Assembly: GCA_944391325.1 (NCBI GenBank)
Contig: CALXTC010000013.1
Span: 1-55,727 of the forward strand
DNA: 55,727 nucleotides
Direction: 5' to 3'
Origin: an uncultured Candidatus Saccharibacteria bacterium
Lineage (GTDB): Bacteria > Patescibacteriota > Saccharimonadia > Saccharimonadales > Saccharimonadaceae
Shown: piece after piece, positions 1 through 55,727 of the stretch
Layout: each line of letters begins with the position of its first letter
Position numbering within the stretch: the stretch's first letter is position 1
Translations under genes and position numbers: made by a program
The notes under the pieces: model-generated
The model's input: the letters and a program-made list of their open reading frames with translations, nothing else
What the model was told of the DNA's origin: nothing
Databases searched by the model: none

Positions 1-614
1 CTAAATATACAGATGATTAGGTAAAACAGTACTAGAAAGGCAATCGGAACCACCATGTCACCGAGCATGTTGTACTCCTTGCCGTCGCGGTAGTAATGCG
101 AGTCGCTAGACACCTTGTCGGACAATACAGCCATAGTGTTGGCGTCAACATCTGCCTGGACGCTATTTTGTAATAACTGAGTGGCGACGGTGCTGTACTT
201 ACCATTGTCGAATAGACCGATGTGTTGACCGTAAACCTCAATCTTATTTTTGCTCAAATCGGCAGGATAATACACGTAAGCCTCGACCTCGTTTGATTTG
301 ACCATCTCGATACCCTGCTCGGTATTGTCGACAGTTTGAATGTTCAGTTGCTTCAATAACTCGTCATTAATTAACTGACTGTCGTCGGTGACAGCCATGC
401 TAAAGGACTGATCAGCTAGTTTATCTGTCAAATCATCTGATGAGGCATTGGCAAAGAAGCTGATGGCAAAGATGCCGGCTAGTAGTAGTGGAAAGGCGAT
501 AATGCTAAGCCAAAAGCTCTTCTTTTTTAGCATGCGTATTACCTCGAAGCGATAAACGATGCCAAAGTTATGGCCTAGAAGATGGCGACGATTATTGTTA
601 GGTGATTTACTCAT
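1..614 (-). CDS. ABC-2 type exporter permease, N-terminal part (cut by window edge)
   Basis: About 204 N-terminal codons of a membrane permease are visible; the 3' end lies outside the window. The protein begins MSKSPNNNRRHLLGHNFG, has one hydrophobic segment around residues 36-56 (FWLSIIAFPLLLAGIFAISF), then a large polar extracytoplasmic region, and a second hydrophobic stretch at the cut edge. This order (TM1, big external domain, TM2) is typical of NatB/ABC-2 permeases that export sodium, drugs or peptides. The ATG at 614 overlaps the end of the upstream ATPase gene by 8 nt, so the two are translationally coupled and form one transporter. The substrate is unknown. Confidence 0.8.
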   Translation of the reverse strand, partial: MSKSPNNNRRHLLGHNFGIVYRFEVIRMLKKKSFWLSIIAFPLLLAGIFAISFFANASSDDLTDKLADQSFSMAVTDDSQLINDELLKQLNIQTVDNTEQGIEMVKSNEVEAYVYYPADLSKNKIEVYGQHIGLFDNGKYSTVATQLLQNSVQADVDANTMAVLSDKVSSDSHYYRDGKEYNMLGDMVVPIAFLVLFYLIICIF

Positions 615-1395
615 GATGCCCCTCCCCTGCAAAATCAATCAACTGCTCGATACCTGATTCGTCGGGTCGACCATAAATCTCAACAAAAATATCGTCAATA
701 CTGGCGCCGTTATGCTTTTTCTTAATCTCGGCAACGGTGCCGTATTCCTGGGCAATACCGTCCTTTAGTAATAAAATTCGGTCGCAGGTTTTCTCTACCT
801 CGTCCATTTGATGGCTAACCATAATAACAGTGGCGCCCTGTTTGTGTAGACCAAAAATGATATCCATCAGCAGGCGACGATTAACAGGGTCAAAGCCCTT
901 GGTTGGTTCATCAAGAATGAGCAGCTCGGGCTGATTCATGATGGCGATGCCTAGCTGAATCTTTTGTTGCTGGCCACCGCTGAGTTTGTCAACAATGGTG
1001 TGGGAATATTCATCTAATCTAACCTGGCGTAAATAGTTTAGCGAGAATTCCTTAGCAGCGGTCTTGCTCATCCCCTTTAGTTGGCCAAAGTAAACCATAA
1101 CATCTAGAACTGGCTCCTTTTTGTATAGGCCACGCTCCTCGGGTAGGTAGCCAATATTAATGCCACCATCGACTCGGAATGGCTGACCGTTGATTAGTAA
1201 TTGACCGTCGGTTGGCTGATAAATACCTAGCAAAGCTCGCAACGTGGTAGTCTTGCCGCTACCGTTAGAGCCTAACAGTCCAAATATTTCGCCACGATTG
1301 ACAGTAAATGATAGATCCTTGACGACCTCCTTGTCGCCAAACACCATGCGGAAGTGGCTGATGTCAACAATTGGCCGAGACTTAGTTGTAGGCAC
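607..1395 (-). CDS. ABC transporter ATP-binding protein (NatA-like exporter ATPase)
   Basis: A 262-residue ABC ATPase that powers the permease encoded just downstream. Walker A is GSNGSGKTT (about residues 43-51), the signature is LSGGQQQ, Walker B with catalytic Glu is LLILDEPTKG, and the switch His lies in IMVSHQMDE. The C-terminal extension after the H-loop matches the CcmA/NatA exporter type. The start is a GTG at 1395. The only SD-like sequence is a run of eight G ending 2 nt before that GTG, an unusual arrangement. A TATACT box lies inside a TTTTAGT/ACTAAAA palindrome upstream. The next in-frame ATG, 16 codons in, has no SD, so GTG is preferred. Confidence 0.9.
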   Translation of the reverse strand: MPTTKSRPIVDISHFRMVFGDKEVVKDLSFTVNRGEIFGLLGSNGSGKTTTLRALLGIYQPTDGQLLINGQPFRVDGGINIGYLPEERGLYKKEPVLDVMVYFGQLKGMSKTAAKEFSLNYLRQVRLDEYSHTIVDKLSGGQQQKIQLGIAIMNQPELLILDEPTKGFDPVNRRLLMDIIFGLHKQGATVIMVSHQMDEVEKTCDRILLLKDGIAQEYGTVAEIKKKHNGASIDDIFVEIYGRPDESGIEQLIDFAGEGHHE

Positions 1396-1435
1396 TACCC
1401 CCCCCTGTTTATTAGATTAGGTTTTGTCATAGCGT

Positions 1436-1452
1436 TTTTAGTATAACTAAAA
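1436..1452 (-). promoter_or_regulatory. Palindrome overlapping -10 box of the ABC exporter operon
   Basis: Perfect inverted repeat with 7-bp arms (TTTTAGT and ACTAAAA) and a 3-nt spacer. It contains the TATACT -10 box read on the minus strand toward the ABC ATPase gene. A repressor site is inferred from position; no cognate regulator is adjacent. Confidence 0.45.
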
Positions 1453-1489
1453 CAATAGCCCGCTACCATAGATTTGGCGGGCTATTGTT
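1451..1489 (-). terminator. Intrinsic terminator after the anchored protein gene
   Basis: A 13-bp perfect stem (AACAATAGCCCGC with its complement) around a 13-nt loop. On the minus strand it is followed by TTAGTTATAC, giving a U-rich tail, and it lies 19 nt after the stop codon of the 1508-2989 gene. Confidence 0.8.
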
Positions 1490-1507
1490 GTAAAATTTAG
1501 TTTTTAG

Positions 1508-2989
1508 TTAGTTTGAAAGGTTGTCTAGTAACTGTCCTTGTTCAGAGCGATTCATCATCTCTAAATATTGGTACATTTCTGGATCGCTAGTCGATGTTAC
1601 GTTAACAGTAGTACCAACCTGAGTTAAGTTGTTATTTAACAGTGTGCTCGACTGTAGTAACAACTGTGGATTATCCTGGATGAATTCCTGGATAGTCTTG
1701 CTGTCCGATGGAATATCTATAGTTGGCGTCTGGTTGGCCAGATTGATAGTAATATCAATGTTTGGCTCATTATCGCCCTGGGCAGCGTATGATATGCCGA
1801 CCTTGTTCAACTGTGGGCTGAAAGTACCCTCAATCCAGAACTTTAGCTCTAGGCCAGTATCGTCAATTTCTTCGCCGATTTCAGCTAATTCATCGTCGTC
1901 TAAATCTGTAAAGTCGGCCTCAATGCCATTATCGTTTAGACAGCTAGACAATGTTTGAATGACATTGGAATTGACTAGTTGATGAACAAAGTCGCCGTAG
2001 CGACTGCCATCTAGGCTAATCTGATAAATCTTGCCATCCTGGTCGCTGTTGGTGTCATCTATAACTAGAAAGCCAGTGTCCAATAGAGCGTCAACAATCT
2101 GCTGCTGGCTAGCGCGATTATCTAGCTCGTCCTGGGTGATGTCAAAACACTGTAGTACATCGTCTGGGTCGGCGGCGTTGCCGTTGGAGTCAGTGGCGGA
2201 CACGGTGGTCATACTGCTCAGGGTTTCGCTATCGATGGTCAACCATTGATCGTTGACGCCTAGTGTATCTAAGTCCACCCCACTGGCGCTTAGCATGGTG
2301 TTGATATCGTCAGAGGCGTTTAGTTTTAGGTACAGATTACTCCCATCGCTGACGAAAGCAATCTGACCTATATCCATACTGTTGTTGCCATCTTTGATGT
2401 TAATGCTAATATCGCCACTAGCATTACTGTTGGCTAGATAGCTAACGGCTCCCTTGACAGCAATGCTATGTTCGTCATCATACATAGATACGTCGTAGTT
2501 TAACGAATTCTCGCGATTGCTCATTACGCTATATAGGGCGTTGCGGACGATGTTGTATTTATTGCAAACAACGCAAAAATACCAAATTAGTAAACCAGCA
2601 ATAATGATTAGTGGAATGCCAATAATCAGAATCCACTTTAGTGGCGATGACTTTTTGTTGGCTGCTGTTGGTGTATTGGATGTGCCAGTGTTAGCTGGTC
2701 CAAAGCCGGCTGGGTTAGAGTTGGTCGGCTGACTGGATGAGCTTGGAAATAGCGCCCCACCAAATGTTGGTTGAGTGGCCGGTGGCGTGTTTTGACTAAA
2801 TTGAGTTGTCGATTGTTCCGGGCTGGCTGGCGTTGCTGGCGGTTCTACGCTAGTTGATGCGGTCGCCGGCTCGCTAGAATTAATTGTCGCTGACTGGTCT
2901 GTGCTGGCTGGTGGATTACCAAATGGATTTTCCCCACCCGCGGCCGGGGCTGGATTCTGCCCGTTGCCTGATTTAATATCACTATCCAT
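1508..2989 (-). CDS. Single-pass membrane protein with disordered N-terminus and extracytoplasmic domain
   Basis: A 493-residue protein of unknown function. Residues 1-115 are rich in Pro, Ser, Thr, Asn and Gln and look disordered. One transmembrane helix follows (WILIIGIPLIIIAGLLIWYF, about 119-138). Then comes a roughly 350-residue acidic extracytoplasmic domain with repeated beta-type patterns, loosely reminiscent of LolA/LppX-type lipoprotein folds; that likeness is only an impression. There is no signal peptidase site. The Pro-rich cytoplasmic tail plus external domain is common among CPR surface proteins. The ATG at 2989 sits 6 nt after a TACACT -10 box with no SD, so the mRNA is predicted to be leaderless. 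Confidence 0.75.
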   Translation of the reverse strand: MDSDIKSGNGQNPAPAAGGENPFGNPPASTDQSATINSSEPATASTSVEPPATPASPEQSTTQFSQNTPPATQPTFGGALFPSSSSQPTNSNPAGFGPANTGTSNTPTAANKKSSPLKWILIIGIPLIIIAGLLIWYFCVVCNKYNIVRNALYSVMSNRENSLNYDVSMYDDEHSIAVKGAVSYLANSNASGDISINIKDGNNSMDIGQIAFVSDGSNLYLKLNASDDINTMLSASGVDLDTLGVNDQWLTIDSETLSSMTTVSATDSNGNAADPDDVLQCFDITQDELDNRASQQQIVDALLDTGFLVIDDTNSDQDGKIYQISLDGSRYGDFVHQLVNSNVIQTLSSCLNDNGIEADFTDLDDDELAEIGEEIDDTGLELKFWIEGTFSPQLNKVGISYAAQGDNEPNIDITINLANQTPTIDIPSDSKTIQEFIQDNPQLLLQSSTLLNNNLTQVGTTVNVTSTSDPEMYQYLEMMNRSEQGQLLDNLSN

Positions 2990-3026
2990 ACATTCAGTGT
3001 AACATAAGCAAGATGTGAAATGAAAA

Positions 3027-3055
3027 GCGACCCCGCACGTGTAATGCAGGGCCGC
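3027..3055 (-). terminator. Intrinsic terminator after the 3090-3629 gene
   Basis: An 11-bp stem (with two G-T wobbles) around a 7-nt loop, followed on the minus strand by TTTTCATTTC. It lies 35 nt beyond the stop codon at 3090. Confidence 0.75.
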
Positions 3056-3089
3056 ATGGAGCCACTAGGTTTGATTTTGACGAGCCTAG

Positions 3090-3629
3090 CTACTCGTCGG
3101 TGGCAGCGTCGTCGCTCTCGCCGTCGTCCTGGGAAGAAGTCTCATCCTCATCGCTCTCCTCCAGTGCCTCGCAAAGCAGGCTGGTGATGAAGTCGAGTGC
3201 GATCTCGGCGGTTGCGCTTCTGCTGAGGCCAATGGACAGGTTGATGTCATCGGACTCGTAGCCAGGATTGACGATGCTGACAATCGTGTTGACGATCTGC
3301 CTGACCATGTTGTTGACGCTGTCGTGATCCTCAATGTAGGCGATGGCGATCGCAACGGCAACCATGGAGTCAGCAAGGACGATAGGCTCGTTAGCGTCGA
3401 TGAACTCCAGCTTGCCGATCTCGTCGACCACGTTCAGGATCTGATCCTGATGGTTAGAATCCAGGTCGCTGACGGCAAGCATGTCGACGTTGTTGCTCTT
3501 GTCGGCGATGCGAAGCCCCAGGCCAAACTCATGCCTGGGCGCCAGCTTGGTGTTGAAAGACATCTCAACGACCACCTTGTCGTCCAGAACATGCAGGGTT
3601 GCCACAACATTGATCTTGGACTTGGGCAT
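3090..3629 (-). CDS. Unknown protein, 179 aa, acidic C-terminus
   Basis: No family recognised. The protein alternates predicted beta strands (KINVVATLHVLDDKVVVEM near the N-terminus) with amphipathic helices, has a pattern of helix, GY, strand, helix near residues 110-155, and ends in a disordered acidic tail (EESDEDETSSQDDGESDD). Codons favour C or G in third position, unlike the neighbouring membrane protein genes. The ATG at 3629 is chosen because AAAGGTGG lies 5 nt upstream; a GTG three codons earlier lies inside that SD. The leader starts with a 9-bp hairpin and the gene is monocistronic. It is one of a set of similarly built unknown genes in this window. Confidence 0.75.
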   Translation of the reverse strand: MPKSKINVVATLHVLDDKVVVEMSFNTKLAPRHEFGLGLRIADKSNNVDMLAVSDLDSNHQDQILNVVDEIGKLEFIDANEPIVLADSMVAVAIAIAYIEDHDSVNNMVRQIVNTIVSIVNPGYESDDINLSIGLSRSATAEIALDFITSLLCEALEESDEDETSSQDDGESDDAATDE

Positions 3630-3650
3630 ATTTGCCACCTTTCAGTCGCT

Positions 3651-3673
3651 GTTTTCTGGCCTGTCCAGAAAAC
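3651..3673 (-). promoter_or_regulatory. 5'-terminal leader hairpin and promoter of the 3090-3629 gene
   Basis: Perfect inverted repeat GTTTTCTGG/CCAGAAAAC with a 5-nt loop. On the minus strand it starts about 3 nt from the +1 predicted from TTGACA (3707-3712) and TAAAGT (3683-3688, spacer 18). The SD and start codon follow 22 nt later. It is either an mRNA-stabilising 5' stem or an operator. Confidence 0.6.
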
Positions 3674-3724
3674 CTGATGGTAACTTTATTACATAATAGT
3701 CTAATTTGTCAATACTAAAAGATG

Positions 3725-3748
3725 GACCCCACCCTGGTGGATGGGGTC
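3725..3748 (-). terminator. Intrinsic terminator after the 40-aa ORF
   Basis: 7-bp stem GACCCCA/TGGGGTC with a 10-nt loop, followed on the minus strand by CATCTTTTAG. It lies 17 nt beyond the small ORF's stop codon. Confidence 0.65.
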
Positions 3749-3764
3749 ATTGGTGCAGACAACG

Positions 3765-3887
3765 CTAGGCTTTCTCGTCCTCGTCGGACGCAACCTCCTG
3801 TTCCTTGATAGTGTCAGTTGCCGTGGTCTCCTGCTCGTCGTTGGTCGTGGCCTCCTGCTCGTCCAGGTGCTCATCTGCTGCACACAT
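3765..3887 (-). CDS. Small acidic protein, 40 aa, unknown
   Basis: A short gene beginning MCAADEHLDEQEATT and ending EVASDEDEKA. Nearly half the residues are Asp, Glu, Gln or Thr, with no hydrophobic core, so it is probably disordered. Support for a real gene: an AAAGGTG SD 9 nt before the ATG, an intrinsic terminator just after the stop, a promoter (TTGACG, 18-nt spacer, TAGAAT) and a leader hairpin ACCCAA/TTGGGT near the predicted +1. Codon use (GAG, CAG, GAC, ACG) matches the neighbouring 3090-3629 gene, whose C-terminal tail has a similar acidic composition. The function is unknown; a nucleic-acid mimic or peptide modulator is possible but unsupported. Confidence 0.6.
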   Translation of the reverse strand: MCAADEHLDEQEATTNDEQETTATDTIKEQEVASDEDEKA

Positions 3888-3916
3888 GATAGGTATCACC
3901 TTTCGGTCGATTTGCC

Positions 3917-3973
3917 ACCCAACGGCTTTGGGTAACTGTGCTCATTCTATCAGTGCATAATGCGTAACGTCAA
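3917..3973 (-). promoter_or_regulatory. Promoter and leader hairpin of the 40-aa ORF
   Basis: Minus-strand TTGACG (3968-3973), 18-nt spacer, TAGAAT (3944-3949), then a hairpin with arms at 3917-3922 and 3928-3933 close to the predicted +1. Confidence 0.55.
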
Positions 3974-4022
3974 TAAAAATAATGGGCCGATGAGCCTTGA
4001 TGAGTATTTGCCGTGTCGGTGT

Positions 4023-4028
4023 TATAAT
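4023..4028 (+). promoter_or_regulatory. -10 box for leaderless 4035 gene
   Basis: TATAAT six bases before the ATG at 4035, with no SD between. This spacing puts +1 at or next to the A of the ATG. Confidence 0.65.
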
Positions 4029-4034
4029 CTGCTT

Positions 4035-4436
4035 ATGGATAAGGAAATCTATCGTCATCGAGATTATGTGCAAAGTGAACTAAATCGAATCAAGCATATC
4101 ACTAATAATGACGCTAGGTTGGCGTCGTATCGTGAATTAGCCAATTATCATGCCCTGCAGACGTGGAATTTTCAACACGAGCGTCAGATTCATTTATATG
4201 TGACAATTATATTTGGTGTGATTATGCTAGTAGCCTGGGCGGCGCTGTTTGGCTGGCTGATGGCTGTATCTAGTGCGTATAATATTGTCACCTGGTTGCT
4301 AATCGCCCTAGTGGCGATTCTAACGGTTCTAGAGGGATGTTATCTGGGATACTACTATCGAATGGAGAATCGAACGCAGATACTCTATCCGCTGGATCGA
4401 AAAATATATGATGCCATTCAGGCTATGCTAAAATAG
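4035..4436 (+). CDS. Two-TM membrane protein, 133 aa, unknown
   Basis: Unknown small integral membrane protein. The cytoplasmic N-terminal 55 residues look helical (MDKEIYRHRDYVQSELNRIK). Two transmembrane helices follow, around 60-80 (TIIFGVIMLVAWAALFGWL) and 87-108, and then a short C-terminal tail. A longer reading frame opens at 3960, but the ATG at 4035 is preferred because a TATAAT box sits 6 nt before it, so the mRNA is predicted to be leaderless. The next gene starts 7 nt after this stop, so the two form an operon with the CmpB-like protein. Confidence 0.7.
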   Translation: MDKEIYRHRDYVQSELNRIKHITNNDARLASYRELANYHALQTWNFQHERQIHLYVTIIFGVIMLVAWAALFGWLMAVSSAYNIVTWLLIALVAILTVLEGCYLGYYYRMENRTQILYPLDRKIYDAIQAMLK

Positions 4437-4443
4437 ATGTGTT

Positions 4444-5187
4444 ATGGAGCTGAAACCGGCCGGCGATAAGGTCGTCACTACTACTGGAAAAGTCAAGCAA
4501 CGACTAATCCGTCCCATTGCGACTAATTATGATAGCAATCCTAGGTCGTGGAAGTTTTGGCGCAACGCTTTCCTGATTTATTGGATCTTTTCGGCGGTTG
4601 GTCATGTATTGGAACTTATCTGGGTCAACCTGCCTCTGCTGGTTGGGCAACCTCCAACTAATGTATTACCATTATTTGTCGTGGCTGCGCCATACGGCTT
4701 CGGTGCTTTGGCTCTAATTTGGGTGGTCTATCCGTTAGTTCGAGATAATAGGGCTAGCGCATTATCCGTTTTTGTAATTAGTTGTTTTCTAGGCGGCATT
4801 GTCGAATTTATTTGTGCAGCGGCTATCGTGGCGGTGTCGCCTGACCATACTAATGTGTTCTGGGATTATAGCGACCAACCGTTTAACCTATTTGGTTTTG
4901 TCTGTCTAAAGAATTGCCTAGCCTTTGGCGTAGCATCGGTGCCGGGAGTCTATTGGGCCTTTCCAGTTGTTAATAATATGATCAACTGGCTGGATGAGCA
5001 TTGGCGCAAATTGTTGAATATTGGTACGGTCGTGCTATTTGTTGTCTATATGGCTATCCAGGTGATGTTTGTTAGTGGTAATCCACCATCAAAGGTATTC
5101 AACTTACCTCGCCCTTATTTTGACATTGGTGGTGTTTGTGAGGAGGGCGGCCCCTGTCCACCGCCCAAGGAAAAACTTAGCCATTAG
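4444..5187 (+). CDS. CmpB-like putative ABC-type membrane protein (PF06541 family)
   Basis: A 247-residue polytopic membrane protein with about six hydrophobic segments. The segment FWDYSDQPFNLFGFVCLKN (near residues 139-157) matches the family hallmark WDYS-x-x-PFN-x-x-G-x-x-CL of PF06541, annotated as putative ABC-transporter type IV permease. The PYGFGALAL segment also fits. Its transport role is inferred from family annotation only; no ATPase lies next to it. The Cys- and Pro-rich C-terminal tail after residue 230 is unusual. The gene lies 7 nt downstream of the two-TM gene, in the same orientation and likely on the same transcript. Confidence 0.75.
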   Translation: MELKPAGDKVVTTTGKVKQRLIRPIATNYDSNPRSWKFWRNAFLIYWIFSAVGHVLELIWVNLPLLVGQPPTNVLPLFVVAAPYGFGALALIWVVYPLVRDNRASALSVFVISCFLGGIVEFICAAAIVAVSPDHTNVFWDYSDQPFNLFGFVCLKNCLAFGVASVPGVYWAFPVVNNMINWLDEHWRKLLNIGTVVLFVVYMAIQVMFVSGNPPSKVFNLPRPYFDIGGVCEEGGPCPPPKEKLSH

Positions 5188-5261
5188 AACTATTATCGGC
5201 TTGTTGTTGTGATAGAATGGCTTTAGGGTAGATACGGGCTGTTCATTAATAATCGGTTCGC

Positions 5262-5278
5262 GACCACTAATAGTGGTC
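5262..5278 (+). promoter_or_regulatory. Leader hairpin/operator of the dCTP deaminase-fold gene
   Basis: Perfect inverted repeat GACCACT-aat-AGTGGTC, 28 nt before the start codon and 8 nt after a TAATAAT stretch that may be the -10. It could be a 5'-terminal mRNA hairpin or a repressor site. Confidence 0.5.
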
Positions 5279-5306
5279 AAATTTTTTGTGTCTGGGGGGA
5301 TGCAAA

Positions 5307-5879
5307 ATGAGTAGTTTGTGTGACAAGCAGATCGTCGCTCGGTGTCGAGCTGGCAACGAGTCGGATCTGGTCTTTCCGTTCAACGAGAACCTCGTTCGTC
5401 CGTGTTCATACGATTTGCGACTGGGTTGGGACTACAAGGTCGAGAAAAAGCCGCCGTGGTGGCGACGTCTGTTGCGATGTGTTGAGCCGGTTGAGCCATG
5501 GGACAAGCAGTGGATCGATAAGCGTGCCTTTAATGGCTGGATTATCATTCATCCAGGCGAGTTGATTCAGGCTAGTTCTGTTGAAAGCGTCAACCTTACC
5601 GGCTTGGTGTATGGTCGACTGACGGGTCGTAGCACGACTGGTCTAGATGGCCTGTCTGTCCATTTGACCAATGACCACATTGATCCGGGCTACCACGATA
5701 CGGTGACATTCATGATTGAAAATCATGGATGCGTTCCGATTAAACTGCCGATTGATGCACCGATTGCTCAAATTATCTTTGAGCAGTGCGACATCATGCC
5801 CGACAAGCGTTACGGCAAGCGCCCGGATGATGCCTATCAAGGGTCGACTAGGCCAACTGCTGCACTTACATTTCCCTAG
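5307..5879 (+). CDS. dCTP deaminase/dUTPase-fold protein lacking deaminase residues
   Basis: A 190-residue member of the trimeric dUTPase/dCTP deaminase fold. Visible motifs are RPCSYDLRLG, GRLTGRSTTGLDGLSVHLT, HIDPGYHDTVTFMIEN and the C-terminal YQGSTRP phosphate-binding segment. Compared with E. coli Dcd, the Arg of GRSSLAR (R115) is replaced by Leu, and the catalytic Glu of VLEF (E138) falls on Met. dCTP deamination is therefore doubtful; the Asp in IDPGY fits a dUTPase-like pyrophosphatase. A Trp-rich insertion (KKPPWWRRLLRCVEP, about residues 48-62) is atypical. An SD run of G lies upstream of the ATG at 5307. A strong terminator follows and codons are GC3-rich. Confidence 0.75.
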   Translation: MSSLCDKQIVARCRAGNESDLVFPFNENLVRPCSYDLRLGWDYKVEKKPPWWRRLLRCVEPVEPWDKQWIDKRAFNGWIIIHPGELIQASSVESVNLTGLVYGRLTGRSTTGLDGLSVHLTNDHIDPGYHDTVTFMIENHGCVPIKLPIDAPIAQIIFEQCDIMPDKRYGKRPDDAYQGSTRPTAALTFP

Positions 5880-5903
5880 CCTGCTACTCTACCCTATTTA
5901 CCT

Positions 5904-5925
5904 GGGCGCCCATTCGTGGGCGCCC
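5904..5925 (+). terminator. Intrinsic terminator after the dCTP deaminase-fold gene
   Basis: 9-bp stem GGGCGCCCA/TGGGCGCCC capped by a TTCG tetraloop and followed by TTTTC. Confidence 0.9.
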
Positions 5926-5974
5926 TTTTCATTGTTGGGAATGTAATTTTAACCACATCATCATCTGGTGCGTA

Positions 5975-6026
5975 TTGACCAATAGGGGTGGGTGTTTTAT
6001 ACTTTAACCAGTAGCGGGTTGCTACT
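5975..6026 (+). promoter_or_regulatory. Strong promoter and 5'-terminal hairpin of the beta-helix protein gene
   Basis: TTGACC (5975-5980), 17-nt spacer, TATACT (5998-6003), then a hairpin AGTAGC/GCTACT (6010-6026) that begins at the predicted +1. An AAAGGAAA SD follows before the ATG at 6062. Confidence 0.8.
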
Positions 6027-6061
6027 ATGGGTTAATTTAATAAACGAAAGGAAAATAGGCA

Positions 6062-7366
6062 ATGAAAAAGCTTGCTAAAATTCTGGCGAGTTTTGCTGCC
6101 GTAGCGTTTGTCGTTGCGCCTGCCGTACCAGCTAGTGCAGTCGCAATCCCTGAAGCCGTTGATGGGGCGATTACGCTACAGGCGGGTGCTACATATGATG
6201 GTGGTGCTATTCCCGCCGACACCAAAGTCGTCGGTAATGGCGCAACTATTGCAGGCACAGTCACTGTCGAGGGTGACAATGTCACCATTGATGGTGTTAC
6301 ATTTAAGACTGAGAGTGGTAACGCCATTGTTCTAAAGAGCGCCACAAATGTGGCTATTCAGAACAACAAATTTACTGGAGCTTTCTCGCGAGCAATATCG
6401 GGGAATCCAGTTGAGGTCAGCAATTTGAATATTGCAAACAATACGTTTAGTGGCGCGACAATCAGCGATAGTCATGACATCTACATTCAAGGTACCGGTA
6501 GTGGCGTAAATGTTACTGGCAACCATTTGGATGGTATTGTCCAATTGCGCGGTAATGCCAATGATGCTCGACTGGCTGATGTCGACATGAGCGACAACGT
6601 GTTCCAAACTGTAGCCAACGACAATACTGGCCATACTATGTTAATGGCAATGTATGTTGATGGTCTGACTGTTCACGGCAACGAAGCTACTCTAGGCGCT
6701 GGTGCCATTGCGCCAGTTGGCGATGCTATTTCGTTGAATGGCGGTATTAGCAATGCCGACATCACAGATAACACTATTAGTGGATTCTTGAATGGTATTT
6801 CGTCGTGGACTAGCAGGTACTTTGCAACTGCCGACGCAGTTAGCGATGACGTAAATATCTCGGACAATACTGTCTCAGGTGTGACTGGCGCAGGCGTGTC
6901 AGTGGCTGGTGGCACTAGTAATGTTAGTATTGCTGGCAACACCATCGATGGCGGCAAGTACGGCATTCGCGTGTATGCTGCTACGGATAACACGGCTAAC
7001 TCAGGAGTTGAGATTGCGGGTGGCAATACTATCAGTAATGCTACTGAAGCAGCAATTTACGTTCAGGAAAATGCTGTTGCTGAAGGTGAAAAGGTTGAGG
7101 TTGTGACTAACGCTAACACCTTCACCAATAATGCGGCTGACATTGTTGCCGAGAATGACGCCGATGTCATTGATAAGGTAGAGGTAGAAGTGCCAGATAC
7201 TACCGACCCAGTGACTGACGACGAGGAAGCTGCAACCGACGAAGCAGACGTTACTGCACCAAACACTGGTACTACTATCGCTAACTTCGCTTTAGTACTA
7301 ACCGGTATTACCGTTGCAGTTCTAACTGCTGTATACGCAACCCGCTTTGCTAGTGCTAGGAAGTAG
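6062..7366 (+). CDS. Secreted, wall-anchored parallel beta-helix protein
   Basis: A 434-residue surface protein. An N-terminal Sec signal peptide (MKKLAKILASFAAVAFVV, cleavage near ASA at about residue 28) is followed by repeated beta-helix coils from about 40 to 345, each with N-x-T/F-S-G turns such as ANNTFSGA, DNTISGFLN and GNTIDGG, as in pectate-lyase/NosD-like right-handed beta-helices. A Thr/Asp/Glu-rich linker precedes PNTG, a hydrophobic helix and the basic end FASARK: a sortase-like sorting signal. The strong promoter, 5' hairpin, SD and terminator suggest high expression. A role in host-cell surface contact or glycan binding is inference; catalytic residues were not identified. Confidence 0.8.
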   Translation: MKKLAKILASFAAVAFVVAPAVPASAVAIPEAVDGAITLQAGATYDGGAIPADTKVVGNGATIAGTVTVEGDNVTIDGVTFKTESGNAIVLKSATNVAIQNNKFTGAFSRAISGNPVEVSNLNIANNTFSGATISDSHDIYIQGTGSGVNVTGNHLDGIVQLRGNANDARLADVDMSDNVFQTVANDNTGHTMLMAMYVDGLTVHGNEATLGAGAIAPVGDAISLNGGISNADITDNTISGFLNGISSWTSRYFATADAVSDDVNISDNTVSGVTGAGVSVAGGTSNVSIAGNTIDGGKYGIRVYAATDNTANSGVEIAGGNTISNATEAAIYVQENAVAEGEKVEVVTNANTFTNNAADIVAENDADVIDKVEVEVPDTTDPVTDDEEAATDEADVTAPNTGTTIANFALVLTGITVAVLTAVYATRFASARK

Positions 7367-7400
7367 TTAATTAGCAGAGATACAGCAATCCGTAGCTACT

Positions 7401-7422
7401 ATACGCCCCATATGGGGCGTAT
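7401..7422 (+). terminator. Intrinsic terminator after the beta-helix gene
   Basis: A 22-bp fully self-complementary sequence (11-bp arm ATACGCCCCAT) followed by TTTG, 34 nt after the stop codon. Confidence 0.75.
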
Positions 7423-7510
7423 TTTGTATCACTCTAAGATGTGAACTCTTGACAAATTATCACGTTAGTGCAATATATAACGCAGACTTAAACATAATCT
7501 GTGTGGGTGA

Positions 7511-7672
7511 TCCTATCGCATTGTCGTTACCAATGATTGGCCTGGCGGTGATCTGACGTCAGACAAGGTCATCGAGATGACATCCGACTGTGTCAAGCGC
7601 ATGTTCAGCTTGGCTAAGATCAACTGTAGGGTCGAGATTGGGGCTAGGCCTGCGATTTCTCTGGCTGGTTGA
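7511..7672 (+). pseudogene. Decayed 3' fragment of a GC3-rich unknown gene
   Basis: An open frame of 53 codons with no usable start: SYRIVVTNDWPGGDLTSD near its 5' end and RMFSLAKINCRVEIGARP near its 3' end. Codon choice (GTC, ATC, GAC, AAG, CTG) and a strong terminator 16 nt after the stop match the SD-led unknown genes of this window, but the 5' part is missing: a TGA immediately precedes the frame. A TTGACA-like box near 7449 may be the old promoter. The rest of 7376-7855 holds no recognisable gene. Confidence 0.5.
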
Positions 7673-7688
7673 TACTATGTTCTCTCTG

Positions 7689-7713
7689 GGCCCCGCGTTT
7701 CGTGCGCGGGGCC
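7689..7713 (+). terminator. Intrinsic terminator after the decayed gene
   Basis: 9-bp GC stem GGCCCCGCG/CGCGGGGCC with a 7-nt loop; a CTTGTTTTT stretch follows 8 nt later. Confidence 0.7.
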
Positions 7714-7855
7714 ATCTTCGCTTGTTTTTAGGGCAATTATCATGAGACTTAAAGGGGGCAATAAGCAACCGAACTGATGTGTAAATTGACAAAATAATAA
7801 AAGATGAGATAACGAGTAGTCTACGTGAGGTTATGCAATGAACAGCAGGCTAATG

Positions 7856-8443
7856 TTATATGTGTGATAATTCGCTAATAAACCTATATACTTCATCCCA
7901 GTTGTCGGTAACTAGGTCAGCTTCGTGGCAATCTGTGTTATAAATTTGTTTGATCATGACAGCGGTTGGGTCAGCTAAGCTTTTGATTTCACGTATGTTT
8001 TGCGGTGAATCATCGATATAGACATTGGCTTTAGCGTCAGTTTTGTGCTTGGTAAAAATTAGTTCATCAAATTGCAAACCAATTTTCCTTAGCCATGCCG
8101 CAGTATCGTCATAAGCCTTCTTATTAACCCACTCTGCCGGTGTTCCGACTAGTCTCTTAAATCCACGATGCGTTGCTACAACGATGGTATTGCCATTGCT
8201 ACGCAGTCGATTAAGTGCCTCTATTGCCTCGCTGTTGGCTGGCTCTAGTAGGTACTGGCTATGTTTGACTAAGTCAATATAGAAGTCCTCAAAGACTTTA
8301 GCGGTTGGAAAATATTCTTTCCACCCAGATGCTTCGAATAAGTCAAAGGCGTCTGGCTCTGGTAGATTGTCGATACCCATAAAGTCGCTAGCCATGGCGC
8401 AGAAGTCGCCAATGCAACCGTCAATGTCTGTCATAATACGCAT
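7856..8443 (-). CDS. HAD-superfamily 5'-nucleotidase-like phosphatase
   Basis: A 195-residue haloacid dehalogenase hydrolase. Motif I is DIDGCIGDF (Asp nucleophile and acid/base, residues 6-14), motif II is VVATHRG, motif III Lys lies in FTKHKTDAKAN, and motif IV is YIDDSPQN. The order and cap spacing resemble the 5'(3')-deoxyribonucleotidase (NT5C) branch, so dephosphorylation of nucleotides or similar small phosphoesters is likely; the true substrate is uncertain. The ATG at 8443 is 6 nt after a TAAAAT box without SD (leaderless). It is divergent from the GNAT gene; the two start codons are only 42 nt apart. Confidence 0.8.
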   Translation of the reverse strand: MRIMTDIDGCIGDFCAMASDFMGIDNLPEPDAFDLFEASGWKEYFPTAKVFEDFYIDLVKHSQYLLEPANSEAIEALNRLRSNGNTIVVATHRGFKRLVGTPAEWVNKKAYDDTAAWLRKIGLQFDELIFTKHKTDAKANVYIDDSPQNIREIKSLADPTAVMIKQIYNTDCHEADLVTDNWDEVYRFISELSHI

Positions 8444-8485
8444 GTATGTATTTTATCATTGCACGGCTGTCTATATACTAAAGGT
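8444..8485. promoter_or_regulatory. Divergent leaderless promoters
   Basis: The 42-nt gap holds both -10 boxes: TAAAAT on the minus strand (8450-8455), 6 nt from the HAD gene ATG, and TATACT on the plus strand (8474-8479), 6 nt from the GNAT gene ATG. There is no SD on either side. Confidence 0.7.
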
Positions 8486-9079
8486 ATGGATAAATTTCAC
8501 CTAGAGACGCCATCGCTTGAACGTAAGCTAGATATTATTGATTATTTGGACGAATTTCGCAAGTACAAATCAGACCTAAATGGTTTTGGCATGCTAGCTA
8601 GAATATCAACCGAATTTAGTTTCGAGGAAGCGCTGGAACAATGTCTAAAGATGGTGGATGGCGATTATTCGTGGACACATGGCCGCTGCCCTAATAAAGT
8701 GTTCTTGCTGATTCGGGAGTGCGATAATCGAATAGTTGGCAATGTTCAAGTCAGATGGGATGTAACTGACGAGATGTTGCAATTTACTGGACATATTGGA
8801 TATAGCATTCGCCCGACTGAGCGACGCAAGGGATATAACAAAATTAATCTATACCTCGGTTTAATCGAAGCTAAGAAGCTGGGGCTGGATAGCTGTGTGA
8901 TTAGCTGCGAGGCATCAAACATTGGGTCAGATAAAACTATGCAGACATTGGGCGGTAGACTACTACGCAACGAGGTTGACCCATCGGATGGTGTTTTGAC
9001 TAAAGTTTATTCGTTTGACGTTGATGAGGTGCTAAATAAATACGCCGATACCTACTGCGCTCTAGTATCTAGTGATTAA
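8486..9079 (+). CDS. GNAT-family N-acetyltransferase
   Basis: A 197-residue GNAT protein. The core strand-loop-helix GHIGYSIRPTERRKGYNKINLY corresponds to motif A, with R-x-x-G-Y in place of the usual Q/R-x-x-G-x-G/A acetyl-CoA pyrophosphate loop, and ISCEASNIGSDKTMQTLGG corresponds to motif B. The family transfers acetyl groups to amines; the substrate is unknown. An upstream frame exists, but the ATG at 8486 follows TATACT by 6 nt, indicating a leaderless mRNA and giving a clean N-terminus. It is monocistronic, followed by the Hsp20 gene's own promoter. Confidence 0.8.
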   Translation: MDKFHLETPSLERKLDIIDYLDEFRKYKSDLNGFGMLARISTEFSFEEALEQCLKMVDGDYSWTHGRCPNKVFLLIRECDNRIVGNVQVRWDVTDEMLQFTGHIGYSIRPTERRKGYNKINLYLGLIEAKKLGLDSCVISCEASNIGSDKTMQTLGGRLLRNEVDPSDGVLTKVYSFDVDEVLNKYADTYCALVSSD

Positions 9080-9103
9080 CTGAATAAAATGAAACTTCTT
9101 ATG

Positions 9104-9130
9104 TTAGCACTCTTGACGTTAGAGTGCTAA
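9104..9130 (+). promoter_or_regulatory. CIRCE operator (HrcA binding site)
   Basis: Perfect match to the CIRCE consensus: TTAGCACTC (9104-9112), 9-nt spacer, GAGTGCTAA (9122-9130). The -35 box TTGACG (9113-9118) lies inside the spacer, and the -10 TATATT (9136-9141) follows at 17-nt spacing, so HrcA binding would block RNA polymerase directly. Confidence 0.95.
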
Positions 9131-9148
9131 CGAACTATATTAATGGTA

Positions 9149-9175
9149 GATAGATTGAGGGAATTCAAGTCTATC
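9149..9175 (+). promoter_or_regulatory. 5'-terminal hairpin of hsp20 mRNA
   Basis: GATAGA (9149-9154) and TCTATC (9170-9175) form a stem starting at the +1 predicted from TATATT. The SD AGGAGG follows before the ATG at 9198. Confidence 0.55.
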
Positions 9176-9197
9176 GGGGTAAGAAAAGGAGGAAAAA

Positions 9198-9632
9198 ATG
9201 AGTAATCTAATTAAATACGATCCATTTGCCGAGCTGAATGCCCTGCAGCGTCGCTTCTTTGGTGATGACCTGTTCCTACACGATGCCGCTGTGAATATTC
9301 CGACAACTGACGTTTATGAAAAGGACGGCAACTTGGTGGTTGAGGCTCATTTGCCAAACTATGCCCGTGACGACGTAGACATTCAGGTTGATGGTGATAA
9401 TCTAGTCATCAGTGCCGAGCGCCATGAAAAGGAAGAAGACAAGGGTAAGAAATACATCATTCGCGAGAGTTCCAGCAACTTCTATCGCACTATTTCCTTG
9501 CCTGAGCGTGCCAACAAGGACAACATTAGTGCCGATATGGTCAATGGCAAGCTGGTTGTCACTATTCCAATGACACCGCTACCATCAGCTCGCAAGATTG
9601 CGATTGGCGATGGTAAAAAGTCTGATAAATAG
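9198..9632 (+). CDS. hsp20: Small heat shock protein Hsp20 (alpha-crystallin family)
   Basis: A 144-residue ATP-independent holdase chaperone. The N-terminal arm MSNLIKYDPFAELNALQRRF is followed by the alpha-crystallin domain from about residue 36 (VNIPTTDVYEKDGNLVVEA), with the family hallmark ANKDNISADMVNGKLVVTIP near residues 110-129 (A-x-x-x-N-G-V/K-L form). There is no terminal I-x-I motif; the tail is lysine-rich. A perfect CIRCE element overlaps the promoter, so heat-inducible HrcA repression is strongly predicted, although hrcA, dnaK and groEL are not in this window. An AGGAGG SD lies 6 nt upstream of the ATG. Confidence 0.95.
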   Translation: MSNLIKYDPFAELNALQRRFFGDDLFLHDAAVNIPTTDVYEKDGNLVVEAHLPNYARDDVDIQVDGDNLVISAERHEKEEDKGKKYIIRESSSNFYRTISLPERANKDNISADMVNGKLVVTIPMTPLPSARKIAIGDGKKSDK

Positions 9633-9652
9633 TCGCTAATTAATATAGCCAA

Positions 9653-9681
9653 TTAACAGCCCCCTAACTAGGGGCTGTTAA
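9653..9681 (+). terminator. Intrinsic terminator after hsp20
   Basis: 11-bp stem TTAACAGCCCC/GGGGCTGTTAA with a 7-nt loop, 21 nt after the hsp20 stop. Confidence 0.8.
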
Positions 9682-9710
9682 TCTATGGGTGACAACTATA
9701 TAATATCGGT

Positions 9711-10289
9711 ATGGATATGCAGGAAACTTTTGATAAATACTTCCCCGTTGTAATGGGTGATAAGGAAAGACCCTATTTGGTGCTATTTGACGCCCTAATT
9801 GGCTACGGCAAAAGCTATGTAGCGAGGCGATTAGCTGATATTGATGGTTCAATAATTATTTGCAATAATCAGGTGCGCTATCGCTTGAATGACTATGATG
9901 ACCAACATGCTCAGGAATGGCACGAGCTACAACATCAACGAATCAAGGCGTTATTGGCAAATGGCAACAGCTTAATTATTGACGAGTGTTTGCCGATTAA
10001 TTACCAAAAGAAGCTGGATTTTTATGGTAATTTGGGTGTTCCGATAATTGTTGTGCGCCTGGATTGCGACAAAGATGTCTGGACGCAAAGGCTAAAGGCG
10101 CGCCGATTTGACCCACCCCGTGAATACTCGGTTATTGACTATGATACCGCGGTTGAACTAAATTCACGCTACCCTGCCCATGTTCCTGACGAGTTAGTGG
10201 ATTTTGCCATTGATACCACGGATAATGTTGATGAACAAATCGACAAATTGGCGGGCTTTATCGTCTCGAAAATCAATAGCGATCAATAA
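9711..10289 (+). CDS. P-loop nucleotide kinase-like protein
   Basis: A 192-residue P-loop NTPase. The Walker A-like loop is ALIGYGKSYVA (about residues 28-38), followed by a Walker B/DE-like segment SLIIDECLPIN and a lid-type region with WTQRLKARRF. The overall length and the pattern of a predicted small-molecule kinase (AAA_33/zeta-toxin-like) fit, but no specific substrate can be read. TATAAT lies 6 nt before the ATG with no SD (leaderless). It is a single-gene transcript between hsp20 and the Fic remnant. Confidence 0.6.
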   Translation: MDMQETFDKYFPVVMGDKERPYLVLFDALIGYGKSYVARRLADIDGSIIICNNQVRYRLNDYDDQHAQEWHELQHQRIKALLANGNSLIIDECLPINYQKKLDFYGNLGVPIIVVRLDCDKDVWTQRLKARRFDPPREYSVIDYDTAVELNSRYPAHVPDELVDFAIDTTDNVDEQIDKLAGFIVSKINSDQ

Positions 10290-10304
10290 ATTTTGGTTGA
10301 ATAA

Positions 10305-10442
10305 GCGACTATTTACCGTGAACTTTATCGTAAAATAGCATTTATTCATGCTAAGTTTGAAACAATTCACCCATTTAGTGACGGCAATGGTCGGATTGGT
10401 CGAGTGCTAATTAATAACGCTGACTGCGTGGGTAAATGCTAA
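10305..10442 (+). pseudogene. Fic-domain gene remnant
   Basis: A 45-codon open stretch bounded by stops. It contains [20 protein letters not shown], an intact Fic AMPylation motif (HPF-x-DGNGR-x-GR). The N-terminal helices, the usual start and the C-terminal half are missing, so this is a relic of a Fic protein. It lies directly upstream of the helicase gene, whose promoter and ATG follow within 30 nt. It suggests that this spot has hosted other conflict or toxin genes. Confidence 0.8.
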
Positions 10443-10470
10443 TGTGATACAATTATGCTAAGTTAAAACA

Positions 10471-13400
10471 ATGGATACTGAGACGAATACATTCAGCGTA
10501 TACTGTCCAAAATGTGGCGCAGTAATGCGGAAGCGTCAGGCGAAGCGCGGGCCGAATGGGGGTGGGTATTTTTATGGGTGTAGTCGCTATCCTAGGTGCA
10601 ACGGAACTCGCCCAATAGATGAGGTGGAGTCTACTTCTGAACGCTTGCAGTCGGAGACCGATGGAGCACAGGCAAATCGAAACAACAAAACTATATCACA
10701 GAATGACTACCCCACGCCTCTAGATGCACGTGCTCGTGCCGATGGGTATGGCGCGGTGTTCTTTGACACCATGGCATTACCGAACAAAGTGCTCGGCGCT
10801 ATGTGCGACGGAAAGATCGGTAGAAATGAGCTGTTAAAGTTCTCAAAATGGCGTCTGGATATTCCAACTGTTAACCCTAATAATTTGCCAACAGACGGGC
10901 AGAAGGCTGTTTTGATGGTTGTTAACAAAATTATTAATCGTGGTACTATTACACGACTGTCGCCTAATCTAGAGAAGAATATACACAAAAAATTGTTAAA
11001 GCTTGGTGTGCAAGCTGACGATTCTGTTGGTCCTAAGACGATATTTAACACATACGCCAATTTTACTGCACCGCACATACCATCGCATTGGCATGATGGT
11101 GAGCCGCGTGATTACCTAGGTGGCATGTCTGGCGAGGAATATGTGTATAAGAAAATTATTCTGAATGAGATAGGTACGGAAAATGTACGTTGCATTGTGC
11201 CACAGGTATTTCTGGGCAGTCTGGTTAGACGGGCCGGCCAGAGCGCCAATAAAGCCTCAAAGCAACGCGTAGATTTCTTAGTATCAAACGGCGACGACGC
11301 GATAGTTGTTGAGCTGGATGATTCGACGCATGCTGGACATGGCGACAAGGATAATATGCGCGACGAACAATTGCGCAGGAGTGGTTATGATACGTATCGG
11401 ATAACACTGGAAAATGGTGGCGATAATGAGTCGGTTGATAAACTGCGTGAACGGTTAAAGAGTATGTTCGATCGGACTGAATACGGTGCAAATGACGGAT
11501 TTAGTATTCCATTGGCGGCTGTCAAGTTGGCTCACCAAGTACAAGTAACAATTCTTGCATTATTTGAAAGCGGGCTGATCGGCAATCCAGACGGTAGCGC
11601 CATATGCTTTGCGTCTGATAATATACCAAGCCTGCCAGTCAATTATCAGGATGCAATTGTTAAGGCGGCACTAGATGATCTGCTGGAGCTAGAGCGTAAT
11701 GTGGCGTCATTATATATGGTGCCGCCGGCCATGAAAGATGTTGTGGCATATTCGTCTGATAAAGTGTATAGCGATGAGGATGTTCTGGTGTCAGTTAACG
11801 ACATTGCTGATCATCCGGTTGGCAAAACCGTCTATATCCAAGATGTATGTTGCCCTGCACCGATCGACAATCCACTGTTGGGCAGATGGCAAGATCAAAA
11901 GATTAATTACAAATTGCCACGGATTTCGCTAGATAACGTGGAGCTGCTGGATCACCCAACTGCAGATATTGATCCATTGACCAGTGCGCGTATCGGCAAT
12001 ATTCACTATATATTTAATTATATATTTCGTTACGAAGCGTTTCGCGAGAATCAGTTGGCTGGTATAGTTTGTGGCATCAACAGAGACGACGTGGTTGTGC
12101 TGTTGCCGACAGGGTCTGGCAAGTCGGCTATATATCAGATGCTGACCTTTATCATGCCGGGGATTGTGCTAGTTATAGATCCATTGGTCTCTCTTATCGA
12201 GGACCAAGTTGACAACCTCTATCGAGCGGGTATTGATAAAGTGCTAGGCTTAACGGCCAATACGAAAGATCGTGTGGAGGTGATGAATGCGATTGCGCGG
12301 AAGCAATACATTATGGTCTATTCATCTCCCGAGAGGTTTGTCATTAAGGGATTTCGAAATAGTGTACAGATGTACTGTCAAAGTGATGATATTTGTATCT
12401 GCGCTATAGATGAGGCCCATTGTGTTTCAGAATGGGGTCATGATTTTAGACCATCATATTTGAACCTGGCCAACACGCTCAGGAGTATAACCAAGAATAA
12501 GCATGGTTCGGCCACGATTATGGCTTTAACTGGCACAGCCTCTGATGCCGTGCTAAACGACATGGTTAGGGATTTAGATATACCCAGCGACATGGTTATT
12601 CAGCCAACATCGTTCGATAGGCCAGAGATTCACTTTTCTATTATCCCGGTCAAATCTGCCGATAAAAGAAATAAACTAAAGGATTTACTGGAGAATACTA
12701 TACCGGAGGATTTTGACGAGAACTTTAACGATTTTTACGCCTTGAAAGGTAAAAATAGCAATTGCGGGATTATTTTTTGCCCGCATATTGGTGGGGACTT
12801 TGGTGTAGTCAGAGCCTTGAGTGTCATTAATGAGCTTAACTACACTGCGGGTAATAGCGGTAATACCGAGCGGCATGATTATTGGCACGAGAATGACGAC
12901 AGAACTATGATTCAGGCACGTGAGTATTATGGTCGCCAGACGGAGGCTGTCCGGTGTATGTCTGATGAGGAATGGGAAGAATATAAACGTCGAAGTGCGA
13001 AAGATTTTAAGCGCAACAAGTTCACTCTACTCTGTTCGACTAAATCGTTTGGCATGGGTATAGATAAACCAAACATTAGATTTACCATTAACTACTGTAT
13101 GCCACAGTCTATAGAAGAGTTCTATCAGGAGGTTGGTCGAGCGGGTCGTGACGGCAAAATGGCTAGAAACTACATGTTAATCTCGAACGATTATCCGGAC
13201 CGCAATGAGCACCTTGTGTCCGATAATGTCGCAATTGATGAGGTGGTTCAACAAACAAAAGATGCTGAGTCGTTTAACATGAAGGACGATGTAACACGTG
13301 TTCTGTACTTTCATAATGGGTCGTATGCGGGTATTAAGCGCGATAAGGATATCGTACGAAGGGTGGTAGAACATATAGATTTTTCGGATAGCAATCCGCA

Positions 13401-14319
13401 AAATGTAGCTCTAGATTACCCACGTAGTGATATTGAAAAGGCGGTGCACCGTCTGATTACTTTGGGCGTTATTTGTGACTATACGCTAGACTACGCCAGC
13501 GAGGAGTTCTCGCTATGGCCAGTGCAATGGACCAAGGAAAGCGTTATTGAACATTACAAGGAATACGTGTCCGGCTATCAGCGTGACGAAATGTTCATTA
13601 AGAAGAAAGTTCGTCCCCTTGAAGAATTAGATAGTGATGGGGTGGATTTTATTGCTGATGCGGTAGAAATACTGTTGTCTGATTTTATATATGATTCGGT
13701 CGAAAAGTCTCGCCGAACGACGATTAGGAACTTGTTGACTGTTGTGAACAATGCCAGTAACTTATCTGGTGATGAACAGGATGCGCAAATTCGCAATGAT
13801 GTTTTAGAATTCCTGTCAACGACTTACGCCAAAGATATTCGTAGGCTGAGCGATAATCCTAGAGATTTGCAGATCCCTATGGAATTGGTAGATTCCGCTA
13901 GAATCCAAACACCGAAGTTGTTGGCCCAGGTCAATCGAGCCTTGCAGTCGTATCCAGATTCTCCGTCTATGTTGCTGACACAATTGGTATGTATAATTCG
14001 CCTGCACAGGTACGATAGCGTTAAAAACCTGATGAATTACGTCGGCGTAATCATTCGTTATGCCTGCGAGAGCTATATGATGGATTATGCATATGTACTC
14101 CAGTCTGTAATGAGCTCGCTGCACGGATTGTCCGATAGCGACCCAGCCGACTACGGTGAGCTTGTGGCCTGGCGAACCATAGAGCATAACGATGGCGACT
14201 TGCTGATTAATATAGTTCCAGATCGGTATCAGAATATTATCTTGGCCAATAAATTGTATACGTTTGTAAAACCAGTAATAGATAAGGCAAAGGAAGGAAA
14301 TATATGGACGAAGAAATAA
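10471..14319 (+). CDS. Zinc-finger / nuclease-like / RecQ-family helicase fusion
   Basis: A 1282-residue multidomain protein. Residues 12-43 form a topoisomerase-type C4 zinc finger (Cys 12, 15, 37, 43). Residues about 215-335 contain RVDFLVSNGDDAIVVELDD and RDEQLRRSGYDTYRIT, matching a DUF2726/DUF559-like PD-(D/E)XK fold with Asp near 267 and Glu near 278. Residues about 520-900 are an SF2 RecQ-type helicase: LLPTGSGKSA, DEAHCVSEWGHDFRPSYL, ALTGTAS, SFGMGIDKPNIR and QEVGRAGRDG. The final 380 residues are unassigned. It probably unwinds and may cut DNA. The downstream coiled-coil gene overlaps by 16 nt. ATA isoleucine codons are frequent, suggesting a different origin from the neighbours. Confidence 0.8.
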   Translation: MDTETNTFSVYCPKCGAVMRKRQAKRGPNGGGYFYGCSRYPRCNGTRPIDEVESTSERLQSETDGAQANRNNKTISQNDYPTPLDARARADGYGAVFFDTMALPNKVLGAMCDGKIGRNELLKFSKWRLDIPTVNPNNLPTDGQKAVLMVVNKIINRGTITRLSPNLEKNIHKKLLKLGVQADDSVGPKTIFNTYANFTAPHIPSHWHDGEPRDYLGGMSGEEYVYKKIILNEIGTENVRCIVPQVFLGSLVRRAGQSANKASKQRVDFLVSNGDDAIVVELDDSTHAGHGDKDNMRDEQLRRSGYDTYRITLENGGDNESVDKLRERLKSMFDRTEYGANDGFSIPLAAVKLAHQVQVTILALFESGLIGNPDGSAICFASDNIPSLPVNYQDAIVKAALDDLLELERNVASLYMVPPAMKDVVAYSSDKVYSDEDVLVSVNDIADHPVGKTVYIQDVCCPAPIDNPLLGRWQDQKINYKLPRISLDNVELLDHPTADIDPLTSARIGNIHYIFNYIFRYEAFRENQLAGIVCGINRDDVVVLLPTGSGKSAIYQMLTFIMPGIVLVIDPLVSLIEDQVDNLYRAGIDKVLGLTANTKDRVEVMNAIARKQYIMVYSSPERFVIKGFRNSVQMYCQSDDICICAIDEAHCVSEWGHDFRPSYLNLANTLRSITKNKHGSATIMALTGTASDAVLNDMVRDLDIPSDMVIQPTSFDRPEIHFSIIPVKSADKRNKLKDLLENTIPEDFDENFNDFYALKGKNSNCGIIFCPHIGGDFGVVRALSVINELNYTAGNSGNTERHDYWHENDDRTMIQAREYYGRQTEAVRCMSDEEWEEYKRRSAKDFKRNKFTLLCSTKSFGMGIDKPNIRFTINYCMPQSIEEFYQEVGRAGRDGKMARNYMLISNDYPDRNEHLVSDNVAIDEVVQQTKDAESFNMKDDVTRVLYFHNGSYAGIKRDKDIVRRVVEHIDFSDSNPQNVALDYPRSDIEKAVHRLITLGVICDYTLDYASEEFSLWPVQWTKESVIEHYKEYVSGYQRDEMFIKKKVRPLEELDSDGVDFIADAVEILLSDFIYDSVEKSRRTTIRNLLTVVNNASNLSGDEQDAQIRNDVLEFLSTTYAKDIRRLSDNPRDLQIPMELVDSARIQTPKLLAQVNRALQSYPDSPSMLLTQLVCIIRLHRYDSVKNLMNYVGVIIRYACESYMMDYAYVLQSVMSSLHGLSDSDPADYGELVAWRTIEHNDGDLLINIVPDRYQNIILANKLYTFVKPVIDKAKEGNIWTKK

Positions 14320-14978
14320 AATACCCGCAATTAGATGATATAGCCAAAAAGGCGGCTGATGTCGACTTGGCGATCAAAGCCCTAAATGACGCAGCTAATG
14401 AGTATGGCGACGGAATGCAGTCGTTGAAAACTGCATCGGAGGCATTAATTAACGTTGTGGATGAACAGAACAAAATTGTTTCATCGGTTGGTGATCTAAT
14501 TAATGTGCTGTCAAACCTAGATGTTTCGACTATTTCAGGCGATCTGTCAGTGCTTAAGGCAAACAGTTCAACAACAATGACTGATACTGCCAATGTTCTG
14601 CGACAAATTAATGAAATGCCGCACGACATACAGAGTAAAGTTGATGCCTTGCGTCAAGGGATTGCCGACGTAATTAGCGAAAGTTCGCACAACCTCGACA
14701 ATAAACTGGGGCAAGTCTTCGATAAACAATTGGACTTAAATGATGCTATGGCCGATAGACTGAATGGCCTTGATCTCGCAATTAATAAAGTCGACAGCAA
14801 GGTCGAGACGCTATCCAACGCTGTTGAGAAAGGTAATAAAGGCATAGAGCTAATTAGCGACACATTGGGCAATGTGTGTAATTCATTGTCAACGATTGAG
14901 CAAGCATTGACGAAACTGAATCGCAAGGTCGATTTTGTGTATGAACGTAAGCTGCGTAAGTTTCCTGATAATTATTAG
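14304..14978 (+). CDS. Coiled-coil partner of the helicase fusion, unknown
   Basis: A 224-residue protein almost entirely of heptad-like helices, rich in Asp, Asn, Ser, Val and Leu (for example LDKKLGQ-type repeats such as ADRLNGLDLAINKVDSKVET). It has no transmembrane segment and no catalytic motif, and ends with the basic tail FVYERKLRKFPDNY. The ATG at 14304 lies inside the helicase gene with an AAGGAAGG SD 6 nt upstream, so the two are translationally coupled and probably act together, perhaps as an oligomerising or sensor subunit. No family was recognised. A methyl-accepting or tape-measure-like resemblance would be compositional only. Confidence 0.65.
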   Translation: MDEEIKYPQLDDIAKKAADVDLAIKALNDAANEYGDGMQSLKTASEALINVVDEQNKIVSSVGDLINVLSNLDVSTISGDLSVLKANSSTTMTDTANVLRQINEMPHDIQSKVDALRQGIADVISESSHNLDNKLGQVFDKQLDLNDAMADRLNGLDLAINKVDSKVETLSNAVEKGNKGIELISDTLGNVCNSLSTIEQALTKLNRKVDFVYERKLRKFPDNY

Positions 14979-15055
14979 CCATACTGCTCTAGCGTCGATG
15001 TCTCACCTGTAATTTCAGAGATGCTATACTGGTTATAGTTAAGTAAAGGAGGCGG

Positions 15056-16342
15056 ATGATTGGTGAGGTGAGTGATCGGCAAGTTTTTGACTTAATCAAG
15101 GCCGAGGCGAAGCGACAACGTGATGGTCTAGAGCTAATCCCCAGTGAAAATTATGTGTCACGTGAAGTGCTGATGGCGATGGGGTCGGTCTTTACCAATA
15201 AATACTCCGAGGGATATCCTGGACATCGTTATTATGGCGGGCAGGAGTTTACTGATCAGGTGGAAACGTTGGCTATCGAACGAGCTAAGGCACTGTTTCA
15301 TGCCGACCATGCCAATGTTCAACCACATTCTGGTGCTCAGGCTAATAATGCTGTTTATAACGCATGGCTGGAGCCTGGTGATGTAGTGCTGGGGCTGTCG
15401 CTGGATTACGGTGGACATCTAACGCATGGGTCGCCAGTAACCCAAAGTGCCAAGATATACCATTTTGTTAATTACACGGTTGATCCCGACACTGGCCTGT
15501 TTGATTATGACCAGATTGAGCAGTTGGCGCGTGAATATCATCCTAAGATTTTACTAGTTGGCTATTCGGCTTATTCGCATATTCCGGACTTTGATCGACT
15601 GGCTGAAATTGGCAATCGATATGGTTGTTTGTTGATGGCAGATATGGCACATGTGGCTGGTTTAATTGCCGGCGGCGTTCACCCAAATCCATTGGAGCAT
15701 GGTTTCCACGTTATGACAACAACGACGCACAAAACGTTGCGTGGGCCACGTGGTGGCATGATTCTGTCGATGGGCAAAGTCGGTAATCCGTTAAAGAGAA
15801 CGGCTAAAACTATTGAAAATATCCCAACCCTAATTGACCGTAGTGTCTTCCCCGGAACGCAAGGTGGGCCGTTGATGCATGTGATTGCAGCTAAGGCTGT
15901 GGCTTTGCACGAGGCAATGCAGCCTGAATTTAAAACGTATGCCCAGCAGGTGATCAATAATGCTAGCCGACTGGCGGACGAACTGCAACAGCGACAGTTT
16001 AGCCTGGTGGGTGGCGGCACGGAAAACCACCTGATTTTAATAGATATGATAAAAAGTCGTGGCGTTCATGGCGGTATTGCCGAGACAGTGTTGGACAGGA
16101 TTGGATTAACAGCAAATAAAAATGTCATACCGAATGATCCTGAGCCAGCGTTTCGTCCCAGTGGATTGCGCTTTGGCACGCCAGCTATAACCACTCGTGG
16201 ATTAGTTGAAGCGGATATGCCGCAGATCGCTAGTTGGATCGACCAGGCGATTGCTAGCCGTCATGATGAAGCTAAGCTGAATGAATTACACAATCAAGTT
16301 ATTGCCCTGGCCCGTCAGCATCCGTTGCCAAGTGATTTATAA
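15056..16342 (+). CDS. glyA: Serine hydroxymethyltransferase
   Basis: A 428-residue PLP enzyme that interconverts serine and glycine and generates 5,10-methylene-tetrahydrofolate in the cytoplasm. Visible hallmarks are LELIPSENYVS, YSEGYPGHRYYGG, QPHSGAQANNAVY, the PLP-lysine motif TTTTHKTLRGPRGG (Lys near 225) and the C-terminal PSGLRFGTPAITTRG. Length and motif spacing are normal for GlyA. The start at 15056 has GGAGG 3 nt upstream. The thymidylate kinase gene begins 14 nt downstream, linking one-carbon supply to dTTP synthesis. Confidence 0.96.
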   Translation: MIGEVSDRQVFDLIKAEAKRQRDGLELIPSENYVSREVLMAMGSVFTNKYSEGYPGHRYYGGQEFTDQVETLAIERAKALFHADHANVQPHSGAQANNAVYNAWLEPGDVVLGLSLDYGGHLTHGSPVTQSAKIYHFVNYTVDPDTGLFDYDQIEQLAREYHPKILLVGYSAYSHIPDFDRLAEIGNRYGCLLMADMAHVAGLIAGGVHPNPLEHGFHVMTTTTHKTLRGPRGGMILSMGKVGNPLKRTAKTIENIPTLIDRSVFPGTQGGPLMHVIAAKAVALHEAMQPEFKTYAQQVINNASRLADELQQRQFSLVGGGTENHLILIDMIKSRGVHGGIAETVLDRIGLTANKNVIPNDPEPAFRPSGLRFGTPAITTRGLVEADMPQIASWIDQAIASRHDEAKLNELHNQVIALARQHPLPSDL

Positions 16343-16356
16343 TACCGAATACGACA

Positions 16357-17133
16357 ATGAAGAAGTTTTATCCTAAAATGCATTTTAATCATGTTGGCAT
16401 TACAATAGAGAGTCATATTACATCCGATATGGCACGTCGACAGCGCCAGTTTGTTAATAGGGTTGTTAGTCGCACTGTTGGCCGCCACCAGGGAATGTAT
16501 CTCGTATTAGAGGGGCTTGATCTGACTGGTAAAACTAGTCAGTGTTATAGCTTGCTTCGTTTGCTTCGCGACAACTCTGATTTAAGTATTCAGTTGGTTG
16601 ACGAGCCCGGTGGCACCGAACGCGCTGATGAGATTAGGCGGCTGGTGAAAAATAAAGACAATCAATTGACGTCCCAGCAAAATATTGAACTGTTTACTGA
16701 GGCGCGTCAGGATTTATTTGACAAGGTAATTGCCCCTGCTCTATCTCGTGGTGAAATCGTAATTGCTGATCGCAACTGGTGGTCGACGATTGCCTACCAA
16801 GGATTCGGCCAGGGCGCGTCGGTGGACGAGATAACTGAATGCACTAGCCGTAAGTTGCCGGAATGTTATTTACGACCGGATGCTGGTGTGATTATGATGA
16901 CCTCTGAATCAGTCCAGGCCGAGCGTAGACGATTGCGCACTAAGGACGATATGGATAAAGAGATTACTCAGGATGCCTTTGAGGATGCTGATGACGATTA
17001 CTTTATGGTTAAGGTCGCTGATGGATATCGATATGTTAACAAACAATTCGATGTGCCGATAGTTGATGCATCGGCTAATGAAATGGAAGTTTTTGATCGA
17101 GTGCTAGATGCCCTATTGTGCCAACTAAATTAA
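16357..17133 (+). CDS. tmk: Thymidylate kinase with N-terminal extension
   Basis: A 258-residue P-loop kinase phosphorylating dTMP to dTDP. The P-loop is EGLDLTGKTSQ (about residues 52-62), with the DE motif VDEPGGTERADEIR, the DR motif ADRNWWSTIAYQG and a basic lid ERRRLRTKDD. Bacterial Tmk is usually about 210 residues and begins close to the P-loop; here about 45 basic residues precede it (MARRQRQFVNRVVSRTVGR). An internal ATG at 16429 would shorten this by 24 residues. No SD precedes either start; the gene lies 14 nt after glyA and may be translated by coupling. Confidence 0.85.
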   Translation: MKKFYPKMHFNHVGITIESHITSDMARRQRQFVNRVVSRTVGRHQGMYLVLEGLDLTGKTSQCYSLLRLLRDNSDLSIQLVDEPGGTERADEIRRLVKNKDNQLTSQQNIELFTEARQDLFDKVIAPALSRGEIVIADRNWWSTIAYQGFGQGASVDEITECTSRKLPECYLRPDAGVIMMTSESVQAERRRLRTKDDMDKEITQDAFEDADDDYFMVKVADGYRYVNKQFDVPIVDASANEMEVFDRVLDALLCQLN

Positions 17134-17158
17134 CATAGTTGGTATGGGTGGCTTGTTA

Positions 17159-17164
17159 TATAAT
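17159..17164 (+). promoter_or_regulatory. -10 box for leaderless MBL-fold gene
   Basis: TATAAT 7 nt before the ATG at 17172, with no SD. Confidence 0.65.
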
Positions 17165-17171
17165 TGGGTGT

Positions 17172-18005
17172 ATGAATGATAAAGAACTAATTATCGGGTC
17201 GCTTGATGACTCGTCTCTATTGCCTGGTATGAAGTTGCACTTTCTGGGCTATGGTTCTGGGCATAATCCTAAACTAGGCAGTAATAGCGCCTATATGAAG
17301 TTGCCTGGTGATGGCATGTTATTACTGGAATGTGGTGAGAGCGTTTTTCGCACCCTATTGGGTGTGCGATATTTTAACAAGATTAAATACCTGACAATTG
17401 TTTTAAGCCACACACATAGTGATCATAGTGGCTCGTTGGGCACGCTAGTGCCGTATGTTTATCGTCGAACTGGTACACCCGTGAACATTATCTACGGCAA
17501 TATTCGTCAGCGTCGAGAGTTGCAGGGCTTGTTAGATAATTTTGGCGTTCCACCAATGCATTATCGATTAGTATCAGTTCGTCGGGCTAATGCAATCAAC
17601 CTAGAACGACGGGTTGAGTTGTTCGGTGGCGCCCCGTTATTTATTGAAATGATGAAAACACACCATGTCCCCGAGTTAGCCTGTTTTTCAATTCTGATTA
17701 TGCAAATGACCGATGATAATCCGTCACAAATCTTTTGGTCTGGGGATACTGATGACTTTTTGCCAGCTATTGCTATGTTGCAGACTTTCCCGAATTGCCA
17801 CATCTATCACGAGGCAAATACTAGCCATTCAATTAGTCATACTGATATGGATGAGTTTAACGAGGCTTTGTTGACGTTTGCTGATGACGATATTAGACTG
17901 GCCGATAAATGGCGCAAACGAATAACCTTGATGCACCTAAACAGTGATGCGGCCTGTCGGCACGCCACTAAGTTGGGCTATAGCGTTCCTCGCATCGGGC
18001 GGTAA
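17172..18005 (+). CDS. Metallo-beta-lactamase fold hydrolase (RNase Z-like)
   Basis: A 277-residue metallo-hydrolase. The zinc motif is SHTHSDHSG (H-x-H-x-D-H, near residues 79-87), with downstream ligands in MKTHHVPELAC, FWSGDTDD and the C-terminal LMHLNSD. Topology and motif order resemble the RNase Z/MBL-fold group acting on nucleic acids or phosphodiesters, but the RNase Z exosite is not evident, so the substrate is unknown. An upstream in-frame extension exists; the ATG at 17172 is preferred because TATAAT sits 7 nt before it (leaderless). It is convergent with the coupling ATPase gene. Confidence 0.75.
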   Translation: MNDKELIIGSLDDSSLLPGMKLHFLGYGSGHNPKLGSNSAYMKLPGDGMLLLECGESVFRTLLGVRYFNKIKYLTIVLSHTHSDHSGSLGTLVPYVYRRTGTPVNIIYGNIRQRRELQGLLDNFGVPPMHYRLVSVRRANAINLERRVELFGGAPLFIEMMKTHHVPELACFSILIMQMTDDNPSQIFWSGDTDDFLPAIAMLQTFPNCHIYHEANTSHSISHTDMDEFNEALLTFADDDIRLADKWRKRITLMHLNSDAACRHATKLGYSVPRIGR

Positions 18006-18076
18006 GTTGGGCCGAGTTAAATAGTCAAAAATATTAAATCAATATTTACACTAGCTTATACGGCCTATTACTGTCA

Positions 18077-21073
18077 CTAATGTAGGCGAATTTCACCTTC
18101 GTTGGCGATTTGGGTGTTGTTTGGTTGTGGCTGTTTGTTGCTACGGTTGCGTGGACGGCGACGGCGTCGTGATGATGTTTGGTTGGATTGGCTGGACTGT
18201 GTTGGCTGGTCATTGTTGTGTTCAACTTTTAGCCCCTCTGGCTCAGCTGATTGAATAACTGGCGCTGGCTGTGGTTTCAATAGCTGGACTGGTTGAACGG
18301 TCGTAGTTGATGACGACTGATTATTGCTCACAGCAGAAGTGATATCCATTTCCGGTAGTGGTGGTAGCGGCGGTAATGACCGGTCATTGACAGCTGTGTT
18401 GCCCACGGAAGTAGCCACGTCAGTGCTGGTAGTCTGAGTAGTCTGGTTGTCGGCTGGTGCTGGCTTATTATTGCGTGTTCCCTCGATTTTCATACTGTTG
18501 GGGTCACCCGCCTCGGCAGCAGCCTTAATCTGTGCCATTAGGTCGCCTAGCTTTTGCGGGCCAGCTATACCAGACGGCGACGTGATTGTGTTGCCATCTG
18601 GTCTACTAGCATTTTCCTTGGCTGCCTTCTTGGCCTTTTCCCTGGCGGTCTTGCTCTGTAGTTGCAGTGGAACCTCAATTGCTCCAGCAATATCCTGCTC
18701 GATATCAGTCCGTTTGCGAGCATAATTAGCCCTGGTGTTGGCGATAATTTCGTCTAGGTAATTCTGACCAGCTGTTGGTAAGCGCAAAGTTGTACCACTA
18801 AAGGCTGGCATCTTTTCCCCGTTGATCATCATTGTGCAGACGAAGTGACGGTTATTCATTTGTAAAATGTCCTGAGCCTCAAATTGTGGGGCGAATTGCT
18901 GGGCTAGAACTGGGGCGTCCTCGGGACTGACCCTCATTGACATCATTGTGCCAACGTTACCAAAAACGGCATCTCGAACTGTATCAGTCATCTGGGAGAT
19001 GTACTGGTTGGCCACCGTTAAGTTCAGGCCGTATTTACGAGCCTCGGATAGAATGACGGCGAATGAGTCGGTGGCAAAGTTCTGGAACTCGTCGACGTAT
19101 AGGTAAAATGGTCGACGGTCCTCAACATTGGGAATATCCGATCGGCTCATTGCGGCTAGCTGAATTTTGGTGACCAGGAAAGCACCTAGAATAGCGGCGT
19201 TGTCCTCGCCAATTAGACCCTTAGATAGATTAACGATAAGAATTTTACCCTCGTCCATAATTTGACGAATGTTAAAGGTTGATTTAGGCTGGCCGATAAT
19301 ATTGCGGATGGTTGGGTTGGCGACAAAGGCGCCGACCTTGTTTAGAACGGGGGCGATGGCCTCGGTGGCATACTTCTCGCTCCAGCTACCGAACTCGACA
19401 CGCCAGAATTGTAAAACGACGGTGTCGGTCACCTTGGCTAGAACCTGATTACGAAAGTCCTTGTTGGTTAGCATGCGTGGAATATCCATCATAGTGGTGT
19501 TAGGATATTCCAACAGGGCGAGAATGGTATAGCGCAGGATATATTCCAGACGTGGCCCCCAGCTCTCGCCGAACATTCGCTTTAATACACCGATGATTTC
19601 CGAGCTAATATTGTTACGCTGTGACGGATCATAGACCTCCATTGGGTTAAAGCCCAAGGGGTATTCGGTGTCAGCTGGATTAAAGTAGACAACATCCTTG
19701 ATGCGACTGGGCGGAATGAATTTTAGGTTGTCGACGGCGAAATCGCCGTGTGGGTCGATGATGGCGTATCCCTGGTTGTGATAAATATCTGACAGGGCTA
19801 ATAATTCCAATAGGCCAGACTTACCGGTGCCGGTCTGACCAATGATGTAAACGTGGCGACTGCGATCGCGACGGTAAATGCCGAATTGTTTTTGCATCCC
19901 CCGGAAATTAGTTAGGCCAAAGGCGCTGATTTGACGATCGTGGTTGGGGTCGCCGTTTAGAATCGGTAGATTAGTGGGTGGTTCAGCGGTTTTAGAACTA
20001 GCCCAAACAACATTGGGTGTTTCAACGTTCATGTGTGGCAGATGGAAGACGCTGGCTAGTTCCTCGATGTTGAGAATAAAGCCAGAGCCATCGGGGAATG
20101 AACGCTTGGCATAAGCCTCTAAGTCGTCGCGATTATAGCTGGGCTTAGCCGCTAGTTTAAAGCCGTTTAGACTGGTTGAATTAAATTGTTTAAAAGCACT
20201 GGCAACGGCGTTCATCTGGATACGAGCAGAATTTTGGTCGCTACCTAGATAGGCGATGCGAATGCGTACCTTGTAGCCCAGTTTTTGGGACTTCTTCTCT
20301 GCCTCGCTAACCCGTAGTTTATCACGGTCACTCATCTCCTTGCCCGTGGTAGTTGTACCACCCTCGGGTGGTTGCCATAGGGCCTGTAGAGCCTGTAGGA
20401 AATAGATCCAGGCGCTAGACTTGGTGGCTGTGCCAAAGCCATCCTTATATCTGGCGATGAACTTAGCGCTATCCTGCTGCCAACTGTCGGCAATAGGACG
20501 AGCCAGAATTTGTACCCAGATTTCCTCGTCGCTGCTGTCCAGCTTGGTTAAAGCGGCAGTAATACCAGCCAGTGGGTCAACGTCGAAGGTCTGAAAGGTC
20601 TTAATTGGGAAATACTCGTTATCTGTTAATACCAGCTCATCGACAGCCGTGACGGGATGACTGCCGGTGCTGGCGGCATAATCCTGATCGGCCTCGTGAA
20701 TTTGGACGGTGGGATATTGAGCATAAATTTGCCCCTCGACGAAGTTCTGTAGATGTTTGGGAACCCTAACATAAAAACGAATTTGATTACTGACACTGGC
20801 AATCTCAAATGATAGGTGCTCCTGGACACCACCAGACATTTTTAATTCCTGCTTGTCGCGTAAAATACCGTGTAGCGAAGCAAAGAGCTGCTCGGCGGAC
20901 AGCTCCTTTTTATCGTTGTCACGAGGAATCTCAAGGGCTAGTAGGACGTAGTCATAGGGATCGTTAGTTGTTTTGGCTGAATGGTAATTGCGCCATGTTA
21001 GAAAACCCAAAATTGCTACCAACGGTAGCCATATATACCACTGGGTAAAAAACTGAAATAGCCAGTTAATCAT
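18077..21073 (-). CDS. Type IV secretion VirB4/TraG-like coupling ATPase
   Basis: A 998-residue membrane-linked ATPase. One N-terminal transmembrane helix (residues about 10-27) precedes a CPR-specific domain. A P-loop ATPase module follows with HVYIIGQTGTGKSGLL (about 410-425), YAIIDPHGDFA and the Walker B FYLYVDEFQNFATDSF (about 657-672). The C-terminal 200 residues are disordered, rich in Pro, Gln, Ser and Thr, with a basic cluster SRRRRRPRNR. Such proteins pump DNA or protein through type IV-like channels or pili; no other T4SS genes are present here. The ATG at 21073 has TAAAAT 7 nt upstream and no SD (leaderless). A GTG one codon earlier is less likely. Confidence 0.85.
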   Translation of the reverse strand: MINWLFQFFTQWYIWLPLVAILGFLTWRNYHSAKTTNDPYDYVLLALEIPRDNDKKELSAEQLFASLHGILRDKQELKMSGGVQEHLSFEIASVSNQIRFYVRVPKHLQNFVEGQIYAQYPTVQIHEADQDYAASTGSHPVTAVDELVLTDNEYFPIKTFQTFDVDPLAGITAALTKLDSSDEEIWVQILARPIADSWQQDSAKFIARYKDGFGTATKSSAWIYFLQALQALWQPPEGGTTTTGKEMSDRDKLRVSEAEKKSQKLGYKVRIRIAYLGSDQNSARIQMNAVASAFKQFNSTSLNGFKLAAKPSYNRDDLEAYAKRSFPDGSGFILNIEELASVFHLPHMNVETPNVVWASSKTAEPPTNLPILNGDPNHDRQISAFGLTNFRGMQKQFGIYRRDRSRHVYIIGQTGTGKSGLLELLALSDIYHNQGYAIIDPHGDFAVDNLKFIPPSRIKDVVYFNPADTEYPLGFNPMEVYDPSQRNNISSEIIGVLKRMFGESWGPRLEYILRYTILALLEYPNTTMMDIPRMLTNKDFRNQVLAKVTDTVVLQFWRVEFGSWSEKYATEAIAPVLNKVGAFVANPTIRNIIGQPKSTFNIRQIMDEGKILIVNLSKGLIGEDNAAILGAFLVTKIQLAAMSRSDIPNVEDRRPFYLYVDEFQNFATDSFAVILSEARKYGLNLTVANQYISQMTDTVRDAVFGNVGTMMSMRVSPEDAPVLAQQFAPQFEAQDILQMNNRHFVCTMMINGEKMPAFSGTTLRLPTAGQNYLDEIIANTRANYARKRTDIEQDIAGAIEVPLQLQSKTAREKAKKAAKENASRPDGNTITSPSGIAGPQKLGDLMAQIKAAAEAGDPNSMKIEGTRNNKPAPADNQTTQTTSTDVATSVGNTAVNDRSLPPLPPLPEMDITSAVSNNQSSSTTTVQPVQLLKPQPAPVIQSAEPEGLKVEHNNDQPTQSSQSNQTSSRRRRRPRNRSNKQPQPNNTQIANEGEIRLH

Positions 21074-21123
21074 CACGATTATTTTAACACATAATCAGTA
21101 GTAGCGACAAGGTAAAACCTGGA

Positions 21124-22173
21124 CTATTCACTAGGCTGAGCTAGGGCGTATTGATTCTTGGCAACACGCTTGAACTGTGGCTTGCTTTGTAGATTTAACA
21201 AGATGGTTGTTTCACGGACTTGGCGGGATTTTAGTACTTCGCGAACAATGTCGTCGCGATACATTGGCCCATTCTGGCGTAATAACTCGGCAATAACATC
21301 GGTAATCGAACCCTTTTTATAGCCATTTTCGGCTAAGGCGTAAATTCCCCGACCAATTAAGACAAAACGATCGTCCTTGATAAGTTCATTGTGAATAGCC
21401 TGTTCGGTGACATTGTTACGATGAAAGTTTTGCGATTTGACCTGACGGGCAATCTCGCTGAAATGCATTGGTTGACCGTTCTCCTTTAATACGACATAGA
21501 TTTTGTCGCGGATGTTGCGTGGATTAACAGATGGCCATTTGGTTAGCCCCCACATATCGCGTAGGCTAGTAATTTGCTTACTGATGCTAGCGATTGCCCC
21601 AACCTCGCTGGGGTGTTCGTAGTTTCCCCCGACTAGACGGTATAACTCGTCTAGGGTAACTGGTTTGCCGTGTTCACGTAGTGTTTTGACAATACCGTCA
21701 ATTTCCTTTCGTATCTGACGGTCGTCGCGCTCACTAGTCAGAATGATGGCGGCGTAGTACCGATCATTTTCGCTAGTCAGTAGCATCTTGCTGCTGAGTT
21801 CAGCCAGTAATGTCAAGGTCGCGCAAGTTTTGCTGCTACTGTCACCGGTCAATTTGATCGCTAGATCATCAACCTTGGCAGCCCGCCCCATTTCATGTAG
21901 GGCTTTAACGATATCCATTTCGACATCGTTAAACAAGGAATTTTTACCGTCGTCAAGGCTAAGTTTAATGCGGATTAAGGTTGCTTTTTCGATTTGACGA
22001 ACGCGCTCGCGAGTGATATTTAGGGTTTCGCCAACTTGTTCTAGGGTCTCACGCTCACCATCTAGGCCGTATCGCCTGGTAATTATGTCAGCCTCGCGAG
22101 GCCGCTCAATGGTTGACAAAATAGACTGTATTGCATTGTCCAATTTTGCCTTAATATCGGGCGCGTCGACCAC
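21124..22173 (-). CDS. Sigma-70 region 4 / HARE-HTH DNA-binding regulator
   Basis: A 349-residue predicted transcription factor. The N-terminal part (about residues 20-75) contains ADIITRRYGLDGERETLEQ and ITRERVRQIEKAT, a sigma-70 region 4 helix-turn-helix normally contacting the -35 box. Three winged-helix HARE-HTH-like units follow, such as LREHGKPVTLDELYRLVGG, LKENGQPMHFSEIARQV and LRQNGPMYRDDIVREVL, as in RNA polymerase delta. Regions 1-2 are missing, so it is not a full sigma factor; it may bind promoters beside RNA polymerase. The GTG start at 22173 has AAAGGAG 7 nt upstream. Confidence 0.8.
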   Translation of the reverse strand: MVDAPDIKAKLDNAIQSILSTIERPREADIITRRYGLDGERETLEQVGETLNITRERVRQIEKATLIRIKLSLDDGKNSLFNDVEMDIVKALHEMGRAAKVDDLAIKLTGDSSSKTCATLTLLAELSSKMLLTSENDRYYAAIILTSERDDRQIRKEIDGIVKTLREHGKPVTLDELYRLVGGNYEHPSEVGAIASISKQITSLRDMWGLTKWPSVNPRNIRDKIYVVLKENGQPMHFSEIARQVKSQNFHRNNVTEQAIHNELIKDDRFVLIGRGIYALAENGYKKGSITDVIAELLRQNGPMYRDDIVREVLKSRQVRETTILLNLQSKPQFKRVAKNQYALAQPSE

Positions 22174-22220
22174 TTAACTGCTCCTTTCCACATCTAAACA
22201 TAGCCTAAATATTTTGTGTA

Positions 22221-22272
22221 CGTATTTGTAAATGAATACGCATATTATACGACAAACTTTATTTTCGTGCAA
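22221..22272 (-). promoter_or_regulatory. Promoter and 5'-terminal hairpin of the sigma-like regulator
   Basis: Minus-strand TTGCAC (22267-22272), 17-nt spacer, TATAAT (22244-22249), then the hairpin CGTATT/AATACG (22221-22240) starting 3 nt after the -10 box. The SD AAAGGAG lies about 40 nt further on. Confidence 0.7.
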
Positions 22273-22319
22273 GAAAAATGTATAGGCATTTAAGCATAAG
22301 CATTATTATGGTAAAACAA

Positions 22320-22347
22320 GGCCCTCGCCAAAAACTTGACGAGGGCC
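22320..22347 (-). terminator. Intrinsic terminator of the 22375-24341 gene group
   Basis: 8-bp stem GGCCCTCG/CGAGGGCC with a 12-nt loop, followed on the minus strand by TTGTTTTACC. Confidence 0.8.
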
Positions 22348-22374
22348 GTTGGTCTATTCCGTGACTGGCTGCGA

Positions 22375-22977
22375 CTACGCTGCGCGTGGTAGTGCTACTA
22401 AGGCTTCCGACATTGGGTATAGCAGGTTTGTCGCCGCTCGTAGCGAACGGAACAATGGTAGAGGGGCGTCGTGGGGATCACCGCTCGAGTCAAAGATCTG
22501 CAGTCGATAGCTGCACACGCAACTGACGTTGTGAGCTGGACCATCCTCGTAACAGTTTAGATAGTTGAGATGGCCATCAACGATGTCTCTGACATTGTTG
22601 AGCCACTCTAGAACGTCGTCGGACACGCCTTGCTCGTCGCCACATCGGCCAACTGGGTGGGTGAACAACAGCCAATCGCCGACTGTTTGGACACGAACAT
22701 CGGTATAGCTGCTAAACATTAACTCTATCAGGAGCTCATCGAGCATTTCGGCCAGAAATTCATTCTTGACGACTGGTATAAGCTTTGCGTAGACAAAGTC
22801 ATCGACAGTTTCGCCTGTGTCGCCCCGCCCGTCTGGCTGGTAGTCATCCAGGATGGTAGAGGCATCCAGATAAATATCTAGCGACTCGTTCAGGTGGCAG
22901 CCGTTGACGCCGACCATCATTACCCCGTTATCCAGGGCGATGGTGCGAGTGACGTGGATCATATTGTCAAACCACAT
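22375..22977 (-). CDS. Unknown protein, 200 aa (possible paralogue group, member 1)
   Basis: No known family. Layout: N-terminal strands (MIHVTRTIALDNGVMMVGV), a central helix (FLAEMLDELLIELMFSS), a strand pair (DVRVQTVGDWLLFTH), another helix with WLNNVRDIVDG, a strand (VSCVCSYRLQIF) and a C-terminal helix. The same helix, strand, helix, strand order recurs in the two genes upstream, suggesting divergent paralogues, although identity is low. Eight or so Cys residues and high acidity argue for a cytoplasmic protein. TAGGAGGT lies 4 nt before the ATG. Codons are GC3-rich. It is last in the group and is followed by a strong terminator. Confidence 0.65.
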   Translation of the reverse strand: MWFDNMIHVTRTIALDNGVMMVGVNGCHLNESLDIYLDASTILDDYQPDGRGDTGETVDDFVYAKLIPVVKNEFLAEMLDELLIELMFSSYTDVRVQTVGDWLLFTHPVGRCGDEQGVSDDVLEWLNNVRDIVDGHLNYLNCYEDGPAHNVSCVCSYRLQIFDSSGDPHDAPLPLFRSLRAATNLLYPMSEALVALPRAA

Positions 22978-23013
22978 GCCGACCTCCTAACAAGGTAGGA
23001 AATCACTCCCACG

Positions 23014-23034
23014 GAGTGTGCGTTCCGTGGCAGC
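23014..23034 (-). repeat. Intergenic hairpin between two unknown genes
   Basis: CCACGGA/TCCGTGG stem of 7 bp in the 88-nt gap between the 23066-23587 and 22375-22977 genes. It has no U-tract, so it is more likely a leader or RNA-processing hairpin than a terminator. Confidence 0.5.
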
Positions 23035-23065
23035 GATACAGGTTCACCAGTGACTAGGCGTTGAA

Positions 23066-23587
23066 CTACGCCAGGTTCATGGCGCAAGCAACAGAAACCA
23101 TCGTTTGCATTCCATCAACGGTGAGTATGTCGCCGGCCTCGTGGAAGTACTGACCAATGGCATTGCAGACAACCGTGGCCCACTTGCCTTCGTCGCCCGG
23201 AGCGATGGTCTCGTCGTCGATGTAGTCATGTCGCAGATAGACGGTCTCGCCGTCATCGCAAACTATGGTCATCTTAGCCTGATAGCCACTACGATAGAGC
23301 TCGTTGAGCACAACGTAAAGCAACTCTCCAGCCTCCAGGTCGTTCACATACAGGCCTATCAGCCAACAAATGTCCTCGCTGGTGACGGGAGCACTGTCTT
23401 GCGCGTCAAAATAGTCGCTACCACTGACCCAGTCGCCAGCTTCTGCGTTTTCGAGCTCTTCCAACATCTCGAACTCGGACTGCTGCTCGATGCAGTAGTT
23501 GCGAACACTGCGCGACCCCCAGCCGTCAATTCTGAACATATAGGTTTCAAAGCAGTCCATCGGCGTAACTTTGATTGAGCGTTCCAT
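23066..23587 (-). CDS. Unknown protein, 173 aa (possible paralogue group, member 2)
   Basis: No family recognised. The protein is very acidic and has the layout strand-rich N-terminus, helix ELLYVVLNELYRSGY, strands KMTIVCDDGETVYLRHDY, helix WATVVCNAIGQYFH and a C-terminal strand/helix MVSVACAM. This matches the order in its two neighbours. GGAGGT lies 4 nt before the ATG at 23587. The promoter has TATTAT (23675-23680), and a 5' hairpin AATAGC/GCTATT begins exactly 7 nt after it. Codon use is GC3-rich. No signal peptide or membrane helix is seen. Confidence 0.65.
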   Translation of the reverse strand: MERSIKVTPMDCFETYMFRIDGWGSRSVRNYCIEQQSEFEMLEELENAEAGDWVSGSDYFDAQDSAPVTSEDICWLIGLYVNDLEAGELLYVVLNELYRSGYQAKMTIVCDDGETVYLRHDYIDDETIAPGDEGKWATVVCNAIGQYFHEAGDILTVDGMQTMVSVACAMNLA

Positions 23588-23652
23588 GATTACCTCCAGT
23601 TACTAGATAGTTGGCGGTCCCGTAAACGACTCCCTTCTATTTTTGGATGTTC

Positions 23653-23680
23653 AATAGCGATTGCTATTACTACGATAATA
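23653..23680 (-). promoter_or_regulatory. -10 box and 5'-terminal hairpin of the 23066-23587 gene
   Basis: TATTAT (23675-23680, minus) followed after 6 nt by AATAGC-GATT-GCTATT (23653-23668), which therefore starts at the predicted +1. Confidence 0.65.
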
Positions 23681-23703
23681 ACATAAACGGTGGTAATGAA
23701 AAT

Positions 23704-23724
23704 GCGCCCGCTTTGGGCGGGCGC
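23704..23724 (-). terminator. Intrinsic terminator after the 23733-24341 gene
   Basis: 8-bp GC stem GCGCCCGC/GCGGGCGC, 9 nt after the stop, followed on the minus strand by ATTTTCATT. Confidence 0.85.
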
Positions 23725-23732
23725 GTAAGGGG

Positions 23733-24341
23733 CTAGTCGACCGGTTCGGCCGGAAAAACGTAGTCATCATTCTCGAGAACTCGCTTGACGGCTCTAGGGA
23801 CCTCATCATCTTCGTGGACCAGATAGCAAGAATCAGGGTCAACGATGAGCAACCCATGTACGGTGGCCGTGTCGGCAGGATTGATGCTGTCTGTGATGAT
23901 AGACGTAATTTCACCACAAACAATCCCCAACCAATCGTAGTTGGCGATATCGATTTTGTCCTCGTCGGCATGCTCGTAATAGTCAAACTGCATGTCGCAC
24001 CAGATGACGATTATGGAGTCGACGACTTGAACCCATAGGGTCGGCTTGAGCCTTTGTTCGTACAGACTTACCAAGCACCTCGTCAAAATGTCGACCAGCT
24101 GACTGTCGGCTTGCTTGCTGTGGCCGGCGATGACGCTGCTGACGTAGCGATGTAGCGACTCCTCGATTTCTTCGTACGTGACAGCGCCGAAGTTGTGACT
24201 CAGCTTGGCTGTGGCGTCTATGTAGACTGGCTGCCTGACGGTCGAGCACGGCAAGCCGGTCGCTACCACCATCAGCTGGTCAGCATCATCGAGGGTGATT
24301 GGGTAACAGTGTACGTGCGTGCTGCCTTGCGGTTTGCTCAT
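23733..24341 (-). CDS. Unknown protein, 202 aa (possible paralogue group, member 3)
   Basis: No family recognised. It starts MSKPQGSTHVHCYPITLDD and shows helix LVDILTRCLVSLYEQRL, strands WVQVVDSIIVIWCDM, helix WLGIVCGEITSIITDS and strand VHGLLIVDPDSC, the same order as in the next two genes. The ATG at 24341 is chosen because AAAGGTGG lies 5 nt upstream; an ATG three codons earlier falls inside the SD region. It has its own terminator, so the three genes are separately transcribed copies rather than one operon. High Asp/Glu content and GC3-rich codons are shared. Confidence 0.65.
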   Translation of the reverse strand: MSKPQGSTHVHCYPITLDDADQLMVVATGLPCSTVRQPVYIDATAKLSHNFGAVTYEEIEESLHRYVSSVIAGHSKQADSQLVDILTRCLVSLYEQRLKPTLWVQVVDSIIVIWCDMQFDYYEHADEDKIDIANYDWLGIVCGEITSIITDSINPADTATVHGLLIVDPDSCYLVHEDDEVPRAVKRVLENDDYVFPAEPVD

Positions 24342-24447
24342 AGTGACCACCTTTCCTAGTGCTGCGAGTAAGTAAAACTACATCTCACCTCCCTGTATGG
24401 TTCGATAGTTGGGCTGACTATTAATCACTATGTTAGCATACAATTTG

Positions 24448-26760
24448 TTATTTCTTTTTGGTTGTGCGTCGGCGACGAGTTGGCTTTGTTGGCGCCTTGG
24501 CTAGGATTTCCTTAGCCTGCTCCTCGGTAATCGACTGTGGCTCAATATCCTTGGGGATTTTAACATTTTTGGTTCCATCGGTAATGTATGGCCCATATCG
24601 ACCATTTAGAATCTGTATATCACCCCACTGTGCAATGTGCTTGGCTGCTTCGGCATCTAGCTTGGCCTGATATAGTTCGCGGGCCTTGGCCTCGGTAATT
24701 TCAAAAGGTGACTCAGGCTTGATGCTGACAAATAGTTTACCAACCTTGATATATGGACCAAATCGGCCGATATTAGCAATGATTTCCTGCCCGTCGGCCG
24801 TTTTGCCGACCGTTCGTGGTAGGCTGAACATCTGCAGCGCCTGATCTAAGGTGACGCTGTCTACTGTGGCGCCGGTCGGCATATTGGCAAAGGTGATCTT
24901 GGCGTCTGGCTGATTACTGTCACCCTTTTGCAACATTGCCCCGTAACGTCCTAATCGGGCGTAGATTGGCTGATTATCGTGGGGGTCGATACCGACTAGA
25001 CGCTGTCCAGCGACGACACTGCGGTCGATTTGGGAACTATCCTTTATTTTGGCATGGAATGGGTCATAAAAGTCGCGCAACATCTTGACCTTGTCCAGTT
25101 TATTTTCGGCGATTTCATCCAACTCTTTCTCGACTTTTGCTGTGAAGTCGTAGTCAACAATGTCGTTGAAATAGTCGTTTAGAAAGTCGGCGACAACCAT
25201 TCCAGCATCAGTCGGGACTAACTTCCCCTTGGTCGAACCAGTTTTTTCGGTAGTTATATGTCGGTCTAGCTGGCCATTTTGCCATACCAGCTCAATAACT
25301 TGGCGCTCTACACCGTCGCTATCGCCCTTGACAGCGTAACCACGAGATTGAATATTAGTCAGAATTGTGGCATAGGTGGACGGACGTCCAATCTCCAACT
25401 CCTCCAGCTTCTTAACTAACGAACCCTCGGTATAACGAGACGGTGGTCGACTAAATGTTTGCCTGGCTGTGACAGAAATCGCCGAGAGTGCATCACCAGT
25501 AGTTAAGTTAGGTAGTAACTCGTCTTTACTGGTGCCGTAAACTTTTAGAAACCCATCGAAAGCGACTACTTCGCCCTTGGCGACAAACTTTTCGTCATGC
25601 CCACTAATATCTATGGTGGCCGTAGTGCGATCAATCTTAGCGTCGGCCATCTGCGTGGCGAGAGTGCGATTACGAATGAGGCTGTATAGCTTTTTAGTGC
25701 GTTCGTCACCTGGAACGGTTGTCTTAGTTAGATCGGTTGGGCGAATAGCCTCATGGGCCTCCTGGGCGCCAGCCGTTTTAGTGCGAAACGTGCGCACTTG
25801 ATGATAGTTTTCGCCATAGGTTGACTTGATAAATTCGCTAGCCTGAGCCAAGGCTTGACTGCTGAGGTTGACTGAGTCAGTGCGCATGTAGGTGATATAT
25901 CCACTCTGATACAAGCGCTGAGCAATCGTCATGGTAGCACTGGTGCTAAGTCCTAGGCGAGAGTTGGCGTCCTGTTGCAGCGTACTAGTTGTAAACGGTG
26001 GCAATGGCTTGCGTGTTCCAGTCGTTTTAGCGACATTGGCTACAGTAAATGTGCTATCGCCCAAGCTATTCAAAAAATTACTGGCTTCCTGCTCGGTATT
26101 AAAATCGTGGTTCAGTGACGCCTTGAACTCGTTATCGTTATGGCTAAATAATGCTGTAGTCTTATAAGTTTCAGTTGGTGTGAAGGTGGCTATTTCACGC
26201 TCGCGCTCGACTAATAGTCGTACGGCTGGTGATTGAACGCGTCCAGCCGATTTACCACCTGGCACCTTTCGCCAAACTACAGGGCTGAGTTCAAAGCCAA
26301 CTAGCCGGTCAAGGATTTGGCGAGCCTGTTGAGCATGCACCAGGTCCATATCAATATGTCGAGGATGCTTAATGGCTTCTTGAATGGCCGGCTTGGTTAT
26401 TTCGTGATAAGTAATGCGGTTAGTCTTGGCCGGATCTAAGCCCAAAACTTGGCATAGATGCCAGGCAATGGCCTCACCCTCGCGATCTTCATCGGATGCT
26501 AGCCAAACTGTTTCGGCCTGTTTAACAGCCTGCTTTAATTCCTTGACGACGCTCCTTTTTTCAGGGTCGATTTCGTAAATCGTTTCAAAGTTATGGGCAG
26601 TGTCGATTGGCTTTTGCCCTTTTGGCGCCTTTTTGGCGATTGAGCGAATGTGCCCAACGCTGGCCATAACGGTGTAATCATCACCTAAGTAGCCACTAAT
26701 TTTCTTTGCCTTGGCTGGCGACTCAACGATGACTAAATTCTTTATGCTTTTTGCTACCAT
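24448..26760 (-). CDS. topA: DNA topoisomerase I
   Basis: A 770-residue type IA topoisomerase that relaxes negative supercoils. The Toprim domain has IVESPAKAKKISGYLG (near residue 10) and the acidic SDEDREGEAIAWHL. The catalytic tyrosine lies in SGYITYMRTDSVNLS (about residue 305). RPSTYATILTNIQSRGY follows. The C-terminus lacks Cys4 zinc fingers and instead carries repeats such as GRFGPYIKVGKLFVS and GRYGPYITDGTKNV, ending in a basic tail. A frame extends to 26802, but the ATG at 26760 follows an extended -10 (TGGTATACT) by 9 nt, with no SD. The longer start would run into the upstream terminator. Confidence 0.96.
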   Translation of the reverse strand: MVAKSIKNLVIVESPAKAKKISGYLGDDYTVMASVGHIRSIAKKAPKGQKPIDTAHNFETIYEIDPEKRSVVKELKQAVKQAETVWLASDEDREGEAIAWHLCQVLGLDPAKTNRITYHEITKPAIQEAIKHPRHIDMDLVHAQQARQILDRLVGFELSPVVWRKVPGGKSAGRVQSPAVRLLVEREREIATFTPTETYKTTALFSHNDNEFKASLNHDFNTEQEASNFLNSLGDSTFTVANVAKTTGTRKPLPPFTTSTLQQDANSRLGLSTSATMTIAQRLYQSGYITYMRTDSVNLSSQALAQASEFIKSTYGENYHQVRTFRTKTAGAQEAHEAIRPTDLTKTTVPGDERTKKLYSLIRNRTLATQMADAKIDRTTATIDISGHDEKFVAKGEVVAFDGFLKVYGTSKDELLPNLTTGDALSAISVTARQTFSRPPSRYTEGSLVKKLEELEIGRPSTYATILTNIQSRGYAVKGDSDGVERQVIELVWQNGQLDRHITTEKTGSTKGKLVPTDAGMVVADFLNDYFNDIVDYDFTAKVEKELDEIAENKLDKVKMLRDFYDPFHAKIKDSSQIDRSVVAGQRLVGIDPHDNQPIYARLGRYGAMLQKGDSNQPDAKITFANMPTGATVDSVTLDQALQMFSLPRTVGKTADGQEIIANIGRFGPYIKVGKLFVSIKPESPFEITEAKARELYQAKLDAEAAKHIAQWGDIQILNGRYGPYITDGTKNVKIPKDIEPQSITEEQAKEILAKAPTKPTRRRRTTKKK

Positions 26761-26788
26761 GTCTGATAAAGTATACCACAACGAAATA

Positions 26789-26820
26789 GGCCCTAGGGAC
26801 AAAACCAGTTCCCTAGGGCC
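26789..26820 (-). terminator. Intrinsic terminator after the 26861-27908 gene pair
   Basis: 11-bp stem GGCCCTAGGGA/TCCCTAGGGCC with a 10-nt loop, followed on the minus strand by TATTTCGTTG. It lies immediately upstream of the topA -10 box. Confidence 0.75.
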
Positions 26821-26860
26821 TGAGTGGGCTAACCTGCTGTGGTGGTGCGACTGACGCGTA

Positions 26861-27448
26861 CTAAGCGTGAACCTTCACGACGTGCATGGTCACGCTGCCG
26901 GTCGGATGACCATTGTCGCCAACGTGACGACTTTTGTCGAAACAGTCGTTCGGATGGATTACTAGGCTGACCGTCTGATCGGTGCCAGCTACCGTCCACT
27001 CGTTTAGGACAAGTTTGCCGTTAGCCTTAATCTCAACGGCGCCATTCCCCTGAGTGGGCGGCTTGAAGCAAATGCTGCGAAGAGTGCCGTTATCCATGGC
27101 GTTGCACAGAGCCTCGCGACTCGAGTTGATACCACCGTCACTCTTGGCGACCATTGCCACCAGAATAGTGCCGGGGTTTGCGACTAGGCAGTCCCGGATT
27201 TCTCGCCCGATCCCGACGACATCGAGGTCGCTAGCCTGACTGATGTCGGTCATGTCGATGCGCTTTAGACTGTTTTCATTGCAGACGGCAGCGATTTTGC
27301 CCTTGGTGGCATGATCAACTTCGCCAATCTGCTTTGCCGTCAAGCCACTGCCATAGAGCAGGACGGGCTTGATCAGCTTGTTGCCTTTCTGTAGCTCCCA
27401 CGAGCTGCGTCGCGTAGTGGACATTTGCGGTTTTTTCGGCTTACCCAA
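26861..27448 (-). CDS. Unknown protein, 195 aa
   Basis: No family recognised. The N-terminal 25 residues are basic (GKPKKPQMSTTRRSSWELQK). The middle part alternates strands and helices (KPVLLYGSGLTAKQIGEVDH, VGIGREIRDCLVANPGTILVAMVA), and the last third is strand-rich with several His and Asn residues (VSLVIHPNDCFDKSRHVGDN, GSVTMHVVKVHA). A TTG start at 27448 is chosen because AGGAG lies 6 nt upstream; an ATG 8 codons later (MSTTRR) has no SD, and a longer frame upstream overlaps the leader. The previous gene ends 34 nt upstream, so the two are cotranscribed. Codons are GC3-rich. Confidence 0.6.
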   Translation of the reverse strand: MGKPKKPQMSTTRRSSWELQKGNKLIKPVLLYGSGLTAKQIGEVDHATKGKIAAVCNENSLKRIDMTDISQASDLDVVGIGREIRDCLVANPGTILVAMVAKSDGGINSSREALCNAMDNGTLRSICFKPPTQGNGAVEIKANGKLVLNEWTVAGTDQTVSLVIHPNDCFDKSRHVGDNGHPTGSVTMHVVKVHA

Positions 27449-27482
27449 TTTGCTCTCCTGTAGGTTGGTGGTGCATGGAAGT

Positions 27483-27908
27483 TTAGGCGGCCGCGCCGTC
27501 AAACGGTATGTAGCTGCAACCGTCGTCTGTGGTGATGCTCAACGATACGCAAACCTGTCGACCAAGACCATTTGCCGTTACGATGTAGCCTAGCATCGAC
27601 AGACAAGCGTCGCACTTGCTGTAGTCATACTGCTTGCCACGAACTTTACTTCTAGTCGGGCTAGCTGTGACTGTGCCAGCCTTGATGGCAATGTCGACAG
27701 TGCCACCCGGCATACTAACCGCAGTTAGTGTGGCGCTGCTAGCCTTGTTCAGGCGACTAGTCCAGTGCTTCAGTTCGTCAAAGTCGAGCGACTTGGCGCT
27801 AGCAAACTGCTCCAACGGAAACTGAGTTTCATGGCAGCCGATGACATCACGCTCGCGCATGTTGATTTGGGGCTGTCGCAGTGCGACGCGCCCATTGACC
27901 TCTGACAA
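27483..27908 (-). CDS. Unknown protein, 141 aa
   Basis: No family recognised. It begins with a TTG codon: AAGGAG lies 8 nt upstream and no ATG in frame has an SD. Features: a helix around residues 30-55 (LEQFASAKSLDFDELKHWTS), a strand-rich middle (ATLTAVSMPGGTVDIAIKAG), a basic loop SPTRSKVRGKQYDYSKC with two nearby Cys (C-D-A-C), and C-terminal strands (VCVSLSITTDDGCSYIPF). The long leader carries three hairpins and a possible 14-codon upstream ORF. It is first in a two-gene operon with the 195-aa protein. Confidence 0.6.
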   Translation of the reverse strand: MSEVNGRVALRQPQINMRERDVIGCHETQFPLEQFASAKSLDFDELKHWTSRLNKASSATLTAVSMPGGTVDIAIKAGTVTASPTRSKVRGKQYDYSKCDACLSMLGYIVTANGLGRQVCVSLSITTDDGCSYIPFDGAAA

Positions 27909-27951
27909 TGCTATCGCTCCTTAGTTTATCTAAGTGGTTGGATAATTCGGG

Positions 27952-28111
27952 TCGCTGACACGCATTAGTGCCAGCGATCTGTGGGGCGTTTAATCAGCCT
28001 GCGTTGCAAGTTAACCTCCGATTGTATAGGTGCGACTGATGTCAAATGATGACATCAGACTGCCCTGATAGGCAGTTTAGATATGATAGTATAAAAATTT
28101 AGAGTTGTCAA
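27952..28111 (-). promoter_or_regulatory. Promoter and stacked-hairpin leader of the 27908 operon
   Basis: Minus-strand TTGACA (28106-28111), 17-nt spacer, TATCAT (28083-28088). A hairpin ACTGCC/GGCAGT (28059-28076) begins 6 nt later, directly abutted by a second hairpin CTGATGTCA/TGACATCAG (28036-28058). A third, TCGCTG/CAGCGA (27952-27977), lies before the SD. The double 5' hairpin is the most elaborate leader in the window. Confidence 0.6.
27965..28009 (-). CDS. Possible 14-aa leader peptide (uORF)
   Basis: A TTG start with GGAGG about 5 nt upstream encodes MQRRLIKRPTDRWH and stops inside the third leader hairpin of the 27908 operon. Its position, with its stop codon in a stem before the gene's SD, is that of a translational attenuator. 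No conservation data are available, so it may be fortuitous. Confidence 0.3.
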   Translation of the reverse strand: MQRRLIKRPTDRWH

Positions 28112-28133
28112 TGTTGCGTATTGATGAACGAGG

Positions 28134-29000
28134 TTATTTGATAGCGTACTTGTTGTTGCCGAGCGATTTAATATAGCCATTAAGCTCTAGCATGGTGATG
28201 GCCATGGAAAATTCACTGGCCGATAGATGGCTCTGTTGAAGTAGTTTATCGCCGTCCATTTCACCAGCTAAAATTAAGTCATATAATTGCTGTGCGTCGG
28301 GTGAGTCGAACCGAATATGATTAGTGGTCTGTTTGACTAAAGGCTGGTTGGTAATATCTAATCGATCTAGAATATCTTGAGCTGACAGGACTGGCGTAGC
28401 GCCTTGGGCAATTAACCGATTGCAGCCACGGCTAAGTGGTGAGGTAATATTGCCTGGAACCGCCATAACATCCTTACCCTGAGATAGGGCGTGCGAGGCC
28501 GTGTTAAGAGTGCCCGATCGTTCCCCGGCCTCGACAATGACGACAATGTCGGCCAGGGCGCTGATTAGTCGATTACGCTCTAAAAAGTGTGATGGATAGA
28601 CTGGTTCGTCTGGTGGATATTCGCTAATAATAGCTCCATTATTGTTGATAATCTCTGCAGCTAATTGTTGATTGCTATGGGGATGAATATCATTTAGTCC
28701 ATTGCCAATGACTGCTACAGTAGTACCACCGGCCTCTAGGCAAGTTTTGTGGGCAATACTATCGTGGCCGATAGCTAGTCCGCTGACGATAATGACGCCA
28801 TGCCTAGCTAGTTCACTAACGATTTGTTGGCTAACTGCTCGCCCATAACTGGTCGGTTTGCGACTACCGACAACGGCAACTGTTGGCTGGACTACGGGTA
28901 TCTTTCCCATATGCCATAAGCAAGATGCAGGCTTGTCAATAACTGTTGTACGCTGGAGAAATTCATTGTCCAGAGGCGAGATTTTCTTGATATTCGACAT
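28134..29000 (-). CDS. dprA: DNA processing protein DprA
   Basis: A 288-residue Rossmann-fold protein that loads RecA onto incoming single-stranded DNA during natural transformation. Hallmarks are VAVVGSRKPTSYGR (near residue 54), GVIIVSGLAIGHDSIAHK, TTVAVIGNGLNDIHP and NRLISALADIVVIVEAGERSGT, plus a C-terminal winged-helix (about residues 225-288). The frame runs on upstream to 29090, but the ATG at 29000 starts at the proper N-terminus; no SD precedes it, while TATTTT lies 9 nt upstream. Its promoter overlaps the -35 region of the divergent structured RNA. DprA presence fits known competence genes in CPR bacteria. Confidence 0.93.
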   Translation of the reverse strand: MSNIKKISPLDNEFLQRTTVIDKPASCLWHMGKIPVVQPTVAVVGSRKPTSYGRAVSQQIVSELARHGVIIVSGLAIGHDSIAHKTCLEAGGTTVAVIGNGLNDIHPHSNQQLAAEIINNNGAIISEYPPDEPVYPSHFLERNRLISALADIVVIVEAGERSGTLNTASHALSQGKDVMAVPGNITSPLSRGCNRLIAQGATPVLSAQDILDRLDITNQPLVKQTTNHIRFDSPDAQQLYDLILAGEMDGDKLLQQSHLSASEFSMAITMLELNGYIKSLGNNKYAIK

Positions 29001-29016
29001 TTTTCTTACAAAATAG

Positions 29017-29045
29017 TTGACAAAATAAAAAATGAGTGCTACAAT
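29017..29045 (+). promoter_or_regulatory. Strong sigma-70 promoter of the structured RNA
   Basis: TTGACA (29017-29022), exact 17-nt spacer, TACAAT (29040-29045), pointing into the non-coding region 29052-29345. Confidence 0.85.
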
Positions 29046-29051
29046 GATTGA

Positions 29052-29345
29052 CGTTATGCGGATATGTCCGTCTGACGTATCTGCTAGCACCTAATACCCC
29101 CTATTTTAACACGAATGTGTTAGGCTACGTGCGGACCGAAAGTATCTACCCTCCACTTTCCGTTATTCGTTAGGATAACAAGTCGGCACGTATCTAACCC
29201 TCTTGACCGGCGGACCCCGTTGACGTGAGGTGGGTCACGCTTGTCGGTTTAGCTGACAGCCAGTGTGGTGCGTCGAGAGGTCAAAAAGCCCGTTTGAGAA
29301 GCGATGCCCACCCTTGCTGCTCGACGGGCTTTTTGATTACTAAAT
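29052..29345 (+). ncRNA. Structured non-coding RNA, about 290 nt, unidentified
   Basis: A gene-free stretch with a near-consensus promoter and an intrinsic terminator. It holds many local helices: CGGA/TCCG (5' end), TAACAC/GTGTTA with a GAAT loop, GAAAGT/ACTTTC, GTTAT/ATAAC, GACCC/GGGTC, and the longer-range TTGACC/GGTCAA and CGTCGAG/CTCGACG. No reading frame is convincing. The hallmark sequences of RNase P RNA, tmRNA, SRP RNA and E. coli-type 6S RNA were looked for by eye and not found. Direction is set by the promoter. It could be a diverged housekeeping RNA or a new lineage-specific one. Confidence 0.7.
29283..29344 (+). terminator. Terminator of the structured RNA
   Basis: 11-bp stem AAAAAGCCCGT/ACGGGCTTTTT closing a 40-nt loop and ending in a U-tract. 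CGTCGAG upstream can pair with CTCGACG inside the loop, so an alternative fold is possible. The stem also works on the minus strand for the 29349-29555 gene's antisense side. Confidence 0.75.
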
Positions 29346-29348
29346 TTT

Positions 29349-29555
29349 TTAATAATACTGTTGAATAATGGCATAAATGGTGACTATACAGGTTAAATTA
29401 AAGAATAGTGACGCAATCAATAAAGCCTTGCGACCACGTTGGCTGTAATTATGCTCAGCCTCCATTTCCCTTAATTTGGCTACCTTAGCCTTGGCGTCCG
29501 CCTCCATGGCTGTTCTTTTGGTGCTTTTTGATGACTTTTTTGTTGTTTTTACCAT
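29349..29555 (-). CDS. Small single-TM protein, 68 aa, unknown
   Basis: The N-terminal 45 residues are highly basic and helical (MVKTTKKSSKSTKRTAMEAD), followed by one transmembrane helix (ALLIASLFFNLTCIVTIYAI, about residues 44-63) and a three-residue tail. The positive-inside rule places the basic arm in the cytoplasm. Small basic membrane proteins of this type are common next to CPR housekeeping genes; the function is unknown. There is no SD; an AT-rich TATAAG/AATTAT stretch lies 4-7 nt before the ATG, consistent with a leaderless mRNA. It is convergent with the structured RNA. Confidence 0.6.
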   Translation of the reverse strand: MVKTTKKSSKSTKRTAMEADAKAKVAKLREMEAEHNYSQRGRKALLIASLFFNLTCIVTIYAIIQQYY

Positions 29556-29603
29556 GATGCTTATAATTATCTATCAATAGTGTCATGAGGTCAAGTTAGC
29601 AGA

Positions 29604-29638
29604 AACGACCCTGGGGCACGATTGCCCACAGGGTCGTT
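29604..29638 (-). terminator. Intrinsic terminator after galU
   Basis: 10-bp outer stem AACGACCCTG/CAGGGTCGTT plus inner GGGCA/TGCCC closing a CGAT tetraloop. It lies 20 nt beyond the galU stop. Confidence 0.8.
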
Positions 29639-29657
29639 GGTGTGGTGTGTGGAGTGT

Positions 29658-30602
29658 CTAGTGGTTGGCGACAAACTCGCGGACGGCGCCGGCGTAATCC
29701 TCGTTCTCAAGGACGTACTCTAGCTGAGCCATGAAGTAGTTCTTCGGGTCACCAGTAGTGCGCCACTGCCCCTTGGTCCGTTCGACGTAGACAGTGCTAC
29801 GCGCCGAGGGCGAGGCCATGTCATCCTTAGCCATCTGGGTGATGGCGTCGACCGTCCACAGCTCGCCATCTTTGCCAGTAGCGCTCGGCCGCAAATAATC
29901 GAAAACACGCGGTGTCAGCAAATAGCGACCGTAGCTGGCAAGAGTTGACGGCGCCTCGCTAATGCTGGGCTTCTCGATGATGTTGTCCAGCAGATTACTG
30001 CCATAGACCTCATCTGTACTCTGCAAACTGACGATGCCATACTTGTTCACCTCGGTGCGCGGCACCTCCTGGGTCATGATGATGGCACTGGCGTCAGGGT
30101 GCTGGTCGAACGACTTCAACAGTGTTGCCACGTCGGACGAACCAAGTACGATGTCGTCGCTATAGCAGACGATAAAGGCTTCGTTCCTGGCGATATAGTC
30201 CTTGGCGCTGACGATGGGCGAGCCGTTGCCATACGGCAGGGCTGGGTCCTGAGTAATGACGCAGATCTTCGGTAGGTCCAGAACCTGCTCAACCTCGGCG
30301 TAGCGATTTAGTTTGCCCTGTGCCTTCAGCTGTTTCTTAACAGTGGTAACGGCGTTGCCGAAGTAGTCCTCGTAGATGGGTTTTCCCTCGGTGGTCGTAA
30401 CAATGATGATGTTGTCGATGCCAGCCGTAGCGCACTCTTCGACCACCAGCTGCATGATCGGCTTGTTCCCCATGGGCGCCATCGCCTTAGGGTTGGTTTT
30501 GGTCCACGGTAGGAACCGACTGGCAAAGCCAGCGTCGGTGATAATTGCCGTAGTCGGTCGCTCGTACGGACGAGTTGTAGTTGTCTGTTGCTTTTCAACC
30601 AT
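29658..30602 (-). CDS. galU: UTP-glucose-1-phosphate uridylyltransferase (GalU-like)
   Basis: A 314-residue sugar nucleotidyltransferase, probably making UDP-glucose from UTP and glucose-1-phosphate for surface glycans. The N-terminal nucleotide-binding loop is DAGFASRFLPWTKTNPKAM (canonical form AG-L-G-T-R-x-x-P-x-T-K-x-x-PK); here the Gly-Thr positions are Ala-Ser. VVEECATAGIDNIIIVTT, CYSDDIVLG and GIVSL also fit the family. Substrate preference within the nucleotidyltransferase family is inferred. The ATG at 30602 has GGAGGAA 3 nt upstream; an in-frame start four codons earlier has none. The leader contains a GTGACA/TGTCAC hairpin. Codons are GC3-rich, as in other SD-led genes here. Confidence 0.85.
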   Translation of the reverse strand: MVEKQQTTTTRPYERPTTAIITDAGFASRFLPWTKTNPKAMAPMGNKPIMQLVVEECATAGIDNIIIVTTTEGKPIYEDYFGNAVTTVKKQLKAQGKLNRYAEVEQVLDLPKICVITQDPALPYGNGSPIVSAKDYIARNEAFIVCYSDDIVLGSSDVATLLKSFDQHPDASAIIMTQEVPRTEVNKYGIVSLQSTDEVYGSNLLDNIIEKPSISEAPSTLASYGRYLLTPRVFDYLRPSATGKDGELWTVDAITQMAKDDMASPSARSTVYVERTKGQWRTTGDPKNYFMAQLEYVLENEDYAGAVREFVANH

Positions 30603-30628
30603 AGTTTCCTCCATTTAACGTGCAGTGT

Positions 30629-30668
30629 GTGACAGCCCCTATGGTGTCACTTGACTACTACCATAATA
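30629..30668 (-). promoter_or_regulatory. -10 box and leader hairpin of galU
   Basis: Minus-strand TATTAT (30663-30668) followed after 12 nt by the hairpin GTGACA/TGTCAC (30629-30650, 10-nt loop); the SD follows near 30610. No good -35 was seen. Confidence 0.5.
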
Positions 30669-30677
30669 ACACACCTA

Positions 30678-31631
30678 TTAATCAAGCCAGAGTATCAGAA
30701 GTACAGACAGTAGGCTCGCAATAATTAAAAATATAGATGAAGCGGATATGCTCATCAATATACTTCGACCGTGTCTTCGGCGGTATTTAGCCACCGTTGT
30801 CAGTCTCATTGGCTGATGATGGCTAGTTTTACGATAGACGGACAACTGGTCATTTATTTCATCCTTAAGCCTGGCAATATCACCAACAAATTTGTTGAAC
30901 TTGGCTGACGAGCTGATAGCTAGGGGGCTGGTTATGATGTATAGATGGTCGCCATTGATTTCAAAGTTTGCTCGATAGTTGGTAAATGCGTTGTTGTCGC
31001 TACTGAAATTCAGCATATCTTCCATGACGTCGGGTGTAATGATTTGTAGTGCGTCGATATGGCTATGACGTGGAATTTCCAATCGATAGAATTTACTAAA
31101 TGCTCCCTCAGTCTGAATTGTCTGCATGGATTGCCTGGCGATAAATGAGTCGTCGCCCGTGACAATGATTTTTGGTCCAACACAATTCAACTTAACGATA
31201 GCGACTAATAGCGAGTTGGTTTCGGCCTGTGGGGTTATGCCATAGGTCGGGTAACTACGTAGTCCATCGCTTGGGGTAATATCATACAGGGCTAGCCGAA
31301 TGGACTTATCTGGCCAAATTACAAAGCTATACATTCGCCCCGCATTAATTCCATCTAGGAAATAACTAGGTGGAATTTTGTAAATTAGGCTGTTGTTATG
31401 ATAACGGTATTCAAATCCACTGTTGGCTAGGGCGAATTTAGCCAGTTTATACGAAAGAGCCTGGTATGACCATGAATCTATTGATCTTTCATATTCGTGG
31501 CCTCGAACGATGCCGTCGGTGTTGGCTATTAGCCCAGTAGTCAGTAGTTCATCATTGGTGAAGTCGTGTTTTGTAAACGGCTTGTCCAGAGGACTGACGT
31601 CTAATGACGGTGGCGTAGGTTGACTAGTCAT
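30678..31631 (-). CDS. Tail-anchored partner of the KwaB-like protein, unknown
   Basis: A 317-residue protein with a soluble mixed alpha/beta body (YKIPPSYFLDGINAGRMYSF, KIIVTGDDSFIARQ, FEINGDHLYIITSPLAIS), a helix near residues 238-256 (FVGDIARLKDEINDQLSVY), a basic segment (KYRRRHGR) and one C-terminal transmembrane helix (SSIFLIIASLLSVLLILWL). It is therefore predicted to be tail-anchored in the cytoplasmic membrane facing inward. No family was recognised. Its ATG overlaps the end of the upstream KwaB-like gene by 8 nt, so the two are coupled. In canonical Kiwa the partner KwaA is a multi-TM protein; this one is not obviously related. Confidence 0.65.
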   Translation of the reverse strand: MTSQPTPPSLDVSPLDKPFTKHDFTNDELLTTGLIANTDGIVRGHEYERSIDSWSYQALSYKLAKFALANSGFEYRYHNNSLIYKIPPSYFLDGINAGRMYSFVIWPDKSIRLALYDITPSDGLRSYPTYGITPQAETNSLLVAIVKLNCVGPKIIVTGDDSFIARQSMQTIQTEGAFSKFYRLEIPRHSHIDALQIITPDVMEDMLNFSSDNNAFTNYRANFEINGDHLYIITSPLAISSSAKFNKFVGDIARLKDEINDQLSVYRKTSHHQPMRLTTVAKYRRRHGRSILMSISASSIFLIIASLLSVLLILWLD

Positions 31632-32718
31632 TGCGTTCTTCTAGTAGTTTTTTGCTCTTTATTTCGTATTTTAGCCCAGTTAAATCGCTGGTCATAAAGT
31701 CGTCATTTAGTAGCCCAACAAACGTATCGATATCCTTGCTATCCATAATGATAATAGCGCCATCGTCTGTCGTCATTAGATCTAGACCCATTTCCTCGCC
31801 ATAACTGACCAGTTCATCTTGTGTTTTGGTGCCTAGTTCAAGATTCTGCAGTTTATTAATTAGTTTTGGCTTGCCAGCAACCATGGTATTCAAATCTTGG
31901 CCTTCGGGGAAGTTCAGGTTATAGCGAGATAGAATTTGCTCGACCTTTTTATCGGCTATGGCCTGTTTTTTGTAGTTGTAGCCAAACATTGCCTCAAACT
32001 TTTTAGGAGCAAAGGCAAAAATTTGCTGATTTAGTTCGCCGAATTCATTCTTGTTGTTGCCTGCAATCAGTACTTGGTTGTCGGTTGGCACCTTAAAGGC
32101 AGCAGCGGCACTGAATTGCTCCAGTTTGCCATCCTCGCCAATCTCCCAGGCGGTTCGTTCATTTAGACTGCTGCTACCTGATACTTGTTTGCAAACATAA
32201 AATGGATCGATGTCGCTATGGGTGAATTTAGCGATAATCATTTTAATGTTCTTGAATTCATGATCATATTCATTGAAGTTTTCAATACTGCTACGCTCGT
32301 GTTCAATAACATTTAGGACGTGGTCGGCGTTGCTGACTTGCTTGCGTGTAGAATATAACAGGACGCCCGGCTCGGTCTCTGATTTTTCGAACTCGCGAAT
32401 TTCCAAGCCTAACCCCGCACCCTTTTCAATCTCATTCAATACCTCTAGTACAAAAACAGGGCCAATTTGCGGTTTTAGGTCGTTTGTAATGGCCAGATGA
32501 TAAACCGTGTAATGTTTGTTAACCAAAAACAAATCAACGTCCAGGTCATTTTTAATGCGACTCAGATGATTAGCCCAGGCAAAGATGTCAAATTGAGTAT
32601 CTGCGGTTGTGGCTATCTGTTCTTTGTTATCCGCATTATTCGCGGCAGATGTGCTGTCGGCTATGTTGTTGTCTGTTGTCCCCACCCGATCTAGATTCTG
32701 TTCATCGGTATTATCCAT
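31624..32718 (-). CDS. KwaB-like (DUF4868) protein, putative Kiwa-type defence component
   Basis: A 364-residue soluble protein. A disordered acidic N-terminal 45 residues is followed by a body of roughly 310 residues, the usual DUF4868/KwaB size. The C-terminal region, KPKLINKLQNLE and then DIDTFVGLLNDDFMTSDLTG with a final basic stretch, resembles the family's conserved ending (DI-x-x-FL-x-LLNDDY-x-x-S-x-LT). AKFTHSDIDPFYVCKQVSG also fits. In Kiwa, membrane KwaA senses phage and KwaB binds DNA to block late phage transcription and replication. The assignment is from memory of the family pattern. TATAAT lies 7 nt before the ATG, with no SD (leaderless). Confidence 0.6.
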   Translation of the reverse strand: MDNTDEQNLDRVGTTDNNIADSTSAANNADNKEQIATTADTQFDIFAWANHLSRIKNDLDVDLFLVNKHYTVYHLAITNDLKPQIGPVFVLEVLNEIEKGAGLGLEIREFEKSETEPGVLLYSTRKQVSNADHVLNVIEHERSSIENFNEYDHEFKNIKMIIAKFTHSDIDPFYVCKQVSGSSSLNERTAWEIGEDGKLEQFSAAAAFKVPTDNQVLIAGNNKNEFGELNQQIFAFAPKKFEAMFGYNYKKQAIADKKVEQILSRYNLNFPEGQDLNTMVAGKPKLINKLQNLELGTKTQDELVSYGEEMGLDLMTTDDGAIIIMDSKDIDTFVGLLNDDFMTSDLTGLKYEIKSKKLLEERND

Positions 32719-32774
32719 AGGGGTAATTATACCATAAGCAAAAATGGCCGGTAATATAATGTTGTGGTGATGTA

Positions 32775-33240
32775 CTACAGCTGGTCTACTAGAATTGGAT
32801 TAGTTAATTTCATCTCGCGAGCACGATTAGCCCACTGATCGGCCAGCTCGTTGAGTTCTGTTCCTGCGTGGCCGCGTGTCCAGACTAGTTTGATAGTTGT
32901 TGGGTCATAAAGGTCGTAAAGTTGCTTGACTAAATCAAGATTTTTAATTTCACCACTCTTTTTACGCCAACCGTTCTTTGCCCAACTTGGTGCCCATTTG
33001 GTTAAAACGTTAATCCAGAATTCGCTATCAGTAGTAATCTGGCATGGCTGCCCATTAGCATCGTGCATAGCCGTCAAGATGGCCGTTGCCTCCATACGAA
33101 TATTGGTGGTCTGGTCGCGGTTGACCAGTGAATCATTGCTTTCGCCACCAATTAGATATGGCCTACCGTCGCGTATAACGGCGAATCCACCGGGTCCTGG
33201 GTTGGGACTGGCGCTACCGTCGGTATAGTACGTAATCATG
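32775..33240 (-). CDS. rnhA: Ribonuclease HI
   Basis: A 154-residue endonuclease that cleaves the RNA strand of RNA:DNA hybrids. The catalytic carboxylates are visible in YYTDGSASPNPGPGG (Asp near 7), NIRMEATAIL (Glu), ITTDSEF (Asp) and LNELADQWANRA (Asp), and the flexible-loop His in WTRGHAG. The basic protrusion KNGWRKKSGE is present, which marks the RNase HI rather than a truncated type. A longer frame exists upstream, but the ATG at 33240 has TATAAT 6 nt upstream and begins exactly at the first strand (leaderless). Confidence 0.95.
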
Positions 33241-33382
33241 ATGGTATTATAGCAATATTTAGCACGCTCAAGTGCGTTAGAGTGTGCCACGCCGCTTCAC
33301 GTCGTGTTTGCATATGTTCTTTGGTTGTACGATAATTATTAATGACATAACAGTAATTTGCGATCGTGTATGGGAGGTAACT

Positions 33383-34540
33383 ATGTCAAATGATTTAGGC
33401 TTTAGGCTACTACGACTGGAAAGCAAAACGCCAAAAAACGTAATGCTAAGCCCGCTGTCGGTTCGTTATGCGTTGAGTATGTTGGCTGATGCTACTGCCG
33501 GTGAAACACACGAGCAGATTGCTAGTATCCTAGGTGAAACGCCACTTCCTAAATACGGTAATTTGGACAATGTAATCGCCTTTGCTAATGCGTTTTATAT
33601 TCGTAATACATTTGCGACGCGAATTAAGCAATCATATCAGGATAGATTGGTTGGGAGCTATGATGCTGAAATTATTCTGGACGATTTTGCCAATGCTACC
33701 AATGTCAACGGCTGGATAGAGGGAAAAACTATGGGGCAAATCAAAAATACCCTTAGTGACAATGCTGTCTCTAGTCCACTAAATAAAGCGATGTTGATCA
33801 ATACTCTGGCTATCGATATGGCCTGGAGAGATCCGTTCGAAGAGTCGGGGACGCATGGTCAAGATTTTTATATGAGCGACGGCAGCAAGATGACGGCTAC
33901 TACCATGCATCAAAAAACCTATGGCGATGCTGTTTCGTACTATCAAGACGACAGATTAACGGCATTGTCTATGGTCTTGCAACCATATGATTCCACCAGT
34001 ATGGAATTTGTGGCAATCATGCCGAATGGGAATTTAGCTGATTATATTCAAGATTTCAGCTCGACGGAGTTTGATGATATTACCAGTAAGTTGACTCCAG
34101 CTTCGGCATATCAGGGTGATTTGATAATAAATGTACCAAAGTTCTCGTTTGATTTTAGTGCCGACCTGGTTAATGATCTGATGACATTAGGCATAGACAG
34201 GGTATTTAGTGATGTCGCTGATTTTACACCGATGATTACCCCGGCGTCGGACGGTCAGCCGTTTGGCGTGTCTAATGTTATCCACAAGACGCATATTGAT
34301 TTTGGCGAAAAGGGTGTTCGCGCGGCGGCCGTTACCGTAGTAAGCATAAGAATGGGGGCGGTTATGGTGAAAGAAGTCGTGCCACCTATGATTATCGATC
34401 TTGATCGACCATTTATGTATGTTATTCGTGATCGGCAAAATGGTGAAATATGGTTTGTTGGCACAATGTACGAACCGAATGCATGGGAAAATGATGAAGG
34501 TGTCTACAGGGATGCCTATCGTGCTGGATTACATTATTGA
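33383..34540 (+). CDS. Serpin-family protease inhibitor without signal peptide
   Basis: A 385-residue serpin. Visible hallmarks are SPLSVRYALSMLADATAGET (helix B/C region), MLINTLAIDMAWRDPF (N-T-x-x-x-x-x-W-x-x-PF), the hinge EKGVRAAAVTVVSIRMG and the C-terminal PPMIIDLDRPFMYVIRDR plus GEIWFVGTM. The small-residue hinge suggests loop insertion and an active inhibitory mechanism, though Val-Arg at P14-P13 is less ideal and the loop after the hinge is about five residues longer than in alpha-1-antitrypsin, so P1 cannot be fixed. The N-terminus MSNDLGFRLLRLES has no signal peptide. GGGAGGT lies 5 nt before the ATG; the longer frame from 33284 lacks support. Confidence 0.9.
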   Translation: MSNDLGFRLLRLESKTPKNVMLSPLSVRYALSMLADATAGETHEQIASILGETPLPKYGNLDNVIAFANAFYIRNTFATRIKQSYQDRLVGSYDAEIILDDFANATNVNGWIEGKTMGQIKNTLSDNAVSSPLNKAMLINTLAIDMAWRDPFEESGTHGQDFYMSDGSKMTATTMHQKTYGDAVSYYQDDRLTALSMVLQPYDSTSMEFVAIMPNGNLADYIQDFSSTEFDDITSKLTPASAYQGDLIINVPKFSFDFSADLVNDLMTLGIDRVFSDVADFTPMITPASDGQPFGVSNVIHKTHIDFGEKGVRAAAVTVVSIRMGAVMVKEVVPPMIIDLDRPFMYVIRDRQNGEIWFVGTMYEPNAWENDEGVYRDAYRAGLHY

Positions 34541-34566
34541 TCGTTAAGGTAGGATAAAAGAATTAG

Positions 34567-34586
34567 GGGCCCGCATGTGCGGGCCC
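34567..34586. terminator. Bidirectional terminator between serpin and the 34617-35475 pair
   Basis: 8-bp stem GGGCCCGC/GCGGGCCC with an ATGT tetraloop. The minus side is followed by TAATTCTTTTATCC and the plus side by GCTTCCTG, so it mainly serves the minus-strand pair. Confidence 0.75.
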
Positions 34587-34616
34587 GCTTCCTGTAAGTC
34601 TTTGGTGGTCTGATGA

Positions 34617-35012
34617 CTACCTAATGGCACGACGCCTCTCGATGGCTTCTAGCTGCCCCAGTATCCTCTGGCTGAGGTGATAGTGGGCTAATATTGCCAG
34701 CAAGGCGATGCCGATCGTAGTTAGAAGCATAAACCAGATTGACGCTATGGGCAACCTGCCAAGAATAGTCGTGGCACACAATATGGCAAAGGCCATGATG
34801 GGAAACGTTGCCATCGAAACATAATAGCTACGATTCCAGCTGCCCGGCCTCATATAGGCTATGACGACAGCCGTGATAGCCAACAGGCTGCCGATGATGC
34901 CACAGGGCGAGGCGAGCCCGTAGGGAAAGGCTGCTACGCACAGGAGGCTCGAAACGAAAATCAGAGCGATCGGCCAAGCGTCGCCAGCGACGCGCTTTTT
35001 GAACTCGTACAT
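34617..35012 (-). CDS. Four-TM membrane protein, 131 aa, unknown
   Basis: A small integral membrane protein with about four hydrophobic helices: AWPIALIFVSSLLCVAAFPY, CGIIGSLLAITAVVIAYM, YVSMATFPIMAFAILCATTI and IASIWFMLLTTIGIALLAIL, ending in a basic helix RILGQLEAIERRRAIR. The ATG at 35012 has AAGGAG 8 nt upstream; the frame continues upstream into the preceding gene but without a supported start. It lies 10 nt after the 35023-35475 stop codon, so the two form an operon. The function is unknown; GC3-rich codons match the SD-led unknown gene class. Confidence 0.65.
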   Translation of the reverse strand: MYEFKKRVAGDAWPIALIFVSSLLCVAAFPYGLASPCGIIGSLLAITAVVIAYMRPGSWNRSYYVSMATFPIMAFAILCATTILGRLPIASIWFMLLTTIGIALLAILAHYHLSQRILGQLEAIERRRAIR

Positions 35013-35022
35013 GGTACTCTCC

Positions 35023-35475
35023 TTAGTTCTCTGTCTGGTGCTGATAGATCGCGCAGGCCAGCTTCCACGCATGCTTGGCGTATTCACGACTGATTTCCTC
35101 AACATTCTTGCCCAAGTCGGTAACCAGTCGACGGGAATAGACGCTGATGGTCAGTGTGCCCTCCTGGTCGTTCGACCAGTCGACAGTTGCGTGTAGACGG
35201 AACTGCTCGATGTCCCTGCCCACGTAGTAATCACGCATTGCGGTGATGAAGCGTACGGTTTCGGGGTGGTTGACCTTGTCAACAAGGCTCCCCAAATTGT
35301 AGTTGCCATCGTGGTCGCGGTTGCTGGGCTGAAAACTTATCTTCGACTCGTCGAAGTCGGCTATCACACCCAGCTTGCCATAGAGATTGATGATGGCTCC
35401 GTGAGGGTTGTCTAGGACGTTAATGGTAATCCGGTTGCCATCTGGCGTGTTGATCGTGCCGTTTCGTTCGGACAT
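35023..35475 (-). CDS. Unknown protein, 150 aa
   Basis: No family recognised. A strand-rich N-terminal half (NRITINVLDNPHGAIINLYG, LGVIADFDESKISF), a helix around TVRFITAMRDYYVGRDIEQ, a strand pair (FRLHATVDWSN, GTLTISVYSRR) and a C-terminal helix KNVEEISREYAKHAWKLACA. This helix, strand, helix ending is similar in order to the 22375-24341 group, but without convincing identity. AGGAG lies 5 nt before the ATG at 35475. Promoter: TTGACT, 17-nt spacer, TTAAAT near 35550-35578. It is first gene of a pair with the membrane protein, which suggests a shared envelope-related role. Confidence 0.6.
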   Translation of the reverse strand: MSERNGTINTPDGNRITINVLDNPHGAIINLYGKLGVIADFDESKISFQPSNRDHDGNYNLGSLVDKVNHPETVRFITAMRDYYVGRDIEQFRLHATVDWSNDQEGTLTISVYSRRLVTDLGKNVEEISREYAKHAWKLACAIYQHQTEN

Positions 35476-35590
35476 GTCTTCTCCTAACTACTAGAGTTTG
35501 ATGTGCAATTATCAACTCTGATTTGAGCTGACAACGGAATTACATTTAACCACAAAACGTGCGATAAGTCAATTTTTATGTTATGGGTGG

Positions 35591-37912
35591 CTATTCGGTC
35601 TGGTTAGCTTCGGGGCTAGTTAAGCGATTAATCATGGGCAGAACTAACCGAATAACGATTGCTGCAATGACTAGCGACCCAATAACAACAAGGATGTAAG
35701 TTGGCGTAATAGTTGGGCGTAGAGTTGACGACCCAATATTGGTAAAGACTACCCCGCCCCATGCACCGATACCCGCAGAAACTAGCGACATAATTATCAG
35801 TGGTATTAGCGATTCAATCATCACCATGTGTTCTAGCTCGCTAACCTGCATACCACTGAGGCGCAACATATACATTGATCGTCGACGTTCCAATAGACTG
35901 CCAATTGTCGATACGGTGATGCTGATGATTGCCACCGCCATCGTCACGGCCATGCCGCCATAAGCTAGACCTGCTAGGCTTTCGATAGCCGGGTTGATGT
36001 CGGGCGTTTTTGCCTCAGCGGCGCTGTTGACCTTGATGGTGCCGGTTGGTTGACTGCCACCAGCCAGCTTGGCTATAGCGCTGCGCAGTTTTTCAGTGTC
36101 ATCACTGGCTACGTTGGAAATATAGGTGTCACCACGTTGACGCATTAGTTTGTCGACGTCTGTATCCTGGTCGTTAGCAGTATAGATTCGCTCGATATTG
36201 TCGCGGATTTTTGCATTTAGTTCATCGCTATCATTGGCATAGATTATCTGGCGAGCATCACTGGTTGCTAGGTAAAAATCAATAGCCGCTAGCTTACCCT
36301 GACCACAGTCTAGGCCGTCAATATAATTATTTAGCGCCAGGCATTCGCCAGCTACGTAGTCGCCAATTTGGTCAAATGTGCTGGTTCTAGACATCATCGC
36401 AAAGTCAGTATTATGCTCAGCTAATCCTCGGCTTAGCTGATTGGCTTGATCGCTAGTTAGCCCCTGTATGATGGCTGTGTTGTCGCGCAGGATTGAATAG
36501 CCATTATTGTCGATGCTTTTGGCTTCTAACGCGGCGACGCCACTGGTACCCAGGATGTAGAAACTGCCAGCAAATAGCGCCAACACTACTCCACTAACGC
36601 TGCGAGCCACTGCCCTGGCATGAGCCTTGACGTATTTAGCCCCGATTAAAATGGTTGGCCGTTTGGTTAAGCGGCTGACTAGTTGCGACAGACGATAGGT
36701 TAGCCATGGTGTAACGATGACCAGACTAAACATCATAGCAACAATCAGCAGTAGAAATATATTAATCATCTGGATCGCCTCGTCAGCGTCCTGTGGCTCG
36801 TGAACCGTCATATAGATTAGAACGCCTAGACTGATTAGTAGTGGCAAAAGGCGCCACCAGCCCGGTTTCTTTTCGACGCGCTGTTTTTGGCTAATACCTA
36901 GTGGCGAAGTGCGAACATGTCGCATACCCCACCAGTTAGCAAATAGTGACATCACTAGCGTTAAGCCAGCAATGATGAATGATTGGCTGGCAGTGACGGT
37001 GATAGCGCTGGGCCATGGCCGGCTTTCCGATAAGGTGAAATTGTATAGCAACGGATGCACTAACAGGTATGACAGCCAACCAACCACTATGCCAATTATC
37101 GTTGAGATAAATGACTCGGTGGCGATGATGCCAGTTATCTGACCATTGGTAGTTCCAATTAGGCGCAGGGCGGCATATCGTTGTTCGCGCTGGACGCTAC
37201 CTAGGCGAGTGGCAATTGATACTAGCATGATGACTGGGAACAACAAAATGATGATGCCAGCATAGATTACCGCCTTGCTAATGTTATAACTAGCTGAATC
37301 AAAATAGTCATCAACAGCGTAATTGCTGAAGTCGTAGTGAGCTAAATCCTGGATTGGTGTGCCAGTGCTAGCTAGTTCTGAGTCACTACTATCATCCCAC
37401 AGATATATATTGCCGTCGCGAATTGGATAATTGACACCACGAACAACATAAAAGTCATCGCGACTGGGTATGATTGATTCGGGTAATTCACCAATTAACG
37501 TGCCGTAGCGATATTCCAAATGCTCATCGGGATGTTCGGCAATATAGTCGGCTAAGGCTGGTGAAGCGTAGAATTCACCAGGGTTGGGAGCTGGTAGGTT
37601 ATTGACGATATTAGGCGTATTATCGCCACCTTTTTGCATGTCGACTATTTGAACAAATCGACCATCCAGTGTATCGCCACCCATCATGGCTACATAGACG
37701 GGGTCTACTCCGTCGATGGGCTCTCGCCCCGGTGAGTCGTGATCACTAAGATCGTTCATCCAGGCTACGTGCTCCATGTCAGTGACAGCATTGAACACAG
37801 CCGTAAAGCAGAATAAGATTAACACGCCGACTGCAACTGAACCGGCAATTAATGCCATTCTCTTCCACCCTGTTTGGAAAGAGCTTTTTAACATCAACAA
37901 ATTGATACTCAT
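35591..37912 (-). CDS. FtsX/MacB-type ABC transporter permease
   Basis: A 773-residue permease with two FtsX-like repeats. TM1 is near residues 17-39 (MALIAGSVAVGVLILFCF), followed by a large extracytoplasmic domain (about 45-205), three TMs (about 208-330), a short cytoplasmic part with a two-TM insert, a second external domain (about 445-625) and three final TMs. This topology is typical of MacB/LolCDE-like mechanotransmission transporters exporting peptides or lipoproteins, and of bacitracin-type resistance pumps. The ATPase gene ends 15 nt upstream. The start at 37912 has an AGGGG SD. Confidence 0.88.
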   Translation of the reverse strand: MSINLLMLKSSFQTGWKRMALIAGSVAVGVLILFCFTAVFNAVTDMEHVAWMNDLSDHDSPGREPIDGVDPVYVAMMGGDTLDGRFVQIVDMQKGGDNTPNIVNNLPAPNPGEFYASPALADYIAEHPDEHLEYRYGTLIGELPESIIPSRDDFYVVRGVNYPIRDGNIYLWDDSSDSELASTGTPIQDLAHYDFSNYAVDDYFDSASYNISKAVIYAGIIILLFPVIMLVSIATRLGSVQREQRYAALRLIGTTNGQITGIIATESFISTIIGIVVGWLSYLLVHPLLYNFTLSESRPWPSAITVTASQSFIIAGLTLVMSLFANWWGMRHVRTSPLGISQKQRVEKKPGWWRLLPLLISLGVLIYMTVHEPQDADEAIQMINIFLLLIVAMMFSLVIVTPWLTYRLSQLVSRLTKRPTILIGAKYVKAHARAVARSVSGVVLALFAGSFYILGTSGVAALEAKSIDNNGYSILRDNTAIIQGLTSDQANQLSRGLAEHNTDFAMMSRTSTFDQIGDYVAGECLALNNYIDGLDCGQGKLAAIDFYLATSDARQIIYANDSDELNAKIRDNIERIYTANDQDTDVDKLMRQRGDTYISNVASDDTEKLRSAIAKLAGGSQPTGTIKVNSAAEAKTPDINPAIESLAGLAYGGMAVTMAVAIISITVSTIGSLLERRRSMYMLRLSGMQVSELEHMVMIESLIPLIIMSLVSAGIGAWGGVVFTNIGSSTLRPTITPTYILVVIGSLVIAAIVIRLVLPMINRLTSPEANQTE

Positions 37913-37927
37913 AACAAACCCCTTATA

Positions 37928-38617
37928 TTAAGCTTCAACCCTACCGTCACGGACGATAATTTCGCGGTCGGCGTAAGCGGCGATGGTTGGCTCATGCGTC
38001 ACCATAACAACAGTCGTACCGTTTTCCTTAGCTGTTTTAATAAACATCTTCATAACCAGCTCGGAGTTGAGGCTATCTAGGCTACCGGTTGGCGCATCGG
38101 CAAAGAGAACCTCAGGATTAATGACCATGGCACGGGCGATAGCGACCCGCTGGATTTGTCCACCAGATAGTTGGTTGGCCAGGTGATTTAGCTTGGCGTC
38201 GGCGATGCCGACTTTGTTTAACCACTGCTCGGCTCGATGGTAGGCTTCGCCCCGGGGTATTCCGTTTAGCAGTAATGGAACGGCGACGTTGTCTATGGCG
38301 GTTAATTCGGGAACTAGTTGTGAAAATTGGAATACGAAGCCAAATTTAGTCCGTCTAAGCATAGTGCGTCCATGGTCGTTTAGATTGTCGATACGCGAAC
38401 CACTGAAATAGACCTTGCCACTATCGGGTTTGATAATTCCCGCTAGGGTATGTAACAGCGTTGATTTACCTGAGCCCGATGGTCCCATGATGGCTAGTAC
38501 TTCGCCCCGTTTAATTTCTAGCGAGATACCACGCATAGCGTGCGTTTCACCATAAGACTTTTTAATGTCGTCTGCTTTGATTATGACGTCGCTAGAATTT
38601 ATGCCTTTGTTTTGCAT
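37928..38617 (-). CDS. MacB/LolD-type ABC transporter ATPase
   Basis: A 229-residue ATPase for the adjacent FtsX-type permease. Walker A is GPSGSGKST (about residues 44-52), Q-loop FQFSQLVPELTAIDNV, signature QLSGGQIQRVAIARA, Walker B-like VLFADAPTGSLDS and H-loop VVMVTHEP. Notably the catalytic Glu after Walker B (normally DEPTG) is Ala in this reading (ADAPTG), so ATP hydrolysis may be slow or altered. GGGAGGA lies 4 nt before the ATG, and the start overlaps the padR gene by 19 nt. Operon order is padR, ATPase, permease. Confidence 0.9.
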   Translation of the reverse strand: MQNKGINSSDVIIKADDIKKSYGETHAMRGISLEIKRGEVLAIMGPSGSGKSTLLHTLAGIIKPDSGKVYFSGSRIDNLNDHGRTMLRRTKFGFVFQFSQLVPELTAIDNVAVPLLLNGIPRGEAYHRAEQWLNKVGIADAKLNHLANQLSGGQIQRVAIARAMVINPEVLFADAPTGSLDSLNSELVMKMFIKTAKENGTTVVMVTHEPTIAAYADREIIVRDGRVEA

Positions 38618-39138
38618 AGTTCCTCCCGTAGTTGATTAATTCGGCTGTGGGCTAGTTCCATCCAGCGCAAGTCTGCCTCGATATGAAAGATGGTGTTGTC
38701 GATTAGTAGCGTAGTGGCTAAGTCATCTGTCTCATTGCGTACCTTGGTCAACTGGCGCATCTCGGCGATATGTGAATGACGTTGGGAATCCAGAAACTTG
38801 GTGGCGTCCTGGTTGCTCATTAGCGCCAGAACAACCTTGAAGTACATAGTTGTTTGTAGATGTGGATTAACCTTTTCTGGTTCGTCCAGCCACTTTTGAA
38901 AATACTCGCTACCCTTGCCTGTGATTTGATATTTAACACGACTAGGGCCAGCAGATTTTTCGGCGTCTTCGACCTCTTCGACTTTACCATCTCGCTCAAG
39001 GCGACTTAATGTTGAGTAGATTTGCCCAGGTAAGATTGGCTTATCCCGACCGAATAATGAGTCATACATTTTTTTTAATTCATAGCCGTAGTTTGGACCC
39101 TGACTCAAAAATCCAAGTAGGCAATTTTGTGCATGCAT
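38599..39138 (-). CDS. PadR-family transcriptional regulator
   Basis: A 179-residue repressor. The N-terminal winged helix has LGFLSQGPNYGYELKKMYDS and LPGQIYSTLSRLERDGKVEE, the PadR signature (Y-x-x-L-x-R-L-x-x-x-G), followed by the wing PSRVKYQITGKGSEYF and a C-terminal dimerisation helix pair. Such proteins sense xenobiotics or cell-envelope stress and repress adjacent ABC exporters. It leads the operon with the MacB-type transporter, and a perfect palindrome overlaps its own -10 box, indicating autoregulation. The ATG at 39138 lies 10 nt after TATAGT with no SD. Confidence 0.92.
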   Translation of the reverse strand: MHAQNCLLGFLSQGPNYGYELKKMYDSLFGRDKPILPGQIYSTLSRLERDGKVEEVEDAEKSAGPSRVKYQITGKGSEYFQKWLDEPEKVNPHLQTTMYFKVVLALMSNQDATKFLDSQRHSHIAEMRQLTKVRNETDDLATTLLIDNTIFHIEADLRWMELAHSRINQLREELCKTKA

Positions 39139-39143
39139 AATTT

Positions 39144-39166
39144 AACTATACACCGAGTGTATAGTT
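39144..39166 (-). promoter_or_regulatory. Candidate PadR operator overlapping the operon promoter
   Basis: Perfect inverted repeat AACTATACAC-cga-GTGTATAGTT (10-bp arms). On the minus strand its distal arm contains the -10 box TATAGT of the padR-ABC operon. The ATAC/GTAT core resembles known PadR sites with an ATGT/ACAT-type dyad. Autorepression is inferred from the overlap. Confidence 0.8.
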
Positions 39167-39217
39167 GATGCAAGTGGCTAGCTAAACACTCTATCTATTT
39201 GCAATGAATAGACCAAA

Positions 39218-39688
39218 CTAAGTAATTTCTGAAATTTTCTCCAGAGTCTCATTGTCGAATGGTCTTGGCATGCTTTTTGTGCTGCTTTTTAGCTGATTGG
39301 ACAGCGCTGCAATTACGCTGTCCTTATCTCGTGGTACACTTTCGACAACCTCAATGACTGTGTGATATAGTTCGTCTGGCTCAATTATGATATAGATTCC
39401 GTTTACCATCATTGTTGTGTGTGAAACAACTATGGCTGTCCGCTTATTGCCGTTTTCAAAATCATGGTTTTTAGCAATAACGTACAAAATATTCGCAACT
39501 TTTTCATTGATAGTAGGGTATATATCGCACCCAAAGTAGCTCGATGCTGCACGTCTGATCAATTCGTACAGATGGTCTATATTTCTGTCGCTTGGTGGCC
39601 ACATAGATTCTGTCACGTCAATAAGCGACGACAACATAGCTTTGTTGTTAAATATCGTATATAGTAAAAGTTTGTTTGGTATTCTCAC
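39218..39688 (-). CDS. Doc/Fic-type toxin
   Basis: A 156-residue Fic-fold protein with the motif HDFENGNKRTA (about residues 74-84), the Doc form HxFx(D/N)GN-K-R-T of the Fic core. The flanking NEKVANILYVIAK and VVSHTTMMVNGI helices fit. Doc phosphorylates elongation factor Tu, whereas classical Fic proteins AMPylate; which activity applies here is inferred from the K in GNKR, favouring Doc. The GTG start at 39688 overlaps the preceding small gene by 4 nt (GTGA), the usual coupling of antitoxin and toxin. The C-terminal 25 residues are Ser/Pro-rich. The catalytic His is intact, so the toxin is probably active. Confidence 0.8.
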   Translation of the reverse strand: MRIPNKLLLYTIFNNKAMLSSLIDVTESMWPPSDRNIDHLYELIRRAASSYFGCDIYPTINEKVANILYVIAKNHDFENGNKRTAIVVSHTTMMVNGIYIIIEPDELYHTVIEVVESVPRDKDSVIAALSNQLKSSTKSMPRPFDNETLEKISEIT

Positions 39689-39828
39689 TCGCGAGCCAAC
39701 TTCTTCAATAACTTGCCGTAGCGCTTATTGATATCGCTTACGATAATTTTTGCGGCACGATTAACTTGCTTGTCACTCGTCTTGTATTTGCTAACAGTTT
39801 TTGGTTTATTCTTAGTTGTTTGAGACAT
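39685..39828 (-). CDS. Small basic antitoxin-like protein, 47 aa
   Basis: Starts MSQTTKNKPKTVSKYKTSD and ends GKLLKKLARE. It is rich in Lys, Asn and Thr with one predicted helix (about residues 25-47). Position and size fit an antitoxin for the Doc-type gene that overlaps its stop by 4 nt; the sequence resembles neither Phd nor a known anti-Fic family. The Phd-like role is therefore inferred from context only. AAGGAG lies 9 nt before the ATG at 39828; TAAAAT, about 24 nt further upstream, may be the -10 box. It is divergent from nothing and sits 70 nt from the der terminator hairpins. Confidence 0.65.
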   Translation of the reverse strand: MSQTTKNKPKTVSKYKTSDKQVNRAAKIIVSDINKRYGKLLKKLARE

Positions 39829-39904
39829 CTCGCTTTCTCCTTATGGAGCTATTTTACCATGAATTAATAGTCCGTAGTTTTTATTTTTTATGATTAAACC
39901 TACC

Positions 39905-39947
39905 GATGAGCCGCGCTCATCTGCCTCCCTTGTATCTCAAGGGAGGC
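39905..39947 (-). terminator. Tandem hairpins after der
   Basis: GCCTCCCTTG/CAAGGGAGGC (39923-39947, 5-nt loop) followed on the minus strand by GATGAGC/GCTCATC (39905-39921). Only weak U-tracts follow, so termination or 3'-end protection is inferred. Confidence 0.6.
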
Positions 39948-39961
39948 CTTGGGCTACTCGC

Positions 39962-41362
39962 TTATAAATTAATCTTATTGGTGCCGGATTTGTTGTCGAT
40001 GGCGTCCTTGCCGGCGGCGAGGCGTTCGCGATTGGACTTAAGTTGTTTTTCATCGCGAAAGCTGAACTTGATTGGCGTGCCATTAAAGCCGAAGTTTTCG
40101 CGAAACTGGGTCTCTAGGTAGCGTTTGTATGACCAGTGCAAGTATTTTAGATTGCTGCCATAAATCACAAACCATGGTGGATTGACGTCGGTTTGGACAA
40201 CATAGCGTAGCCGTGGGTGAGTGTTCTTTAGCCCAGCTGGCTTGTGGCGCATTATGGCACGATGTAGACAATCGTTTAGTTGGCTGGTGGTAATTGTGCG
40301 GTGGCGTTCGCTATTAATGGACATAATTAAGTCGTAAATCTTAGCAACGTTCTGACCGGTAGTTGATGAAGTAAAAATAAGTGGTGCCCAGGGGGCGAAG
40401 TCAAAAGTCCTAGTGATAATTGGCGCCAGGGCGTCACGAGTATAGGCGTCCTTGCCAATGACTGAGTCCCACTTACTAACTACTATAATTAAGCCCTTGC
40501 CAGCCTTTATAATTTCACCGGCTAATTTAGTGTCAAGTGAGGTGTTTAGTTCGTTGACATCCATTAACAATAGACAAATATCTGCCTCCTCAATGGCGCT
40601 GATGGTTCGTAGGACGCTAAAGCGTTCAATCCCCTGCTCTATTTTGCCCTTGCGACGGACGCCGGCTGTGTCAAGAAGTTCGATTGTTTTGCCGTGATAT
40701 TTAACGTCGATGCGATTAACGTCGCGGGTTGTGCCGGCGATATTGGCGACCATCGCTTGTTGCTTACCAGCTAAGGTGTTGAATAGGTATGATTTGCCGG
40801 CGTTGGGTCGACCGATTAGGGCGACCTTAATTCGGTCATCAATAGCCTTGGCACTAACGTGCGGGATTCGCTCCATGATGGCGTGGCTAAGTCGACCAAT
40901 GCCCTGGTTGTGCTCTGCGCTGGTTTGGATAATGTCCTTGATGCCTAGACGTAGAAAGTTTTCTAGTGGGAAGTGTTCGGCTAGGTCGATTTTATTTAGG
41001 ACTAGAACAACTGGCTTGCCAGATTTTAGGATACGTTTGGCTAATTCGCGATCATCTTGGGTGGCGTCCTCAGTGGAATCTTTCATTAGTAAAATCAGGT
41101 CAGCGCTGGCAATGGCGTCATCGACCTGGTCCTGAATGCTAGCCTCAAAGTCATCCTGTGGGTCATCTTTTAACCCAGCAGTATCGACCAAAATGTATGA
41201 ACCCTCGCGGTTGTCAATGCGACGATAAATTGAGTCGCGAGTAGTGCCAGCTTCGCGAGCTACGATAGCATCCTGTCGACCGACTAGCCGATTAAAGATA
41301 GATGATTTGCCAGCGTTAGCCCGACCAACGATGGCAACAATAGGCAGTTTTCTATTTGACAT
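39962..41362 (-). CDS. der: GTPase Der (EngA), ribosome assembly
   Basis: A 466-residue double-GTPase needed for 50S ribosome maturation. First G domain: GRANAGKSS (residues 13-21), DTAGLKD, NKID. Second: GRPNAGKSY (about 186-194), DTAGVRRKGKIEQG, SKWD. A C-terminal KH-like domain with RDEKQLKSNRERLAAG follows. Length is close to bacterial Der (about 440-490). TATAAT lies 9 nt before the ATG at 41362 with no SD (leaderless or near so). Its first 19 codons plus promoter also occur as a diverged copy at 41867-41951. Confidence 0.96.
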   Translation of the reverse strand: MSNRKLPIVAIVGRANAGKSSIFNRLVGRQDAIVAREAGTTRDSIYRRIDNREGSYILVDTAGLKDDPQDDFEASIQDQVDDAIASADLILLMKDSTEDATQDDRELAKRILKSGKPVVLVLNKIDLAEHFPLENFLRLGIKDIIQTSAEHNQGIGRLSHAIMERIPHVSAKAIDDRIKVALIGRPNAGKSYLFNTLAGKQQAMVANIAGTTRDVNRIDVKYHGKTIELLDTAGVRRKGKIEQGIERFSVLRTISAIEEADICLLLMDVNELNTSLDTKLAGEIIKAGKGLIIVVSKWDSVIGKDAYTRDALAPIITRTFDFAPWAPLIFTSSTTGQNVAKIYDLIMSINSERHRTITTSQLNDCLHRAIMRHKPAGLKNTHPRLRYVVQTDVNPPWFVIYGSNLKYLHWSYKRYLETQFRENFGFNGTPIKFSFRDEKQLKSNRERLAAGKDAIDNKSGTNKINL

Positions 41363-41405
41363 GATAGTTAGATTATATCATAAGATGGAGTGGTATAATA
41401 GCCAC
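41363..41405. promoter_or_regulatory. Divergent leaderless promoters between der and the 41406 gene
   Basis: A 43-nt gap with TATAAT on the minus strand, 9 nt from the der ATG, and TATAAT on the plus strand, 6 nt from the ATG at 41406. Confidence 0.75.
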
Positions 41406-41696
41406 ATGAAGAATAAAGAGGTTGCTGGCTGTCGCAACATTGAGCAGGCTAACAGCAAGCTACTTAAGGAGCGAGTTATTGGTGAGATACAAGAGGTCGC
41501 TTCCCTCGAGGAGGTGGATAACATCGTCCAGTGGATGTGTGATAACCCATCCGTAGAATGGCCGGCGGTGATTTATGAAGTTGGCCATTTATCAGACTTT
41601 CCAGCAAAAGATACATTTATGAGTAAGATCGACGCGATATACGAGTCCTGTTCTGAGGTAGTTGCCGATTCGGATGGACAAGTCGATATGGAGTAA
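41406..41696 (+). CDS. Unknown soluble protein, 96 aa
   Basis: A mostly helical protein: MKNKEVAGCRNIEQANSKLL, EIQEVASLEEVDNIVQWMCD, then NPSVEWPAVIYEVGHLSDFP and a final helix KIDAIYESCSEVVADSDG. Acidic overall; no domain recognised. TATAAT lies 6 nt before the ATG with no SD (leaderless). It is divergent from der, whose 5' end is copied 0.5 kb away, and convergent with a gene fragment, so a terminator hairpin is shared. A frame open from 41244 on this strand is only the shadow of der. Confidence 0.6.
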   Translation: MKNKEVAGCRNIEQANSKLLKERVIGEIQEVASLEEVDNIVQWMCDNPSVEWPAVIYEVGHLSDFPAKDTFMSKIDAIYESCSEVVADSDGQVDME

Positions 41697-41700
41697 AAAC

Positions 41701-41726
41701 GGGTCGCTCAGCACACTGGGCGACCC
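41701..41726 (-). terminator. Terminator shared by the 41406 gene and the convergent fragment
   Basis: 7-bp stem GGGTCGC/GCGACCC (loop 12 nt). On the minus strand it is followed by CGTTTTTACTCC, a good U-tract for the fragment's transcript. Confidence 0.75.
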
Positions 41727-41735
41727 GAGATTGGG

Positions 41736-41867
41736 CTAGCTATCGTTATGGTTGCGGCGGGACTCGAAGATGACCTCGCCATTCTCGTCTAGCCCGATGT
41801 GGACGTGTTCGCCCGTAACAGTATCGTCCAAGAGGAACTCTGAGGCTACCTCTTGCCCTGCATCGCA
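41736..41867 (-). pseudogene. 3' fragment of a GC3-rich unknown gene
   Basis: 43 in-frame codons ending VTGEHVHIGLDENGEVIFES, then RRNHNDS and TAG, followed by a proper terminator. Codon use (GAC, GGC, CTC, TTC, GAG) matches the SD-led gene class. The 5' part has been replaced by a diverged copy of the der promoter and first codons; the der frame does not read into this frame, so no sensible fusion protein results. This is the remains of a deletion or template-switch event. Confidence 0.6.
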
Positions 41868-41951
41868 TAGATGATTTGCCGGCGTTAGTCCGACCAACGA
41901 TGGCAACAAGGGGAAGTTTTCTGTTTGACACGATAGTTAGATTTATCATAA
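41867..41951 (-). repeat. Diverged partial copy of the der promoter and 5' end
   Basis: About 85 bp nearly identical to 41297-41383: -10 region (TGATAAAT for TGATATAAT), start codon (GTG for ATG) and codons SNRKLPLVAIVGRTNAGKSS for SNRKLPIVAIVGRANAGKSS. Differences include base changes and a small indel in the promoter, so the copy is old and decaying. Direct orientation, about 570 bp from the source. Confidence 0.85.
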
Positions 41952-41967
41952 AGCTTATAACAAGAAT

Positions 41968-41993
41968 ACGGGGGCGACTGATGTCGCCCCCGT
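41968..41993 (-). terminator. Intrinsic terminator of the micro-ORF transcript
   Basis: 9-bp stem GGGGGCGAC/GTCGCCCCC with a TGAT tetraloop, extendable to 11 bp. It ends the minus-strand transcript predicted from the promoter at 42562-42589; the minus strand then reads TATTCTTGTT. Confidence 0.8.
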
Positions 41994-42110
41994 TGGGGTG
42001 TGCAGGGGTCTCCTGCTATGGGGGATGTGGTCGTGGGCGGTGAGGCGTGTTCGCGCGTTGTAAAAGCCTGCTTGGCTTCTCGCTGTTGAGCGACGAATGG
42101 CGGCGGTGCT

Positions 42111-42138
42111 GACAGGTTTTTCCATTAAAAAACCTGTC
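42111..42138 (-). repeat. Perfect 11-bp hairpin inside the micro-ORF transcript
   Basis: GACAGGTTTTT-ccatta-AAAAACCTGTC. A and T runs inside the stem make it terminator-like, but no U-tract follows the stem; it may be an attenuator or a transposon-end remnant. Confidence 0.6.
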
Positions 42139-42215
42139 GTCGTCGACAATCACTACTCGTCACGAGCTATTCGGGCGGGTATCCTCGTTCCCACTGGTGC
42201 GTTGCCTAGAGGTAC

Positions 42216-42239
42216 CTAGGTGAAGCCGGAAGTAAACAT
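42216..42239 (-). CDS. Micro-ORF encoding MFTSGFT
   Basis: Seven codons plus TAG, with AGGAGG 5 nt before the ATG. A related ORF (MYTSGFI) lies 90 nt upstream on the same transcript. Codon differences between the copies are mostly synonymous or conservative (ACA/ACT, TCT/TCC, TAC/TTT), which would fit selection on the peptide, though two copies are too few to prove it. It could be a leader peptide, signalling peptide or chance product of a duplicated SD region. Confidence 0.35.
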   Translation of the reverse strand: MFTSGFT

Positions 42240-42305
42240 AACGCCCTCCTAAAAGGCATCGTGAGCGACTTCGCAATTAAATTATCGTTGGTGACTGTTA
42301 TGCCA

Positions 42306-42329
42306 CTAGATGAAGCCAGATGTGTACAT
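42306..42329 (-). CDS. Micro-ORF encoding MYTSGFI
   Basis: Seven codons plus TAG, with GGAGG 4 nt before the ATG. It shares M-[YF]-TSGF with the micro-ORF at 42216-42239 and lies in a tandem imperfect repeat of about 90 nt. Between 42000 and 42640 no longer convincing gene was found on either strand. Confidence 0.35.
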   Translation of the reverse strand: MYTSGFI

Positions 42330-42561
42330 CGCTCCTCCATCGCTATGGGTGGTTACCAGCCACATGCGTGCAGCCTAGTAAACCGATGTTCCGGGACAGT
42401 GATTTCACATTATATTCAAAAGAGTCTTTCGACATTGTGGTTGTCGCACCGGATTCGATTAATAGTGCAACAGGAAAGCAATGCCGAGCCTAACAGTCCA
42501 TTGGAACCACATCCTTTCTATTCTTGGAATTTGCGACTCAGTCAACCTGAGCGTGGTATGT

Positions 42562-42589
42562 ATTATAGCACTAATTTGAAAAATGTCAA
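42562..42589 (-). promoter_or_regulatory. Consensus promoter of the micro-ORF transcript
   Basis: Minus-strand TTGACA (42584-42589), 16-nt spacer, TATAAT (42562-42567). A CTCAG/CTGAG hairpin follows near the predicted +1. It points away from the 42641-44200 gene's start, so it drives the gene-poor 41968-42555 region. Confidence 0.8.
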
Positions 42590-42640
42590 TACTTTTATGT
42601 GGATTTTTTACAATTATTTTATGCCACTACTGCAATATTA

Positions 42641-44200
42641 CTACAAATCGTCCCGTTTGGTGGACATGAAATTACCCCAACGACGCAAAAAACCGATGAT
42701 AGTTTTTAGTGGTAATTCTATGAACATATCCATAGCACGCGAAATGATGTTTAGTTTAGAGTATGTTTCGCTAATCTTTTGCCCAACGGCTACGAATGGC
42801 ATGTAAATAAAGTCTCGTAGAATGCTGGCTGTAGTCTGCGCCTCGTCCCCTACCTCGATTTTACGAATTTGCCGGCTTAACCTAAAGCCCAGGTAGCTAG
42901 CCGTACTAATAAAGACAAAGAAGATTATTAGATGGATCCACTCGAAGTGGGCAAACTGCACCAATAACCAGCCTACACCAATAAACACGGCGATAATTAG
43001 CAACGCATAGATGACGTTGTATATGCCACTGAAATGGCGCTTGTAGCCGTTAATAAATGGTCGTTTTGGCAGTGGCTGATACAAAATTCGGCTAGCCTCG
43101 TGGTTTAGCGCCCTGGTATTGCGACTATCAGGCATAGTTAGGGTTAGTCGCAGTAAGATCATATAGATAGGTGGCAATAGTAGGTTGACGGCCAACGGTA
43201 ACCACATTACCTGACCGTGGACGACCAAGTCGTATGGCACCTCAGCAGCGATGCCGATAATGAACTTAGTGATAATTAGAAATATGACGCTGCGAATAAT
43301 TCCACGATTAACACCCTGGTTGACATGTTTGTAGGCCGCCTGAATGGCGGCGTCGTATGGTCCTAGAAAGGTTTTTTCAGTCAGAACGTGCTGGTCAAAA
43401 GAGTCATCGCATTGGCTGGCGTCGTTAATAATTCGAAAAACCGCTCCATGTCGGTTGACTATCCTGGTCAAGGTGTCGAACAGTTTTGATTCAATTGCCT
43501 CATCAATTTGCGTGTTAAATCGAGCGTAGTTAGCATATTGGGCGGCTACTACACCGTAGCGATCCATTAAATTCAGTCGAATCGCCGCCTCTTCACTACC
43601 TAACAATGCTTTCTGGACGGCCATGTACAGGGTCGCCTCGTAGGCATCCGGTCGCTCGCCACCAGTTATCTGCTCAATGTTGATTGCTGATAGGAAATAG
43701 TTGAATGCCAGATTGATCAATGCCTGCTCTTTGCTATGATCTCTTAGTAGCCCCTCGATTCGAACGGCGATTGGAGCAATTACCCAACGATCGATTTGGG
43801 TTCTAGTGTAGGTCTTGTGTAGACGATTTTTTAGGCTAACGCCCTGACGCAATAGATCGCTAATATGGTCAACGGTGGAAAGTTGAATGGAATCATTAGC
43901 TAAATAACCGGCCATTGTTAATTCGGTTATTAGAACCTCGCCTGAATGTTTTAGATGGCTAGGGCTATCAATCATAAAAAAGCGCTCTATGTAGCGATTG
44001 ATAGCGTGAGTTAGCTGGAGATTTTCCTCGGAATTCTGGCTAGCATTGCGCAGACTCTCGTAAAGTTCAGTCAGACTGGCCCCAGTCGTTTGGACGTGCA
44101 ATGTTTCGTCGTCGCCCTGTTTGATATGATCCGATTGGGCGCGCTTAACAGCCTGCAAGTCTGCAGAAAACGACAGGGCTAGCTGGTTGGCCTGCTTCAT
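42641..44200 (-). CDS. Multi-TM protein with long cytoplasmic N-terminus, 519 aa, unknown
   Basis: The first 300 residues are soluble and helical (MKQANQLALSFSADLQAVKR and onward), then come four hydrophobic segments: IRSVIFLIITKFIIGIAAEV, WLPLAVNLLLPPIYMILL, VIYALLIIAVFIGVGWLLV and WIHLIIFFVFISTASYLGF. A basic amphipathic tail follows (SRQIRKIEVGDEAQTTASIL, ending MSTKRDDL). No family recognised; similar large helical membrane proteins occur in CPR genomes. The ATG at 44200 (three codons inside the longest frame) has TATAAT 8 nt upstream, without SD. It lies 22 nt downstream of the 44222-45499 gene. Confidence 0.65.
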   Translation of the reverse strand: MKQANQLALSFSADLQAVKRAQSDHIKQGDDETLHVQTTGASLTELYESLRNASQNSEENLQLTHAINRYIERFFMIDSPSHLKHSGEVLITELTMAGYLANDSIQLSTVDHISDLLRQGVSLKNRLHKTYTRTQIDRWVIAPIAVRIEGLLRDHSKEQALINLAFNYFLSAINIEQITGGERPDAYEATLYMAVQKALLGSEEAAIRLNLMDRYGVVAAQYANYARFNTQIDEAIESKLFDTLTRIVNRHGAVFRIINDASQCDDSFDQHVLTEKTFLGPYDAAIQAAYKHVNQGVNRGIIRSVIFLIITKFIIGIAAEVPYDLVVHGQVMWLPLAVNLLLPPIYMILLRLTLTMPDSRNTRALNHEASRILYQPLPKRPFINGYKRHFSGIYNVIYALLIIAVFIGVGWLLVQFAHFEWIHLIIFFVFISTASYLGFRLSRQIRKIEVGDEAQTTASILRDFIYMPFVAVGQKISETYSKLNIISRAMDMFIELPLKTIIGFLRRWGNFMSTKRDDL

Positions 44201-44221
44201 AATAGGCAATTATACCACTGA

Positions 44222-45499
44222 CTATAGACTGTTGACGATGTTGGTAATGTCATCGCTGTCTAGGTAGTCATTGGTGTTGATGGTGTATCGCATGCCGTCG
44301 TCCGTCCAGGTGACCATATCGCGATAGCGATAAACTGTTGTATCGCCCGCCTGCATTGTCTGATAATTATTGTTATAGACACTGGTCTCGCCTTGTGCAT
44401 TGCTGGCGTCGTTCTTTTCCTGTGTTACTGAGTAGCCGTCACCACCGCTCTTGCTACGATAATTAATGGTAATGCGACCAGTTTGGTAGGCGACTTCTCC
44501 GTCAATCGTAAAACCAGCGGGAGTATATGGAGTTTTTGCGTCAATACCAGCCTTGTTGGCAGCCATCTTTACGGAAATAGATGGCATAGCGATATAGAAA
44601 CCGATGCCAACTACGATAGCCATAGCGCCAGCTGTTGCAAAAATAGCGGGCATCTGAAACTTGCGATGCGACTTGGCGTGAGTCGTTTTTTGCTTGTTGC
44701 GAGAGCGTTTGGCTGATTTGCGTCCAGTCATCTTTGCATCAACATCCTGCGCGTTCTGTAAAATCTGACTTAGTTGACTTAGGCGCTCGTTCAAGACATC
44801 GTCATCGTAGTTGTCGGCTGTTTGTGCTGGAGTTAGCCGAACAGCTGGTTTAACCTTAACGGTGATATTCTCGCCGGCTTGTTGTTCTTGACGCTGTTTT
44901 TCTGCATTGGCTACCCTTTCGGATAATGATGGCTGATTAGATAATCGATTTAACCTATCTGCCTGACGTTTGGTCAGGATTGGTACAAAATCTTTGTTGG
45001 CCATATTGGCTGCATCTAGTTGAGCGTTTTCGGGGATGTCAATTGGGGCGACGGCTTGTTTAGCCTCTTGTCTTAATCTAAGTTGCCGCTGGGCTAGCGA
45101 TTCGGCGTAGTCGCCAGATTCGCTGAGAGGTTTTTTGACAAAGCGACGATTTAATGTGTTGGATGCGGTGACATTTCGGCGAGCAGACTGTGCAACTGTG
45201 CGTGTAGGGGCGACGTCAACGGAAATCTTGCTAACTAGCCTGGTTGATGGCTCAACGACGGAGTGCTCGGTATTATTAGCGTTATCGGTGTTCGCATGGC
45301 TGTGAGCCTGGGTGTCGGCCACCTGTCGCGTGGCGCTAACCTTGTCGACATAACTGGCAATCCATTCCGGCATTGTGTTGTTAGCGGTTTGTGCTATCAC
45401 CGGATCAGGTATGCTGGCGGTGTGCACTGGCCCCTGATCATTTATCATTAAGCCAGTTACTGAGTCGTATTTTTTACCATTAATAATAACTATCCCCAT
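44222..45499 (-). CDS. Single-pass membrane protein with C-terminal extracytoplasmic domain, 425 aa
   Basis: Begins MGIVIINGKKYDSVTGLMI, a short beta-type motif, then a 210-residue disordered cytoplasmic region rich in Ala, Thr, Gln and Arg, a strongly basic stretch (RKSAKRSRNKQKTTHAKSHR), one transmembrane helix (about 288-308, AIFATAGAMAIVVGIGFYIA) and a 115-residue external domain with many Tyr, Thr and Asp. That domain (PAGFTIDGEVAYQTGRITIN, TVYRYRDMVTWTDDGMRYTI) resembles DUF4367-type domains, tentatively. Function unknown. AGAGAGGGA lies 2 nt before the ATG. It is divergent from the PEGA gene. Confidence 0.65.
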   Translation of the reverse strand: MGIVIINGKKYDSVTGLMINDQGPVHTASIPDPVIAQTANNTMPEWIASYVDKVSATRQVADTQAHSHANTDNANNTEHSVVEPSTRLVSKISVDVAPTRTVAQSARRNVTASNTLNRRFVKKPLSESGDYAESLAQRQLRLRQEAKQAVAPIDIPENAQLDAANMANKDFVPILTKRQADRLNRLSNQPSLSERVANAEKQRQEQQAGENITVKVKPAVRLTPAQTADNYDDDVLNERLSQLSQILQNAQDVDAKMTGRKSAKRSRNKQKTTHAKSHRKFQMPAIFATAGAMAIVVGIGFYIAMPSISVKMAANKAGIDAKTPYTPAGFTIDGEVAYQTGRITINYRSKSGGDGYSVTQEKNDASNAQGETSVYNNNYQTMQAGDTTVYRYRDMVTWTDDGMRYTINTNDYLDSDDITNIVNSL

Positions 45500-45607
45500 A
45501 TCCCTCTCTTTCTTTTCTTATCAAGTATTTTAACGGTTATGTTTGCAAAGCGCAAGTGCTTGAAAATATGTCGTCGTTTGTTTAAGATAATGCTAATTAA
45601 TAGGTAT

Positions 45608-47080
45608 ATGACTATGGCTAAAAAAACATCACCTGAACCTAAAAATATCGATTCTGTGGTCGCTCGTCGACGCAAACAAACTGCCGTTCGCTTCTTTACA
45701 TATGGCGCAATGGCGCTGGCAACTGTTGTTGGCGTAATAATTTGCATTGGTTGGGCGATGGGATACCGCTTTGACTTACAAAAAGGCTTATCGCAGGTAG
45801 CCTTATTGCAATTTAATACCTTTCCGACAGGGGCGTCGGTTGATGTGAATGGTGAGCGACTAACCGCACGAACGCCAACTAGATCTAATGTCGAGACGGG
45901 TGAAACGGTTGTTAAAATGTCGCGCAATGGATATCGTGACTGGAGCAAAACAATTACTTCCCTGCCTAGCACGGTTCGATGGTTAGATTATGTTCGCCTG
46001 GTTCCTAACAATGTGCGAACTGAGTCGATTCATACATTTGCCAGTGTTGAGGATATTATCCAATCGCCTGATCGCAAGTGGGCGGTCGTTCTGACTAATG
46101 CTACAGCTGGTGATATGGTTTTAATGAATATTGATGACCCTGAAAATGTTAAATACGAGGATGTTGAGCTTGATTCAGAAAAGTTATCTGACGGAGATAA
46201 CCAAGTCTATAAACTTCTAGAGTGGGATAACGATTCTCGCAATATCTTGATTGAGCATCGCTATGGTGATGGTCAGGTTGAGCATCTTGAATATGACCGT
46301 CAAGATCGCGAAACACGTAACTTGACGCACGACTTTGGAATGAACCTGTCGCAGCCACATTTTTCTGGCACCAGTGGTGATGTGATATTTGCTCTAACCG
46401 GCAGCGATTTGCGTAAAATTGATTATGGCAATAACTCAATTTCAGCTCCGTTGGCAACTAATGTCGCTGACTATGTGCTATACAGCAATAGCCGAATTGC
46501 CTTTGTGTCGAAGGTGGCTGCTGATGATAAAACAACACAGACTGTCTCGATTTATGACGATGGCAAGGTCAACGACATTAAAAGTTATGATGACGACGAT
46601 AAAACGATGATAGATTTTTCCCGAGTTAATGATGTTGACTACTTGGCGATAGCTCGCGGCGAGACAGTGGCGATTTATCCTGATCCATTAGGCAGCCTGA
46701 CTCAATCACCAGATAACGTGTCGACTGATATTGCTTATCTCAGTAGTCCTGGCGGTATTGACTGGATGGAAATGAGTCGTAACGGCCGATTTGTTCTAGC
46801 TGGACGTGGACATAAGGTAGTTAGTTATGATATTGAAACCACGGAAAACTATTCGTTTGAGATGGAGCGAGAGGGCGAGCCGGAGTGGTTAGATGATTAT
46901 CACCTACTAGATGTCCGCAATGGCGTTATTACGATGATTGAATTTGATGGGCAGAACGACGAGCATATCGTTAGTGGTCGTTTGCCAGCTTTCCTGTCGG
47001 ATAATGGTGAGGACGTTTTTAGCCTAGACGATATTAGCGGTGGTGTTGTACTACAACGTTCTAGTATGCTAGCAGAGTAG
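45608..47080 (+). CDS. PEGA-domain membrane protein
   Basis: A 490-residue protein starting MTMAKKTSPEPKNIDSVVAR, with one transmembrane helix (about 27-50, GAMALATVVGVIICIGWAMG), a PEGA domain (about 60-115, NTFPTGASVDVNGERLTART and GETVVKMSRNGYRDW) and a 350-residue C-terminal part with WD40/propeller-like blades (SPDRKWAVVLTN, FSGTSGDVIFALTGS, SRNGRFVLAGRGHKVVSYD). PEGA domains are found in surface-layer and envelope proteins; the propeller may bind partners at the cell surface. The longest frame starts at 45539, but ATG 45608 (or 45614) gives the normal short basic N-terminus. The next gene starts 7 nt after the stop. Confidence 0.8.
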   Translation: MTMAKKTSPEPKNIDSVVARRRKQTAVRFFTYGAMALATVVGVIICIGWAMGYRFDLQKGLSQVALLQFNTFPTGASVDVNGERLTARTPTRSNVETGETVVKMSRNGYRDWSKTITSLPSTVRWLDYVRLVPNNVRTESIHTFASVEDIIQSPDRKWAVVLTNATAGDMVLMNIDDPENVKYEDVELDSEKLSDGDNQVYKLLEWDNDSRNILIEHRYGDGQVEHLEYDRQDRETRNLTHDFGMNLSQPHFSGTSGDVIFALTGSDLRKIDYGNNSISAPLATNVADYVLYSNSRIAFVSKVAADDKTTQTVSIYDDGKVNDIKSYDDDDKTMIDFSRVNDVDYLAIARGETVAIYPDPLGSLTQSPDNVSTDIAYLSSPGGIDWMEMSRNGRFVLAGRGHKVVSYDIETTENYSFEMEREGEPEWLDDYHLLDVRNGVITMIEFDGQNDEHIVSGRLPAFLSDNGEDVFSLDDISGGVVLQRSSMLAE

Positions 47081-47087
47081 GCGTTAA

Positions 47088-47618
47088 ATGGATGTTCCAT
47101 TGCAATATATCAACTACTACTCTTCACTATTGGGAAATATTCTGTTGTCGGCAGACGATGGCGGTCTAACGGGGCTATGGTTTGAGCAGCAAAGGCACTT
47201 TGCCACATTTTTGACTGGTTGTGAGCAAACCGCTAATTTACCTGTGTTTAACGAGGTGAGACGCTGGCTGGACGCCTATTTTGCTGGTCACAATCCTGAC
47301 TTTACGCCACAACTTCATATGATCGGTACGGATTTTCAGCGGTCAGTTTGGCGAATTTTGTTAACTATTCCATATGGCCAGATTGTAACATACGGCCAAA
47401 TCGCTGAGAAACTGGCGGCTGAGCGTGGCGTACCTAAAATGTCCGCTCGGGCAGTTGGCTCGGCTGTGGGTCGCAATCACATATCATTAATCATTCCCTG
47501 TCATCGAGTTGTGGGGAGTAATGGTGATCCAACTGGGTATGCTGGCGGTATTGAGCGAAAGGTTGCATTATTAAAAATAGAGGCCGATGGTAGGCGGCGA
47601 GGCGATATCAAAAAATAG
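47088..47618 (+). CDS. ogt: Methylated-DNA-protein cysteine methyltransferase
   Basis: A 176-residue suicide repair enzyme that removes alkyl groups from O6-alkylguanine. The active-site cysteine lies in [15 protein letters not shown] (Cys near 138), preceded by the helix-turn-helix region [16 protein letters not shown] and [13 protein letters not shown] (the arginine-finger region), and followed by [16 protein letters not shown]. The N-terminal RNase H-like domain is short, as in Ogt. It follows the PEGA gene by 7 nt in one operon. Its stop codon lies within the terminator stem, which also serves gatB from the other side. Confidence 0.93.
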
Positions 47619-47640
47619 ACGCCACAATGGGCGTCTATTT
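47613..47640. terminator. Bidirectional terminator between ogt and gatB
   Basis: 11-bp stem AAATAGACGCC/GGCGTCTATTT with a 6-nt loop; A/T tracts on both sides provide U-tracts in either direction. The ogt stop codon is inside the left arm. Confidence 0.8.
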
Positions 47641-47659
47641 ATATTATGTACCTCTACTA

Positions 47660-49156
47660 TCACTGCAATTTCTGACGTAGAATTTGTTGAGCTAAGGATG
47701 GGTTAGCCTGCCCCTTGGACTTCTTCATCACTTGCCCAACCAAGAAGCCAATTACTTTTTCCTGGCCAGCCTTAAAATCGGCAACAGCCTTGGCGCAGGC
47801 TGGGTCGTCAATGACTCCGTCGACAATTTTTTCGATAGCGCCCTCATCGCTAACCTGTAGTAATTTCTTGTCCTCGGCAATCTGCATTGGGTCGGTGTCG
47901 TGTTTTAGCAATTCGGCGAAGATTTCTTTGCCGGCAGTTGATGATACCTTTTTGTCATCCAGCATTTGGGCCAACTTTACTAAGTTGGTGGCTGATGGTA
48001 GATTTAACTCTGTCTGCTGATTGCCGCTGTTCTCATCGTTGTCTACTGGCAGACAACTGGCGAATAGATTGGCAATGCGTTTAGCTATGGTTTGGTTGGA
48101 GCCATCTAACACTTCATTGATCAAGATGGCAACCTGTTGATTATTAAGCAGTACCCGAACTACCCCCTCGTCAACACCTATGGAACTGAATTTACGGCGA
48201 TACTCAGCTGGCATAACTGGAAAGTCGGCCTGCATCGTGGCAATATCTGCGTCTGTCAATACGATTGGTGGAATGTCGGCATCGGGCATATACCGATAAT
48301 CCTGGGCATTTTCCTTGCTACGTTGAACGGTGGTTTTGCCCTCGGCATCTGACCAGCCACGTGTTTGCTGCTCAACTGCCCCACCTTGTTTCAGGATAGT
48401 GATTTGTCGCTTTATTTCGTAATCAACGGCACGCTCAACTGCCCTGAATGAATTTAAGTTCTTGATCTCGGTGCGAACTCCCAATGGCTCGTCGGGTTTG
48501 GCGACGGAGATGTTAACGTCAAACCGCATATTGCCATGATATAGGTCGCCAATAGTGACGTCGGCGTAAGTCATTAATAGGTGTAGTTCCTCGGTATAGG
48601 CTCTAGCCATGGCTGCCGAGTGAATATCTGGTTCGGCAACGATTTCAATTAGCGGCGTGCCAGCACGATTTAGGTCTACTAACGAGTGATCACTCATGTG
48701 TGTTAGCTTGCCGGCATCTTCCTCGACGTGGGCATGGTGGATGCGAACGTGCTCACCGGTTGGTAAATCGACTCGTCCACCTAGAATCAATGGCTGATAC
48801 ATCTGGCTAATCTGATAGCCCTTGGGCAGGTCGGGATAAAAATAGTGCTTGCGATCGAAATGGCTAACGTGGGCGATCTGACTACCTAGAGCTTTGCCAG
48901 CTCGAACGGCCTTGACGATAGCCTCGTGGTTTAAATAAGGCAACATGCCAGGTAGGGCGTAGTCAATTGTGCTGACTTTGCTGTTCGGCTCGGCCTCGCG
49001 GGCGTCATTATCGACGCTACTGAATAACTTAGTGCTAGTGTTCAATTGCACGTGGCACTCAATACCAATAGTTGGTAAATAACCGTCGACTAAATAGCGA
49101 TTGATGTCGCCGTCAATCTCAGTGCCGTGCTCGCCAGCGTTTCCTAGTTCACTCAT
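47660..49156 (-). CDS. gatB: Asp/Glu-tRNA amidotransferase subunit B
   Basis: A 498-residue subunit of GatCAB, which converts Glu-tRNA(Gln) and/or Asp-tRNA(Asn) to the amidated form. It starts near IGIECHVQLNTSTKLF, the family N-terminus, contains LPGMLPYLNHEAIVKAVRAG, FDRKHYFYPDLPKGYQISQM, EDAGKL, DLNRAGTPLIEIVAEPD and KNLNSFRAVERA, and ends with the YqeY-like tail GFLVGQVMKKSKGQANPSL. Zinc-binding Cys are not evident. AAGGAGAAG lies just before the ATG at 49156. It is last in the operon gatC, gatA, HEPN-like gene, gatB. Confidence 0.97.
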   Translation of the reverse strand: MSELGNAGEHGTEIDGDINRYLVDGYLPTIGIECHVQLNTSTKLFSSVDNDAREAEPNSKVSTIDYALPGMLPYLNHEAIVKAVRAGKALGSQIAHVSHFDRKHYFYPDLPKGYQISQMYQPLILGGRVDLPTGEHVRIHHAHVEEDAGKLTHMSDHSLVDLNRAGTPLIEIVAEPDIHSAAMARAYTEELHLLMTYADVTIGDLYHGNMRFDVNISVAKPDEPLGVRTEIKNLNSFRAVERAVDYEIKRQITILKQGGAVEQQTRGWSDAEGKTTVQRSKENAQDYRYMPDADIPPIVLTDADIATMQADFPVMPAEYRRKFSSIGVDEGVVRVLLNNQQVAILINEVLDGSNQTIAKRIANLFASCLPVDNDENSGNQQTELNLPSATNLVKLAQMLDDKKVSSTAGKEIFAELLKHDTDPMQIAEDKKLLQVSDEGAIEKIVDGVIDDPACAKAVADFKAGQEKVIGFLVGQVMKKSKGQANPSLAQQILRQKLQ

Positions 49157-49165
49157 AACTTCTCC

Positions 49166-49597
49166 TTAAATTGCCCCTAAATCCTTTAGGGCGTTTTTAT
49201 AAATTGTCAGCATGCGCTTGGCAACAACCTTATTGACATTGCCGTTGACCTCGTGGGCAATACGGTTGCGCATTTTGTGTGCTGCCCATACGCCGTTGAT
49301 GTCTTGGAATAATTTGTCTGATTGCTTAAGCCTATCGCCCATAGTATTGCCGGCAACACCACTTTCTCGTAGAGCTTTGTCTAGTAATTTATCAGCACTC
49401 AGAATGGCAAACTGATACGAGGCGTTGTTGTCATGATTGATATTGTTTTCAATTTCTAGCCAAGCTGTTCGGTAATAGTCCTTGTTTAGTAGTTTTTTAC
49501 CATGTCCACGTGTCAGGGCTAGGATTGCCAGTATGGCAAAGCCAACAATGGCAATAACGATTAACATTATGACAATTGCACTATTAAATCCTGGCAT
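49166..49597 (-). CDS. Membrane-anchored HEPN-like protein in the gat operon
   Basis: A 143-residue protein: an N-terminal transmembrane helix (SAIVIMLIVIAIVGFAILAI, about residues 5-25), a basic linker, then a four-helix soluble domain with AWLEIENNI, SYQFAILSADKLLDKALRES and the segment WAAHKMRNRIAHE. The R-N-x-x-x-H there matches the HEPN motif R-x(4-6)-H, a nuclease or RNA-binding signature; the second conserved acid was not checked. It sits between gatA (stop immediately adjacent to its ATG) and gatB (9 nt). The placement suggests a conserved CPR neighbour of GatCAB. A tRNA-related role is inference only. Confidence 0.65.
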   Translation of the reverse strand: MPGFNSAIVIMLIVIAIVGFAILAILALTRGHGKKLLNKDYYRTAWLEIENNINHDNNASYQFAILSADKLLDKALRESGVAGNTMGDRLKQSDKLFQDINGVWAAHKMRNRIAHEVNGNVNKVVAKRMLTIYKNALKDLGAI

Positions 49598-51007
49598 TTA
49601 CAACCTCTCAACTTCCTTAGCGAATGCCAATAGTTTGGCGTCGTCCTTTTGCCGGCCAATTAATTGCACGCCAATCGGCAAGCCACTATCACTTTCGCCG
49701 CATGGAACTGATATAGCGGGTAGTCCAGCTAATGATGCGGGAACGGTCATAGCGTCGGCCAAATACATCTTTAACGGGTCGCTGGTATTCTCACCCAATT
49801 TAAAGGCGGGTGTGGGGGCGGTTGGACAGATCAAGAAATCGCATTCGTCAAACAACTTGTTGAATTCGTTAATTAATAGGGTACGAGCCTTTTGAGCCTT
49901 TAGATAGTAGGCGTCAAAGTAGCCGCTACTCAGCACATACGAGCCAATCATAATACGTCGTTTGTTCTCTGGCATAAAGCCGGCACTACGACTTAGCCCG
50001 TATACATCATCCAGTGATTTGGCCTTGTCAGAGCGAACACCATAGCGAACACCGTCATAGCGAGCTAGGTTAGATGATAATTCGGCTGGAACGACAATGT
50101 AATAAATGGCTAGGGCGTATTTAGCCATTGGCAAACTAACCTGACGCACTGTATGTCCAGCCTGCTCTAACCTGTTGATAACGGCTTGGGTCTGGTTAAC
50201 GACGTCAGCGTCAACACCCTCGCCCATAAAGTCCTTGATTACGCCGATAGTGTAGGACCTCTGGCTGTTATCGGTTATTGGTTGGAAATAGTTGTCGTGA
50301 ACAGTGCTGTCATGTCCGTCCTGCCCAGCCAAGATATCCGAGACAAGTTCGGCATCCTCGACGGTTCTAGTTAATGGTCCAACGACGTCGGTTGAGCTAG
50401 CCATAGCGACAACGCCATAGCGACTAATCATGCCATAGGTTGGCTTGTAGCCGACTACACCGTTAAAGCTACCCGGTTGACGAATCGAACCACCCGTGTC
50501 GGAGCCCAAGGCAAATGGGACGATGCCTGCTGCAACGGCAACGGCCGAGCCACCACTAGAACCGCCAGCAACACGTTCAAAATCAACGGCGTTGTGCGTT
50601 GGGCCAAAGGCGCTATTTTCCGTTGAGCCACCATGGGCAAAAGCGTCAAGATTGGCCTTGCCGATTAAAATGGCATCTTCGTTGTCTAATCGTTCAATAG
50701 CCGTGGCGTCAATAGGCGATTCGAAATTTTCTAAAATTTTGGCGGCAGCCGTGGTGTGACCAATCGTGGTTAAGAAATTATCCTTGGCCACGTATGGGAC
50801 GCCGGCTAGTCGACCAACTTGTTCGCCGCGCCTAATCTTGGCGTCAATTTCGTCAGCCCGATGCAGTGCCTCGTCGTCGAATGTTTCTAGTAGTGCGTGC
50901 AACTCGTCGTTATCTTGGGCTGCTCGCAGAGCCTTCTCTACCTCTGCCCTGGCGGTAGTCTGGCCCGATTTAATATTATTTACAATCTCGTTAATTAAGC
51001 TAGTCAT
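49598..51007 (-). CDS. gatA: Asp/Glu-tRNA amidotransferase subunit A (amidase)
   Basis: A 469-residue amidase-signature enzyme that releases ammonia from glutamine for the GatCAB reaction. The catalytic Lys is in VPYVAKDNFLT (near residue 73), and the Ser-cisSer-Lys signature is visible in AGGSSGGSAVAVAAG and GSDTGGSIRQPGSFNG (about residues 144-180). The C-terminal LPIGVQLIGRQKDD is typical. Normal length. Its ATG overlaps the gatC stop (TAATG) by one base. Confidence 0.97.
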   Translation of the reverse strand: MTSLINEIVNNIKSGQTTARAEVEKALRAAQDNDELHALLETFDDEALHRADEIDAKIRRGEQVGRLAGVPYVAKDNFLTTIGHTTAAAKILENFESPIDATAIERLDNEDAILIGKANLDAFAHGGSTENSAFGPTHNAVDFERVAGGSSGGSAVAVAAGIVPFALGSDTGGSIRQPGSFNGVVGYKPTYGMISRYGVVAMASSTDVVGPLTRTVEDAELVSDILAGQDGHDSTVHDNYFQPITDNSQRSYTIGVIKDFMGEGVDADVVNQTQAVINRLEQAGHTVRQVSLPMAKYALAIYYIVVPAELSSNLARYDGVRYGVRSDKAKSLDDVYGLSRSAGFMPENKRRIMIGSYVLSSGYFDAYYLKAQKARTLLINEFNKLFDECDFLICPTAPTPAFKLGENTSDPLKMYLADAMTVPASLAGLPAISVPCGESDSGLPIGVQLIGRQKDDAKLLAFAKEVERL

Positions 51008-51291
51008 TACAATACCTTTGGCACCTTTACTTGATTATTCTCTGTGTCTGGCGCTAGGTTTAATAGTTTCTCGCGCGACAACTGAGGCTCGATTTTATCG
51101 TCTCGCCAGACATTCTGTAATCCAGTTAGCTGAAAAGTTGGCTCAACCTGGTCGGTGTCAAGCTCGTCTAGTTGGTTGATATAGCCGACTATATTGCCTA
51201 TGTCTGTTGCCAGCGACTCTAATTCACTATCACTTAACTGTATTTCACTTAGCGCCGCTAGATGGCGCACCTCGTCTAAACTTACACTCAT
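51007..51291 (-). CDS. gatC: Asp/Glu-tRNA amidotransferase subunit C
   Basis: A 94-residue subunit that stabilises GatA. The N-terminus MSVSLDEVRHLAALSEIQLS is diagnostic, followed by the helix DIGNIVGYINQLDELDTDQV and the conserved extended C-terminal segment (VWRDDKIEPQLSREKLLNLA). It is the first gene of the gat operon. TATAAT lies 8 nt before the ATG with no SD, so the operon mRNA is predicted to be leaderless at its 5' end. Confidence 0.95.
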   Translation of the reverse strand: MSVSLDEVRHLAALSEIQLSDSELESLATDIGNIVGYINQLDELDTDQVEPTFQLTGLQNVWRDDKIEPQLSREKLLNLAPDTENNQVKVPKVL

Positions 51292-51364
51292 TGGCTATTA
51301 TTATAGCAAAGAATAACTAACTAATCTTGTGGCTGTTGTTAATGCTATTAGCTATAAATAGTAT

Positions 51365-52315
51365 CTAGCGCAATAGATAATTGGCGATGTTGTCGTAATC
51401 GAAGGTATTCTCGTCGGTATCATCGTCTACGACACTATCAACATACAGATGTTCTAGAGTTTTCTTAATATTCTTAGCTGTAATGACTTGTTGCAAGTTA
51501 TCGCTGGATCCTAGGACGCCTAAGTAGTTGTATGCATAGTCTATCGACATTGGGTTATTGAAGAAGTATTTAAAGGTGTGGGCCATCTTGTCGGCATAGG
51601 ACGCCATTAGTTCTTTTAGTAATACATCAATATCGTGCCCTAGGTCGCTGGTCGGTGTTGTTTTGTGAAACACTGCATTGGCTTTGAATAAAATTGCATC
51701 ATCTGTGCAGTCATGAAAATTACATGTTCCATGAATGTAGCCACCCAGATTATCAATTGCGATATGCAACAACTCGGCTAATACATCAGCGATGGCTACT
51801 AATACTACTCTATCAGTTATAGTTGGTCTATCTATGCACAAATTAATTATTTTTAGGACAAAGTCCTGCGGTACTTGCTCTGGCTCTATCATGTTGCCGA
51901 TGCTATCGACATCGGTTAAATTGCTGTAAGTAATATCGGTGTAGTCGCTGAGGTTTTTAAACTGACATGACCCCAGAGAGTTGCATTTTTCTATAAGCTG
52001 GTCGAAACCGAGTTTGTATCTGTAACCTTTTTCGCACTCAACCTGCATCGTGCTAATTTGAATATCATGGGCGCTAAAAGCATGCTTATCTGCGATGAAG
52101 GGCTGGATTAAGTTGTCAAGCTCGTCGTCTACGTCGAATTGCAATAAAATCTTGGTTAGATAGGTTGTTGCTCTGCATTGTCTGCCAGTAATACTGATAT
52201 ATTTATGGCCATTATTAGCAAGGAACTTGTATAGCTGATTCATGTACGCATGCTCAAATATGTGAGCAATGGCATAATCTGTATGCTTCGTTTCTAAATA
52301 ATACGTAGCCTTCAT
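51365..52315 (-). CDS. Possible M16-like (HXXEH) metallopeptidase-related protein, 316 aa
   Basis: Not clearly recognised. It starts MKATYYLETKHTDYAIAHIFEHAYMNQL, containing H-x-x-E-H (residues 18-22), the inverted zinc motif of M16 peptidases. Downstream acids E93 and E95 in STMQVECEKGYR lie about 73 residues on, close to the third-ligand distance (74-76) of that family. The remainder is helical and acidic, with no signal peptide. Length fits a single M16 half-domain pair. The match is from motif spacing only. The ATG at 52315 lies 7 nt after a strong hairpin; the upstream frame (to 52333) overlaps that hairpin and is not favoured. Confidence 0.45.
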   Translation of the reverse strand: MKATYYLETKHTDYAIAHIFEHAYMNQLYKFLANNGHKYISITGRQCRATTYLTKILLQFDVDDELDNLIQPFIADKHAFSAHDIQISTMQVECEKGYRYKLGFDQLIEKCNSLGSCQFKNLSDYTDITYSNLTDVDSIGNMIEPEQVPQDFVLKIINLCIDRPTITDRVVLVAIADVLAELLHIAIDNLGGYIHGTCNFHDCTDDAILFKANAVFHKTTPTSDLGHDIDVLLKELMASYADKMAHTFKYFFNNPMSIDYAYNYLGVLGSSDNLQQVITAKNIKKTLEHLYVDSVVDDDTDENTFDYDNIANYLLR

Positions 52316-52322
52316 GATAATA

Positions 52323-52358
52323 GCCACAGTCACCTATAATCCGAGTGATGACTGTGGC
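52323..52358 (-). terminator. Long hairpin between the 52401 and 51365 genes
   Basis: 10-bp perfect stem GCCACAGTCA/TGACTGTGGC with a 16-nt loop that contains TATAAT on the plus strand. The minus strand then reads TATTATCATG, so the right end abuts the next start codon. It works as a terminator for the 52401 gene or as a regulatory stem at the start of the next mRNA. Confidence 0.55.
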
Positions 52359-52400
52359 CATTGTAGCATCTAATTAGGATTTTTCTAGCATTAACGTGCG

Positions 52401-53057
52401 CTAATCAAGAATTGACTCGTAAACGCTACGGATAGTTGATGTTGGAGTTTTGCTGACGTGGGCATCGACTAAAACAGCAATGCAGGCTAGGACGATACCA
52501 AATATGGCCATTCCTAGGGCAATCATGGCCAAAACATTTGGTTTAATTGCAGCCTTAATGAACTTGTTAATAACAATACCTGCACCAGCCAAACCAGCGC
52601 CGATGAATAGCAAAGGTATGATAGTGCCGACAAAGCGCGACTTCCATGGCGTATAATCGCTGATGGTTAGGATAGTGGCTAGCAGAACCGCTACAGCTGC
52701 CACACCGGCCAAAGCTGCCGTGATAAAGCAAAAGGCCTTGGCAATTTTATTAATCATTTGGTAGTTGTCGCTAGCAACTAGGGCTGCAGCATCCTTGGAT
52801 GATGATACCTTGCCCATGCCTAGATGAGCGACCACGGCAAATAGGACGCTTAATGCTGATGTGGTGACTAGTGATATGGTGCTATTGCCACCGAACACAC
52901 CAAAGATGCTAGGCAAACTAATAACCTCGTCTGCGAACATAGCAATTGCCCCGGCAACACTATAGGTGGCTAGGGTGAATGCTGCGATGATCGATATAAT
53001 GGTTACACCATAGGTAATCACAATATCGGTGATTGATGAAGAGTTCTTCTTTTCCAT
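52401..53057 (-). CDS. Multi-TM membrane protein, 218 aa, unknown
   Basis: A hydrophobic protein with about five transmembrane segments: VITYGVTIISIIAAFTLATY, SVAGAIAMFADEVISLPSI, TTSALSVLFAVVAHLGM, AFCFITAALAGVAAVAVLLA, and FVGTIIPLLFIGAGLAGAGI plus VLAMIALGMAIFGIVLACIA. No family was recognised; similar proteins occur in CPR genomes as unknown membrane proteins. The N-terminus MEKKNSSSITD is short and cytoplasmic. GAGGGA lies 3 nt before the ATG. Monocistronic. Confidence 0.65.
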   Translation of the reverse strand: MEKKNSSSITDIVITYGVTIISIIAAFTLATYSVAGAIAMFADEVISLPSIFGVFGGNSTISLVTTSALSVLFAVVAHLGMGKVSSSKDAAALVASDNYQMINKIAKAFCFITAALAGVAAVAVLLATILTISDYTPWKSRFVGTIIPLLFIGAGLAGAGIVINKFIKAAIKPNVLAMIALGMAIFGIVLACIAVLVDAHVSKTPTSTIRSVYESILD

Positions 53058-53127
53058 ACTTCCCTCACTTTATTATGCTTATGTCCTAATTATATATGTG
53101 ACTGGTAGGAACTGCAACATTTGTTTG

Positions 53128-55113
53128 TTATTTAGCGTATTTCTGTAGGCGTTCGTTAATCTCGTTGATTGTGTCGCGCAGATCAGCTGCTTTTTCGAAT
53201 TCTAGATTAGCGGCAGCTAGTTGCATCTGAGCAGTCAGGTCGTCGATTAAGTTTCGATACTCGTCAACGGGAATCTTATTAAGATTAAGTTTGTGCTTCT
53301 TTTTAGTTTCATCTACTGGAATAATGGCGCGCAAGCCCTCATCGATAGCCTTGTTAACTGAATGGGGTGTTATGTTGTGTTCGTGATTATACTGCGATTG
53401 TATTTGACGACGTCGGTTGGTCTCGCTGATTGCGTAGTTCATGGCGGCGGTCATCTTGTCGCCATACATTATTACCTTGCCCTCAACATGGCGCGCTGCT
53501 CGACCGATGGTCTGGATTAGGGCTGGTTCGGAACGCAGAAATCCTTCCTTGTCGACGTCAATGATAGCAACCAGACTAACTTCGGGTAGATCCAACCCCT
53601 CGCGCAGCAGGTTGATGCCGACCAACACGTCATAAACGCCCTCGCGCAATTCGCGTAGAATATCGCTACGCTCTAGCGTGTCAACGTCGCTATGGATGTA
53701 GGCAGTCTTGACGCCAGCCTCAATTAAAAATTCGGTTAAGTCCTCGGCCATTCGCTTGGTCAGAGTCGTCACCAAGGTTCGCTGCCCCTTTTGAATGCGA
53801 AGCTGGATTTCGTTCATTAAATCGTCAACCTGATGCTCACTTGGTCTGACCTCAATCTCAGGGTCTAACAGCCCAGTTGGCCGAATGACTTGCTCGACTG
53901 GCTTGGGTGAATGTTTTAATTCATATTCACCTGGCGTGGCACTTACGAAAACCACTTGGTTGATATGTCCTTCAAACTCGCTAAAGGTTAATGGTCGGTT
54001 GTCTAGGGCTGACGGCAGTCGAAAACCGTATTCCACTAAAGTTTCCTTGCGTGCCTTGTCGCCATTGTACATTCCTCTGACCTGGGGGATAGTCATGTGG
54101 GACTCGTCGATTAACATCAAAAAATCATCTGGGAAGTAATCTAGCAGTGTGGCTGGCTGCTCACCCGGTGCTCGATTGGTGAGGTAGCGGCTGTAGTTTT
54201 CGATACCCTTGACAAAGCCAGTCTGGCTAAGCATTTCTAGGTCATACTTGATGCGCTGGGTTAATCGTTGTGCCTCTAGGTATTTTTGGTGATCATCAAA
54301 ATATTTAACTCGTTGTTCGTATTCCTTTTTAATATTGTCAACAACCCCCTGCATGCGCTGTTCAGGAGTGACATAGTGGCTGGTTGGGAAAATGCGAATT
54401 TCCCTAGGATAGTCCAACACTTCTCCAGTTAGTGGGTCAATCTCTAAAATGCGCTCAACCTCGTCGCCAAAGAATTCAATGCGATAGGCCGTTTCGCGCC
54501 CTGACGGATAAATGTCGATAGTGTCTCCACGAACCCGGAAATTCCCCCTGGCGAAGTCCATGTCATTACGATGATATTGGATATCGTTGAGATGGCGAAT
54601 AAATTTATCCTGGCGATAGCGTTGCCCTACGGTTAAGTCAATGGACATTTCGGAATAGTCAGCTGGTGAACCAATGCCGTAAATACAACTGACACTGGCC
54701 ACGATAATGACATCCTTGCGTGTCAATAGCGCGCTGGTGGCGGCGTGACGCAGGCGATCAATCTCCTCGTTAATGCGAGAGTCCTTTTCGATGTAAGTGT
54801 CACTACTGGCAATGTAGGCCTCTGGTTGGTAATAGTCAAAATAAGAGACGAAATAATGAACCTCGTTCTCGGGAAAGAATTGCTTGAACTCGGAAAATAG
54901 CTGGGCGGCCAGAGTTTTGTTGTGGGCTAGCACCAAGGTTGTTTTACCAGTGTTCTGGATAAGATTGGCCATGGTAAAAGTCTTACCAGAGCCAGTCACG
55001 CCCATTAATGTTTGATACTTTTCGCCACGTAAAATTCCGTCGGTCAACGTAGCAATGGCGGCTGGTTGGTCGCCTGTTGGTTGGTATTTGGTATGCAGCT
55101 TGAACTCGGCCAT
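53128..55113 (-). CDS. uvrB: UvrABC system protein B
   Basis: A 661-residue nucleotide-excision-repair helicase that verifies damage after UvrA loading. Walker A is [15 protein letters not shown] (about residues 36-50), the beta-hairpin region [15 protein letters not shown], helicase motif [15 protein letters not shown] and motif [20 protein letters not shown]. The C-terminal UVR domain (about 620-656, [20 protein letters not shown]) recruits UvrC. Normal length. TAAAAT lies 12 nt before the ATG at 55113 with no SD. Confidence 0.97.
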
Positions 55114-55157
55114 CTAACTACTGTTATTTTAGCATATATGACTATTTAATACGGAAA

Positions 55158-55184
55158 GCAGCCCCACGCATGTGGAGGAGCTGC
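55158..55184 (-). terminator. Terminator after the edge-truncated gene
   Basis: GCAGC/GCTGC outer stem with inner CCAC/GTGG and an asymmetric bulge; the minus strand then reads TTTCCG. It is weaker than others. The 150 nt between it and uvrB/55268 contain no gene. Confidence 0.5.
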
Positions 55185-55267
55185 AGTAGAAATGAAAGAT
55201 GGCTCTGGCGGCCGACAGCCGAGTAATGCATTGCCCTGCAACTAGCGAATTGGCCTGGCTAGCGTAA

Positions 55268-55727
55268 TTAGCGACGGGATCGTTTGTTGGCATACCGGAC
55301 TATGACGGTCGGATCCAATCCGGCTGCTAGCAAGTCACCCCGAGCTAGTTCGGGGCTTTGGAGCGTAGTGATGACCTGAAGAGGATCAGCGCCTGCGTGA
55401 AGAAGTCGCAACTGAGTTACATCATCGAGCTCATAGCGCAACTTGTACGAGAGTCTATTCAGGGCCTCTTCGTCGTGGCCCGCCATAGCTATCAAGCTGT
55501 CGATGATATGCGCTGTCACTCCAGACCAATTGTCAGTAAGAGACAAAATATCCTTGGCTGTGGCCCCATTGCTAGACAAAATGTCGATTTGCTCATCTAG
55601 CAGTTGCATATCAAGTTCCTGTCCTCGTTCGCCAATTCGTCCGAAGTCAATTCGTATGTCACGCGCTACAAACTTTGTGTAATTGCTAATGACATAGTTG
55701 ATGTCAAAACGACGACTGATTTTACTG
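55268..55727 (-). CDS. Unknown protein, C-terminal part (cut by window edge)
   Basis: The frame is open from the window edge (in frame from 55726) to the stop at 55268, giving at least 152 residues; the ATG at 55609 is probably internal because sense codons with the same codon style continue upstream (FDINYVISNYTKFVARDIRI). Visible parts: LLDEQIDILSSNGATAKDIL, YKLRYELDDVTQLRLLHAGA and two short related units LLHAGADPLQVI and LLAAGLDPTVIV. No family recognised. GC3-rich codons and a terminator link it to the SD-led unknown gene class. Confidence 0.55.
   Translation of the reverse strand, partial: SKISRRFDINYVISNYTKFVARDIRIDFGRIGERGQELDMQLLDEQIDILSSNGATAKDILSLTDNWSGVTAHIIDSLIAMAGHDEEALNRLSYKLRYELDDVTQLRLLHAGADPLQVITTLQSPELARGDLLAAGLDPTVIVRYANKRSRR

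What the first reader, a model, noticed from the sequence alone, without database searches (positions are those of the whole stretch)
30678..32718. Kiwa-like pair with an unfamiliar tail-anchored partner
A 364-residue protein with the DUF4868/KwaB-type C-terminus overlaps by 8 nt a 317-residue protein that has one C-terminal membrane helix. Canonical KwaA is multi-TM, so this may be a CPR-specific Kiwa variant or a new two-gene defence system. The first gene is leaderless.
Basis: partly seen in the sequence, partly recalled or inferred. Interest (0 to 1): 0.75.

Follow-up and report, generated by a model that had tools for sequence, protein, structure and literature searches.

The report
Core KwaB-like gene, optional membrane neighbour
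A protein built like the DNA-binding half of the Kiwa anti-phage system is not a mobile defence gene here: it is an almost universal, single-copy, fixed-position chromosomal gene of this family of ultra-small bacteria (Saccharibacteria), and the membrane protein next to it is a variable neighbour, not the Kiwa sensor.

Summary
Both ORFs are real: KwaB-like 31624-32718 (-), 364 aa; tail-anchored 30678-31631 (-), 317 aa; 8-nt overlap. The first protein is a genuine distant, full-length KwaB relative. NCBIfam KwaB matches 30/30 orthologs (best 2.7e-20) and PF16162 exceeds its cut-off in 14 of 15 orthologs (not the window copy). A low-confidence model still retrieves only Kiwa KwaB structures (E 4e-6).

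"Kiwa-like system" is not supported. The gene occurs in 169/198 family genomes (126/139 high-quality), almost always once, in a fixed block (RNase HI - kwaB - Pif1 helicase - YvcK - mraZ/ftsI). KwaA is absent from the own genome. True KwaA+KwaB Kiwa occurs in only 4/197 family genomes, each also carrying the core gene elsewhere; two sit beside DNA methyltransferases.

The partner is not KwaA. It is a derived member of a fast-evolving DUF3137-like membrane family that lost its N-terminal TM hairpin. It is absent beside kwaB in a same-genus genome, yet relatives recur near kwaB more than chance (15/36 within 6 kb, all same strand).

Best reading: a KwaA-less, vertically inherited KwaB paralogue acting on chromosomal or incoming DNA, with an optional membrane neighbour. 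Mechanism is inferred, not shown.

The parts
31624..32718 (-). KwaB-like (PF16162/DUF4868) core gene, 364 aa. About 40 variable N-terminal residues, then a conserved body starting at DIFAWAN (residue 44), ending in the C-terminal LLNDDFMTSDLTGLKYEIK motif
30678..31631 (-). Optional neighbour: DUF3137-like membrane-family protein, 317 aa, one C-terminal TM helix (about residues 295-316); lacks the N-terminal TM hairpin of its relatives; overlaps the kwaB-like gene by 8 nt
32719..32734 (-). Extended -10-like promoter (TGGTATAAT), its hexamer ending 7 nt before the kwaB-like ATG; consistent with leaderless transcription
   Evidence: sequence and upstream comparison
32775..33290 (-). RNase HI gene directly upstream (ORF 171 aa; the true start is probably the ATG at about 33239); part of the conserved block
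   Evidence: PF00075 E=1e-28; found upstream of kwaB in about half of 59 loci
29658..30614 (-). Nucleotidyltransferase (GalU-type), next gene downstream; directly follows kwaB in the same-genus genome that lacks the partner
   Evidence: PF00483; locus L047

Best explanation
The 364-aa protein is a KwaB-family protein that works without KwaA and is kept as a vertically inherited core gene by one family of Saccharibacteria, and patchily by other families of the same order. Shown: full-length relation to KwaB, near-universal single-copy presence, a conserved DNA-metabolism and cell-division neighbourhood (RNase HI, Pif1-like helicase, then YvcK and the mraZ-ftsI cluster), no KwaA, and separate genuine Kiwa loci in a few of the same genomes. 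Inferred: it is a cytoplasmic, probably dimeric DNA-associated protein, as KwaB is, expressed from its own promoter and acting on chromosomal or incoming DNA. The most likely role is genome maintenance (R-loop, replication or recombination) alongside RNase HI and the Pif1-like helicase, rather than a switchable anti-phage response. The tail-anchored 317-aa protein is an optional, fast-evolving DUF3137-like membrane neighbour. It may tether or modulate the KwaB-like protein in some species, but it is not required for its retention.
For: Distribution: 169/198 family genomes, 126/139 high-quality, almost always one copy. Synteny in 59 loci, extending to other families of the order. Distances co-vary with TopA, which is unlinked in most genomes (r=0.48, 0 of 2000 permutations as high). 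About 57 columns at least 93% conserved across 60 orthologs. KwaB relation. No KwaA in the own genome. Real KwaA-KwaB pairs in only four family genomes, each of which also has the core gene. No match on plasmids or phages. Partner optional: 77/197 genomes by profile, absent beside kwaB in G052 and G077.
Against: DNA binding was not tested for this clade; the proteins are acidic (pI about 4.5-5.1), though the Kiwa KwaB of G054 is acidic too (4.9). KwaB is reported to have anti-phage activity without KwaA (PMC11514479), so a constitutive defence role is not excluded. Outside the family the gene is patchy (23 of 104 order genomes), which could mean loss or transfer. The structure model is of low confidence (pLDDT 45). 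A housekeeping role rests on gene context only. The TopA correlation is only moderate.
Confidence: 0.5

Rival explanations
1. A fixed, always-on innate defence protein: the KwaB-like protein binds incoming phage or competence DNA and blocks its replication without KwaA, and was retained because CPR bacteria have few other defences.
For: It is a KwaB relative. KwaB is reported to act without KwaA (PMC11514479), and Kiwa's KwaB binds DNA and blocks replication and late transcription without cleaving it (PMC12904381). In the window, DprA and topoisomerase I genes lie nearby.
Against: Defence genes are normally patchy and mobile; this one is near-universal, single-copy and syntenic, and coexists with true Kiwa.
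Confidence: 0.27
2. A Kiwa-like two-gene membrane system in which a DUF3137-like membrane protein replaces KwaA and tethers the KwaB-like protein to the membrane.
For: The two genes overlap here. DUF3137-like genes lie within 6 kb of kwaB in 15 of 36 cases, all on the same strand, 7 within 250 bp; about 1.75% per gene expected at random. Kiwa likewise pairs KwaB with a membrane protein (PMC12904381).
Against: Most kwaB-bearing genomes have no such neighbour, including a same-genus one. Its position varies (directly upstream, directly downstream, or after Pif1). The relatives are multi-copy (four hits in the own genome). No KwaA similarity. Shared descent of one chromosomal block can explain the linkage, and the naive p value ignores shared descent.
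Confidence: 0.15
3. The partner is an envelope factor related in fold to TtfA (mycobacterial trehalose monomycolate transport factor) that sits in this block by chance.
For: The best structural match, and the only one with high probability, is TtfA 6t84 (E=3.7e-3, probability 1.00, TM 0.54 by target).
Against: Model confidence is low (pLDDT 51), the E-value is borderline, and there is no significant sequence match to any solved structure.
Confidence: 0.08

Closest known systems
KwaB of the Kiwa anti-phage system (PF16162/DUF4868; NCBIfam NF041623; PDB 9mrx, 9nyu, 9mtn, 9o0i)
   Same: Similar over nearly the full length by profile (30/30 orthologs, best 2.7e-20); only KwaB structures are retrieved significantly by fold search; shared C-terminal motif around LxxDDYxxSxLTxxxY.
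   Different: Far below the equivalog cut-off of 200 bits; no KwaA; near-universal single-copy core gene in a conserved housekeeping block instead of a sporadic defence-island gene.
Genuine Saccharibacterial Kiwa, e.g. G054 (L201:6483-7983, KwaA 180 aa + KwaB 324 aa beside a methyltransferase, NgoFVII-type nuclease, Z1 and Vsr genes)
   Same: Its KwaB is the closest non-core relative found (165.6 bits to the core profile, 27% identity to the window protein).
   Different: It has KwaA, lies in a restriction-modification island, and coexists with the core gene 680 kb away in the same genome.
DUF3137 (PF11335) membrane proteins, for the partner
   Same: Weak domain similarity (6 of 11 relatives hit, best E=9e-4); the relatives have an N-terminal TM hairpin and a C-terminal TM.
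   Different: Below the Pfam cut-off for the window protein, which lacks the N-terminal hairpin and is only about 20% identical to its relatives.

Membership tests
KwaB-like protein family (PF16162) | Score over the curated Pfam cut-off | tested here: inconclusive
   Window copy 19.9 bits vs 26.3; 14 of 15 orthologs in the order pass, up to 46.8 bits
KwaB-like protein family (PF16162) | KwaB fold over the full length | tested here: met
   Top six PDB matches are all KwaB, E 3.9e-6 to 3.8e-3, next match 0.32; caveat: low-confidence model, TM 0.33
Kiwa anti-phage system | KwaB equivalog (NF041623 at least 200 bits) | tested here: not met
   29.7 bits
Kiwa anti-phage system | Adjacent four-TM KwaA (NF041622 / PADLOC KwaA) | tested here: not met
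   Partner has no KwaA hit; no KwaA in the own genome, 78% complete
Kiwa anti-phage system | Sporadic, accessory distribution (about 1.8% of genomes, PMC11514479) | tested here: not met
   169/198 family genomes, syntenic
Kiwa anti-phage system | KwaB binds DNA and blocks phage replication | not testable with these tools
   Needs biochemistry or phage challenge
DUF3137 (partner) | Over the Pfam cut-off | tested here: not met
   15.3 bits vs 26.1; best E among relatives 9e-4
DUF3137-like Saccharibacterial membrane family (partner) | Homology over the core domain plus C-terminal TM | tested here: met
   Single-sequence E=3.6e-12 to a relative; alignment A1

The most novel reading that the evidence does not exclude
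An anti-phage effector fold (KwaB) has become a fixed core chromosomal gene of a whole bacterial family, working with RNase HI and a Pif1-like helicase in genome maintenance; or, in reverse, Kiwa's effector was recruited from such a gene. In some species it is coupled to the membrane by a DUF3137-like protein unrelated to KwaA.
Probability: 0.4. Interest if true: 0.72.

Novelty: new variant of a known kind. Interest (0 to 1): 0.5.

Why it matters
Defence-finding tools and first-pass readers could call this gene Kiwa (PADLOC KwaB models hit it), although it behaves as a core gene; defence counts in CPR genomes could be inflated. If the KwaB fold has a housekeeping role, that gives a handle on what KwaB recognises and on where Kiwa came from. 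Saccharibacteria can now be genetically manipulated (PMC10633639), so the question is directly testable.

Tried and rejected
(1) Partner as a KwaA: rejected. (2) Mobile-island origin of the pair: neighbours are RNase HI, a GalU-type nucleotidyltransferase, DprA and topoisomerase I, and the gene is syntenic in other genomes; no plasmid or phage match. (3) Sequence search of the PDB: nothing significant for single sequences, only borderline KwaB with the profile. (4) AlphaFold2 with few sequences gave low confidence for both proteins. (5) Rfam on 27-38 kb: nothing. (6) Promoter and terminator consensus scan: not clearly above shuffles. (7) Literature on a core KwaB in Saccharibacteria: none found in the held library. 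The main Kiwa structure paper is not held.

Full report
What is there. On the minus strand, an RNase HI gene (32775-33290), the KwaB-like gene (31624-32718, 364 aa), the tail-anchored gene (30678-31631, 317 aa) and a GalU-type nucleotidyltransferase (29658-30614) follow one another. The two genes of the finding overlap by 8 nt. The KwaB-like gene has an extended -10 sequence (TGGTATAAT) whose hexamer ends 7 nt before its ATG, so leaderless transcription is plausible. Close relatives share this arrangement; most other orthologs do not.

Is it KwaB? Yes, as a distant relative. For the window copy alone the evidence is modest: NCBIfam KwaB E=3.6e-7 over residues 55-356, PADLOC KwaB 5.5e-8, PF16162 E=8e-4 and below its cut-off. 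With orthologs it is firm. All 30 aligned orthologs match NCBIfam KwaB, best 2.7e-20. PADLOC KwaB models match all 30. PF16162 is over its curated cut-off in 14 of 15 orthologs of the order found in a phylum-wide sample; the window copy is the exception. A low-confidence AlphaFold2 model (pLDDT 45) searched against the PDB returns six KwaB chains first, E 3.9e-6 to 3.8e-3, and the next match only at 0.32. The window copy scores 29.7 bits against the 200-bit NCBIfam equivalog threshold.

Is it a defence system? The distribution says otherwise. The gene is found in 169 of 198 genomes of the window's family, 126 of 139 among the high-quality ones, and nearly always once. With a profile, it is found in other families of the same order patchily (23 of 104 genomes), and nowhere outside the order in 380 genomes sampled across the phylum. 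In 59 loci the neighbourhood is conserved: GlyS, RNase HI, often MetK, then the KwaB-like gene, a Pif1-like helicase, a GH1 glycosidase, YvcK, HAD, and the mraZ-rsmH-ftsL-ftsI cluster. Distances correlate with those of TopA (Pearson 0.48, none of 2000 permutations as high). No plasmid or phage record matches an orthologue.

An internal control exists. Four of 197 family genomes (G054, G183, G120, G004) carry a KwaA-like gene with a KwaB directly after it; a fifth weak hit (G193) is broken by stops and was not pursued. In G054 and G004 these pairs sit near cytosine methyltransferases, and in G054 also beside an NgoFVII-type nuclease, Z1 and Vsr genes. All four genomes also carry the core gene elsewhere. 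In G054 the Kiwa KwaB lies about 680 kb from the core gene, and the two proteins of that genome are only 26% identical. In a tree of 60 core orthologs and four Kiwa KwaBs the core proteins form one group without any Kiwa KwaB, with modest support of 0.76.

The partner. A single-sequence search finds its relatives at E down to 3.6e-12. An alignment of 11 shows a family of 330-390 aa membrane proteins with an N-terminal TM hairpin, a conserved core (LEGDF...TPDxM...) and a C-terminal TM. The window protein has lost the hairpin, which is why it looks like an unfamiliar tail-anchored protein. The family resembles DUF3137 only weakly and has no KwaA similarity. With the profile, 77 of 197 family genomes have at least one member, and the own genome has four hits. 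It is absent next to kwaB in a same-genus genome (G052: kwaB-GalU) and in a 78%-identical relative (G077: kwaB-DprA-TopA). Where present, such genes lie within 6 kb of kwaB in 15 of 36 cases, all on the same strand, 7 within 250 bp. At random about 1.75% per gene would be expected; the naive binomial value of about 1e-17 overstates significance because the genomes share ancestry and the profile was built from linked copies. A low-confidence model of the partner (pLDDT 51) has mycobacterial TtfA as its best match (E=3.7e-3), which is a lead and not a result.

How it most likely works. In Kiwa, KwaA is a membrane tetramer bearing KwaB dimers, and KwaB binds DNA and blocks replication and late transcription without cutting (PMC12904381); KwaB is reported to have an anti-phage effect without KwaA (PMC11514479). 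By analogy, the core protein is probably a DNA-associated dimer acting without KwaA. Its fixed place with RNase HI and a Pif1-like helicase points to genome maintenance. Constitutive defence is the main rival, and a membrane-coupled two-gene system with the DUF3137-like protein is a weaker one. None of these functions has been tested, and the proteins of this clade are acidic.

Noticed in passing
33284-34540 (+): A full-length serpin (PF00079, 218.6 bits), a serine protease inhibitor family unexpected in such reduced bacteria; divergently placed next to the RNase HI gene.
   Followed up: partly
L201:6483-7983, L202:536-2094, L203:3832-5287, L204:3626-5031: Genuine KwaA-KwaB Kiwa pairs in four genomes of the same Saccharibacterial family, two of them near cytosine methyltransferases, each coexisting with the core KwaB-like gene.
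   Followed up: yes
related loci, e.g. L053, L054, L057, L059, L060, L084: Type IV prepilin-like genes (GFTLVELLIVIV) sit directly beside the core kwaB-like gene in several genomes, often convergent, between it and the Pif1-like helicase.
   Followed up: no
26861-27908 (-): Two ORFs (141 and 213 aa) between the DprA and topoisomerase I genes have no Pfam match.
   Followed up: no
30678-31631 (-): Low-confidence structural resemblance of the partner to mycobacterial TtfA, an envelope mycolate-transport factor; curious because known Saccharibacteria hosts are Actinobacteria.
   Followed up: partly
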